Origin: Candidatus Cloacimonetes bacterium HGW-Cloacimonetes-1
GTDB taxonomy: Bacteria; Cloacimonadota; Cloacimonadia; Cloacimonadales; Cloacimonadaceae
Reading direction: 5' to 3'
NCBI GenBank assembly: GCA_002841975.1
Contig: PHBQ01000012.1
Location: 1 to 45,424, forward strand
Length of the DNA stretch: 45,424 nt
The notes under the pieces are model-generated. The model made no database searches. It saw only the letters and a program-made list of their open reading frames with translations, and was not told the DNA's origin. This document shows positions 1 to 45,424 of this stretch, piece after piece. The translations under genes and the position numbers were made by a program. The stretch's first letter is position 1; every line of letters begins with the position of its first letter.

Positions 1-52
1 CTACGCTGTATACGTTGTGCGGACGTTTGACTTCTTTACTCTGTGTCATCAT
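1..52 (-). CDS. 5' end of an unidentified leftward gene (partial)
   Basis: Reading leftward, an AAGGAG ribosome binding site (complement of 57-62) is followed by two consecutive ATG codons at 52-50 and 49-47. From the second ATG the visible protein begins MTQSKEVKRPHNVYSV and runs open to the window edge. The spacing from the binding site is 4 nt to the first ATG and 7 nt to the second, so the second is the likelier start. The gene is divergent from the restriction-modification gene at 392, with the 11-bp repeat array between them. Sixteen residues are too few to assign a family. The start is credible; the function is unknown. Confidence 0.55.
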   Translation of the reverse strand, partial: MMTQSKEVKRPHNVYSV

Positions 53-111
53 GTATCTCCTTATCTTGATTAGTGTCAACTTATTTAGGACGACACATTC
101 TCCCTTACTAC

Positions 112-200
112 CATTACGGACTCATTACGGTGTCATTACGGACTCAATACGGACTTAGTCCGTATTGAGTCCGTAATGAGTCCGTATTGCAACCGTAGTG
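112..200. repeat. mirrored array of eight 11-bp units (long palindrome)
   Basis: Four units based on CATTACGGACT lie head to tail at 112-122, 123-133, 134-144 and 145-155. A single T (156) follows, then four units in the opposite sense based on AGTCCGTATTG at 157-167, 168-178, 179-189 and 190-200, the last one degenerate. The register is exactly 11 bp throughout. The central 133-179 is a perfect inverted repeat with 23-bp arms and a 1-nt spacer. The 11-bp phasing puts every unit on the same face of the helix, as in operator or iteron arrays. It lies between two divergent genes, so a shared operator is possible. The function is inferred only. Confidence 0.85.
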
Positions 201-228
201 CTATTTGGTAAGAAATTTGCTCCTGTCG

Positions 229-248
229 GGGCGAACGGCGGTTCGCCC
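229..248. other. perfect 8-bp hairpin
   Basis: GGGCGAAC at 229-236 pairs with GTTCGCCC at 241-248 around a 4-nt GGCG loop. Further GTTCG motifs follow at 254-268. No T-run follows on either strand, so it is not a typical intrinsic terminator. The rest of 201-391 is AT-rich and includes a TATAAT-like word at 372-377, but no well-spaced -35 element goes with it. Confidence 0.5.
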
Positions 249-391
249 GATTCGTTCGCCCGGTTCGACCAATACCGGGAATCCTCACAAATCATAGGTT
301 TAGCAGGATTTAAGTAGCCAAAAATGTATTTTTATTTCTTGACCAAAAATCCCTGTCTTCAAACTGTAGAATATAATATAAAGAGGGATGT

Positions 392-3300
392 ATGAGTGTA
401 ATTGCAATCCACCGTTTTCAAAATGAACTTGCTGAACTGAAGCATCGTAGCGGCAAGCCCAATGAATCCTCTATCCGCCTGGCTTTTATCAAGCTGCTGG
501 GCGAATATGCCAAAGCCAAGGACCTGCGCCTGGTGCCGGAAGTCCCTGTGAAGGGCAAGCTGGGCAAAGCCGTAACTCCCGATGGCACGCTCAAGGATAC
601 CCTGGTACTGGATTGGGGATATTGGGAAAGCAAAGACGAATTTGACGATTTGGAAAAGGAAATTGCCAACAAATTTGCCAAAGGCTATCCCGACGATAAC
701 ATCCTCTTTGAAGACAGCATCACCGCTGTACTATATCAAAATGGCAACCGCGTGGCAGAGTGCCAGGTGGATGATACCACCGCCCTGGATAAGCTGCTAA
801 AACAGTTTGTAAGCTTCGAGCGTCCCGAAGTGCACGAATTTCGGGTGGCAATAGAGCTATTCAAAGCCGATGTCCCCAAGGTTACCGCAGCCCTGCGCGA
901 AATGATAGAACAGAATGCAGAGCAAAACAAAGACTACCAAAAAGCTCGTAATAGCTTTCTGGAACTGATGCGGGAGGTGGTGAACCCCAATATCACCCCT
1001 GAAGACATCCGCGAAATGGTAATCCAGCACATACTGACTGCCGATATCTTTAACACTATCTTCGACGAGCCCTACTTTCATCAGGACAACAACATCGCCT
1101 GCGAACTGGAGAAACTGGTTGCCACCTTCTTTACCAAAGATATCCGCAAAAGCTGCCTGGCTGGCATAAAACACTATTATGATACCATCAATGCCCGCGC
1201 TGCTCAGATAGCCGATCACCACGAAAAGCAACGCTTCCTGAAGGTGGTGTATGAAACCTTTTACAAAAGCTACAACCCCAAAAAGGCAGATCGCCTGGGC
1301 GTGGTCTATACCCCCAACGAAATAGTAAACTTTATGATAGACAGCACGGATTACCTGCTGCAAAAACACTTTGGCAAGCTGCTGGAAGATAAAGGCGTGG
1401 AGATATTGGATCCCGCCACCGGCACAGGCACCTTTATCTGCGATATTATAGATCACATCCGCCGGGACAAGTTGGAATATAAATACAAGCACGAATTGCA
1501 CGCCAACGAAGTGGAGATTTTGCCCTATTACATCGCCAATCTGAACATCGAATTTACCTATAAACAAAAGATGGGCAACTATGCCGAATTTGAAAACCTC
1601 TGCTTTGTCGATACTCTGGATAACTATGTGAATATGAACGAAGGTGCCGAAATGGATATCTTCAGCGTTACAGACGAGAACGCCGTACGCATCAAGCGCC
1701 AGAATGAACGCAAGATTTCGGTTATTATCGGCAACCCGCCCTACAACGCCAACCAAATGAACGAAAACGAGAATAACAAAAACCGCGAATACCCCACTAT
1801 CGATAAACGCATCAAGGATACCTATATCAAGCATAGCACCGCTCAAAAGACCAAGGTATATGATATGTATGCAAGGTTCTTAAGATGGGCAAGCGATAGG
1901 ATTGATGAGAACGGTGTAATTGCTTTTGTTTCCAATAGCTCTTTCATCAACAGCAGGACCTATGATGGCTTCAGAAAAGTGGTGAAGGACGAATTTAACT
2001 ACCTGTATATGATAAACCTAAAAGGTAATGCCAGAACCAGTGGAGAGCGCAGAAGGCAGGAAGGTGGCAATGTATTCCATGATCAAATACGTGTAGGGAT
2101 AGCCATTTATTTCCTAATCAAGATTAAAGGTGAGACAGGCTTTCAAGCTTTTTATAATGAAGTTCGAGACTATGCAAAATCCGAAGAGAAACTGGATTAT
2201 ATCGTACAAAACTTATTCCAGGATTTACCCTTTGAACATATCCAGCCCGATAAAGATAACAACTGGATAAATCTGGTGGAAAACGATTGGGATGAGATGA
2301 TTCCCCTGAAAACTAATGACAAAGGGCAAGGCATTTTTGGATTTTCGTCATTAGGAACATCAACAAATCGTGATGAATGGGTTTATGATTTCAATGCTGA
2401 CATATTGTCAGAAAAAACGGCTTTCTTCATTGAAAAGTACAATAATCTACTGTTAACCAATGATATGAATGATACTTCCATTAAGTGGAGTGACACATTA
2501 AAGAGTATTTTTAGATCCAAGAAGAGGCTGTCACACGATTGTAGAAAAACTATCAAGGCAGCATTCAGACCATTTGTTATTCTTAATTATTATTCAGAGA
2601 CTGCCTTAAGTGACAGATTAACACATAATCACACCGTTCTGTTTGATAGGAATCTGATTGCTACTAATAAAGTTATAGCCTTGTCTGGAGTTTCTTCAGC
2701 CAAGCAGTTCACAGTTCTGTCATCAGATATTCTTACAGATTTACATTTCATTGGAGACACTCAGTGCCTTCCTCTTTACCGTTACGACAAAGACGGCGAT
2801 CGCCATGAGAACATCACGGATTGGGCAATGGCAGAATTCCGTACTCATTATGCCGATGCCGCCATTTGCAAAGAAGATATCTTTCACTATGTCTATGCCG
2901 TGTTACACGATCCTGCCTACCGCAAGAAGTATGAGCTGAACCTAAAGCGCAGCTTTCCCCGCATTCCCTATTATGAAGGCTTTGGGAAATGGGCAGCCTG
3001 GGGCAGGGAATTGATGGCACTGCACATCGGTTTTGACGCTGTGGACCGGTATCCCTTGCACCGTATGGACTTGGAGCTGGAGACAGTCGGTAGCCCCAAA
3101 GCCAAGCTAAAAGCGGACAAAGATCACGGCTCTATCGTGCTGGATGAAATCACCAGCCTTAGCGGTGTACCGTCTATCGCCTGGGATTATAAGCTGGGCA
3201 ACCGCAGTGCACTGGAATGGGTGCTGGACCAATACAAGGAAAAGAAACCCAAAGACCCCACCATCGCCAAGCTGTTTAATACTTACCGCTTTGCTGATTA

Positions 3301-3394
3301 CAAAGAGGTGGTGATCGATCTTTTGATGCGGGTGTGTACCGTGAGCGTAAAAACAATGGCGATTGTGGAGCAGATGGAGAGTACAAGCCAGTAA
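392..3394 (+). CDS. single-chain restriction-modification enzyme: nuclease, N6-adenine methylase and recognition domain
   Basis: A 1000-residue protein expected to methylate adenine in a specific site and cleave unmodified DNA. Near the N-terminus D64 (PDG) followed by E79-S-K81 fits a PD-(D/E)XK nuclease core. Methylase motif I, DPATGTGTF, starts at D340, and catalytic motif IV, NPPY, is at 448-451. The C-terminal half resembles the specificity part of type ISP enzymes. No helicase motifs occur between the nuclease and methylase, and at 1000 residues it is much shorter than helicase-containing ISP enzymes of about 1600 residues. It is therefore best called type IIG-like or a helicase-less ISP relative. 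The start at 392 has a GAGGGA site upstream. No separate methylase or specificity gene is adjacent. Codons in roughly 1855-2765 differ sharply from both ends of the gene, suggesting an exchanged recognition module. Confidence 0.88.
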   Translation: MSVIAIHRFQNELAELKHRSGKPNESSIRLAFIKLLGEYAKAKDLRLVPEVPVKGKLGKAVTPDGTLKDTLVLDWGYWESKDEFDDLEKEIANKFAKGYPDDNILFEDSITAVLYQNGNRVAECQVDDTTALDKLLKQFVSFERPEVHEFRVAIELFKADVPKVTAALREMIEQNAEQNKDYQKARNSFLELMREVVNPNITPEDIREMVIQHILTADIFNTIFDEPYFHQDNNIACELEKLVATFFTKDIRKSCLAGIKHYYDTINARAAQIADHHEKQRFLKVVYETFYKSYNPKKADRLGVVYTPNEIVNFMIDSTDYLLQKHFGKLLEDKGVEILDPATGTGTFICDIIDHIRRDKLEYKYKHELHANEVEILPYYIANLNIEFTYKQKMGNYAEFENLCFVDTLDNYVNMNEGAEMDIFSVTDENAVRIKRQNERKISVIIGNPPYNANQMNENENNKNREYPTIDKRIKDTYIKHSTAQKTKVYDMYARFLRWASDRIDENGVIAFVSNSSFINSRTYDGFRKVVKDEFNYLYMINLKGNARTSGERRRQEGGNVFHDQIRVGIAIYFLIKIKGETGFQAFYNEVRDYAKSEEKLDYIVQNLFQDLPFEHIQPDKDNNWINLVENDWDEMIPLKTNDKGQGIFGFSSLGTSTNRDEWVYDFNADILSEKTAFFIEKYNNLLLTNDMNDTSIKWSDTLKSIFRSKKRLSHDCRKTIKAAFRPFVILNYYSETALSDRLTHNHTVLFDRNLIATNKVIALSGVSSAKQFTVLSSDILTDLHFIGDTQCLPLYRYDKDGDRHENITDWAMAEFRTHYADAAICKEDIFHYVYAVLHDPAYRKKYELNLKRSFPRIPYYEGFGKWAAWGRELMALHIGFDAVDRYPLHRMDLELETVGSPKAKLKADKDHGSIVLDEITSLSGVPSIAWDYKLGNRSALEWVLDQYKEKKPKDPTIAKLFNTYRFADYKEVVIDLLMRVCTVSVKTMAIVEQMESTSQ

Positions 3395-3415
3395 AATAGA
3401 CTACGAGATGTTTTG

Positions 3416-3514
3416 GTGTCGCCCCTCCAGGGCTCTATCGCGGATCGTGACCATTACGAGGGTCTCCACATTGCTGGCGCAATGTTCCGAACCCGTCGCT
3501 ATCGGATGTCGCCC
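3416..3514. repeat. 99-bp direct repeat, copy 1
   Basis: Identical to 3771-3869 except for one base (G at 3476, A at 3831). It starts with GTGTCGCCCC and ends with ATGTCGCCC, so both ends carry the TGTCGCCC word. The near-identity of the two copies implies recent duplication or gene conversion. Confidence 0.9.
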
Positions 3515-3674
3515 TGCCGGGCTCAGGGTGTTGACAAAGTCCCGAGGATTGCACCTAAGTCCGCAGGACGATATTGTATAACACGGTACGCAAGTGCCGG
3601 GCTCAGGGTGTTGACAAAGTCCCGGGGATTGCACCTAAGTCCGCAGGACGATATTGTATAACACGGTACGCAAG
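3515..3674. repeat. 80-bp tandem repeat, two units
   Basis: Units at 3515-3594 and 3595-3674 differ at one position (A at 3545, G at 3625). A short fragment of a third unit (TGCCGTGATCAGG) begins at 3675. A related sequence (GCTGTTGACAAAGTCC) recurs at about 3882-3897 after the second 99-bp repeat, and more distantly at 34110. Confidence 0.9.
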
Positions 3675-3770
3675 TGCCGTGATCAGGATCTCCAGTTCAG
3701 ATCTGAGTCCGGCAGGACGGCACAAAATCCAGCATACATACATGATTACATGGAATGACAATCCAAGTTT

Positions 3771-3869
3771 GTGTCGCCCCTCCAGGGCTCTATCGCGGAT
3801 CGTGACCATTACGAGGGTCTCCACATTGCTAGCGCAATGTTCCGAACCCGTCGCTATCGGATGTCGCCC
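3771..3869. repeat. 99-bp direct repeat, copy 2
   Basis: Second copy of the repeat at 3416-3514, with one mismatch. It is again followed by a GGGCTGAGG...GTTGACAAAG sequence resembling the start of the 80-bp unit, so the two repeat types tend to occur together. Confidence 0.9.
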
Positions 3870-4129
3870 ACGAGGGGCTGAGGCTGTTGACAAAGTCCAA
3901 ATAAGCATCTTTGGTAGAACCGGATTTTGTGATTATAGTACAAACCAGATTCGGAGTATTTGTGCTCTCAAATCGTAGTCCGATGGAGAAGCCCTTTATG
4001 GGCGATGTAGTATTAGCGAGGGTGCGTAGCGCAGCGCAGCCCCTCGTCACGGCACCACCACCAGATAAAGCCCCTCGTGGGCGACACAAACCACATTTAT
4101 TGCCTATATTTTAACCCACAGTTTTGCCT

Positions 4130-4215
4130 AGATACATTGTGCATTCTGGCTCTGATGACCTGACCTCGAATAACAACATAGCTGGGATTACACATGAAAA
4201 CTGTAGGTCAAAACG
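4130..4215 (-). repeat. dispersed repeat, inverted relative to the copy at 23428
   Basis: The reverse complement of 4195-4215 (CGTTTTGACCTACAGTTTTCA, 21 nt) matches 23428-23448 exactly. The next 60 or so bases are recognisably similar but diverged, for example CGAGGTCAGGTCAT against CGAGGTTCATGTCAT. Both copies lie outside genes. The relic may once have been coding, since both give RFDLQFS..-like translations, but neither copy has an intact gene. Confidence 0.7.
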
Positions 4216-4232
4216 TGATGTACAACTGTAAT

Positions 4233-4297
4233 CACAGTCGGCCCGACTGTGGCCACACGAGGCGTGTGGCAATACGGGCAGACACAAAGTTCTGCCC
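4233..4297. repeat. three consecutive perfect hairpins
   Basis: Hairpin 1: 4233-4240 pairs with 4244-4251 (8 bp, 3-nt loop). Hairpin 2: 4252-4259 pairs with 4263-4270 (8 bp, 3-nt loop). Hairpin 3: 4276-4282 pairs with 4291-4297 (7 bp, 8-nt loop). None is followed by a T-run. The regular head-to-tail spacing resembles clustered palindromic repeat elements. Confidence 0.7.
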
Positions 4298-4320
4298 CTA
4301 CGCGTATCGCATACGTTCAG

Positions 4321-4365
4321 CCTCCGGATTGCAGACCTTCGTGTCTGCATGAGCATTACCCAAAC
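4321..4365. repeat. 45-bp hairpin repeat, copy 1
   Basis: Matches 4751-4795 with three differences. It contains the stem GCAGAC (4331-4336) with GTCTGC (4343-4348) around a 6-nt loop. In the other copy the closing C:G pair is T:A, so both strands of the stem changed together. Confidence 0.8.
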
Positions 4366-4637
4366 TGGCGTACGAAGGTATTGTCCGGGGTTGAGGTCAT
4401 AACAAGCCTGGTATATTATAGTAGAGCAATACGCCGATCCTGCTGAATTGTGTCGCCCCTCCAGGGCTCAAACTGTATTGCATTCATCTTTCCTGAGGTT
4501 CCGCTGCGCTCCACCTTAGGCTATAAAAGTATCACCTCTCCGAGGTTTAAATGCATGCGAATTAGATAGTTATGCTTTGAATTCAAAATCGCCCTCACCC
4601 CAGCCCTCTCCCAGAACGGGAGAGGGAGTCAATTGTG

Positions 4638-4710
4638 GCATTACCCAAACCGACACGTAGCTTCGAGTCTTTTATCTTAGTAGGATCGGAATCCTACTCT
4701 ACGGGGTAGC
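4638..4710. repeat. 73-bp repeat with 8-bp hairpin, copy 1
   Basis: Begins GCATTACCCAAACCGAC and ends in a CTAC..GGGTAGC segment, matching 4783-4853. It contains the perfect hairpin AGTAGGAT (4679-4686), loop CGGA, ATCCTACT (4691-4698). A further hairpin, CGGAGCTT (4724-4731) with AAGCTCCG (4736-4743), follows directly. Confidence 0.8.
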
Positions 4711-4750
4711 GGGGTTTTCGTAGCGGAGCTTTCCGAAGCTCCGTATCTTT

Positions 4751-4795
4751 CCTCCGGATTGCAGATCCTCGTATCTGCATGAGCATTACCCAAAC
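4751..4795. repeat. 45-bp hairpin repeat, copy 2
   Basis: Second copy of 4321-4365. The stem is GCAGAT (4761-4766) with ATCTGC (4773-4778). The copy runs into the GCATTACCCAAAC segment that begins the second 71-bp repeat, so the two repeat types overlap here. Confidence 0.8.
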
Positions 4796-4853
4796 CGACT
4801 AGAGCTCCGATCTATTATCTTAGTAGGATCGGAATCCTACTCAACGGAGTAGC
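4783..4853. repeat. 71-bp repeat with 8-bp hairpin, copy 2
   Basis: Second copy of 4638-4710. The hairpin AGTAGGAT (4822-4829), CGGA loop, ATCCTACT (4834-4841) is unchanged, while the sequence just before it is diverged. The hairpin is therefore the conserved part. Confidence 0.8.
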
Positions 4854-5003
4854 GAATTTGCGAATCCTGCCTTCCAAAAAACTACTCGGGAGGGCATGCT
4901 CTACGCCTCGATTATCCAAGTTTAAAACTTTCATTAAATCCCTTGAAAATAGGGCATCAGGAGCGGCCTAAGGTTTTGTAAGGGAATAAACTCAAAAAAC
5001 CAT

Positions 5004-5032
5004 TTGACAGATATTTAGCCTCGGTTTTTGAT
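5004..5032 (+). promoter_or_regulatory. candidate promoter of the S10-spc-alpha operon
   Basis: A perfect TTGACA at 5004-5009 is followed after 17 nt by TTTGAT at 5027-5032. The -10 is weak by sigma-70 standards, but the TTTG it contains recalls the TAnnTTTG element of Bacteroidetes promoters. It lies just upstream of the structured leader and far enough before rpsJ to include it. Placement is inferred from sequence only. Confidence 0.4.
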
Positions 5033-5049
5033 GATCAAAATATATAGAA

Positions 5050-5257
5050 GCGGTTCTGCCGCACAGCACAAGTCCTAGATTTTGCAAGGACTTATAGTTC
5101 TTTAGGAGGAACAATGTTATCCTTCCAACTGGACACTCGTATTGAGTGTCACGGCGGTCAAGCGTCTTTACTTGACCACAATGCTAACAAGTATTTCAAG
5201 CAGAATGATCTCCTGCCTTCGCAGTATAGCTGCGTTTCTGTATGCTTAAGTGCATAC
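5050..5257 (+). promoter_or_regulatory. structured mRNA leader of the ribosomal protein operon
   Basis: Six hairpins follow one another: 5050-5053 with 5059-5062; 5070-5076 with 5087-5093; 5132-5138 with 5144-5150; 5156-5162 with 5171-5177; 5220-5224 with 5230-5234; and 5240-5245 with 5252-5257. Stems are 4-7 bp with 5-10 nt loops and no internal mismatches. None is followed by a long T-run. Ribosomal protein operons are often feedback-controlled through such leaders (L4 in Escherichia coli). I cannot match this one to a known leader family. Confidence 0.55.
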
Positions 5258-5299
5258 CGGGGATCTCTTTGCCCAAATAGTGGAGGTACCAGTGAGTAA
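5114..5299 (+). CDS. possible 61-codon leader ORF overlapping rpsJ
   Basis: TAGGAGGA at 5103-5110 stands just before ATG 5114 and is one of the best ribosome binding sites in the window. The frame runs 61 codons and stops at 5297-5299, 8 nt inside rpsJ, which begins with GTG at 5292. The product starts [15 protein letters not shown] and resembles nothing I know. The frame passes through four of the leader hairpins. It could be a translated regulatory leader coupled to rpsJ, or the binding site could act without a useful peptide. Confidence 0.35.
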
Positions 5300-5618
5300 A
5301 CTAGAAAATCGTATTCGAATTAAGTTGAAAGCTTATGACCATCGTTTATTGGATCAATCTGTTGCGGAAATTGTGAAAAGTACTCGTAACACGGGTGCTA
5401 AGGTCGTAGGACCTATTCCACTTCCCACAGATCGTACCATATATACGGTTCTTCGTTCGCCCCATGCCGATAAGAAATCACAAGATCAATTTCAAATGCT
5501 TATTCACAAGCGGTTGATCGATATCCTGAATCCTACACAACAAACTACCAATGCCCTGAAGAAGCTCAGCCTTCCTGCCGGCGTGCACGTAGAGATCAAA
5601 GCCAATACAAGGAGCTAA
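5292..5618 (+). CDS. rpsJ: 30S ribosomal protein S10
   Basis: First structural gene of the operon; 108 residues, the usual S10 size. S10 is a 30S head protein and NusG/NusB partner in antitermination. The translation has the characteristic [16 protein letters not shown] start and the GPIPLPT loop. The start is GTG at 5292, preceded by GGAGG at 5282-5286; an upstream in-frame ATG at 5250 would add 14 residues not found in S10 and lies inside a leader hairpin, so it was rejected. The ORF described at 5114 overlaps this start by 8 nt. Confidence 0.95.
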
Positions 5619-5623
5619 GAGAG

Positions 5624-6256
5624 ATGTTAGGATTAATTGGAAAAAAAGTCGGTATGACACAGATATTTGACGCCAACGGAAAGGTGATGCCTGTAACGGT
5701 CATCAAAGCCGGTCCTTGCCACGTCATCTGTAAACGTACCATCGAAGAAAATGGTTATGATGCAGTCCAACTCGGTTATGAAGAAGTAATTGCGAAAAAG
5801 GTTTCAAACCCGATGCAAGGTCACTTCAAAAAACATAACAGCCCCTTATTCCGCACAGTCCGGGAATTTCGTCCTTCCTTTGACCAAGTCTCCAGCGATA
5901 TCGAAATCGGTTCAACACTTACAGCCGATTATTTTACCGCCGATGAGTATGTAACAGTGGTTGGAAATTCCAAGGGTCGCGGTTTTGCCGGTGTTGTCAA
6001 ACGCCATAAATTTGCCGGTTTCGAACAAAGTCACGGTGTGCATGAGTCTTATCGTGGTGGTGGTTCAATCGGTCAGTGTGCACAGCCTTCACGCGTTTTT
6101 AAAGGCGTCAAAATGGCAGGTCACATGGGTAACGCCCGCACCAGCATCAAACATCTAAGAATCGTCAAAGTGGACATTGAAAACGGTCTTATCATGGTCA
6201 AGGGAGCTATCCCCGGTCATCGTAACACACTTGTTTTGATCCACAAAGAACAATAG
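5624..6256 (+). CDS. rplC: 50S ribosomal protein L3
   Basis: 210 residues, starting [15 protein letters not shown], the L3 signature. L3 is an early-assembly 23S rRNA binder that reaches toward the peptidyl transferase centre. The conserved central loop with [16 protein letters not shown] is present; it lines up with the S-H-G...G-S-I-G region of the family. It begins 5 nt after the rpsJ stop and is followed by rplD after 14 nt. Confidence 0.97.
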
Positions 6257-6270
6257 ACGGGAGATGGAAA

Positions 6271-6906
6271 ATGGTTAAAGCTATAAAATTTAACGCCCAG
6301 GGTGATAGAATCGATGAAATAACTCTCCCGGAATCCATCTTTGATATTGATGTCAATTCCCCGAAAGTTCTTTTACACGAAGTCATCACAATGTTTCTTG
6401 GCAACCAACGTCAGGGCAACGTTCAGAAAAAGAATCGTGCCATGACAGCCGGTAGCACCCGCAAGCTGTTCAAGCAAAAGGGTACCGGTAATGCACGTGT
6501 GGGTAGCAGACGCAGCCCGATCCGTGTACATGGTGGCAAGGCATTTGCAATATTCCCAAAAGACTGGTATCGCAAGATTCCCAGAACTAAAAAACGTATG
6601 GCTCTCTTAGTGGCCTTGACAGATCGTGCTCGCGAAGGCAGAATATTCGTCATCGATTCACTTTCTTATGACAAGCCCAATACTAAGAAAGCTATTGAAT
6701 TAATTGGTAAAATCATGCCTGAAAAGGGACGTAAGCTATTGGTCACCGCAGGTCACCACATTCCTACCGTGAAGTCTTTTACAAATATTCCGGAAGTAAT
6801 GACCGACCGTGCAGACAGTCTCAATGCTTATCAGATCCTGAAGAGCAGCTATATCTTGCTTACGCAGGACGCTCTGAATAAAGTGCAGGAGGTATTCGGC
6901 TCATGA
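6271..6906 (+). CDS. rplD: 50S ribosomal protein L4
   Basis: 211 residues. L4 binds 23S rRNA and lines the exit tunnel; in some bacteria it represses its own operon by acting on the S10 leader, which matters here because a structured leader is present. The extended tunnel loop is recognisable around [16 protein letters not shown], about residues 69-84. The ATG at 6271 follows a GGGAG site. Its TGA overlaps the rplW ATG by 4 nt. Confidence 0.97.
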
Positions 6907-7190
6907 TACATCCACGCAATATACTAGTAGCTCCGCTCATTACCGAAAAAACCGGTATTCAGATGGAAAGTAATAATACTTATACCTTCAAGGTCAGTAT
7001 CAATGCCAATAAAATCGAAATTAAGAACGCAATCGAAAAGATCTTTGCGGTCAAGGTAACCAACATCAATACTATTCGTATGATGGGTAAGCCAAAACGC
7101 TTGGGTAAATATAATGGCTATCGTCCCAATTGGAAGAAAGCCATCGTCACGCTACGTGCTGGCGACAAGATTGCCGATTTTGAAGTATAA
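6903..7190 (+). CDS. rplW: 50S ribosomal protein L23
   Basis: 95 residues, standard length. L23 sits at the tunnel exit and docks trigger factor and SRP. The N-terminal [11 protein letters not shown] segment and the [17 protein letters not shown] strand-loop are typical of the family. It starts within the rplD stop (ATGA), suggesting translational coupling, and is followed by rplB 10 nt later. Confidence 0.96.
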
Positions 7191-7200
7191 GGGGTGAAAG

Positions 7201-8031
7201 ATGGGAATTAAGAAATATAAACCAATTACACCTACTCTTCGGTTCCGTACCGGATACACCTTTGAAGAGATTACTACCGATACTCCGGAAAAGTCATTGC
7301 TCAAAAAAATGAGCAAATCCGGTGGACGCAACAATATGGGACGCATCACTTGCCGCCATCGCGGTGGTGGTACACGTCGTCATTATCGCATCATTGATTT
7401 CAAGCGCGATAAAGCCGGTGTTCCAGCTAAAGTTGCAACTATAGAATACGATCCAAATCGTACAGCCCGCATCGCATTGTTGCACTATGTTGATGGCGAA
7501 AAAAGATACATCATCGCTCCCGATGGTTTGGCAGTAGGTACCATGATTATGTCCGGTCCTACAGCAGAGATTATGGTCGGTAATGCGATGGCATTGGAAC
7601 GGATCCCACTTGGCTCCTTTGTGCATAACATCGAGCTGAAAAAGGGTCGTGGCGGACAGATTGCACGTAGTGCCGGTACTTATGGTCAAGTGATTGCCAA
7701 AGACGGAAACTATGTCCACGTCAAAATGCCTTCCAATGATGTACATTTGATTCGCAAAGAATGTCTTGCTACAATCGGACAGGTCAGCAATCCTGATCAC
7801 AACTTGATTCAATTGGGTAAAGCCGGTCGCAAACGCTGGATGGGAATCCGTCCTACCGTGCGTGGTGTTGCCATGAATCCAGTTGATCACCCGATGGGTG
7901 GTGGTGAAGGTAAAACCTCCGGTGGTGGACATCCAGTATCACCATGGGGCAAACCTGCCAAAGGCGGAAAGACCCGTAAAAACAAAAAGTACTCCGATAA
8001 ATATATCGTGAAATCGACCAAGAAGAGATAG
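7201..8031 (+). CDS. rplB: 50S ribosomal protein L2
   Basis: 276 residues, normal for L2, which stabilises subunit association and the peptidyl transferase centre. The C-terminal region has the hallmark [18 protein letters not shown] stretch with the conserved His, followed by a basic tail. The N-terminus [15 protein letters not shown] is typical. A GGGG-rich binding site lies between the rplW stop and ATG 7201. A large opposite-strand frame over this gene is a shadow. Confidence 0.98.
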
Positions 8032-8046
8032 GGGAGGAAATAGATA

Positions 8047-8322
8047 ATGGCACGTTCAGTAAAAAAAGGGCCTTTCGTTGATGGTCACCTTCTTGTAAAA
8101 GTCGAGAGACTCAATGTCGACAGCAAGAAAACCGTTATCAAGACCTGGTCGCGTCGCTCGGTCATATTACCCACCTTTATCGGTCACACCTTTTCCGTAC
8201 ACAACGGTCATAAGTTTGTACCGGTTTATGTGACGGAAAATATGGTCGGTCACAAGTTGGGAGAATTTTCACCCACACGTACATATCGTGGTCACAAAGA
8301 AAAGAAGAAAAAGGGTAAATAG
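8047..8322 (+). CDS. rpsS: 30S ribosomal protein S19
   Basis: 91 residues. S19 sits in the 30S head near the A-site finger and pairs with S13, encoded later in this operon. The translation [15 protein letters not shown] and the [19 protein letters not shown] segment are diagnostic. GGGAGGAAA upstream provides the ribosome binding site. The C-terminus is basic, as usual. Confidence 0.97.
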
Positions 8323-8333
8323 GAGACTTACTA

Positions 8334-8672
8334 ATGGAAGCTAAATCTAAACTTCGTTTTGCCCGTGGCTCCGCTCGTAAAGCACGTTTGGTCCTTGATC
8401 AAGTGCGTTACAAAAAAGTCACAGAAGCACAGAATATTCTTCGTTTCTCACGTCGAAGAGCAGCCGGATTGATCGGGAAGCTGTTGCAATCTGCAATCGC
8501 TAATGCCCAAGTCAAAGATCCGAAGATAGATTTGAATACGGTATTTGTAACCCAAGCTTTTGCGGATGAAGGTCCGGCTATGAAGCGTTACATGCCAAGA
8601 GCACAGGGTAGAGCCTTTATGATTCGTCGTCCGACTTGTCATATCTCCCTTGAAATTCAGACCATAGAATAG
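8334..8672 (+). CDS. rplV: 50S ribosomal protein L22
   Basis: 112 residues. L22 contacts all domains of 23S rRNA and extends a beta-hairpin into the exit tunnel. Recognised by the N-terminal FARGSARKARLVLDQVR segment and the C-terminal hairpin with PRAQGRAFMIRRPTCHI. It starts with ATG 12 nt after rpsS and ends 10 nt before rpsC. Confidence 0.96.
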   Translation: MEAKSKLRFARGSARKARLVLDQVRYKKVTEAQNILRFSRRRAAGLIGKLLQSAIANAQVKDPKIDLNTVFVTQAFADEGPAMKRYMPRAQGRAFMIRRPTCHISLEIQTIE

Positions 8673-8682
8673 GAGGATTCCC

Positions 8683-9330
8683 TTGGGACAGAAAATACAT
8701 CCTATACTGTATCGCCTCGGACTTAACAAGGATACCGAATCCATTTGGTTTGCACAAGGATCATCTTATGTGGAATTTCTTCAGGAAGATATCAAAGTCC
8801 GCGCCTACATTCGTAAGCGTTTGACCAACAAAATGGTTTCGACGATCAAGATCTCCCGCAAGACCACTTCGATTACGATCGATATTCATACAGCCCGTCC
8901 AGGTCTTGTGATCGGTAAAAAGGGCGAAGACATTGAAAAACTTCGCAACGAATTAAATGTACTAATAAACAAAAACCGTAAATCGCCTATAACTGTTTCG
9001 ATCAACATCGAGCAGATTGACAGAATGTGGTTAGATGCCCGGTTGGCAGGCATGGAAATTGCCCGTCAGTTAGAGGAACGTGTATCCTTCCGTCGCGCCA
9101 TGAAAATGGCCATTCGCAACGTCTTAAAAGATGGTGCATTAGGAGTCAAAGTTCAGGTCTCAGGCCGCCTTGGTGGTGCTGAAATAGCCAGAACCGAGCG
9201 TTACAAACAAGGCAGAACCCCTCTCCACACACTTAGAGCTGATATAGACTATGCGAACGTCGAAGCTTCGACTACGTATGGTATCATCGGCATTAAAGTG
9301 TGGATCTACAAGGGCGATATTTTAAGCTAA
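8683..9330 (+). CDS. rpsC: 30S ribosomal protein S3
   Basis: 215 residues. S3 lies at the mRNA entry site of the 30S subunit. The start is TTG at 8683 after AGGAGG, because the next residues GQKIHP are the invariant S3 N-terminus. The type-2 KH domain is visible with VIGKKGEDI (GxxG loop) around residue 77. The C-terminal domain contains the GRLGGAEIARTE motif. Confidence 0.97.
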   Translation: MGQKIHPILYRLGLNKDTESIWFAQGSSYVEFLQEDIKVRAYIRKRLTNKMVSTIKISRKTTSITIDIHTARPGLVIGKKGEDIEKLRNELNVLINKNRKSPITVSINIEQIDRMWLDARLAGMEIARQLEERVSFRRAMKMAIRNVLKDGALGVKVQVSGRLGGAEIARTERYKQGRTPLHTLRADIDYANVEASTTYGIIGIKVWIYKGDILS

Positions 9331-9342
9331 AAGGAGCAATGA

Positions 9343-9762
9343 ATGTTAGCACCAAAGAAGATAAAATATCGTAAGCAGATGAAAGGTAGAAGAACCGGTC
9401 TGGCATGGACAGGTTCCGATATCAGTTTTGGAGATTATGGTCTCATGGCAGCGGAAGCTGCTTGGATCAGCAGTCGTCAGATCGAAGCTGCTCGTATTGC
9501 TATCACACGTCATATGAAACGTCTCGGTAAAGTTTGGATCCGCATATTCCCGGATAAGCCAGTCACCTCGAAGCCTGCTGAAACCCGTATGGGTAAAGGT
9601 AAAGGCGCACCAGAATATTGGGTGGCAGTTGTACTTCCCGGAAGAATCATGTTCGAGCTTGAAGGCGTTGACCCCAAAATCGCAAAAGAAGCAATGAGAC
9701 TTGCGGCACACAAGCTGCCCATCAAGACTCGTATGATTGCACGCGAAGGATTAGAGTTATGA
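9343..9762 (+). CDS. rplP: 50S ribosomal protein L16
   Basis: 139 residues, standard size. L16 organises the A-site tRNA region of the 50S subunit. It begins [16 protein letters not shown] and contains the [22 protein letters not shown] motif, both diagnostic. It starts 12 nt after rpsC and overlaps the rpmC start by 4 nt (ATGA). Confidence 0.97.
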
Positions 9763-9953
9763 AGACAGAAGAATTACGCGAACTATCAATCACTGAATTG
9801 AATGCAAAGATGGAACAACTGAGAATCGAGATGTTTAATCTCCGTTTTCAAAAAGCGAAGAATTTGCTGGATAGAACTGATAGAGTCCGTTTTGTAAGAC
9901 GTGACATCGCCCGCATCCTAACTATTATCAAGCAATTAGATAATTCGAAGTGA
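9759..9953 (+). CDS. rpmC: 50S ribosomal protein L29
   Basis: 64 residues, a two-helix protein near the exit tunnel that contacts L23. The pattern [20 protein letters not shown] followed by an [10 protein letters not shown] segment fits L29. The ATG lies inside the rplP stop. Gene order L16-L29-S17 is the bacterial standard. Confidence 0.95.
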
Positions 9954-9961
9954 GGTGAATA

Positions 9962-10216
9962 ATGGCTATTGCATCAAAAATGATCAAACAAGGTATTGTA
10001 GTCAGTGACAAGAATGACAAGACTATAGTAGTGAAAGTCGAACGCCAGTTCATTCATCCACTGTATAAGAAAACTGTTCGTCGGCATAAAAAGTTTATGG
10101 CGCACGACGAGCTCAATGATGCCCATGAAGGCGATACAGTCCAGATTATGGAATATCGTCCCATGAGTGCCCGTAAACGCTGGATTCTACACAAAGTTGT
10201 AGATAGAAGCAAGTAA
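9962..10216 (+). CDS. rpsQ: 30S ribosomal protein S17
   Basis: 84 residues, an OB-fold primary 16S rRNA binder. The segment [19 protein letters not shown] and the later [19 protein letters not shown] are typical. A GAGGTGA binding site lies between rpmC and ATG 9962. It is followed by rplN after 12 nt. Confidence 0.96.
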
Positions 10217-10228
10217 AGGGGTTTTGGA

Positions 10229-10597
10229 ATGATTCAAGTTCAAACAATCATGAATATCGCCGATAACTCCGGTGCCAAGAAAGCAATGTGCATAAAAGTA
10301 CTTGGTGGCACCAGAAGAAAATACGCCTCCGTAGGAGACGTAATAGTTGTCGCGATCAAGTCCGCCACTCCCGGCGGAAAAGTTAAAAAAGGTACTGTCG
10401 AAAAAGCAGTTATCGTGCGTACGTCCAAAGAAGTCCGTCGTGCCGACGGCTCTTATATCCGTTTTGCAGATAACGCTGCTGTCATCATTGATGAAAAGCA
10501 CGAACCCAAAGGTACCCGTATATTTGGCCCGGTAGCACGTGAATTACGCGATCATGGTTTCATGAAAATCGTATCACTGGCTCCGGAAGTGTTGTAG
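10229..10597 (+). CDS. rplN: 50S ribosomal protein L14
   Basis: 122 residues, exactly the usual L14 length. L14 forms an intersubunit bridge. It begins [21 protein letters not shown], and NNAAVIID-like and [13 protein letters not shown] segments follow, as expected. ATG 10229 is preceded by AAAGGGG. No anomaly was seen. Confidence 0.97.
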
Positions 10598-10605
10598 GAG
10601 GAACG

Positions 10606-10923
10606 ATGTCTGATAACTTACATTTAAAAAAAGGTGATTACGTAATCGTTTTATCCGGTGCCGACAAAGGTAAAAAAGGTCGTGTGTTGAAGTCATTCCC
10701 TACCAAAAAACGCGTTATCGTGGAAAAGGTAAATATGATGAAGAAGCATGCCAAGCCATCACAAAGAAACCCACAGGGCGGGATCATCACAATGGAAGCT
10801 GCTATCAACGCCTCCAACGTAATGCTGTTCAATGAAAAATTGAATACTGTCACCAAAGCCGTGGTCGTTGTACGTGAAGGACACCGTGTCCGCATTTGTA
10901 AGAAATCTGGTGATGAGATCTAA
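10606..10923 (+). CDS. rplX: 50S ribosomal protein L24
   Basis: 105 residues, one of the two initiators of 50S assembly. The KOW motif is visible at the N-terminus (KGDYVIVLSGADKGKKGRV). The later HAKPSQRNPQGGIITMEAAI segment is diagnostic. Start ATG 10606 follows GGAGGA directly after rplN. Confidence 0.96.
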   Translation: MSDNLHLKKGDYVIVLSGADKGKKGRVLKSFPTKKRVIVEKVNMMKKHAKPSQRNPQGGIITMEAAINASNVMLFNEKLNTVTKAVVVVREGHRVRICKKSGDEI

Positions 10924-10933
10924 GGAGCGCTGA

Positions 10934-11479
10934 ATGAACAGATTAAAAGAGAACTACCTTACTTTAGTCAGACCGGCTTTAGTAAAGCGCTTTGCTTACA
11001 AGAACCCACACCAAGTTCCACGTATGGAAAAAGTCATCATAAGTATGGGCGTTGGTGCTGCTACGCAGAACAAGGCGATGCTTGACAACTCCATCAAAGA
11101 CATGGAACAGATTACAGGTCGCAAAGCGGTTGTAACATTGGCTCGTAAGTCAATATCCAACTTCAAGCTTCGTCAAGGTATGCCCATAGGTTGCAAAGTA
11201 ACCTTACGCGGCGAAGTGATGTATGAATTCTTTGATAGATTAATCTCGATCGTAATACCCAGGATTCGTGACTTCAAGGGGCTTTCAGCCACTGCTTTTG
11301 ATGGTCGCGGAAACTACTCAATGGGATTGAAAGAACAGACTGTTTTTCCAGAAATTGAATACGATAAGATTGATGCAGTTCGTGGCATGAATATCACAAT
11401 AGTAACCTCTGCACATACAGATGAAGAGTGCAGAGAATTGTTGAAAGAACTTGGTATGCCATTCCATAAGAACCAATAA
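10934..11479 (+). CDS. rplE: 50S ribosomal protein L5
   Basis: 181 residues, the 5S rRNA-binding protein. Typical features are [14 protein letters not shown], the [20 protein letters not shown] segment and [14 protein letters not shown]. It starts 10 nt after rplX with a GGAG site and leads to rpsN in the standard order L24-L5-S14-S8. Confidence 0.97.
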
Positions 11480-11490
11480 GGAGAATTATC

Positions 11491-11676
11491 TTGGCAAAAA
11501 CATCACTCATAATTAAGCAACAAAGAACTCCCAAGTTCAAGGTAAGAAAATACAACCGTTGTATGCTTTGCGGTCGTCCACGGGCTTTCATGCGCGATTT
11601 TGGCATGTGCCGCCTGTGCTTCCGTAAATATGCTTCCCAGGGTCATATCCCCGGGATAACCAGAGCGAGTTGGTAA
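11491..11676 (+). CDS. rpsN: 30S ribosomal protein S14, zinc-binding type
   Basis: 61 residues, the short type Z form. Two CxxC pairs, C24/C27 and C40/C43, form the zinc site; the intervening segment is [12 protein letters not shown]. The start is TTG at 11491 after AAGGAG, since MAKTS is the expected N-terminus. No long zinc-free paralogue is visible here. Confidence 0.96.
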
Positions 11677-11693
11677 ATACATGGAGGAAATAA

Positions 11694-12107
11694 ATGAGCG
11701 TAAGTGATCCGATAGCTGATGCATTAACAAAGATCCGCAATGCATATCGTGCCGGTCATACGCAGGTCATCATCAACCACAATAAGCTTGCAGAAGCTAT
11801 TGCGAAGATACTTGCTGATGAAAACTTCGTTAACAGTACTCAGGTCTTGGATAGAGACCCCGAGAACAAAATTAATTATAGACGGATACTGATTAACCTT
11901 CGCTACACAAACAATGGTCAACCCATTGTTTTGGGCTTGGTTAGAATATCCAAACCAGGACGTCGTGTTTACGTCAAAGCTGATAATTTACCCAGCGTAT
12001 TTAACAACACAGGTTGCGCGATTATTTCTACTAGCGCAGGTGTAATGGTTGATCGTGATGCCCGTAAATTGGGTGTCGGTGGTGAATTTGTCTGCAAGGT
12101 CTGGTAG
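11694..12107 (+). CDS. rpsH: 30S ribosomal protein S8
   Basis: 137 residues, slightly longer than the common 130-133. S8 binds helix 21 of 16S rRNA and in Escherichia coli regulates the spc operon. Typical features are the MSVSDPIADALTKIRNA start and a C-terminal STSAGVMVDRDARK..GGEFVCKVW segment. ATG 11694 follows GGAGG. Confidence 0.97.
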   Translation: MSVSDPIADALTKIRNAYRAGHTQVIINHNKLAEAIAKILADENFVNSTQVLDRDPENKINYRRILINLRYTNNGQPIVLGLVRISKPGRRVYVKADNLPSVFNNTGCAIISTSAGVMVDRDARKLGVGGEFVCKVW

Positions 12108-12115
12108 GAGGAATT

Positions 12116-12688
12116 ATGTCACGAATTGGTAAAGCCCCTATCAAACTTCCAGCAGACGTAACAGTGACTATTGACGGTGCTACCGTTAATGTGAAAGGTC
12201 AGCTTGGTCAGTTGAGCTACGAGATGCTGGAAGGCATCACAGCCGAACAGAACGAAAACGTTCTGGTCGTGAAACGTGCCGACGAAACCAGATGCATGCG
12301 CGCATATCACGGATTATCCAGAGCTTTGATCCAAAACATGGTGACTGGCGTAAGTACTGGTTATTTGATCACTCTTCAAGTGATTGGTACCGGTTACTCT
12401 TCTGAAGTCAGAGGCCCATGGTTGCGGATGGTATTGGGATATTCACACGATATACTCCTGCAAATCCCGGAAGGATTAAAGGTCGAGACACAAGCCGTTC
12501 CACGTTCCAAAGGAACCCGTGCGGACTTGACCAGCATTATCCGGATCAATGGTATCGACAAACAGTTGGTGGGACAATTTGCAGCCGAAGTACGTGGTTG
12601 CCGTCCTCCCGAAAACTATAAAGGTAAAGGTGTCCGTTATCATGATGAGCACGTTACCATCAAAGCCGGTAAAGCCGGTTCGAAGTAA
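12116..12688 (+). CDS. rplF: 50S ribosomal protein L6
   Basis: 190 residues, a bit above the usual 178-180, with two tandem alpha/beta domains. It starts MSRIGKAPIKLP and ends with the diagnostic PPENYKGKGVRYHDEHV segment. It contacts the sarcin-ricin loop region. It starts 8 nt after rpsH with GGAGG. Confidence 0.97.
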   Translation: MSRIGKAPIKLPADVTVTIDGATVNVKGQLGQLSYEMLEGITAEQNENVLVVKRADETRCMRAYHGLSRALIQNMVTGVSTGYLITLQVIGTGYSSEVRGPWLRMVLGYSHDILLQIPEGLKVETQAVPRSKGTRADLTSIIRINGIDKQLVGQFAAEVRGCRPPENYKGKGVRYHDEHVTIKAGKAGSK

Positions 12689-12701
12689 TTGAGGTGTCGA
12701 T

Positions 12702-13073
12702 ATGATTAAAGAAAGTCACATTAAAAAAAATGCGCTGCGTACTCGTCGTAGAGCTGCGATTCGCAAACGTCTCAGTGGCACCACGATACGCCCAAGACTT
12801 GCTGTATTCCGTAGTTTGAATAATATCTATGCTCAAATCATAGATGACAGCAAAGGAATTACTCTGCTCTCTCTTTCCACCTTATCAAAGGATATCCAAT
12901 TGGACGAGGGACTCAAGAAAACCGAAAAAAGCTTTCAGATCGGTCTGAAACTCGGCGAGAAAGCTGTAGCTTCCGGTATCAGTTTGGTTGCCTTTGATCG
13001 TTCCGGATACAAGTATCATGGCAGAGTTAAGGCTCTTGCTGATGGTGCTCGCAAAGCCGGTTTAGTATTTTAA
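12702..13073 (+). CDS. rplR: 50S ribosomal protein L18
   Basis: 123 residues, a 5S rRNA-binding protein acting with L5. The basic N-terminus, the [20 protein letters not shown] strand and the C-terminal [20 protein letters not shown] segment are diagnostic. ATG 12702 follows a GAGGTG site; it is followed by rpsE after 11 nt. Confidence 0.96.
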
Positions 13074-13084
13074 GGGAGGAAAGC

Positions 13085-13603
13085 TTGCGTTACGAACATA
13101 ATACACCAGAAGAAGAAAAATTAGTCGAAAAAATCATAGAAACTAAGCGTGTTGCAAAGGTCGTGAAAGGCGGCAGAAACTTCAGCTTTAGCGCCATCAT
13201 CGTTGTCGGTGATCGTAAAGGTAATGTTGGAGTAGGCACCGGAAAAGCCAACGAAATCGTTGATGCTATCCGTAAAGCCAAAGAAAAAGCCTTGAAGTCC
13301 ATGTTTCACGTTTCTATCGTCAAAGGAACTATTCCTCATGAATTGGTTGCTCGCTATGGTGCCAGCAGAATCATGATGAAACCCGCTTCTCAGGGTACAG
13401 GAGTTATCTCCGGTGGTACAGCTCGTGCCATCTTTGAAGCAGCAGGTATTCAGAATATTCTCTGTAAATCATTGGGCTCCAACTCACCCTGTAACGTTGT
13501 GAAAGCTGTAACTAGTGGTTTGAAGTCTATGCGTACCATTCATGATATCGCCAAACTTCGTAACAAAACTGTTGCAGAGTTGACAGGTCAGGAGGAGAAA
13601 TGA
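13085..13603 (+). CDS. rpsE: 30S ribosomal protein S5
   Basis: 172 residues, with the N-terminal dsRNA-binding-like domain (VVKGGRNFSFSAIIVVGD) and the GNVGVGTGKANEI loop typical of S5, which governs decoding accuracy. The start is TTG at 13085, 5 nt after GGGAGGAAAG; no in-frame ATG lies near it. It overlaps rpmD by 4 nt. Confidence 0.96.
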   Translation: MRYEHNTPEEEKLVEKIIETKRVAKVVKGGRNFSFSAIIVVGDRKGNVGVGTGKANEIVDAIRKAKEKALKSMFHVSIVKGTIPHELVARYGASRIMMKPASQGTGVISGGTARAIFEAAGIQNILCKSLGSNSPCNVVKAVTSGLKSMRTIHDIAKLRNKTVAELTGQEEK

Positions 13604-13785
13604 AGATAAAGGTTACTCAGATTCGCAGTACAATTAAGCGCAAAGATGCTCACAAACGTGTCATCGAATCGCTTGGTCTTGGCAGAATCGGTAAAAGCCG
13701 GATTCATGACGATAGTCCATGTATACGTGGTATGATCAATAAAGTGTCATACCTTTTAGAAGTTGAAGACGTGCAGGGAGAATAA
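13600..13785 (+). CDS. rpmD: 50S ribosomal protein L30
   Basis: 61 residues, normal for bacterial L30. The segment KVTQIRSTIKRKDAHKRVIE and the later SLGLGRIGKS are characteristic. ATG 13600 lies in the rpsE stop (ATGA). L30 is absent from some bacterial lineages but present here. Confidence 0.95.
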   Translation: MKIKVTQIRSTIKRKDAHKRVIESLGLGRIGKSRIHDDSPCIRGMINKVSYLLEVEDVQGE

Positions 13786-13787
13786 TA

Positions 13788-14243
13788 ATGTTAACACTCA
13801 GTAATCTTGGAAAACCTGCTGGAAGAAAAAACAAAAAACGTCTTGGTAAAGGCGAAGGTTCAGGAACCGGTAAACAATCGGGTCGTGGACATAAGGGCAG
13901 AAAAGCCCGCGCCGGTGGTACAGTACCATCATGGTTTGAAGGCGGTCAGATGCCTATTCAACGCCGCTTACCAAAACGTGGCTTCAAAAACATCTTCCGC
14001 GTTTCATACCGTATTCTAAATATAAGCAGTCTGCAAGACCGTGAAGAAACTGTATTTGATATCCAGATCCTGGAACAGATTGGTCTGATTCCATCATCCG
14101 GACAGAAAGGCAGCTTCCCAGTCAAAGTCTTGGCAGCTACCAATGTAGAATTCACAAAAGCCGTTCAGATCAAAGTCAATGCCTTTTCTAAACGTGCCAT
14201 CGAACTGATAGAAAAGAACGGCGGTAAGGCGGAGGTAGAGTAA
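13788..14243 (+). CDS. rplO: 50S ribosomal protein L15
   Basis: 151 residues. The glycine- and lysine-rich N-terminal extension (KRLGKGEGSGTGKQSGRGHK) threads into 23S rRNA; the C-terminal domain has the KAVQIKVNAFSKRAIELIE segment. It starts 2 nt after rpmD and ends 1 nt before secY, the usual order. Confidence 0.96.
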   Translation: MLTLSNLGKPAGRKNKKRLGKGEGSGTGKQSGRGHKGRKARAGGTVPSWFEGGQMPIQRRLPKRGFKNIFRVSYRILNISSLQDREETVFDIQILEQIGLIPSSGQKGSFPVKVLAATNVEFTKAVQIKVNAFSKRAIELIEKNGGKAEVE

Positions 14244-14244
14244 C

Positions 14245-15561
14245 TTGATCAAGACAATTGCTAATATGTTCCGGATCCCGGATCTGAAAAAGAAGATATT
14301 ATTAACGGCGCTGTTCCTGATCTTGTACAGAATGGGGAGCTTCGTCCCCGTTCCCGGCGTAAATGCCACAGCTTTGAAAGCTTTCTTTGATACTGCCAGA
14401 GAGCAAGGTAACACTCTCTTTGGTTTGTTGGATCTTTTCGTGGGTGGTAATTTCGAGCGTGCATCAGTTTTTGCCTTGGGTATCATGCCCTATATTACGG
14501 CATCAATTGTGATTCAATTGCTCGGAAGTATCGTGCCCTATTTTGAAAAGCTTCGCAAAGAAGGTGCTGATGGGCAGAAAAAAATGAATCAGATCACACG
14601 CTATGCCACAGTCGGATTGGCAGCATTCAATGCTGTTACTATCACATTGTGGCTCTCCAGTCTCTCTGGAGGCGTCGTTGTCAACTCAAGTCTCGTATTT
14701 CATTTGACGGGTATTATTACCCTGATCACCGGTACCATGATTGTTATGTGGCTCGGTGAACAGATTACGGAACATGGTATTGGCAATGGTATATCTATGA
14801 TCATTTTTGCAGGTATCATCGCCCGCTACCCGGCAGGATTTATAAAAATGTTCCAAATGATTGCCTTAGATGGCTCATATCTTTGGAAAGCAGCTGTTGC
14901 AATCCTCTTGATGGTTGGCGTAACAGCAGCGGTGATTTTCGTGACTGAAGCCATGCGTAAGATTCCGGTTCAATATGCAAAAAGAATCGTAGGAAGACGC
15001 GTCTATGGTGGCCAGAGCACATATATACCGCTGCGTGTGAATACTGCCGGTGTGATTCCTATTATCTTTGCTCAATCTGTGATCATGTTTCCTGCTACTA
15101 TTGCAGCGATCTTTGGAAAGGGCGGCGGTTTTTGGGCCACATTACAGAATTGGTTATCTCCCGGTGCAGCACTATATACATTGCTGTATGTCGGTTTGAT
15201 TGTGTTCTTTGCGTATTTCTATACAGCAATAGTACTCAATCCTACCGAGATGGCGGAAAACATGGTAAAATATGGTGGCCATATTCCAGGCAAAAAACCA
15301 GGTAAGAAGACTGCTGATTATATCAATTCGGTATTGATCAGAATCACTCTTCCAGGTGCCATATTCTATGCATTTATCGCCTTGTTACCGGAGATAATGA
15401 GTAGTCGCTTCAATCTTCCGTTCTACTTTGGTGGAACCGGTTTGATCATCGTAGTTGGTGTTGCTTTGGATACACTTCAACAAATAGAATCACACTTAGT
15501 AATGCGTCATTATGATGGCTTTATGAAAAAGGGAAAACTGCGCGGCCGTTCAGGTTCGTGA
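14245..15561 (+). CDS. secY: preprotein translocase subunit SecY
   Basis: 438 residues with about ten hydrophobic segments. SecY is the channel of the Sec translocase, which should export the secreted proteins encoded in this window. The first helix region (LLTALFLILYRMGSFVPVPG) and the cytoplasmic loop with YAKRIVGRRVYGGQSTYIPL are diagnostic. The start is TTG at 14245 with GGAGG at about 14231-14235; a later ATG would cut the conserved IKTIANMFRIPDL N-terminus. Confidence 0.97.
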   Translation: MIKTIANMFRIPDLKKKILLTALFLILYRMGSFVPVPGVNATALKAFFDTAREQGNTLFGLLDLFVGGNFERASVFALGIMPYITASIVIQLLGSIVPYFEKLRKEGADGQKKMNQITRYATVGLAAFNAVTITLWLSSLSGGVVVNSSLVFHLTGIITLITGTMIVMWLGEQITEHGIGNGISMIIFAGIIARYPAGFIKMFQMIALDGSYLWKAAVAILLMVGVTAAVIFVTEAMRKIPVQYAKRIVGRRVYGGQSTYIPLRVNTAGVIPIIFAQSVIMFPATIAAIFGKGGGFWATLQNWLSPGAALYTLLYVGLIVFFAYFYTAIVLNPTEMAENMVKYGGHIPGKKPGKKTADYINSVLIRITLPGAIFYAFIALLPEIMSSRFNLPFYFGGTGLIIVVGVALDTLQQIESHLVMRHYDGFMKKGKLRGRSGS

Positions 15562-15586
15562 TAGTTTCACTAAAACGGAGTAGAGG

Positions 15587-16360
15587 ATGATTTATCTGAA
15601 AACAGAATCTGAAATCGAGAAAATGCGCCACAGTTGCCTGATGATAGCCGAGCTATTTGCAGCACTGGAAGAGTACATAGTACCCGGCACAGACACTCTC
15701 TTTCTGGATCAGTTTGCAGATGATTTTATTCGTTCCAGAAACGGGATACCATCTTTCAAGGGTTATGTTGTAGATGGCTTACCTCCGTTTCCCGGATCGA
15801 TCTGTGCTTCCGTGAATTCAGCCATTGTGCATGGATTGCCATCTAAGAAACGTGTTTTACAAGATGGAGACATCATCGGGATAGACGTCGGAGTTATCAA
15901 AAACGGATATCATGGAGATGCTGCCAGAACTTATGCTGTTGGGACTATCGGTGCTGAAGCTACACGACTGATGGATGTAACATCCGAATCGTTGAGACTT
16001 GGCATCGCACAAGCAATTCCCGGAAATCGCATAGGGGATATCTCCAATGCCATAGGATCCTACGTCCAAAAAGCCGGTTACTTTGTAGCTGACAATTTGA
16101 CAGGTCATGGTATTGGTCGCAGTCTCCACGAAGATCCCCAAGTACCCAATATTGGTGCTCCCGGCAAAGGTCCCAGAATCAAAGCTGGGATGACCTTGGC
16201 GATCGAGCCTATGGTAAATATTGGTACGAACCGCGTCAAAGAAATTGGATGGGAGTTCTTCTCTGCTGATGGTACACTATCAGCACACTTTGAACATACT
16301 ATCTTGGTTACCGATGGTGAACCTGAAATCCTAACAACTATCCGAGGTTTACATATATGA
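15587..16360 (+). CDS. map: methionine aminopeptidase, type I
   Basis: 257 residues. It removes the N-terminal Met from nascent proteins. The five metal ligands fit D100, D111, H174, E207 and E236, and the substrate-contacting His is H82. Length fits a type I enzyme without an N-terminal extension. The usual adk gene between secY and map is missing. The gene overlaps infA by 4 nt (ATGA). Confidence 0.96.
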
Positions 16361-16575
16361 CAAAAGCCGGCGTAATTGAAGTTGAAGGAATTGTGAAGGA
16401 AGCCCTTCCCAATACAACTTTTCGTGTGGAACTGGAAAATGGCCATGAAATACTGGCTCATAGTTCCGGTAAAATGCGAATGAACTATATACGTATTTTG
16501 CCCGGAGACAAGGTCAAAGTCGAGCTATCTCCTTATGACCTTAGCCGCGGGCGAATCACATATCGTTATAAATAA
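16357..16575 (+). CDS. infA: translation initiation factor IF-1
   Basis: 72 residues, a single OB fold that binds the 30S A site during initiation. Recognised from [20 protein letters not shown], then [20 protein letters not shown] and the terminal [11 protein letters not shown]. The first few residues (MTKAGVIE) differ from the common MAKEDVIE. Its ATG overlaps the map stop. Confidence 0.97.
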
Positions 16576-16617
16576 TCAGGCATTATATCCGTAATGGAAT
16601 AGTGCAGGGAGATAACA

Positions 16618-16734
16618 ATGAAAGTAAGAGCATCTGTTAAAATTGTCTGCAAAGACTGCAGAATAATAAAGCGCCACGGCGTGATCAGAGTTATCTGCAG
16701 CTCCAATCCAAAACATAAACAGAGACAGGGATAA
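16618..16734 (+). CDS. rpmJ: 50S ribosomal protein L36, zinc-binding type
   Basis: 38 residues, too short for routine ORF lists. It starts [15 protein letters not shown]11, C14, C27 and H33 form the expected zinc site. ATG 16618 is preceded by GGGAGATAAC. Its position between infA and rpsM is the standard one, which supports the call strongly. Confidence 0.96.
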
Positions 16735-16748
16735 CAAGGAGGACCAAC

Positions 16749-17117
16749 TTGGCACATATTGCAGGAATAGAAATTCCCAAAACCAAGAGACTATTTATTG
16801 GTCTTACCTATATCTATGGTATCGGAAGAACTTTGGCCAAAGATATTTGCGTCAAAGCGAACATCGATGAGATGAAAAAGGTACAAGACCTCTCTATTGA
16901 AGAAGAAAAGCTGCTGCGTGACATCATCCAAAACGATTATATCGTGGAAGGCTCACTGCGTACGCAAGTTGCAATGAACATTAAAAGACTCATGGAAATC
17001 GGTAGCTACCGTGGAATGAGACACAAACGTGGTTTGCCCGTTCGTGGCCAACGCACTCATACTAATGCCAGAACCAGAAAAGGTCCTCGCGCCGGCGCTA
17101 TTAAGAAGAAGAAATAG
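16749..17117 (+). CDS. rpsM: 30S ribosomal protein S13
   Basis: 122 residues, standard size. S13 contacts the P-site tRNA and the 50S subunit. The start is TTG at 16749 after AAGGAGG, since [10 protein letters not shown] is the S13 N-terminus. The [19 protein letters not shown] segment and the basic RKGPRAG tail are diagnostic. Confidence 0.97.
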
Positions 17118-17128
17118 GAGATAAAGCT

Positions 17129-17518
17129 ATGGCAAAGAAAACCAGAGTAAAGAAAAAACGTGTACGCCTTGCTTTTGACGAAGGACTCATTTTCGTTCAT
17201 TCCAGCTTTAACAATACGATCATCTCGTTGACAGATAAAGCCGGTAACGTATTAGCATGGTCCAGCGGCGGTAAAGTCGGTAACAAAGGCTCCAGAAAGA
17301 GCACTCCATTTGCTGCGCAGATGGCTGCCAGTGAAGTTGCCAAAGTCGGCCAGGAAATGGGAATTAATAAAGTCGGTATGATTGTAAAAGGTCCCGGCGG
17401 TGGAAGAGAATCTGCTATTCGTGCGGTAAATGCTGCCGGTATCAGAGTAACTATGATCAAAGACGAAACACCGATTCCACATAACGGTTGCCGTCCGCCC
17501 AAAACCAGAAGAATCTAA
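17129..17518 (+). CDS. rpsK: 30S ribosomal protein S11
   Basis: 129 residues. S11 forms part of the mRNA exit platform. The [15 protein letters not shown] segment, the [13 protein letters not shown] motif and the C-terminal [13 protein letters not shown] are invariant family features. It starts at ATG 17129 and is followed by rpsD after 12 nt. Confidence 0.98.
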
Positions 17519-17530
17519 GCGAGGTAAATT

Positions 17531-18148
17531 GTGGCAAGATATACAGGACCTAAAGCAAAACTGTGTCGTAAATTTGGTGAGAACCTCTTTGGTGTAGCCA
17601 AGTATGACAAGATACTTGAAAAACGCAAATTCCCTGCAGGACAGCATGGTAAAAACATGCGTCGCAAACTTAGCGACTATGGTGTGCATCTGAGAGAAAA
17701 ACAAAAACTCAGACTTACCTATTGCCTCTTGGAAAAACAGTTCAGAAACTACTACTTCAAGGCAGAAAAAATGGCTGGAGTTACCGGCGAGAATTTGATG
17801 CAAATGTTGGAACGTAGAATGGACAACGTAGTTTATCGTATGGGATTCGCCGTCACCAGAATGCAAGCGAGACAATTCGTCACGCATGGTCATTTCCTGG
17901 TCAATGGCAAAAAAGTTGATATCCCTTCATTGTTAGTCAAGCCCGGAGACATCGTTGAAATACGTGAAAAAAGCCGCAGTAATTCTATGATCAATGAATG
18001 CATGGAAAGAACCGCTGCTACATCTCCTTACTCTTGGCTGACGATCGACAAAGAAAATAAACGCGGGCAATTCTTAGCAATTCCTGCGGCGACTGAAATT
18101 CCTACGAATGTGGACATCCGTCTAATCGTTGAGTTCTACTCCAAATAA
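17531..18148 (+). CDS. rpsD: 30S ribosomal protein S4
   Basis: 205 residues. S4 nucleates 30S assembly. The start is GTG at 17531 (ARYTGPKAKLCRKFG follows) after GAGG. The S4 RNA-binding domain is seen around VTRMQARQFVTHGHFLVNGK. In Escherichia coli S4 represses the alpha operon; whether that holds here is unknown. Confidence 0.97.
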   Translation: MARYTGPKAKLCRKFGENLFGVAKYDKILEKRKFPAGQHGKNMRRKLSDYGVHLREKQKLRLTYCLLEKQFRNYYFKAEKMAGVTGENLMQMLERRMDNVVYRMGFAVTRMQARQFVTHGHFLVNGKKVDIPSLLVKPGDIVEIREKSRSNSMINECMERTAATSPYSWLTIDKENKRGQFLAIPAATEIPTNVDIRLIVEFYSK

Positions 18149-18170
18149 TGCTTTTAGCGAGGAGTCTCCT

Positions 18171-19292
18171 ATGATGTATCTCGAACCGTTACAGATGCCA
18201 GAAACAGTCGATTATGACAAATCGACCTACAGCAAAAACTACGGTAAGTTCGAAATCGGTCCATTAGAACCCGGCTTTGGTACTACTCTCGGTAATACCT
18301 TAAGAAGAGTTCTCTTGTCATCGATTCAAGGAGCTGCTGTACGTTTTGTTCGTATCGAAGGTCTGCATCACGAGTTTGCACCGATTCCTGGGACCAATTC
18401 CGATTATATCGATCTTATTCTCAGGCTAAAGCAACTGGTGATTTACTCCAATTCGATCGAAGAAGTTACGGTAGTTCTGGACCACAAAGGCAAGGGAATT
18501 GTCACTGCCTCAATGATTCAAGAAAATACCAGTATTAAAATTATCAACAAAGACCTCTATCTGCTGGAAGTGACAGAAGACGTTGAGCTGAGAATTGAAC
18601 TGATTATCGGCATTGGTCGTGGATATGTATCTGCTGACAGACAAAATCCCGAAGGGAAAGCTGTTGGTTTTATACCTGTCGACGCGATCTATTCTCCGAT
18701 TCTCAAGGTAAATTTCAGCGTTACGCACCAACGCGTCAAAGAAAGAATGAACTATGACAAATTGATTTTGGAAGTTCATTCCAACGGCGCAGTTGAGCCC
18801 AATCATGCCGTCTATCTGTCTGCCAAGATCCTCAAAGATATGTTCTCCAAAATGTGCTTGTTTGAGACCGAACCGGAATACATCCGTGACGTAGAGCTCG
18901 ATCCGGAACTGGAAGAGAAAGAACGTATCCTCAAAATGAGTGTCAAAGAGATCGAACTGACGGTTCGTGCTGCCAATTGCTTAGCAGCGGCAGAAATCGA
19001 TACCATTGGTGAACTGGTCTCCAAGACGGAAGCAGACATGTTGAGATTCCGCAATTTCGGCAAGAAATCGCTGGAAGAAATTATCATTAAACTTAAAAAA
19101 TATGATCTGGAACTGGGCATGGATGTGGACACGATCTATCATAAGATCAAAGAAGCCAAGAGTAGAGGCGTCCGTCCCATAGCCGAAATAGAGGAAGCAC
19201 CGGAAGCTGATGTGGCTGTCGCCATCTCCACCGCAACTCCTCCCCGCAAACCGGTTCCAACAGTTAAAAAGAAGGTGAAACATGCGACATAG
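18171..19292 (+). CDS. rpoA: DNA-directed RNA polymerase subunit alpha
   Basis: 373 residues from the chosen ATG 18171 (GAGGAG at 18159-18164). An in-frame TTG at 18129 would overlap rpsD and was rejected. The N-terminal dimerisation domain has GTTLGNTLRRVLLSS; the C-terminal DNA-binding domain has AANCLAAAEIDTIGELV and FGKKSLEEI. The protein is longer than the 329 residues of the Escherichia coli subunit, partly because of a low-complexity Ala/Pro/Lys tail after the C-terminal domain. It overlaps rplQ by 11 nt. Confidence 0.97.
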   Translation: MMYLEPLQMPETVDYDKSTYSKNYGKFEIGPLEPGFGTTLGNTLRRVLLSSIQGAAVRFVRIEGLHHEFAPIPGTNSDYIDLILRLKQLVIYSNSIEEVTVVLDHKGKGIVTASMIQENTSIKIINKDLYLLEVTEDVELRIELIIGIGRGYVSADRQNPEGKAVGFIPVDAIYSPILKVNFSVTHQRVKERMNYDKLILEVHSNGAVEPNHAVYLSAKILKDMFSKMCLFETEPEYIRDVELDPELEEKERILKMSVKEIELTVRAANCLAAAEIDTIGELVSKTEADMLRFRNFGKKSLEEIIIKLKKYDLELGMDVDTIYHKIKEAKSRGVRPIAEIEEAPEADVAVAISTATPPRKPVPTVKKKVKHAT

Positions 19293-19689
19293 ACTTGAAG
19301 GTAGAAAATTCGGAATTGAAGCTGACCATCGTCGCTTGATGATGCGTAACTTGGTGAAATCTCTTGTTATTTATGGCAGACTTACCACGACCTTGGCCAA
19401 AGCAAAAGAAATGCGTCGTTTCGCCGAACGCGTTGTCACCTATGGAAAGCAAGATACCGTCCATGGCCGTCGTCTCGCTTATAGCGTATTGGGCAGCCGT
19501 ACCCTGGTCAAAAAGCTTTTTGATGAAATAGCTCCTGCTATGATGGATCGTAACGGTGGATACACCCGCGTGCTCAAAGCCGGGTTCCGCAAAGGCGATT
19601 CTGCTCCTATGGCGATTATTGAATTTGTCAAAGGCGCTGCTGAAGCTCCCAAAAAAGACCACATCAAAGCTAAAGACCTGAATAAGTAA
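19282..19689 (+). CDS. rplQ: 50S ribosomal protein L17
   Basis: 135 residues, last gene of the operon. It begins MRHRLEGRKFGIEADHRRLMMRN, close to the L17 consensus, and carries a short charged C-terminal extension. The start lies within rpoA, suggesting coupling. A strong terminator follows 22 nt after the stop. Confidence 0.96.
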   Translation: MRHRLEGRKFGIEADHRRLMMRNLVKSLVIYGRLTTTLAKAKEMRRFAERVVTYGKQDTVHGRRLAYSVLGSRTLVKKLFDEIAPAMMDRNGGYTRVLKAGFRKGDSAPMAIIEFVKGAAEAPKKDHIKAKDLNK

Positions 19690-19711
19690 TTCAAGTAAAT
19701 TACGAGATAAG

Positions 19712-19749
19712 AAGAGAAGACTACGTGTTAGGCTTCTCTTTTTTTTTTT
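19712..19749 (+). terminator. intrinsic terminator of the ribosomal operon
   Basis: AAGAGAAG (19712-19719) pairs with CTTCTCTT (19733-19740) around a 13-nt loop, and is followed by nine T residues (19741-19749). It lies just after rplQ. Confidence 0.88.
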
Positions 19750-19786
19750 GCGCAAAATGGAGTACAGCCAATGACCGTTGTGCGTG

Positions 19787-19901
19787 GTTGTAATCTATCA
19801 ATATGGTAAACAAATGCCTATAAAACGGTCAATTTAATAATCTAATCCCACCCACCACCCCTCTTTTGGGTAGGGCTCCGCCCTACAACCCAATAATTCA
19901 A
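19787..19901. repeat. 115-bp dispersed intergenic repeat, copy 1
   Basis: Aligns without gaps to 34161-34275 with about 13 differences by eye; nine fall in one 21-bp stretch and the last 75 bp are almost identical. It ends in the hairpin GTAGGGC/GCCCTAC. Both copies lie just after the end of a rightward operon and before the end of a leftward gene. Confidence 0.85.
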
Positions 19902-19906
19902 TACGC

Positions 19907-19939
19907 AGAAAAATAGGCAGGACATTTTGTCCTGCCTAT
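19907..19939 (-). terminator. terminator of the leftward outer-membrane protein gene
   Basis: ATAGGCAGGAC (19913-19923) pairs perfectly with GTCCTGCCTAT (19929-19939) around a 5-nt loop. Read leftward, the stem is followed by a short T-run (complement of the A residues at 19909-19913). Confidence 0.8.
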
Positions 19940-19957
19940 AGTTAATTTACGGATGCT

Positions 19958-21676
19958 TTAGAAGTGGTAAGAGAAGGATAAACGTAGATTACGGAAGAAT
20001 GTAGTATTGATTACATCTACGTTAGTGGTCTCGAATACACCCATGAGATCTATTTGCAAATTGTCATTGGCTTTAAATCCAAAGCCGTAAGTCATGACGG
20101 AGTTTGAATTCTTTGTTTTTAGGGTCGATACTGTACTGGTATAGGTATTGTCAGACACATCGACACTCACGTTGCCGTCCGCATCTTCAGAGACAGTTGT
20201 AAATGGTGTACTGCTTGTAGGAGTGCGCTGCTCTTGTTTAGTGGTATTTGATTGAGTAAACACAGAGCCGCAGCGGAATGCCCACTTTTGATTGCGGGTA
20301 AACCAATATTCCAAGCCCGTAGGGATTACCAGGCTCTCCACGGTTGTTTCGGTCTTGCCCTTTCCCAGTAGTGATTGGTTGGTAGTCGTACTAGAAACAA
20401 AGATATCATCCGTGGTGGTTTCTGATACTCCAAATGACCTGGTTGAATAGTCGTAGTCAAATGTCTGAGCACTGACTTGATAATCCATGCCAATACCCCA
20501 AGAGGCTGTTTTCCCCAGGCTTCCCTGTACTTTCATCATTCCGCCCCAGATGAGGCCTGCTGTAGTTCCGTCACTCAAGGTAGAATTCCTTTCCGTACTA
20601 CTGATGACAGTATTCAGATTACCTGTAGAATCATCCAGAAGGTCCCGAATCACACTCGATTTGGTGTCTAAACTGTTCCATCCACCATAGATGCCAATTT
20701 GCATGAATGCACCGTTTTTGGGATTGATTGTACGAGTCAAGTGTTTGCGATAGGTCACTGCCAGTTTCCCTTCAAAACCATCATCAGTCTGTTTATTCCG
20801 ATATTCTTCGTCCGTCTTGGTTACTCCGGTAATAGTTTCGTGCAAACCACGTTCGCTGTTTTGAGATTCACTTTCGATGAGGTTAAATGAGGGCTCTATC
20901 AAGAACTCCCTTTGACCGTAAACAATGCCATATGCCAGCTTGGCATGGAGGTTCTTATCTTTGATCTTTTTATCAAAAATCCCGGCATAATGCACTCTCA
21001 CGGAGTCGATGATGACAAATGGATCGTTCTCATCAAAGGTTTGAACCAATTGGTTCAAATCATAGGTAGGTGTGTTAGAGCTAATTTGTACAGTATTCAG
21101 TAAACCGTGAGAATAGTTATCTCCGGACTCATTTTGATTCAAACTCACCAAGAGACCCATGATATTGTTTTTTCGTTTCCAGGTATTGTTGAATCCAAAG
21201 CTCTCGCCGGAAGAGGTGGAGTATTTACTAAGTATCAATCTATCACTACTAAGACGGTCGTAGAGGCCATTCCCATTGGTATCGTCATAACTCTGCCACA
21301 ATTGATCAAAGTCACCTTCACCATACAGGCTGTAGTTCACTGCGTTAAAAATATATGAATTAGGGGTCTTGTTGTCCCAATACTTATAGACCAAAGCATA
21401 CTTCATTTCCGGATTCCAAGGGTAAGCGGCAGCCATCGCCAGCAAGAAGCGGTTCGTATCTTGATTTGCAAAGAGCTTGTCGTTACCTTCAAAATTGCTG
21501 AGATTGGTGTAAATATGAGAGCCTTGGATGTATGCCAGGTCCACACCATTAAACATCATATCCAGTTCATCATCCAAAACACCGCCGGTGGATTGGTTTC
21601 TAAAAGAGCTTGCCAGTTGCGCACCGAGACTGGTGATAGCTATGCCGATGATAAGCAGCATTAATAATCGTTTCAT
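19958..21676 (-). CDS. outer-membrane beta-barrel protein, function unknown
   Basis: 572 residues. The N-terminus MKRLLMLLIIGIAITSLGAQ is a signal peptide. The rest alternates short hydrophobic/polar strands with Gly, Asn, Ser and Thr-rich turns, and the chain ends in LRLSFSYHF, with the terminal Phe typical of outer-membrane barrels. I do not recognise a specific family; the acidic segment DTNGNGLYDRLSSD near residue 130 could be a calcium-binding loop. The ATG overlaps the corrected stop of the upstream lipoprotein gene (ATGA), so the two are probably co-translated and may work together at the cell surface. Confidence 0.75.
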   Translation of the reverse strand: MKRLLMLLIIGIAITSLGAQLASSFRNQSTGGVLDDELDMMFNGVDLAYIQGSHIYTNLSNFEGNDKLFANQDTNRFLLAMAAAYPWNPEMKYALVYKYWDNKTPNSYIFNAVNYSLYGEGDFDQLWQSYDDTNGNGLYDRLSSDRLILSKYSTSSGESFGFNNTWKRKNNIMGLLVSLNQNESGDNYSHGLLNTVQISSNTPTYDLNQLVQTFDENDPFVIIDSVRVHYAGIFDKKIKDKNLHAKLAYGIVYGQREFLIEPSFNLIESESQNSERGLHETITGVTKTDEEYRNKQTDDGFEGKLAVTYRKHLTRTINPKNGAFMQIGIYGGWNSLDTKSSVIRDLLDDSTGNLNTVISSTERNSTLSDGTTAGLIWGGMMKVQGSLGKTASWGIGMDYQVSAQTFDYDYSTRSFGVSETTTDDIFVSSTTTNQSLLGKGKTETTVESLVIPTGLEYWFTRNQKWAFRCGSVFTQSNTTKQEQRTPTSSTPFTTVSEDADGNVSVDVSDNTYTSTVSTLKTKNSNSVMTYGFGFKANDNLQIDLMGVFETTNVDVINTTFFRNLRLSFSYHF

Positions 21677-23126
21677 TTCTGACCTCCCAGGTCCACATAG
21701 ACTTTTGTGCCGGTATTATCGATATAGCTGATGCGGATGTTATCTACCCATGCGTAGTCATCCCCGCCCGCTGCATATGAGTCCTTGGTAAATGACCACC
21801 GGAAGCTGCCATAATAGCTGGTATTGGGAAAAGAAAGACTGTAAGTCTGCCAGTCGGAAGAGGCAGAAGTATCTACGGCTAAAGATTGATTCGCATAGAA
21901 CTTAAAACGATTATAGCTGTTTGATGAATAGACTTTATATCGAATTCAATGGTGGTTGTTGCCTCGAATGGTATGTTGTGAAAATAATTCATTTCACTGT
22001 TACCAGTGTGATAGTTATTAAGGTTTCCGGAACTGGCTGTCCAGCCCTTCGAACTACCACCATTTACCAATGTCCACGGAACGTTGCCATTCATCACGAA
22101 CGGAGTCAGGTCGTTGTCTTCAAAGTCAAAAATGCTGGACTCGATCTGGCCATAAGTAATGCTCACATCGTTTGACTTGGGAGTCTCTACGGGGGGGGAG
22201 AGATATCTGTTTACCGCGGACACAGCGTAAGTATAGCGTTGGCCTGTGTAATGGAAAGTTCGATCCAAGAATTCGGTTTGATTTGGCAACAGGATAGATC
22301 CCACGACGCTGTAAGCAGTGTCAGGGTCACCATAAAGCTTGCGATAAATCTTGATCTGATCTTCGGCAGTACTGAGGTCAGTCCATTGTATGCGAACACC
22401 ATCAAACTCCTGGGTTACAGATTGTAATACCGGAGTCGTGAGTGTGCTCTGCACATACACACTTTGCTGAACTACCGCAGTCTGATCAAAATCACCATCT
22501 TTGTAAACATGGTAAGTATAGTTGTTGTTGGGATAAACTTGGGTATCGGCATAGGAGTACACTCCATCGATGAAAGTGACAAACGTGTTAAGCTCTATAT
22601 TGTTGCGGGTGACGACAAATGCTCCGCTAATATCCGATCTATCAATCCAAAAGAGCTTTACCACAGAGCTACTTGGGACAGATAACTCCAGGGTGGGGGC
22701 GGCAATAGAAGGCGTCTTTACCGTCAGAGTATCATATACATTCATGCCGGTATTCACGAGCTGAGCGATTGTATATGTATAATACCTGTCTTGGGTCAGA
22801 TTGACGTCCGTAAACTCGAACACCTCTCGGGAATTGATGGTTTTGATCAGTGTGCCATCTCGATAAAGCTTAGTTGCCAGATAGTTGGAATCGAGTCCGG
22901 AGGGGTGAATACCCCAGCTCAGTCTCACAATTGTGGGTCTGATCAAACCGTTGTTGTAACCGATTGTAAAATTGTAGCCGTCGGTATAAACCTCGCGCCG
23001 AAACAACATAGCATGATCCGCATTATCCGGGATATATACGGTAGGTTCCAAAATCTTTTCCTCGCAGGCTGCCAGAAAAAGTAGCAATACAAAAACCAAT
23101 ATGAATCCAATCTTTCGATTCATCAC
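21673..23126 (-). pseudogene. surface lipoprotein with fibronectin-like domains, interrupted by a one-base frameshift
   Basis: The frame from ATG 23126 (site AGGAGGAA) encodes a lipoprotein: signal MMNRKIGFILVFVLLLFLAACEE with lipobox LAAC, then two or three fibronectin-type beta-sandwich repeats (for example LSWGIHPSGLDSNY and IQWTDLSTAEDQIKIYRK). As sequenced it stops at 21879 after a nonsense tail. Shifting frame near 21934-21938 restores a good ending (KVYSSNSYNRFKFYANQSL ... YAWVDNIRISYIDN) that stops at 21673, overlapping the next ATG. The span is 1454 nt; one added base gives exactly 485 codons. The lost base is most likely an A in the AAA run of the coding strand. It may be a sequencing error rather than a true mutation. 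Confidence 0.85.
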
Positions 23127-23317
23127 ACTGTTCCTCCTGAAAAAGTGTTGCCACCATTTAGCCGGATAATATTCAAACCCAAAATCGAATTCTTCCGGAT
23201 CAAACTATGACACGAAATCTAAAGAAAACATGATTAAATGTTTGTCAAGAATATTTTCAAATCAAGGTCGCAGCGAGTTACTACGATTGATGTTACTTCT
23301 CTGTGGGGTAAAACCGT

Positions 23318-23383
23318 GGCACTTCCGTGGCGATTCCCTCGTGGCGACAAGGGCTTCACGAGGTGATCACGAGGGAATCACCC
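23318..23383. repeat. palindromic dispersed repeat, copy 1
   Basis: Related to 37658-37721 (shared GGCACTTCC, CGATTCCCTCGT, AGGGCTTCACGAGG). It contains a perfect 12-bp inverted repeat, GATTCCCTCGTG (23332-23343) with CACGAGGGAATC (23368-23379). Confidence 0.75.
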
Positions 23384-23427
23384 CGATTGAAGAAAAGGGC
23401 ACTGATGGCACGGCGCAGACATATCTC

Positions 23428-23510
23428 CGTTTTGACCTACAGTTTTCAGGGGTAGTCCCGGCTGTGGGTTTATACGAGGTTCATGTCATGACAACCGGAG
23501 TACACACTAC
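23428..23510 (+). repeat. dispersed repeat, partner of 4130-4215
   Basis: The first 21 bases equal the reverse complement of 4195-4215; similarity then continues at a lower level for about 60 bases. It has no gene of its own. Confidence 0.7.
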
Positions 23511-23712
23511 CTCCGTGCATACTTGGAGTTCAGGCCGGCTCCAAAAGACTTGGGAAAGAACCTAACCTCAACGCCGGAGTGGACTTCAAGAATATGCGTG
23601 GAAAGATAGTCAGTCATGAAGTCCATAGCGCTACTGAGCTCAAAGAATGAATAGAAAAGGGTTTAGCGCTGTGAATTCCATATCAGACATTTCAAATCTA
23701 TTTCATGCTCTT

Positions 23713-23745
23713 AAAAAAAAGAGCCACCCGGTGGTCGGGTGGCTC
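23713..23745 (-). terminator. terminator of the 1391-residue secreted protein gene
   Basis: GAGCCACCC (23721-23729) pairs with GGGTGGCTC (23737-23745), with a 7-nt loop. Read leftward, eight T residues follow (complement of A 23713-23720). It lies 37 nt past the stop. Confidence 0.9.
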
Positions 23746-23781
23746 GGTATATTGGGAGAGACGAATTGTCTCTACAGTGCT

Positions 23782-26700
23782 TTAGTTTGTGGCAATTACC
23801 TTATAGAATTTCTTGGCATTGCCGGCTGCTGTAGTGTAAGTAGTATTTGCAGTATTCACGACAAGGGTAAATCCGGTATAAGGATCATCGGATGCCATCA
23901 GTCTGTAATTGGTAGCGCCGCTTACGGCAGGCCAGCTCAATTCGACGTTTGCACCATTACGTACGATCGTCACAACGGGCATATCCAGAGTACCCACGAC
24001 TGAATCTGTGAAGTCCGCCAGGGTACGAGGTGTGATCTGCATATCTGCATTATACTGTCCCACGAAACATACGATATCTTTGGCAGTCGTGGGTACATCT
24101 GTACCTATGTAATTTGCACCATCAGAAAGAGTAAATCCGGTACGGAAGATTGCTGCTCCGCTGGGATCTGTGATGGGGTAGTTTGCGCTTTCTGCAAATG
24201 CTCCGGTGGGGGTCGTGAAGTTTACGTTGAGCACTTTGATCAGCTTAGCTTGGTCTGCACTGGTCAAGCTGGCAAGTGTGCGCACTTCAGGAACCACTGC
24301 ATTGCCTGTGGATGTAGCAGCAGCAGTATTGATAACAGGAACAAACTGGAGTAACCCAGCATAAGAAGTAAGTGTTCCCGAAATACCAGTGATACCATCA
24401 CCTACGTTGTAAGTAGTGGTGATAATGCCGGCAGCGTCATCAATGAGGATCGCAGCAGTAGTGTCTTTGATGTATTTCTGATTGCGAGTGGCTCTTTGAT
24501 ATGTGAGGACGGCTGGGCCGGTCAGAGTATAGACCTGCGTTCCTGTGGTCTGTGCACGCAGCGCAGCGATATTGGAAACATTGATGGGGAAGCTATAAAC
24601 CGCTGATGCAACGGGGCTAACTGTAAAGCCAGTAGCATAGGCGACAGCCTTCAGGGTAGTATTTGCACTAACAGCAACGGGACCGCTATAGATAGTGCCC
24701 ACGGTCATGGTGGGATCTGTTCCATCTATGGTGTAACGGATGGTAGCAGCTGGAGTAGTCGTTGCTATTGTAACGTTAGTTGTGCTGAAATACAGTCCGG
24801 CTGGCGGTGCAAAGGTAGGAGTAGCAGCAAGCTGCACACCGGGAGTGAAGTTATGTGAGCCGAGATATTCGACAGTATCTATCGGGTAACTGATCCACTC
24901 TGCGAGTGTCCAATCTGTTCTGGGTGCTGTGATATTGGGCATTCTCACGAATGTCACATCTGCACCCCAGTTGGGAGTTACTTGATTTACTATACCGATC
25001 ACATCAATCTGAACACCATTGTGATAGAGAGCTACGCAATCGTTACCATTAAAGCTCATCACACTGGATGTAGTAGCCAGGTCGACATAGGGCTCACCCA
25101 CAAGTGAACCGGTCGCATTGGAAAGCACGATCACATAAACATCGTTGTTTGCCAAGGTTCCGGTTAATGTGAGGTTTCCACCAAAGTCACCTGCGCCATT
25201 TGTCTGTTTATTGAGGGTGTAGTTAGCCAAGTTAACGGCGGCACCCGTGCCATTGAAGATTTCCACGGCTTTGCGGTTAGATCCACCTTCTACATATTCA
25301 GAGAAGAAGAGATTGCCGGCAGCACCGGAAGATGTGGCTTCACCGGTGAGGGCAAAGTTCTTGTTTTGGGCACCATCACTGAAATTCATCAGAGTGGTAT
25401 TAAAATTACCGATGGAAGCTGAATTGAGGCGAACATCGATATTACCATTAAATGTGGGAGCCAGAGTCAGCATCGTCAGCCAGTTGTTTTGGCCACTAAC
25501 GCTTACCTGGAAAGGCGCATCTACAGTGACAAACAAATCTGCAGCCAAATCCGTTCCGGAGAGTGCATAAGTTTGTACAGCGGAAGGAGTTCCGGCAGGT
25601 GTTGTGAATGCAGTAAAGGTGTGATTGGCATTGATAACACCAGTCGGAGCAAGTGCTTCACCTTCCACGGCAACATTTACTACTGTGGCTGTTCCGCTGC
25701 TATGAGTGATGTTTCCGGAATATAAGCCGGCAGTTGCAGCGCTCATGCGGACAAAGATATCTCCATCAAAGGTAGAACCAACGGACAAGGAAGATGTCCA
25801 GGGGTCATTACCGTCTACTGAGAGCTGGAATCCGGTTGGTGCTGTTACTTCGATATTAGCACTGAGCTGAGAACCACTGAGGTGATAGAACTGACGTTCC
25901 GAAGGAACACCGGCAATCATTACGAAAGGTGACAAAGTACCGGTAGTTTCGATGACCGGGTGGAGGACGACATTTTCCCAAAGTAGAGACCAGGAATTAC
26001 TCACGCGGAAGCCATCGAAGTAACCCCCGGGAGTATTTGATCCCTGACGCAGAGCGATAGCGCCGATACCTGAAGTGTCTGAAGTTGTGTCAGTAGCACC
26101 GATTGTAAGAGTCGGAGTTGGTTCGGCACCGCTGAAGTTGGGATCGATCCACAGAGATACTATATCATTGGCATCTCCAGGGATCATACTATATTTTACT
26201 ACCACCAGATAAGTGGTTGCCAAGGCATAGCTATAAGGTGTAAATTGGACTACAGATTCAGTAGTAGAACCTTTGGATAGACCAAATCTGATACCGTTTG
26301 TTGCATCACGTTGCACGAACAATCTACCCTTGAAGTCTAAAGAAATGTGAAACATATAATCAAAAGTAGTTTTGGCAGTCGTGAGGTTCATCAGGAATGA
26401 GCAATATACATCGCCTGAATTTTGAGTTGTGAAGGCTTTGTTAACGTCTTCTCCGGTCACACCGGTGAGCTTGGCACTGTTGCCTGTCACGGAAGGATAA
26501 CCGGTGTAGGTGAGGTTCATGGCATCAACTAGCGGAGATGCTGTACCTGCACCACTGTGCGCGGTCCAGCCATTGGATACCAAGGTAGTTCCTACTGTAT
26601 ATGCGAAATTCTCGACCATGAGCAGTTCAGCTGCAGGAACTGCGATGACATCGCCTGTAACTGCCAAGTTAACGGATGTAACTCCGGTTGCGGCATGAAC

Positions 26701-27957
26701 AATATTTCCAGAATAGGCACCAAGAGTTGTGCCGGTCAAACGGACATAAATCAAGCCGTTGTAGTTTGCAGCTACACTTCCGGTAGCAGCATAAACGGTT
26801 CCACCATCAGTAGAGACCACATAGCCAGCGGGAGGAGTGATGCTGATAGGGGAAGTCAGGGCTGTTCCGGTCAGGGTATAGCTCTGGGCTGCAGAAGGAG
26901 ATCCGACATAAGCACTGAATGCACTAAGAGTACCAGTTGCTTCAATCATAGGTACTGGAATGCTCTCGACTGTGCCACTCACAGGTGTATTGATTGTAGT
27001 GGCACCTGTACTGGCGTGAGCAATGTTGCCGCTGAAAGGTCCGACAGTGGCTCCAGTCATCCGGACATAAATCAAGCCATTGAAGCTTGATGCTACGCTG
27101 CCGGTACCTGCATAGTTTACTCCACCGTTGGTAGAGATTGCATAACCTACGGGTGCAGTAATAGTAATATTGCCGGTAAGGTTTGATCCTGAGAGGGTAT
27201 AAGTCTGGGCTACAGAGGGTGTGCCCACGATCGTGGTAAAAGCAGTCAAGTTTGCCAGGACAGCAATGCTGGGACCGGCTAAAAGTGTACCGGTTACGCT
27301 GATATTGTCCAGGGCAAAGCTGGGCCGAGATCCGCCACCGCTGACTTGCTTTGAAACCCAACGAATCTGGATTTCAGCTTGGTTATCGCAGGCAGCAGGC
27401 AGAACTATCGATTTTAAAAGAGAGTTCTGGGGTGTGGTAACTGCTGTCGTCTGGGTAGTGGTATTATTTTGATATTCGATCCCGGTGAGGGTAATGAAAT
27501 CTCCGGTAGTACCGACGCGGTATTGGAGAGTAACATCATTGAGACGCGTATTGGAGCCACCATCATAGGGATTTCTGATCGTCATAATGCTATAGGCTAC
27601 CGTTACGGCCTGACGCCCTGTAGTATTCAGAGCTAAGCCGAGTGACACGTCAACAGAGCTGGAATTGAGGGCGCCAATGGTACCGTTGTAATTATGGGCA
27701 CCACCAGAAGTTGTGGCAGCGGTACTGGAAGCCAATAGTGCTCTGTCCGATGCGGCAACAGTTGTCTTGAAATCTGCACCGGGGCTACCGGCTAATTGCC
27801 AACCTTGCCAACCGGCAGGATAGGCTGTGGCTGTGTGTGCTAAAGCTGAAAAGTCTTGTGTGTATGGCATTGATTGGGGGGCAGGATTGGTGGCTTGTCC
27901 CCATACCATACTGATCATCAAAACTACGAAGAGTGAGACGAATAGTTTTCTAAGCAT
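23782..27957 (-). CDS. large modular secreted protein with lamin-tail and repeated beta-sandwich domains
   Basis: 1391 residues with a signal peptide (MLRKLFVSLFVVLMISMVWGQ). Approximate layout: jelly-roll-like N-terminal domain to 230; two tandem modules of about 100 residues (232-335, 338-435) with the pattern G.PS..Q.Y.LSG..L; a concanavalin-like domain (445-660); two more modules (666-770, 772-870); a lamin-tail domain (about 882-1010, SEYVEGGSNRKAVEIFNGTG); a chitobiase C-terminal-like domain (1047-1115, IRYTIDGTDPT); an OB-fold/DUF5689-like region (1127-1320); and a C-terminal fibronectin-like domain. No nuclease or other catalytic domain is visible, although lamin-tail plus OB-like regions often accompany extracellular nucleases. 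It is probably a surface or matrix protein. The start follows AAGGAG. Confidence 0.8.
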   Translation of the reverse strand: MLRKLFVSLFVVLMISMVWGQATNPAPQSMPYTQDFSALAHTATAYPAGWQGWQLAGSPGADFKTTVAASDRALLASSTAATTSGGAHNYNGTIGALNSSSVDVSLGLALNTTGRQAVTVAYSIMTIRNPYDGGSNTRLNDVTLQYRVGTTGDFITLTGIEYQNNTTTQTTAVTTPQNSLLKSIVLPAACDNQAEIQIRWVSKQVSGGGSRPSFALDNISVTGTLLAGPSIAVLANLTAFTTIVGTPSVAQTYTLSGSNLTGNITITAPVGYAISTNGGVNYAGTGSVASSFNGLIYVRMTGATVGPFSGNIAHASTGATTINTPVSGTVESIPVPMIEATGTLSAFSAYVGSPSAAQSYTLTGTALTSPISITPPAGYVVSTDGGTVYAATGSVAANYNGLIYVRLTGTTLGAYSGNIVHAATGVTSVNLAVTGDVIAVPAAELLMVENFAYTVGTTLVSNGWTAHSGAGTASPLVDAMNLTYTGYPSVTGNSAKLTGVTGEDVNKAFTTQNSGDVYCSFLMNLTTAKTTFDYMFHISLDFKGRLFVQRDATNGIRFGLSKGSTTESVVQFTPYSYALATTYLVVVKYSMIPGDANDIVSLWIDPNFSGAEPTPTLTIGATDTTSDTSGIGAIALRQGSNTPGGYFDGFRVSNSWSLLWENVVLHPVIETTGTLSPFVMIAGVPSERQFYHLSGSQLSANIEVTAPTGFQLSVDGNDPWTSSLSVGSTFDGDIFVRMSAATAGLYSGNITHSSGTATVVNVAVEGEALAPTGVINANHTFTAFTTPAGTPSAVQTYALSGTDLAADLFVTVDAPFQVSVSGQNNWLTMLTLAPTFNGNIDVRLNSASIGNFNTTLMNFSDGAQNKNFALTGEATSSGAAGNLFFSEYVEGGSNRKAVEIFNGTGAAVNLANYTLNKQTNGAGDFGGNLTLTGTLANNDVYVIVLSNATGSLVGEPYVDLATTSSVMSFNGNDCVALYHNGVQIDVIGIVNQVTPNWGADVTFVRMPNITAPRTDWTLAEWISYPIDTVEYLGSHNFTPGVQLAATPTFAPPAGLYFSTTNVTIATTTPAATIRYTIDGTDPTMTVGTIYSGPVAVSANTTLKAVAYATGFTVSPVASAVYSFPINVSNIAALRAQTTGTQVYTLTGPAVLTYQRATRNQKYIKDTTAAILIDDAAGIITTTYNVGDGITGISGTLTSYAGLLQFVPVINTAAATSTGNAVVPEVRTLASLTSADQAKLIKVLNVNFTTPTGAFAESANYPITDPSGAAIFRTGFTLSDGANYIGTDVPTTAKDIVCFVGQYNADMQITPRTLADFTDSVVGTLDMPVVTIVRNGANVELSWPAVSGATNYRLMASDDPYTGFTLVVNTANTTYTTAAGNAKKFYKVIATN

Positions 27958-28252
27958 GATCTTCTCCTTGCTTATAAATCTGTTAATATCAATGAACCCT
28001 GTTTTGCAAGAGCAGGATTGCCTGTTTTACGACATTGTTATGATAACTCAGCAGCCATAGAGTTTAGTCTGTGACTGCAACCGCATAATAGATATAAAAC
28101 AAAATCAAATCTTTCACAAGAGGCAGTTCCTCATGTATCGCATTCTTTACATATCCCGATTATCCGTCAATGAATTTTTTGCCAGCTTATGTTAATAAGC
28201 CAGAGCAGATTTGGGGGTACATGACTCAAGCGCTAATAGCCTCTACCCGGAT
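27958..28252. other. divergent intergenic region, no gene seen
   Basis: AT-rich spacer between the leftward secreted-protein gene and rpmE. I see no RNA gene or repeat that I can name. It must hold the promoters of both divergent transcripts. Confidence 0.5.
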
Positions 28253-28318
28253 AAAGTTACAAATAATCATTGACATTAGATGCCACCTAATTTCATTGGT
28301 TCAAAACAGTGTAACTTT
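28253..28318 (+). promoter_or_regulatory. candidate stem structure in the rpmE leader
   Basis: AAAGTTAC (28253-28260) pairs perfectly with GTAACTTT (28311-28318), closing a loop that contains a smaller stem, ATTAG (28275-28279) with CTAAT (28287-28291). The right arm ends just before the GAAGGAG ribosome binding site at 28321. A TTGACA at 28270-28275 lies inside and could instead be a promoter -35 element; the two readings compete. Confidence 0.35.
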
Positions 28319-28335
28319 CTGAAGGAGAATTATAA

Positions 28336-28545
28336 ATGAAACAGGGAATTCATCCTAAATACAACAAGGTGACCGTTCGTTGCGCTTGCGGTAACACATT
28401 TGAGACCGGATCTACCAAAGGTGATCTTCAGGTCGAGATCTGCAGCGCTTGTCATCCTTTCTACACCGGTAAGCAGAAGCTTCTGGATACAGCCGGCCGC
28501 GTCGAAAAGTTCAATAAAAAGTACAATCTGAAAAGCGAAGAATAG
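28336..28545 (+). CDS. rpmE: 50S ribosomal protein L31, zinc-binding type
   Basis: 69 residues. L31 bridges the two ribosomal subunits. It begins [11 protein letters not shown]16, C18, C37 and C40 form the zinc-binding (C+) pattern. ATG 28336 follows GAAGGAG. A terminator follows, but the rightward gene run, including prfA, begins only 83 nt later, as in many bacteria where rpmE and prfA are neighbours. Confidence 0.96.
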
Positions 28546-28563
28546 AGTTTTTCAACTTTTTTT

Positions 28564-28608
28564 ACGCCATTTTTCCATATCCGTTTCGGAGTGGGGGATG
28601 GCGTTTTT
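28564..28608 (+). terminator. terminator or attenuator after rpmE
   Basis: ACGCCAT (28564-28570) pairs with ATGGCGT (28598-28604), with a further inner CCG/CGG stem, followed by five T residues (28604-28608). Readthrough would feed the next gene, 20 nt downstream. Confidence 0.75.
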
Positions 28609-28627
28609 GTTTAACTAAGGATATTTT

Positions 28628-29602
28628 ATGACAGAAAAGAAACAAATAGCCGTTGGCGGCCAGGCCGTAATCGAAGGCGTTATGATGCGCGGACCGGAAG
28701 CACTGGCAACCGCTGTGCGTCGCAAAGACGGAACGATTGAGCTCAAAAAGCAAGCCTTCACCAGTATCACGCAAAAAGTGAAGTTCTTTGGAATTCCGCT
28801 GGTGCGTGGTTTTGTGTCCCTGATCGAAATGATGATTATCGGGATTCAGACTTTGACGTTTTCGGCAAGCAGATGGGAACTGGACTTGGAACCTGATGCC
28901 AAAGCCAAGACAAACAAACAGCAATCGAAGCTTTGGCAGCAGACGCAGGAAATATTTAGTTATGTGATCGCCTTTGGTCTGGCATTTCTGCTGTTTGGAC
29001 TATTGCCCTACAAATTGTCTGATATGATGCATCTCTCCAAGCAAGATTTATATTTCAATCTCTTTGCCGGGGGGCTGCGCATTGTCTTTTTCGTGATCTA
29101 CATCTGGGCTATCAGTTTGATGAAAGATGTGCATCGGGTCTTCCAGTATCATGGTGCCGAGCATAAAAACGTCAATGCCTATGAAAAAGGCGTGGAACTA
29201 ACCGTGGCAAACATCCAGCTGCAATCCACAATCCATCCACGGTGTGGCACCAGCTTTATGTTCTTTGTCCTGTTGGTGGCGATCTTGTTGTTTTCGATCA
29301 CCGACACTTTGGTCTCGGTATTTATTCTCAAAGCTCCGGTGCCAATGCTGGTTCGTTTGGCGTATCATATGCTGCTGCTTCCCGTAGTTTCAGGGATTAG
29401 CTACGAAGTACTAAAATTCTCCGGTCGTAATATCAACCATCCACTGGTGAAGTTCATGACCGTACCGGGCATGGCTTTGCAAAAGATCACGACCCAGCCT
29501 CCGGACGACAGTATGGTGGAGACGGCATTAGTCGCGATGAAAGCCGCATTGGATATTGATTATAGTACTCACAACGTGAAGATAATAGAGGATTCAAAAT
29601 GA
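28628..29602 (+). CDS. DUF1385 family membrane protein (YqhQ-like)
   Basis: 324 residues. Family hallmarks are GGQAVIEGVMMRGP at 10-23 and FQYHGAEHKNVNAYEKG near residue 175-190, followed by the HPRCGTSFMFF motif. About four hydrophobic segments follow, roughly at 105-127, 140-162, 212-240 and 243-262. The biochemical role of this family is not established. It overlaps prfA by 4 nt (ATGA), and a DUF1385-prfA neighbourhood occurs in other bacteria, suggesting co-expression with translation genes. Confidence 0.9.
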   Translation: MTEKKQIAVGGQAVIEGVMMRGPEALATAVRRKDGTIELKKQAFTSITQKVKFFGIPLVRGFVSLIEMMIIGIQTLTFSASRWELDLEPDAKAKTNKQQSKLWQQTQEIFSYVIAFGLAFLLFGLLPYKLSDMMHLSKQDLYFNLFAGGLRIVFFVIYIWAISLMKDVHRVFQYHGAEHKNVNAYEKGVELTVANIQLQSTIHPRCGTSFMFFVLLVAILLFSITDTLVSVFILKAPVPMLVRLAYHMLLLPVVSGISYEVLKFSGRNINHPLVKFMTVPGMALQKITTQPPDDSMVETALVAMKAALDIDYSTHNVKIIEDSK

Positions 29603-30666
29603 TCCCAAGAGACAAACTCCAGGCTTTTGAAGAAGAGCTGGAAGAGCTTAGAACCAAGGTTGCCGATCCGGCAATAATCAGTGATGCCAGAAACTTCCGT
29701 ACAATTATGAGGAGATTTCGTGAGCTCAGTGACATCAGTGAAGTGTGGCTTCGTTATCAAAGCATCGAAACACAAATAGAAGAAGCCAAGGTGCTCTTGA
29801 ATAATGAAAGTGATTCTGACATGAACACCATGATCAAAGAGGAATTGACAGACTTGGCAGAGCAGCTCGAAAAGTGTGAACTGGACTTGCGTGAATTGCT
29901 GATTCCCAATGATCCGATGGATACCAAAAATGCCATCATCGAAATCCGCGCCGGAACCGGTGGGGAAGAAGCTGCTCTCTTTGTACAGGATTTGTGGCGC
30001 ATGTATTCCTATTACTCGGAACGTATGGGCTGGAATCTGCAGCTGCTCGACAGCAATGAAACAGGTCTGGGCGGGTTTAAAGAAATAGTATTTCAACTCA
30101 ATGGCGAAAATGTCTATGGCATGATGCGCTTTGAAAGCGGCGTACATCGTGTCCAAAGAATACCAGTGACCGAATCCGGTGGCAGAATCCATACTTCCGC
30201 GGTGAGTGTCGCAGTGCTCCCGGAAGCAGATGAGATCGATGTCGAACTCACTGATGCAGACATCCGGATCGATGTTTATCGCAGTTCCGGCAATGGTGGA
30301 CAGAGCGTCAATACCACCGACTCTGCCGTGCGTATTACCCATGTCCCTACGGGCATAGTAGTTACTTGCCAGGACGAGAAATCCCAGATCAAGAATAAAG
30401 CCAAAGCCATGAAGGTCTTGATGGCACGTTTGCTGGACGATCAGATCAGCAAGCAGGAACAGGAAATCTCCAAGCAACGCAGAGCTCAGGTAAGCACCGG
30501 AGACAGATCTGCCAAGATTCGTACCTACAATTTTCCCCAGTCCCGGGTGACCGACCATAGAATTAACTTGACAAGCTATAATTTGGATGGTTTCTTGGCT
30601 GGAGACATAAATGAATTTGTCCAATCCTTGCGTATAGCATGGAGGAATGAGAAGGTTAACGAATAA
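29599..30666 (+). CDS. prfA: peptide chain release factor 1
   Basis: 355 residues. RF1 reads UAA and UAG and triggers peptide release. The catalytic GGQ is at 233-235 within SSGNGGQSVN. The codon-recognition tripeptide is PVT at 189-191, a PxT form, which marks RF1 rather than RF2 (SPF). The companion methylase gene prmC is not next to it. The gene starts inside the DUF1385 stop and abuts the next gene. Confidence 0.97.
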   Translation: MIPRDKLQAFEEELEELRTKVADPAIISDARNFRTIMRRFRELSDISEVWLRYQSIETQIEEAKVLLNNESDSDMNTMIKEELTDLAEQLEKCELDLRELLIPNDPMDTKNAIIEIRAGTGGEEAALFVQDLWRMYSYYSERMGWNLQLLDSNETGLGGFKEIVFQLNGENVYGMMRFESGVHRVQRIPVTESGGRIHTSAVSVAVLPEADEIDVELTDADIRIDVYRSSGNGGQSVNTTDSAVRITHVPTGIVVTCQDEKSQIKNKAKAMKVLMARLLDDQISKQEQEISKQRRAQVSTGDRSAKIRTYNFPQSRVTDHRINLTSYNLDGFLAGDINEFVQSLRIAWRNEKVNE

Positions 30667-31929
30667 ATGACTCTGATGATGGTCCTATCAACACTGTTAA
30701 TTCTATTGGTGTTCCTGGCTATTTCTTTCCTATTTTCCGGTTTTGAAACCGGGGCAATCTCGATCAATCAAATCACCCTGGAGCAAGAAGCAAAGAAGAG
30801 TAAAAGCAAGGCTCAGCTTCTGGCGTTTATCCGTAAACCGGATAGGCTACTGGGGACGACCCTGATCGGCAACAATATCTCGAATGTGATATTGGCGTCC
30901 GTGGCTACATTTGTCGCGCACGAACTGCAATCTCAGTACTTTCCTGCCCAATACACCTCTCTTTTGATTGGAACATTGGTGCTGATGTTTGGTGAGATCA
31001 TGCCCAAATCTATCTTTCGTGATCATGCAGACAAGATTGTGCCGATGTTCTTTCCCCTCATCATGTTTTTCTATTACATTCTGAAACCATTTGTCGCCAT
31101 TGTTTCTTATATCAATACCAAACTCCGTAAATGGCTCAAGATAGAGGATTCAAATCAATTTAATTATCTTACCCGAGATGATCTGACTTTTTTGCTTTCT
31201 CAAGCTACGGATGATAAAATGAGTGATCCGCAATTGGAGATGATCGAAGATGCCCTGGACTTTCACGAGCAAGATGCAGTGAACGTCATGATTCCCCGAA
31301 CGGACATTGTGGCAATACCGGAGTCTGCTACTATCCCGGAGATCATCGAGATCGCAAAGAAAGAAGGCTTTACCCGCTATCCCGTCTATCGTCAAAACTT
31401 GGATGACATCGTGGGAATACTGATCCTTTATGATATACTCAAAAAAGACTGCACACCGGAAGTGTGTGCCGGACAGATCATTCATGAAGCGCTCTTTGTG
31501 CCGGAAAATATGGATCTGGATGTACTCCTCAAAGAAATGCAGCTCAAACGACGCAGTATGGCTATTGTGGTCGATGCCTATGGCGGAACCTCCGGCTTGG
31601 TCACTATCGAAGACATCCTGGAAGAAATCGTCGGCGACATCGAAGACGAATACGATACTGAAGAAGATAACAAAGAAGTGGAGCAAGTAGCCCCCAACAC
31701 GTGGTTAGTGCAAGCGGATGTGGACATCGATCGGTTGGCAGATGAATACAATATCGAGCTTCCGGAAGGTGACTATGAGACTTTGGCAGGATTGATTCTC
31801 GATCAATTGGAGCGCATCCCCGTGCAAGGTCAATCCCTCACCATTGCAGAATATCGCATTCAGATCTTACAAGCGACAGATAAGAAGATTATCAAAGTAA
31901 AATTACATAAAACCAGAGGTGAATCATGA
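30667..31929 (+). CDS. CNNM/CorC-HlyC family membrane protein with CBS domains
   Basis: 420 residues. An N-terminal DUF21/CNNM membrane domain (about 1-190; LFSGFETGAISINQ is typical), then a CBS pair (about 205-325, with VMIPRTDIVAIPE and IVVDAYGGTSGLVTIEDILEE), then a CorC/HlyC C-terminal domain (from about 340, EGDYETLAGLIL). Members export or sense Mg2+ or other divalent cations; in Bacteroidetes a relative, GldE, is tied to gliding. Substrate is not decidable here. ATG 30667 directly follows the prfA stop; its own stop overlaps ftcD. Confidence 0.9.
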   Translation: MTLMMVLSTLLILLVFLAISFLFSGFETGAISINQITLEQEAKKSKSKAQLLAFIRKPDRLLGTTLIGNNISNVILASVATFVAHELQSQYFPAQYTSLLIGTLVLMFGEIMPKSIFRDHADKIVPMFFPLIMFFYYILKPFVAIVSYINTKLRKWLKIEDSNQFNYLTRDDLTFLLSQATDDKMSDPQLEMIEDALDFHEQDAVNVMIPRTDIVAIPESATIPEIIEIAKKEGFTRYPVYRQNLDDIVGILILYDILKKDCTPEVCAGQIIHEALFVPENMDLDVLLKEMQLKRRSMAIVVDAYGGTSGLVTIEDILEEIVGDIEDEYDTEEDNKEVEQVAPNTWLVQADVDIDRLADEYNIELPEGDYETLAGLILDQLERIPVQGQSLTIAEYRIQILQATDKKIIKVKLHKTRGES

Positions 31930-33596
31930 GACTAATTGAATGCGTCCCCAATTTTAGCGAAGGCAGTGACATGCAGATATTGGATGCCATTGCAGCAGTA
32001 ATACGCAGTGTAAATAACGTAGTCCTCCTGGATGTCGATCCCGGAGCTGATACTAACCGTACAGTTTTTACTATCGTTGGTGATCCGGACTATGTAGTCG
32101 AGGCAGCGTTTATGGCTATCAAGAAAGCCAGCGAATTGATCGACATGACAAAGCACCATGGCGAGCATCCCCGCATGGGTGCCACAGATGTATGCCCCTT
32201 TATCCCAATCTCGGATATCACGATGGAAGAATGCGCTGAATATGCCAGAAAGCTCGGTGCCAGAGTTGGCAGTGAACTGAGTATCCCGGTATATCTCTAT
32301 GAAAATGCCGCTTCCAAAGAGGAATGGCGCAATCTGGCAACTGTCCGCAGTGGTGAATATGAAGCTCTGGCCGAAAAAGCCAAAGATCCAGCCTGGAAAC
32401 CGGACTTCGGACCTCATGCTTTCAATGCCAAATCCGGTGCCACCGCTATCAGTGCCCGTGAATTTCTAATAGCTTACAATATTAACCTCAATACGCGCGA
32501 CAAAAAGAAAGCACACGAGCTGGCACTTACGATTCGTGAAAGTGGCAAACCTGCCCGTGATGCAGCCGGCAAGCTGGTCAAAGATGCCAATGGCAACAAA
32601 GTCATCACTCCCGGTCTCTTTCCCAATTGCAAAGCCGTAGGCTGGTACATCGACGGCTACAACCGTGCCCAGATCAGTATTAACCTCACCAATTACAAGA
32701 TTACTCCACCTCATATTGTGCTGGACAAAGTCCGTGAACTCGCCACCGAAATGGGAATCCAAGTTACTGGCAGCGAACTGGTGGGTTTAACCCCCAAAGC
32801 AGCTTTATTGGAAGCGGGCAAATACTACTTGAGTAAAATGAATGAAAGTACCGGGATCCCCGAACAGATGATCCTGGAAACTGCCGTACAGTCGATGGGA
32901 CTGGCCGAATTGGCACCCTTTGAACTGGATAAAAAGATCATTGAATACGCAATAGCAAAGACAGATACTTTGGTCAAACTGCGTGTGGATGAATTCTGCG
33001 ACCTGCTCTCCACAGATGCTCCGGCTCCCGGAGGCGGTAGTGTTGCTGCCCTCTGTGCTGCAATGTCCGGTGCGCTTTCGGCGATGGTCTCGAATCTGAC
33101 GATCGATAAAAAAGGCTACGAAGCTGTCCAAAGCGATGTTCGTACCTTTGCTCCGATTGGACAGAATATCAAAGAAAGAGCAATTCATTGTATCGATAAA
33201 GATACCGATGCATTCTATGCCATGATGGATGCCATGCGCCTTCCCAAGAAAACAGAGGAAGAGATCGCACTGCGTAATGCGCAAATGGAACAGACTACAC
33301 AGAATGCGATCATGATCCCCTTTGAGACTCTGGAGCTTTCACTGGAAGCAGCAGAACTGGCTGCCAAAGTGGGCAAGGTGGGTAACACCAATGCTTTATC
33401 GGATGCCGGTGTCGCCGCTCTGACTGCTCTTGCTGCTGCCAAAGCCGCCTACTACAACATTCTGATCAATATCAAGAGTGTCAATACCCAGAGCTTTATC
33501 GACGATGTAACCCAACGTTCTGCTATCTTGATAGCAAAAATTGAGAGCATCGCCCAGGCTGTGGAAGCCGAGATCACTGCCCGTTTGATTGGATAA
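31926..33596 (+). CDS. ftcD: bifunctional glutamate formiminotransferase / formiminotetrahydrofolate cyclodeaminase
   Basis: 556 residues fusing two folate enzymes. The N-terminal part (about 1-340) moves the formimino group from formiminoglutamate to tetrahydrofolate; it opens RLIECVPNFSEG, and the catalytic His corresponds to H81 in GEHPRMGATD. The C-terminal part (from about 350) is the cyclodeaminase, with the APAPGGGSVAALCAAMSGAL motif, releasing ammonia and giving methenyl-THF. The fusion matches the animal enzyme layout and occurs in some bacteria. It suggests histidine degradation feeding one-carbon units; no hut gene is in the window. Confidence 0.95.
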   Translation: MRLIECVPNFSEGSDMQILDAIAAVIRSVNNVVLLDVDPGADTNRTVFTIVGDPDYVVEAAFMAIKKASELIDMTKHHGEHPRMGATDVCPFIPISDITMEECAEYARKLGARVGSELSIPVYLYENAASKEEWRNLATVRSGEYEALAEKAKDPAWKPDFGPHAFNAKSGATAISAREFLIAYNINLNTRDKKKAHELALTIRESGKPARDAAGKLVKDANGNKVITPGLFPNCKAVGWYIDGYNRAQISINLTNYKITPPHIVLDKVRELATEMGIQVTGSELVGLTPKAALLEAGKYYLSKMNESTGIPEQMILETAVQSMGLAELAPFELDKKIIEYAIAKTDTLVKLRVDEFCDLLSTDAPAPGGGSVAALCAAMSGALSAMVSNLTIDKKGYEAVQSDVRTFAPIGQNIKERAIHCIDKDTDAFYAMMDAMRLPKKTEEEIALRNAQMEQTTQNAIMIPFETLELSLEAAELAAKVGKVGNTNALSDAGVAALTALAAAKAAYYNILINIKSVNTQSFIDDVTQRSAILIAKIESIAQAVEAEITARLIG

Positions 33597-33611
33597 GGAA
33601 ACGTTATAAGC

Positions 33612-34094
33612 TTGTTTTGTTACATCATAGGCTTCACTTGTTCCGGCAAAAGCACCTATGGCAGGTGGCTGGCAGAACAGGAGAAAACTGAGTTTCTGGA
33701 TCTGGATGAAGAGCTGGAAGCGCGCGGAGGACAGAGTATTGCAGAGATCATCAGTGCCGGAGGGATGGAATATTTCCGAGCTCTCGAAACTGATATCTTG
33801 CTTCGCAGTGCGGATTTGATTGTAACACCACCACAAATATATAATCCCAGATTTACAGCCGTCATCGCAACAGGTGGCGGCTGTGTTCTATCCCCCCTCA
33901 ATCGCCAACATCTGAAGCAAATCCCGTCTCGAGTTATATTCATAGATACACCTTGGGAAACGATCTATCGGAGGCTTTGCCTTTCTCCCCGACCGTTGTT
34001 TCAGGACAAGACACAGGAGGAGATCCGTCAGGAGTATCAGTGGCGCTTACCTCTGTATCGAGAATGCGCCGATGAAGTAGTCAATCCCTGTTAG
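33612..34094 (+). CDS. aroK: shikimate kinase
   Basis: 160 residues. It phosphorylates shikimate in aromatic amino acid synthesis. Walker A is GFTCSGKS at 7-14; the substrate-binding motif DLDEELE is at 30-36, an Arg at 56 in the YFRALE motif, and GGG at 88-90. The lid region is followed by R-P-L-Y. The segment before the GGG motif (about 62-85) looks longer than usual. The proposed start is TTG 33612, 15 nt after ftcD, with a modest AAGGAA site; no ATG precedes the P-loop. Confidence 0.88.
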   Translation: MFCYIIGFTCSGKSTYGRWLAEQEKTEFLDLDEELEARGGQSIAEIISAGGMEYFRALETDILLRSADLIVTPPQIYNPRFTAVIATGGGCVLSPLNRQHLKQIPSRVIFIDTPWETIYRRLCLSPRPLFQDKTQEEIRQEYQWRLPLYRECADEVVNPC

Positions 34095-34160
34095 AGCCCT
34101 TCACAAGCCTATGCTGTTGACAAAGCACAAACATGCATTTTTAGAGCGTTGCGCAAATAA

Positions 34161-34275
34161 GTTGTAATCTATCAGTTTGCTCGACAAGAGCCTCGAAAAC
34201 GGTCAATTTCATAATCTATTCCCACCCACCACCCCTCTTTTGGGTAGGGCTTCGCCCTACAACCCAACAATTCAA
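34161..34275. repeat. 115-bp dispersed intergenic repeat, copy 2
   Basis: Partner of 19787-19901 in the same orientation. It contains the hairpin GTAGGGC (34245-34251) with GCCCTAC (34254-34260). The 34095-34160 segment before it includes CTGTTGACAAAG, similar to a word in the 3.5-3.9 kb repeats. Confidence 0.85.
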
Positions 34276-34292
34276 CGGTCTCAAAGATCCAG

Positions 34293-34323
34293 AAAAAAAA
34301 CGCCGAAGACAAGCTCCGGCGTT
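34293..34323 (-). terminator. terminator of the tricorn protease gene
   Basis: AACGCCG (34299-34305) pairs with CGGCGTT (34317-34323). Read leftward the stem is followed by a T-run (complement of the eight A residues 34293-34300). It lies 20 nt beyond the stop codon. Confidence 0.8.
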
Positions 34324-34342
34324 GTGATATATAGTATCCTGT

Positions 34343-37300
34343 TTATCCCAATTTGGGTCGTTCTTCAAAGTTTGGTCTCAGCGGTGGGTTTGTCTCTACA
34401 TCATTTAGCACCACTTCAATGGCTTTATCCAGTTGCGGATCGCGACCTGCGGCATAATCCTGCGGGAGTATGTCGACCTCGACATCCGGGTCTGTGCCAT
34501 AGTTTTCTACACCCCAGCCCACATCCTTGAACCAGAAAGAAAACTCCGGTTGAGTAGTAACAGTGCCATCGACCAGCCAATGACGTGGCCAAATACCGAT
34601 CACTCCGCCCCAGGTACGCTTCCCTACCAATTTACCCAGTTTCATCAGCTTGAAGGCGTGCGAGAAGATGTCGCCATCACTGCCGGCATGTTCATTGGTA
34701 AGGCAGACCATGGATCCGGCGGGGGAATCTCCCGGATATGGTGAGGTGCCAAACCAGCGCGTCTGGTCGTATCCGATTCTCTTGCGTGCCAGCTTTTCGA
34801 GCAGTAATTGCGAAACAGAACCGCCACCATTGTAACGTACGTCCACAAGCAGGCCGTCATAATCCAGTTCTACCAGGAAATAGCGGTGAAATTCTCTCAG
34901 TCCCTCTGTTTGCATATTGGGAATATGGATGTAGCCGACCTTGCCCTTCGATTTCTCGTGCACATAACGGCGATTTGCCTCCACCCAATCCCGATAACGA
35001 GCAGGAGTTTCATCATTCATAGCGACCGTAGAAATGGTACGGACGCTCTTGCCTTTTTCATCACAAACTGTCAACTGTACCATCTTTCCGGCATAATTAA
35101 TCAATGCTTTTTCGGGTGGATTATCTGCACTCAGGGCTTCGCCATTGATGGCAAGCACACCGCTGCCCACGGGAACATTGAGTCCCGGAGCTGTAAAGGG
35201 TGAACGGTCCTTGGTGAGCCAAGAGTCACCTTTTACAATGCGCTGAATCTTCCACATCTTCTTCTTGGGATCAAAGTGCCAATCCACGCCCAATCTACCA
35301 AAGCCATAGCGAGGTGAATTGCGATAGTCACCACCAAATTCATAGCAGTGTGAGGTTCCCAATTCGCCTTGCATTTCCCATACCAGATCCGAAATATCGG
35401 AACGGCAGCCGACGCGATCGACCAGGGGATAATAGCGATCAAACACTTTATTCCAATTGATATTGGACATTTCACTATTCCAGAAGAAGTACTTTTGTAA
35501 TCTCCATGCTTCCCGGAACATCTGTTTCCATTCCGGAACAGGATCGATCTCGATACTAATGCGGTTCAGATCCACCCAACCGGTTGTACGGTTCGGTTCT
35601 GATTCAGATGGTAACGGTGATTTGCCATCAAACTTGGTCGAGATGATACGAATTTGCTTATTGATCTCTACGGCGACCGCAGTATGGTCGGTATTGACCT
35701 GATAATTGGACACTCCACCTTGCCATAAGCTTTCAGAGCATTTCTCCATGTCGTAAATGAAAAGATCCACAGTCGGGTTTTCACCGGGCTTGGATTTCTG
35801 ATCCCAATTGTACTTGTAATACAAGATTTTGTTTGGCAGAGCCACGATCCCGCCATAATTGTGCGCATCGACAGGAAATTCGATCATGCGATCCGAGATT
35901 CCCTCAAAATCGATCTCGACCAACTTTATTTTGGGTTCTGCTTTTTTCCCCTTTACGGGTAGTGCCGGCTTTTCCGGTTGGGGCTCATAAGCCTTGGGTT
36001 CTTGTATGAAAGGGCTTGTAATATCTTTTCGGAGCGTGATTAAGTACGGCTTTAAAGTATGCAAGAAGGCAGTATTGAACTGCAGTCTGTCGTACACCGG
36101 TTCAAATGTGCGCTGCGAGATCAAATACAGGTACTTGCCATCAGGATCAAAGCAGGGTTCCACGTCATTTATTACAGGATTTGATACGATCTGAGTATCC
36201 TTGGTTTCCACATTGTATATCTTGATGAGGTTGCTTCGTTCGTTTATGCCAATGCTATAGGCAAGCCATCTGCTATCGGGAGCCCAACTACAGCCATCGA
36301 TCATCCCAAAGTGGTTTTGATCTACTACTATTAGCTTTGCTTTATCTATATTGAAGATGCATAGTTCGTTGCGGTGGTTAGTGAGGGCGATCATTTTGCC
36401 ATCAGGAGACACGCTCAGTTCATAGGGTCTTCCGATATCCGCTTTGCTAAAATTCTTGATTTTTATTTTCTTTGTGGCTTCAGCATTGTCTTTACGGAGG
36501 GGATGGATCTCCAGATGCTCTTTGTCTCCTTCGTCCGATACGACGAGCAGGCCTTGATCATTTGGTAAAATAGTAGCTAAGCGATAGTGGACACCATGCT
36601 TGGCACCATATTGCTGGACACTGCCTTCCCACGCTCCCATGACAATGGCTTTACCCCGCACTTCCAGTGCCAAAGAACTGGCATCGGGACTGAGCGTGAA
36701 ACCATCGAGATGCTTGGCAGTATTGACAAATTTGCGATTTCGCTGCACCAAGGGACTGTTGTATTCAATCTCCACATTGTGGACTTTATCCTTTTTTACA
36801 TCGAGGCAATAGATCTCTGCTCCGGCTTGCCACACAATCGATTTACCGTCTGTTTTGGCAGCTCTGGCATAATAATCTTGATGTTTGCTATGTTTTTGGA
36901 GGTCTTTACCGGAAGTCTTGACGGAGTAAATATTGCCGATTCCTTCATGGTCCGAAATAAAGTATATACGCTCGCCGATCCACATCGGGCAAGCGATGTT
37001 ACTCTTGAGATCCAGGAATTTACAAAATTCGCCTTTTCCTTTCAAGTCTATCATCAAATATCCGGCAGTTCCACCCCGATAGCGTTTCCAACGGGCAGGA
37101 TCACCGGAGTTACGGGCTATAATTACACCTTTTTTTCCAAAGCTAATACCGCTGGCAGGACCATAATGGAGTTTTACGGGCGGTAAGCCATCCGGGCTCA
37201 CTTCGTATAAATACGTTTCCCGCATGATCGCCACACCATACATCGAGGCATAAACAACTTTGCCGTCTTGCCAACCGATGATGTTGCACATGCTTCCTTG

Positions 37301-37546
37301 CCAGGTAATTCGTTTTGCGGGACCGCCGAGCGCCGGCATCACGTAAATATCCGGAACGCCTTCTTCTCTGCCGACAAATGCAATCCACTTGCCGTCATCA
37401 GAAAGCACCGGAGAACTGATAATTCCCAGGTTGGAAGTCAGGCGAATTGCCCTTCCACCATTTACGGGAACCGTCCAAATGTCATCTTCAGAAACAAAAA
37501 CTACTTGTTCACCCCGAATACATGGGTTACGATAATATCCTTTCAT
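34343..37546 (-). CDS. tricorn protease (S41 family peptidase with beta-propellers)
   Basis: 1067 residues, close to the 1071 of archaeal tricorn. Two beta-propeller regions occupy about 1-670 with repeats such as SPVLSDDGKWIAFVG and LSVSPDGKMIALTN; a PDZ domain is at about 760-850; the S41 catalytic core forms the rest. Catalytic residues align as S732-H733 (LGTSHCYEFGG), nucleophile S956 (GSDGD) and E1014 (GVENYGTD). The S-to-E spacing of 58 matches tricorn. No signal peptide is evident (MKGYYRNPCIRGEQ), so it is probably cytoplasmic, degrading peptides released by other proteases. It is a single-gene unit; AAGGAG precedes ATG 37546. Confidence 0.93.
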   Translation of the reverse strand: MKGYYRNPCIRGEQVVFVSEDDIWTVPVNGGRAIRLTSNLGIISSPVLSDDGKWIAFVGREEGVPDIYVMPALGGPAKRITWQGSMCNIIGWQDGKVVYASMYGVAIMRETYLYEVSPDGLPPVKLHYGPASGISFGKKGVIIARNSGDPARWKRYRGGTAGYLMIDLKGKGEFCKFLDLKSNIACPMWIGERIYFISDHEGIGNIYSVKTSGKDLQKHSKHQDYYARAAKTDGKSIVWQAGAEIYCLDVKKDKVHNVEIEYNSPLVQRNRKFVNTAKHLDGFTLSPDASSLALEVRGKAIVMGAWEGSVQQYGAKHGVHYRLATILPNDQGLLVVSDEGDKEHLEIHPLRKDNAEATKKIKIKNFSKADIGRPYELSVSPDGKMIALTNHRNELCIFNIDKAKLIVVDQNHFGMIDGCSWAPDSRWLAYSIGINERSNLIKIYNVETKDTQIVSNPVINDVEPCFDPDGKYLYLISQRTFEPVYDRLQFNTAFLHTLKPYLITLRKDITSPFIQEPKAYEPQPEKPALPVKGKKAEPKIKLVEIDFEGISDRMIEFPVDAHNYGGIVALPNKILYYKYNWDQKSKPGENPTVDLFIYDMEKCSESLWQGGVSNYQVNTDHTAVAVEINKQIRIISTKFDGKSPLPSESEPNRTTGWVDLNRISIEIDPVPEWKQMFREAWRLQKYFFWNSEMSNINWNKVFDRYYPLVDRVGCRSDISDLVWEMQGELGTSHCYEFGGDYRNSPRYGFGRLGVDWHFDPKKKMWKIQRIVKGDSWLTKDRSPFTAPGLNVPVGSGVLAINGEALSADNPPEKALINYAGKMVQLTVCDEKGKSVRTISTVAMNDETPARYRDWVEANRRYVHEKSKGKVGYIHIPNMQTEGLREFHRYFLVELDYDGLLVDVRYNGGGSVSQLLLEKLARKRIGYDQTRWFGTSPYPGDSPAGSMVCLTNEHAGSDGDIFSHAFKLMKLGKLVGKRTWGGVIGIWPRHWLVDGTVTTQPEFSFWFKDVGWGVENYGTDPDVEVDILPQDYAAGRDPQLDKAIEVVLNDVETNPPLRPNFEERPKLG

Positions 37547-37657
37547 TACTCGCTCCTTAATTTGTTAAAAACTATTGGTAAACAGGTAAAATTCAAATTC
37601 ATTTTTGTGCAAGCTTTTTTTGTGAATCCTTCTTCCCTGAATCTCAGGTGCCACTGA

Positions 37658-37721
37658 GGCACTTCCCTCGCGATTCCCTCGTCGGACGAGGGCTTCACGA
37701 GGGAATTACGAGAGCATCACC
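37658..37721. repeat. palindromic dispersed repeat, copy 2
   Basis: Related to 23318-23383. Local stems are CCCTCGT (37676-37682) with ACGAGGG (37686-37692), and ATTCCCTCGT (37673-37682) with ACGAGGGAAT (37698-37707). The rest of 37547-37829 has no gene; a TTGACA at 37772-37777 may belong to a promoter of the next gene, but the -10 is unclear. Confidence 0.7.
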
Positions 37722-37829
37722 TGCGATAGGACTTGGCAGCTAACTGAAGGCAAAGCACCGAGCATTAACAATTGACAAATTTATTGAAGTGCTTTGAGTA
37801 GCTATCAAGTAAATAGTTGAGGATTACTT

Positions 37830-38309
37830 ATGAAAAAGATGCTACTTGTTTTAGCTTTTGTTTTAATGGTTTTAGGCATTTCTGCCCAAACTGGTTTATT
37901 GGGTCTTTATTATGGAGAATCGTTCTCCGTAGCCCGTTCAGCTCTGCAAAACAAGGGTTTTGTTATGATCAAGAACGGGTCGGTTGCCAAAGAATTTACC
38001 TTGGAATTTCCTACTACATATTATCTGGTCACCCTCTATATAAATCCTGATACATCTCGGATGGTGGGCTGGTCAATCCGCTACAAAGAAAATCTGACTG
38101 AAGATGCCTATGAGGCTATTTATAGCGAATGCCTCAGTCTCCATGGCGAGGATTATTATGTCAAAGAAGAGTCCCGATTTATAGGCTGGAAACTGGATGA
38201 AACAAAGACTTTCATGCTGGGATTCGATGAAAATCGGGAATTAAACATCGCCGTCTATTCTGATGATAACTTCACAAACATCTTTGAGCGTGAGGGAGAA
38301 AAACCATAG
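37830..38309 (+). CDS. small secreted protein, unknown function
   Basis: 159 residues. MKKMLLVLAFVLMVLGISAQ is a signal peptide with a likely cut after ISAQ. The mature part has the look of a compact alpha/beta domain: GLLGLYYGESFSVARSALQNKG, then strands around YYLVTLYINPDTSRMVGWSIRY, and a Lys/Glu-rich end. I do not recognise a family. GAGGA precedes ATG 37830. It stands alone between the tricorn gene and the peptidase gene. Confidence 0.75.
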   Translation: MKKMLLVLAFVLMVLGISAQTGLLGLYYGESFSVARSALQNKGFVMIKNGSVAKEFTLEFPTTYYLVTLYINPDTSRMVGWSIRYKENLTEDAYEAIYSECLSLHGEDYYVKEESRFIGWKLDETKTFMLGFDENRELNIAVYSDDNFTNIFEREGEKP

Positions 38310-38492
38310 CTTTAAATCAATAGCTGGCTTTTCCCACTAACTACGCCCCGATCTCAATGTGATAGTTGTTGTTGAAGACAATAGCGATTATTAACGGCAA
38401 CAGGTATCTGGATCCTTAGTTTCTTCTTGACTGAATCTGCCTTTGAATATCTATGAACTGAAAATACACGAAAAACAGAGAAAAAAGAGAGA

Positions 38493-39416
38493 ATGGATCC
38501 AGAATTTAAGATCAAGCGGCAGTTCAATATAAGCTACCAATACGGCTGGGATGGAGAGAAGAAAAGCTTCTCCGTATCTCGTACGTCTGCTTTCATCGTA
38601 GCCGCAGTGCTGGTCTTGATGCTGTGTGTAACTTTGCTATTTTTCGGACTCTGCAAACCGTACCAAGACGGGATGAACAAGCTGGAACTCCTGAACAAGG
38701 AGAATAGAGACCTCCGCAACAAAATCGAGACTTATGCCACTACCGTAGATTCCATAGCCAAACGCTTGGATATCGTCGATATTCCGACACCAGTCCCCAC
38801 GAAAGGCGAAGCAATGCCATATATCAACGTAAATCAGGATTATCAGCGGGACAAGACTTTTGTTTACGACCCTTACTTGGATAATACCGTAAACGAGATA
38901 GAACGGAAACTGATCGCCATTGTAAACACGCTGAGCACTGATGTAAAGAACGGTCCTATAGACTTTCTCAATCCTGATTTGGATCTGCTTTCCAGTGGCA
39001 ACCTCCCTTCGATATATCCTACTTTTGGCAGAATATCGGATGGCTGGGGTATGCGCATTCACCCTATTTATCACAAGTTAGCGTTTCATTTTGGGATAGA
39101 TTTTTCCAATGATATAGGAACTCCGATCTATGCAACTGCCCCCGGTAAAGTAATAGAATCCACCTATGTGTCAGATTATGGCAAAGTGATCAAAATCGAG
39201 CATGGGGATGGCTATGAAACACGTTATGGGCATCTCTACAGTATCATGGTACGAGCCGGCGATGTGGTAAAAAAAGGTCAGATCATTGCGCTGATGGGCA
39301 GTACCGGTGTTTCCACGGGTCCTCATTTGCACTATGAAGTATTGGTCAATGGGAACAAAGTAAATCCCACAGGATATTTGAACCGTTTGGACAACGACGT
39401 ATTGGTCTTGAGATGA
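38493..39416 (+). CDS. membrane-anchored M23 family metallopeptidase
   Basis: 307 residues. A short cytoplasmic N-terminus, one membrane segment (about 32-52), a predicted coiled coil (about 58-95, KLELLNKENRDLRNKIE), then a C-terminal LytM/M23 domain (about 185-300). All zinc and catalytic residues are present: H199 and D203 (HFGID) and H278/H280 (HLH), with YGHL between. It could cleave peptidoglycan or activate amidases during cell division or envelope shaping. Its stop overlaps thiN by 4 nt. The 180 nt before the gene show nothing I can name. Confidence 0.92.
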   Translation: MDPEFKIKRQFNISYQYGWDGEKKSFSVSRTSAFIVAAVLVLMLCVTLLFFGLCKPYQDGMNKLELLNKENRDLRNKIETYATTVDSIAKRLDIVDIPTPVPTKGEAMPYINVNQDYQRDKTFVYDPYLDNTVNEIERKLIAIVNTLSTDVKNGPIDFLNPDLDLLSSGNLPSIYPTFGRISDGWGMRIHPIYHKLAFHFGIDFSNDIGTPIYATAPGKVIESTYVSDYGKVIKIEHGDGYETRYGHLYSIMVRAGDVVKKGQIIALMGSTGVSTGPHLHYEVLVNGNKVNPTGYLNRLDNDVLVLR

Positions 39417-40060
39417 CCTCCGATACTGGCACCGCTTGGCTATTCCCCAATCACACTCCCCCTTCAATTGTTTCCGGCTATCAAAGCATTTCCGCCAATG
39501 ATACTATTATCGCTATTGACAATGGTCTGAGCTATCTGCACAGGCTGCAGATCCAGCCACATCTGATCGTGGGGGATATGGATTCACTGCAAGATAAACG
39601 ACTTTTAGATGAATATCCGGATGCCATCATAGAACGGTATCCCAGTGCCAAAAACGAGACTGATACAGAATTGGCTGTGTGCTGGTGCATCGAGCATCAG
39701 ATCAAAAACATTGTCATTTGCAACGACATGCGGGGACGCCTCGATCATTGCCTGGGCTTGATCCAAAATCTCCTGAAAGCCTTTGAAGCAGGGATATCTT
39801 GTAGGATCGAAACACCGGATAGTATTATCCGCTTTCTGGATGAAGATACTATTATGGATTTACCGCTGGGCTCTGCATTATCACTGGTTCCCTATAGTGA
39901 TGAAATCCACCTTGATCACAGCGAAGGCTTGGAGTATTCACTACACAACCTCCATATTCACCGCAGTGAATCCCGTGCGATTAGTAATCGTATTGTGGCA
40001 GATAAAATTCGGATTACAAAGTCACTTGGTACCGTTTTGTGCATTGTCACCATTTTATGA
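39413..40060 (+). CDS. thiN: thiamine pyrophosphokinase
   Basis: 215 residues. It makes thiamine pyrophosphate from thiamine and ATP. Motifs are the IAIDNGLSYL strand (33-42), GDMDS (54-58), NETDTE (81-86) and RGRLDH (107-112), matching the TPK catalytic domain; a C-terminal beta-rich thiamine-binding domain follows. The ATG lies in the stop of the peptidase gene. No thiamine riboswitch is visible upstream. Confidence 0.93.
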   Translation: MTSDTGTAWLFPNHTPPSIVSGYQSISANDTIIAIDNGLSYLHRLQIQPHLIVGDMDSLQDKRLLDEYPDAIIERYPSAKNETDTELAVCWCIEHQIKNIVICNDMRGRLDHCLGLIQNLLKAFEAGISCRIETPDSIIRFLDEDTIMDLPLGSALSLVPYSDEIHLDHSEGLEYSLHNLHIHRSESRAISNRIVADKIRITKSLGTVLCIVTIL

Positions 40061-40087
40061 TTGACAAAATACAAATTGCTTTATAAT
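40061..40087 (+). promoter_or_regulatory. consensus promoter for the xseB-ispA run
   Basis: TTGACA (40061-40066) and TATAAT (40082-40087) are both perfect, with a 15-nt spacer, shorter than the ideal 17. It begins right after the thiN stop and ends 28 nt before the xseB ATG. Confidence 0.65.
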
Positions 40088-40115
40088 AGAGACTATCCCA
40101 AAGTGAGAGATTAAT

Positions 40116-40358
40116 ATGGAAAAAAATGAGATAAATTCGGAACTGAGCTTTGAACAAGCTCTTGTGAAATTGGAAGAGATCGTGGAACAGCTTTCTACGG
40201 GGAGTGGCAGCTTGGAAGAGCTGGTGCGCCAATATGAAATAGGAATCAAGTATCTCAATCAATGCCGCAGCAAATTGGAAGAAGCAGAGACCAGGATCAA
40301 CATCCTGAGTAAAGAAATCCCCAATGCAACCAATCGTGAGGATAACAATGGATTCTAA
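40116..40358 (+). CDS. xseB: exodeoxyribonuclease VII small subunit
   Basis: 80 residues, a normal length. With XseA it forms a single-strand exonuclease. The LSFEQALVKLEEIVEQLSTG and LVRQYEIGIKYLNQCRSKLEEAE segments are diagnostic. The large subunit gene xseA is not in the window. The gene overlaps ispA by 11 nt, as in many bacteria where xseB precedes ispA. Confidence 0.95.
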   Translation: MEKNEINSELSFEQALVKLEEIVEQLSTGSGSLEELVRQYEIGIKYLNQCRSKLEEAETRINILSKEIPNATNREDNNGF

Positions 40359-41238
40359 AGTACTGCTCAAAAAGGATATGAAGGAAAAGCAGGAACTCGT
40401 CAACATCATTCTTGATCGGTTTTTACCACGCAAAGACGAGTATCCCAAGGAAGTCCATAAAGCATTGCGCTATAGTGTATTTGCCGGCGGGAAAAGGCTT
40501 CGTCCCTATCTGACGATGCTGGCATATTGTCTCTTTCAGAGCAATCCGGAACCCATAGCACCGGTGGCGGCAGCTCTCGAGATGATTCATACCTATTCTC
40601 TCATTCACGATGACCTGCCGGATATCGACAACGACGAGTATCGCAGGGGCAAAAAATCCTGCCATGCTGTCTTCGGCGAAGGTGTAGCATTACTGGCTGC
40701 AGATTCACTGTTGGTGAGTGCATTTGAACTGGTTACCCAGGCCGAAATCGATGAATCTCTGCGTCTCCGATTTGTCAAAGAGATGGCTCAGGGTTGTGGA
40801 ATCAATGGTTTGATCGGCGGTCAGATGGTTGATATCGAATCCGAAGGCAAGAAAGTCGATAAAAAGACTTTGATGTATATCCATGAAAACAAGACAGGCA
40901 GCTTAATCAGCCTCTGCTTGCGCTTTGGTGCAATTGCCGGTGGTGCTACGGAAAAGGAACTGGCAGCTATTGAATCCTATGGCCGGAAAATCGGCTTGGC
41001 TTTTCAGATTATAGACGATTTGCTGGATATCGAGGGAGATCCTGTGGCACTCGGCAAGTCTATCGGTAAAGATGAAGAGCAGGAAAAGGCAACTTTCCCA
41101 TCCGCATTTGGAGTGGAAGAATCCCGGCAACAGGCTGCAGATTTGATCCAGGAAGCCAAACATGCAATGCGGGGATTTGGAGATAAAGCTGTGCTCTTTG
41201 AAGCTCTTGCGGACTTTATCCTATCCAGAAACTCATAA
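40348..41238 (+). CDS. ispA: farnesyl diphosphate synthase (type II)
   Basis: 296 residues. It condenses isopentenyl and allylic diphosphates to make C15 (possibly C20) chains. The first Asp-rich motif, HDDLPDIDNDEYRRG (D88, D89, D92 and on), carries the two-residue insertion of bacterial FPP synthases, preceded by the TYSLI of IspA. The second is IDDLLD (D223, D224, D227). GGKRLRP is at 48-54. The start at 40348 follows GTGAGG; an in-frame ATG at 40324 is possible but has a poorer site. Confidence 0.94.
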   Translation: MDSKVLLKKDMKEKQELVNIILDRFLPRKDEYPKEVHKALRYSVFAGGKRLRPYLTMLAYCLFQSNPEPIAPVAAALEMIHTYSLIHDDLPDIDNDEYRRGKKSCHAVFGEGVALLAADSLLVSAFELVTQAEIDESLRLRFVKEMAQGCGINGLIGGQMVDIESEGKKVDKKTLMYIHENKTGSLISLCLRFGAIAGGATEKELAAIESYGRKIGLAFQIIDDLLDIEGDPVALGKSIGKDEEQEKATFPSAFGVEESRQQAADLIQEAKHAMRGFGDKAVLFEALADFILSRNS

Positions 41239-41269
41239 CTATCATCTACTCATACCCTTTCCGGCGACG

Positions 41270-41286
41270 AACTATTCGCAATAGTT
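41270..41286. other. small perfect hairpin before dut
   Basis: AACTATT (41270-41276) pairs with AATAGTT (41280-41286) around a CGC loop. No T-run follows. It lies in the 82-nt gap between ispA and dut. Confidence 0.4.
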
Positions 41287-41320
41287 AGAGCGGAAGCACT
41301 TTCACGATATAAGGAAAACA

Positions 41321-41755
41321 ATGATAATCAAATACATAAAACTCCGTCCCACAGCTGTAGCCCCCCAAATGATGACCGAGCATGCAGCAGGTTATGACCT
41401 CAGTGCATGTTTAGAAAGTCCACTGGTACTTGCCGCCGGTTCCCGAGCGCTCGTGCCCACCGGACTTGCGATAGAACTACCCCCCGGCACCGAAGCCCAA
41501 ATCCGGCCCCGGAGTGGGCTCGCCATCAAGTTTGGAATCGGGATCTTGAACAGTCCCGGAACTATAGATGCGGATTATCGGGGTGAGATCCAGGTTATTT
41601 TGTTCAATACATCAGCCACGGACTTCATCGTAGAACCCCGCATGAGGATAGCACAAATGATTGTTTCGCAAGTAGTGGATACCACGTTTGTGCTGAAAGA
41701 CAGTTTATCCGAAAGCTCCCGGCAAGAGGGCGGTTTTGGGCATACCGGTTATTGA
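41321..41755 (+). CDS. dut: dUTP diphosphatase
   Basis: 144 residues, the usual trimeric dUTPase size. It hydrolyses dUTP to dUMP, limiting uracil in DNA. Motifs in order: AAGYDLSA (22-29), PRSGLAIK (63-70), GTIDADYRGEI (80-90, catalytic Asp 83), RIAQMIV (109-115) and the flexible C-terminal RQEGGFGHTGY (134-144). AAGGA precedes ATG 41321. Confidence 0.97.
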   Translation: MIIKYIKLRPTAVAPQMMTEHAAGYDLSACLESPLVLAAGSRALVPTGLAIELPPGTEAQIRPRSGLAIKFGIGILNSPGTIDADYRGEIQVILFNTSATDFIVEPRMRIAQMIVSQVVDTTFVLKDSLSESSRQEGGFGHTGY

Positions 41756-41764
41756 GAAACAGAG

Positions 41765-42679
41765 ATGATAAAAGAAGAAATGTTAAAGCAAATCGAGCGG
41801 TTGAAGCACGAGAAAAACGCGATTATCCTGGCCCACAATTACCAGTCTGTAGATGTGCAAGCTCTTGCGGATTACCGTGGCGATTCTCTCCAGTTATCCA
41901 TCACCGCCAGTGAAGCTCGTGCCGATATTATCGTGTTCTGTGGAGTTCGATTCATGGCAGAAACGGCAGCAATCCTCAATCCCAGTGCCAAAGTGCTGCT
42001 CCCTGCAGCTGATGCGGGATGCCCTATGGCGGATATGATCAATGTCGAGCAGTTAAGAGAGTTTAAACAGTATTATCCCGGTGCCGTCGTAGTGTGCTAT
42101 GTCAATTCGTCGGTCGAAGTCAAGGCGGAGAGCGATGTGTGCTGCACTTCGTCCAATGCCGTGGAGATCGTGAATTCTATTCCCAAAGACAGAGAAATTA
42201 TCTTTGTTCCGGATCAAAACTTGGGATCTTGGACAGCCCGTCAAACCGGTCGCAAGATCATTACTTGGGACGGCTATTGTCCTATTCATCACTTACGTCT
42301 CACGCTGGAAGACGTCGCTAAAATGCGTGCTCTATATCCGGACTACACCTTGATCGCTCATCCTGAATGCATACCTGATGTCTTGGATAAGGCAGACCAC
42401 GTAATGTCCACCAGTGGTATGATGGATTACGTCCACGCAAATGACAAGGTCATCATTGCTACAGAACATGCGATGATCAACTATCTGCAGTATTTATATC
42501 CCGAGAAGCATATCGTGGCTCTGAATCCCGAAGCAATATGTAAAAACATGAAGAAGACCAGTCTGGAAGATGTATTGCAGGCGTTGCAGCATGAACAGCA
42601 TCTCATCACCGTAGATCCGCAGACTGCACAGGCTGCGCTGCGGAGTTTGCAGCGTATGGTAAACAGCGATTGGCAATAA
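41765..42679 (+). CDS. nadA: quinolinate synthase
   Basis: 304 residues. It makes quinolinate from iminoaspartate and dihydroxyacetone phosphate for NAD synthesis. The three [4Fe-4S] ligands fit C86 (AGCPMAD), C172 (DGYCPIHH) and C259 (EAICKNMK), with spacing like the Thermotoga enzyme. AHNYQ (23-27) and STSGM (215-219) are also typical. nadB and nadC are not nearby. The start ATG 41765 has only a weak site (ACAGAG). Confidence 0.95.
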   Translation: MIKEEMLKQIERLKHEKNAIILAHNYQSVDVQALADYRGDSLQLSITASEARADIIVFCGVRFMAETAAILNPSAKVLLPAADAGCPMADMINVEQLREFKQYYPGAVVVCYVNSSVEVKAESDVCCTSSNAVEIVNSIPKDREIIFVPDQNLGSWTARQTGRKIITWDGYCPIHHLRLTLEDVAKMRALYPDYTLIAHPECIPDVLDKADHVMSTSGMMDYVHANDKVIIATEHAMINYLQYLYPEKHIVALNPEAICKNMKKTSLEDVLQALQHEQHLITVDPQTAQAALRSLQRMVNSDWQ

Positions 42680-43284
42680 AAACTAAAGTTCATTTGCCTA
42701 TAGACGGCAAATATATCTATCAATATCCGGAAGCTCAGGGAGTCAGCAGTGATGCATCGTTGCTCCAGGCAATAGCCATAGAGAGATTTCCGGAAGCGGA
42801 TTTATCCGTTTTGGAGTTGGGATCCGGCTCCGGTATCTTGGCGATTATGCTAGCTTTGCAAAAGCCTTCCTGGCACATCACAGGTATCGATATTCAAGCA
42901 CCGTTTGTCGAACTGGCACGGGAGAATGCAGTGTTGTGTGACGTAGTGGTAGAGTTTCGGCATCAGGATCTGAGGGTTTATGAGGACAGGAAGTACGATC
43001 TCATCGTCTCAAATCCACCTTGGATGCCTGTTGGTTCGGGAATGGTAAGCCCCAATCCAATGCGTTTGATAAGTCGGCACGAGCATAGTTGCACCATGGC
43101 TGATATCTTCGCCGTGTGTAAAAGGTGCCTGAAACCGGGGGGAGCAGCCTTGCTGTTGTATCCCATTACTCGGATCAGTGAGCTGCGAAGCCTTGCCTTG
43201 CAGTCTTCCCTTGACATTATTGCCGAGTTGACGTTTACTGAACTACCCAAGATTGTTGTAATTCATCTATTTCAAAGAGGATAA
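42670..43284 (+). CDS. class I SAM methyltransferase, probably TrmN6-like
   Basis: 204 residues. The SAM motif VLELGSGSGILAIML is at about 47-61 and the catalytic NPPW is near residue 115, as in N6-adenine or glutamine methyltransferases. The overall size and the N-terminal DGKYIYQYPEAQGVSSDASLL resemble TrmN6, which modifies A37 of tRNA-Val, but PrmC-like activity cannot be excluded, and prmC is otherwise not seen in this window. The start appears to be TTG 42670, overlapping nadA by 10 nt. Confidence 0.75.
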   Translation: MAIKTKVHLPIDGKYIYQYPEAQGVSSDASLLQAIAIERFPEADLSVLELGSGSGILAIMLALQKPSWHITGIDIQAPFVELARENAVLCDVVVEFRHQDLRVYEDRKYDLIVSNPPWMPVGSGMVSPNPMRLISRHEHSCTMADIFAVCKRCLKPGGAALLLYPITRISELRSLALQSSLDIIAELTFTELPKIVVIHLFQRG

Positions 43285-43286
43285 AT

Positions 43287-44144
43287 ATGAAACTGAGATT
43301 TGTACTGCTCTTAGCCTTGATTGTGTTTATGCTGATGGCATGGTCTTTTATCAAATATGAATTTGAGTCCCAGGCAAAAGCCAAGCTTGAGGAACTCTCC
43401 GCCCTCCCGATTCACGTCTATTTTGTCGATAGTACGATGGTCTCAATTGTCACAGAAGCCATTCAAAAGGAGCCTGCCATCCTCTCTATCGAGCATGAAA
43501 AGGGAATAGATGCAGCCCGTAAGACTGTGGCTGATTTTGATCTCCCGGTTGCCGATGCACAGCTGGAAGACTTCCAGATCCCGGACATCCTGACTATACG
43601 CCTCAAAGCTGACTACAAAAGCGTTAAGGCAAGATCTGCCATTGTAAGTGCCATCAAGAAATACATCAATGAAAGTGATGTCGACGACCAGCATCTGGCT
43701 TGGGATAAAGCGGTGAAAGAGCTCAATACCACATCTACAACGGCCTTGCACCTGGACATCATGTTTGCCATCCTGACTCTGATCATTTTTATTTTGGGAC
43801 GTTTGCATGGAGAGCTGAAGTTTCTCCTCAACAAAAGGCTGGGGACGATCTCGATGGTGGACCAGCTGGTTTACAAACACCATTTGACACCTCATGCTTT
43901 GTCACTCCTGCTGGGGCCATCTGCAGCTATAGCCCTAGGGTATTATCTGCTCAAAACTATGGACGTCATTACCGTATCTTTACCATACTATTTCTTTATC
44001 TTGCAGATAGCAGTGCTGGTGACAGGCACAGTGACGACAATATGGATAATCAATAACTACTTCCAGCAGGCGATCTTACAGGAAGATGACTACGGTATAT
44101 TGAAGCCTAAAGAGGATGTAGCGGATGAATCGGAACGTTCCTAA
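43287..44144 (+). CDS. FtsX-like membrane protein
   Basis: 285 residues. One N-terminal membrane segment (about 4-22), an extracytoplasmic domain (about 25-150) starting IHVYFVDSTMVSIVTEAIQ, then three membrane segments (about 155-170, 208-225, 230-252). This 1+3 arrangement and the strand pattern (IHVYF, ILSIE, PDILTIRL) match FtsX, which with the ATPase FtsE controls cell-wall hydrolases at division. Sequence similarity is weak and no ftsE is adjacent. It overlaps pgsA by 20 nt. Confidence 0.6.
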   Translation: MKLRFVLLLALIVFMLMAWSFIKYEFESQAKAKLEELSALPIHVYFVDSTMVSIVTEAIQKEPAILSIEHEKGIDAARKTVADFDLPVADAQLEDFQIPDILTIRLKADYKSVKARSAIVSAIKKYINESDVDDQHLAWDKAVKELNTTSTTALHLDIMFAILTLIIFILGRLHGELKFLLNKRLGTISMVDQLVYKHHLTPHALSLLLGPSAAIALGYYLLKTMDVITVSLPYYFFILQIAVLVTGTVTTIWIINNYFQQAILQEDDYGILKPKEDVADESERS

Positions 44145-44682
44145 CCTGTTAACCGGATTTCGGGTCGTCTTAGTATTCCCTTTTGGGTATCTGTTGTTCC
44201 AAGCACAGAGCAGTTTGGGGATCTATCTTGCTCTCTTGCTGTTTTCGGTAGCTGCTTTTACAGATTTCCTGGACGGATACCTGGCTCGTAAGCACAAGAT
44301 CGTATCAAACTTTGGCAAGATTATGGATCCTCTTGCGGACAAGATAATAGTGCTGGCGGCTTTAGCAGGACTCACTCTACAAGCGCCATTCCACTTACCA
44401 AAGGCCATATTTTTCATTATCCTAATCCGAGAAACAGTGATCACAATCATGCGCGAGATCTACAAGAAGAAAGATATCATTGTCCCAGCAGACAAATTGG
44501 GAAAGATCAAGACTGTGATGCAGATGACGGGTATCATCGCTGCACTATACCTGTGGGCCAGCCAAGATCCTCTGATACATACTGCCCGAACGATTGTCGT
44601 ATATTGGTTTTGGATCGTGGCATTGATCACTCTTTATAGCGGGATCAATTATATCGTTCCTCGTAAACATAACTCTCTTTAA
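44125..44682 (+). CDS. pgsA: CDP-diacylglycerol-glycerol-3-phosphate 3-phosphatidyltransferase
   Basis: 185 residues, the usual length, with several membrane helices. It makes phosphatidylglycerol phosphate. The CDP-alcohol phosphotransferase motif is complete: FTDFLDGYLARK followed by FGKIMDPLADK (D-G-x2-A-R-x8-G-x3-D-x3-D). The N-terminus MNRNVPNLLTGFRV is typical of PgsA. The start lies inside the FtsX-like gene, suggesting coupling of phospholipid and division functions. Confidence 0.93.
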   Translation: MNRNVPNLLTGFRVVLVFPFGYLLFQAQSSLGIYLALLLFSVAAFTDFLDGYLARKHKIVSNFGKIMDPLADKIIVLAALAGLTLQAPFHLPKAIFFIILIRETVITIMREIYKKKDIIVPADKLGKIKTVMQMTGIIAALYLWASQDPLIHTARTIVVYWFWIVALITLYSGINYIVPRKHNSL

Positions 44683-44693
44683 GGGAGGAGATT

Positions 44694-45424
44694 ATGCCCA
44701 GATTAGTGTTTTTGATAATGGTGACAATGCTGATATTGACAGCATGTGGCAACGCCGATAAGGCAAGTGACAGATTTGAAAAGTACGACAGCATCATAGA
44801 TAATGCCAAGCCCATCGCTTTTGGTGAGGATGAATTGATCTATGTGTTTTGTGACGACAAAAACTGGGAAACTCTCGAAGAGCTGATGCTCAGCGTTATC
44901 GAGCGGGATATCTTTTTGGTGTACAACGAGAAATACTTCCAATTGGAGCGCGTCTCTATCAAAGATGTCGAGCAGTACACCAAATACAAAAACCTGATGT
45001 TTATCGGCGATCTGGAGAGCAGGGGCAAGGTCTCTGAATACATGAAAACCTCTCTGGATCCCACATATCTGGAGCGCGTCAAGCAGAGTGGGGGAGACCT
45101 CTTTGTCTCGAAGAACCATTGGGTGCGAGATCAGTTGGTGCTGTATCTCCTGGCCACTGATGCCGACAAATTACCCCAAATCAGCGCATTGCAATCCAAC
45201 CAGATATTCTCATTACTCCTCAAACGCTATACCGAGCGTTTAGCTTTACATGCATATCTGACCAAGATCATCCCCGACACATTTTTTGCAGACTTTCCCT
45301 TCAGCCTCAAGCTCCCGGAGACATATCGCCTGTTCTCAAATGATAAACAAGGCAGATTCCTCTCCTTTTTGTATCGTGCCAAAATGCAAAACACCGAGAT
45401 TCCGGACAAGTATATCTCTGTGTA
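44694..45424 (+). CDS. lipoprotein, DUF4837-like (partial, runs off the window)
   Basis: At least 243 residues; no stop before the window end. GGGAGGAG precedes ATG 44694, 11 nt after pgsA. The signal MPRLVFLIMVTMLILTACG has the lipobox LTAC, so the protein should be acylated at C18. The following sequence, with ELIYVFCDDKNWETLEELM and KNLMFIGDLES, resembles DUF4837 lipoproteins of Bacteroidetes-type bacteria, whose function is unknown. The family call is from memory of the pattern and is tentative; the lipoprotein call is solid. Confidence 0.7.
   Translation, partial: MPRLVFLIMVTMLILTACGNADKASDRFEKYDSIIDNAKPIAFGEDELIYVFCDDKNWETLEELMLSVIERDIFLVYNEKYFQLERVSIKDVEQYTKYKNLMFIGDLESRGKVSEYMKTSLDPTYLERVKQSGGDLFVSKNHWVRDQLVLYLLATDADKLPQISALQSNQIFSLLLKRYTERLALHAYLTKIIPDTFFADFPFSLKLPETYRLFSNDKQGRFLSFLYRAKMQNTEIPDKYISV

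Follow-up and report, generated by a model that had tools for sequence, protein, structure and literature searches.

A dispersed mirror array of 11-bp units in Cloacimonadota genomes and a small candidate partner protein

Among described systems, one of the two nearest functional analogies to the array reported here, beside parC with ParR, is the RAYT-REPIN pair (PMC3116915, PMC8266576), with which it shares dispersed intergenic palindromes in tens of copies and genome-specific variants, one associated gene per family, and insertion sequences that target the repeat, as is known for REPs (PMC1525189). The array differs from REPs and REPINs in that it consists of duplex 11-mers without covariation between its arms and has no GTAG/CGTC foot, and from RAYT (TnpA-REP) systems in that its candidate partner protein is not a Y1/HUH enzyme. 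The operators of OmpR/PhoB-type response regulators are tandem 11-bp direct repeats, with one site per helical turn. Our array has the same register and spacing, but it is a mirror arrangement of up to eight units that occurs in convergent as well as divergent intergenic regions, and the candidate protein carries no response-regulator domain. In the case of plasmid R1, parC, which is bound by ParR, also uses 11-bp repeats (PMC9426499), and the likeness extends to tandem short repeats upstream of a partner operon, a small binding protein and a system-specific specificity. Here, too, tandem repeats stand upstream of the gene of a candidate binding protein; however, the arrays are chromosomal, dispersed and mirror-symmetric, and neither Pfam nor a fold match gave a ribbon-helix-helix of the ParR type in that protein.

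The window, by which we mean the whole stretch of DNA analysed (45,424 nucleotides), is one entire contig (C85) of a 2.78-Mb draft genome. Read directly, positions 112-200 consist of four 11-bp units, one central T and then four units in reverse, the register being kept exactly, and repeat-finding tools recovered the same array independently, which bears out the eight units in mirror order described by the first-pass annotation. The left arm (112..155, plus strand; repeat family D1 and a tandem repeat) is made of four direct units, CATTACGGACT at 112, CATTACGGTGT at 123, CATTACGGACT at 134 and CAATACGGACT at 145; the T at 156 is the dyad centre; and the right arm (157..200, minus strand, also found by the repeat tools) consists of the reversed units AGTCCGTATTG at 157, AGTCCGTAATG at 168, AGTCCGTATTG at 179 and CAACCGTAGTG at 190. 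Since the innermost two units of each arm (134-155 and 157-178) are fully complementary, the perfect inverted repeat at the centre, which the annotation had correctly seen and had sized at 23 bp, measures 45 bp (22 + 1 + 22; 134..178, within repeat I1). The two outer unit pairs are imperfect, the outer units differing between the arms, and a looser complementarity extends over 98-214 (imperfect arms 98-155 and 157-214). The pyrimidine-rich left foot of the element, CTCCCTTACTA (98..111), in whose place other copies share CCCTTACTTG, falls outside the adjoining insertion-sequence end, and the right foot (201..214) lies in the imperfect arms and has a CTAATAGGG-like sequence common to the copies. 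The element as a whole is about 93 bp long, with consensus feet CCCTTA.../...TAAGGG. The array is far above chance, both in its predicted fold (-64 kcal/mol; z = -10 against dinucleotide shuffles) and in the counts of its core, for which a reversed control pattern gave zero matches in the genomes counted, the relatives G008, G013 and G031 among them.

The core palindrome occurs 11 times in its own genome, always intergenic and at unrelated places, and 80, 76 and 11 times in G008, G013 and G031 of the same GTDB family; dispersed copies number about 10 to 80 per array-bearing genome and are found in intergenic regions of every kind. Searching with a looser unit pattern recovered arrays from 14 of the 50 genomes of the family and from 0 of 75 other genomes of the phylum; a still looser one, CAWTRC at 11-bp steps, recovered them from 17 of the 50. 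Array presence splits genera (6 of 13 genomes in one genus, 4 of 9 in another), and congeners of array-bearing genomes often have no array at all. The exact core palindrome had no match in GTDB r220 contigs, and the looser unit pattern retrieved relatives from database contigs, the named ones being Candidatus Cloacimonadota. Proteobacterial matches to the looser pattern appear to be simple tandem repeats in which one 11-bp unit recurs unchanged, and we do not count them as relatives because chance predicts such matches when the pattern is searched in so much DNA.

The scattered copies turn over between species. Their neighbours mostly differ from one species to the next, and the few orthologous neighbours found are about what is expected from long shared intergenic regions. 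The orientation of flanking genes resembles that at other intergenic regions, with divergent, tandem and convergent pairs all represented, and by eye the sites listed along the G009 chromosome show no obvious pattern of array orientation. Flanking direct repeats were not in excess at any boundary, hence no target-site duplication was seen, and when empty sites were sought in congeners, the intergenic DNA proved too diverged for an insertion point to be placed. A regulon drawn from the genes next to arrays was considered and set aside, their functions being diverse.

Within genomes, the bases of the unit (CAWTRC followed by five variable bases) are nearly fixed except at the third position, which is A or T and sometimes C, and in the linker, of which there are only several versions. 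At these sites of variation one arm changes without regard to the other, and the observed pairing is no different from that of mismatched copies. In 22 distinct G013 copies, 87.2% of cells are paired as against 89.5% in column shuffles, with all 500 of 500 shuffles at or above the observed value and covariation below every shuffle. Because the arms vary independently and do not conserve pairing, it appears to be the 11-bp duplex unit that is kept rather than a hairpin, and the strong fold is a by-product of the mirror layout; the long hairpin that the first-pass annotation had entertained is not borne out as a conserved structure. The simplest reading of this pattern is a duplex-DNA site read by a protein, and the conservation of units singly supports the cooperative binding that one unit per helical turn had suggested.

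Each array-bearing genome has its own architecture and dialect. The four + four arrangement of the window is also found in G018, with CATTACGGTAG/TAC units, whereas arrays are three + three in G013 and three + two in G008 and G031; the units are CATTGCCCACC in G025 and CATTGCTTACC in G009, a complete genome (2,246,820-bp single contig) in which the units of loci L351-L380 have changed to this form. At the centre of a G009 array the two units usually differ in type, with CATTACGGATG facing CATTGCTAATG, and CATTACGGACT units persist in some copies, as though the exchange went unit by unit.

Clustering of all array-adjacent genes yielded one small gene (149-173 aa) that lies beside arrays in five genomes, and the member in the genome of the window, at C36:13821-14288 on the minus strand of another contig, encodes a protein of 155 aa. 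The family reaches 25 members per genome, is present in 49 of the 50 genomes of this Cloacimonadota family and in 8 elsewhere in the phylum, and matches nothing in Pfam, NCBIfam, PHROG or PDB. With the 155-aa protein as query, a close homologue (at least 134 bits) is found in 17 of 17 array-bearing genomes, whereas the best match in any of the 33 array-less genomes, where there is one, is a more distant paralogue of at most 133 bits, a separation that rests on a cut-off chosen post hoc [Fisher p = 1e-13, if the genomes are taken as independent]. The gap at this cut-off is tiny, with array-bearing G026, whose units are deviant, at 134 bits and array-less G015 at 133; the next weakest array-bearing genome stands at 163 bits. 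An AlphaFold model built from four sequences (pLDDT 77, pTM 0.63; an earlier one with three sequences was poor, pLDDT 57) predicts an N-terminal three-stranded sheet, at lower confidence, and a confident helical part. A fold search with this model matched no known fold, and no DNA-binding domain was recognisable by profile search or fold match. A member of the family is also found on a contig labelled viral (L479 3001-3447, IMGVR_UViG_3300022663_000368), where its neighbours, identified by eye, are a Mu-like transposase and a repressor of the S24 type; its upstream DNA is similar to a stretch that adjoins an array in the window's own genome (contig C124, L042).

Arrays stand at the 5' side of this gene in most of the genomes concerned. 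An inverted 11-bp array lies upstream of the close homologue in G000, G004, G008, G009, G013, G026, G028, G031, G044, G046 and G048, and G025 has a deviant one there. In G018 and G012 another gene intervenes, and over 1 kb separates the upstream array from the homologue; in G021 and G036 contig ends hide the region. When gene-upstream arrays were compared by their linkers with the dispersed arrays of 11 genomes, the genome's own ranked first in 8 of 8 cases, the comparison covering the eight of the 17 orthologues with enough readable units. The array abuts or overlaps the -35 box of the gene in many genomes, which suggests that the protein probably represses itself: in seven members a TTGACA-like -35 begins between -6 and +1 relative to the end of the array, and a TATxxT-like box follows after 16-17 bp. 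Such a promoter occurs at the array edge in 9 of 40 members, against 1.7 expected, and at 13 of 266 edges of dispersed copies, a rarity that fits self-repression at the protein's own gene; in the window's own genome, no clear promoter is discernible at the edge of the C36 array.

The association extends to the paralogues. The strongest upstream repeat lag is 11 bp in 39 of 68 family members as against 8 of 346 control genes, these being other genes from the same loci (p = 3e-28), and 27 of the 68 have no clear 11-bp array upstream. Paralogue units differ, being ACCTTAGTATA in G001, GATTCTCTAAT in G007, GTAACACTTCC in G009 and GTATCCAGTCG in G018, and the more alike two proteins are in sequence, the more alike their units tend to be (Mantel rho 0.36, with 0 of 2000 permutations as high); protein and unit diverge together. 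Co-occurrence, position, dialect and co-diversification thus make for a strong link between gene and array, and give the protein-binding idea of the first-pass annotation a candidate protein.

To account for these observations, we propose that the array is probably a dispersed and genome-specific operator array whose 11-bp unit binds an autorepressing protein of about 150 aa encoded elsewhere in the genome. Each unit would be the binding site for one subunit, and with sites one helical turn apart the subunits would line up on one face of the DNA, from both ends toward the dyad. At the protein's own gene, bound subunits would cover the -35 box and repress the promoter. The dispersed copies would be bound by the same protein, forming the same complex as at its own gene, and are most likely a population of repeats that has been copied around the genome, following a logic comparable to that of REPINs and their RAYT. 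Such dispersed complexes may serve the host, in chromosome folding or silencing, or may be a selfish population. Under this proposal, uncharacterised small proteins that number as many as 25 in one genome would acquire a role that can be tested, as each gene predicts its own DNA site, and the protein-to-site pairs (about 40 here) would be a natural collection from which to work out a new DNA recognition code. The proposal also offers a non-transposase view on the origin and persistence of dispersed bacterial palindromes.

A bolder claim, which we hold to be rather unlikely on present data, is that the protein family and its arrays constitute a new self-spreading pair, with the DUF6266 genes of Bacteroidota as a second branch. 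The protein, alone or with a host enzyme, would cause the copying of 11-bp duplex arrays to new intergenic sites, and each genome would thereby come to hold an array population in its own dialect. The array departs in a defining feature from each known family that could be tested, the partner protein belongs to no described family, and we found no description of the protein-array pair in the open-licence literature. The analysis turned up no enzyme by which the copies might be spread, and the looser label of an autoregulated DNA-binding protein with its operators would fit as well, if binding is real and the copies are ordinary regulatory sites.

As for the Bacteroidota, proteins of Prolixibacteraceae related to DUF6266 (PF19781) have inverted 11-bp arrays upstream of their genes. 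Three such loci in Prolixibacteraceae bacterium UBA10471 (L473, L476 and L478) each combine a DUF6266-type gene with a large inverted 11-bp array of its own unit, which suggests that the protein-array pair exists in this phylum too. These candidate relatives share a similar short N-terminal motif with the Cloacimonadota proteins (hhalign E 0.0014, probability 18%); the DUF6266 proteins are longer (about 207 aa) and have another C-terminal part. One array-associated Prolixibacteraceae protein passes the DUF6266 cut-off (27.1 against 23.4 bits); the Cloacimonadota proteins give no hit to PF19781 at the Pfam gathering score. Our search found no paper on DUF6266 function. In Chitinophaga sp. E66 (CP079103; L223, L230, L240, L282 and L310), about a dozen loci carry long direct arrays of CAATACGGTTA-type units, with at most about 13 units in each and no mirror half, and a search of this genome with a DUF6266-like query gave no match.

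Could the arrays be classical REPs or REPINs, that is, hairpin repeats that a RAYT-type Y1 (HUH) transposase spreads in single-stranded form? The tens of dispersed extragenic copies (11-80, intergenic), their palindromic form and the lack of target-site duplication are those of REPs, and Y1 genes are present in 37 of the 50 family genomes, with an array near one in two of them. However, the pairing of the arms is not kept, whereas REPs preserve their stem by compensatory change, the element of about 93 bp is without the characteristic foot, and the Y1 genes (PF01797) do not track arrays: none was found in G031, which has 11 arrays, and many reside in array-less genomes. Moreover, those near arrays are flanked by a different repeat, GTCCC..GGGAC, and we judge this explanation improbable. 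The two IS200-like Y1 genes concerned (L143 1390-2170 and L142 1-876) and their GTCCC..GGGAC palindromes are a probable REP/RAYT pair of their own, and each of the two genomes has an 11-bp array nearby.

A structural RNA or terminator, whose transcript would fold into a long hairpin that ends transcription or protects mRNA, draws on the very stable predicted fold, yet the arms vary without compensation, there is no Rfam match or terminator-like site, the arrays lie between genes of every relative orientation, and the direct arrays of Chitinophaga do without a mirror half. Its probability is accordingly quite low, and as the conserved function it is refuted by the G013 copies, which pair less than any shuffle. 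We give still less credence to a local operator or boundary for the Type ISP restriction gene (392-3394) and the divergent gene, as proposed in the first-pass annotation from the position of the array between divergent ORFs. That annotation had itself named scattering at unrelated loci as the result that would tell against it, and such scattering is what we find, the other copies in the same genome lying beside unrelated genes, while the divergent gene turns out to be the beginning of an insertion sequence, which also adjoins other copies. The gene-pair-specific element is thereby refuted; a side effect on the restriction gene is possible. Equally little probability attaches to a MITE or a part of this insertion sequence, although three of its four ends in the genome abut an array: most arrays have no such neighbour, one end (at C126) has no array, no target-site duplication surrounds the arrays, and the insertion is on either side of the palindrome (C85 and C32 versus C77).

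In the window, the array is flanked by an insertion-sequence end, putatively IS3-like from its end and reading frame (1..97, minus strand), which adjoins the array without belonging to it. From its start at 50, the ORF of this end continues past the edge of the contig, and the same 97 bp recur at C32, C77 and C126, the DNA past position 97 differing. A terminal-inverted-repeat comparison, which covered the one insertion sequence seen, showed an end that differs from the array. Because insertion occurs on either side of the palindrome, it looks as if the insertion sequence targets the array. The end, TGTGTCGTCCTAAATAAGTTGACAC, was noted at window 1-97, L001 1-97, L013 and L014, and a similar adjacency was seen once in G008 (L101). 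Downstream of the restriction gene, the window also contains an 80-bp tandem duplication (3515-3687) and further dispersed repeats (TGTCGCCCCTCCAGGGCTC) around 3418, 3774 and 4450.
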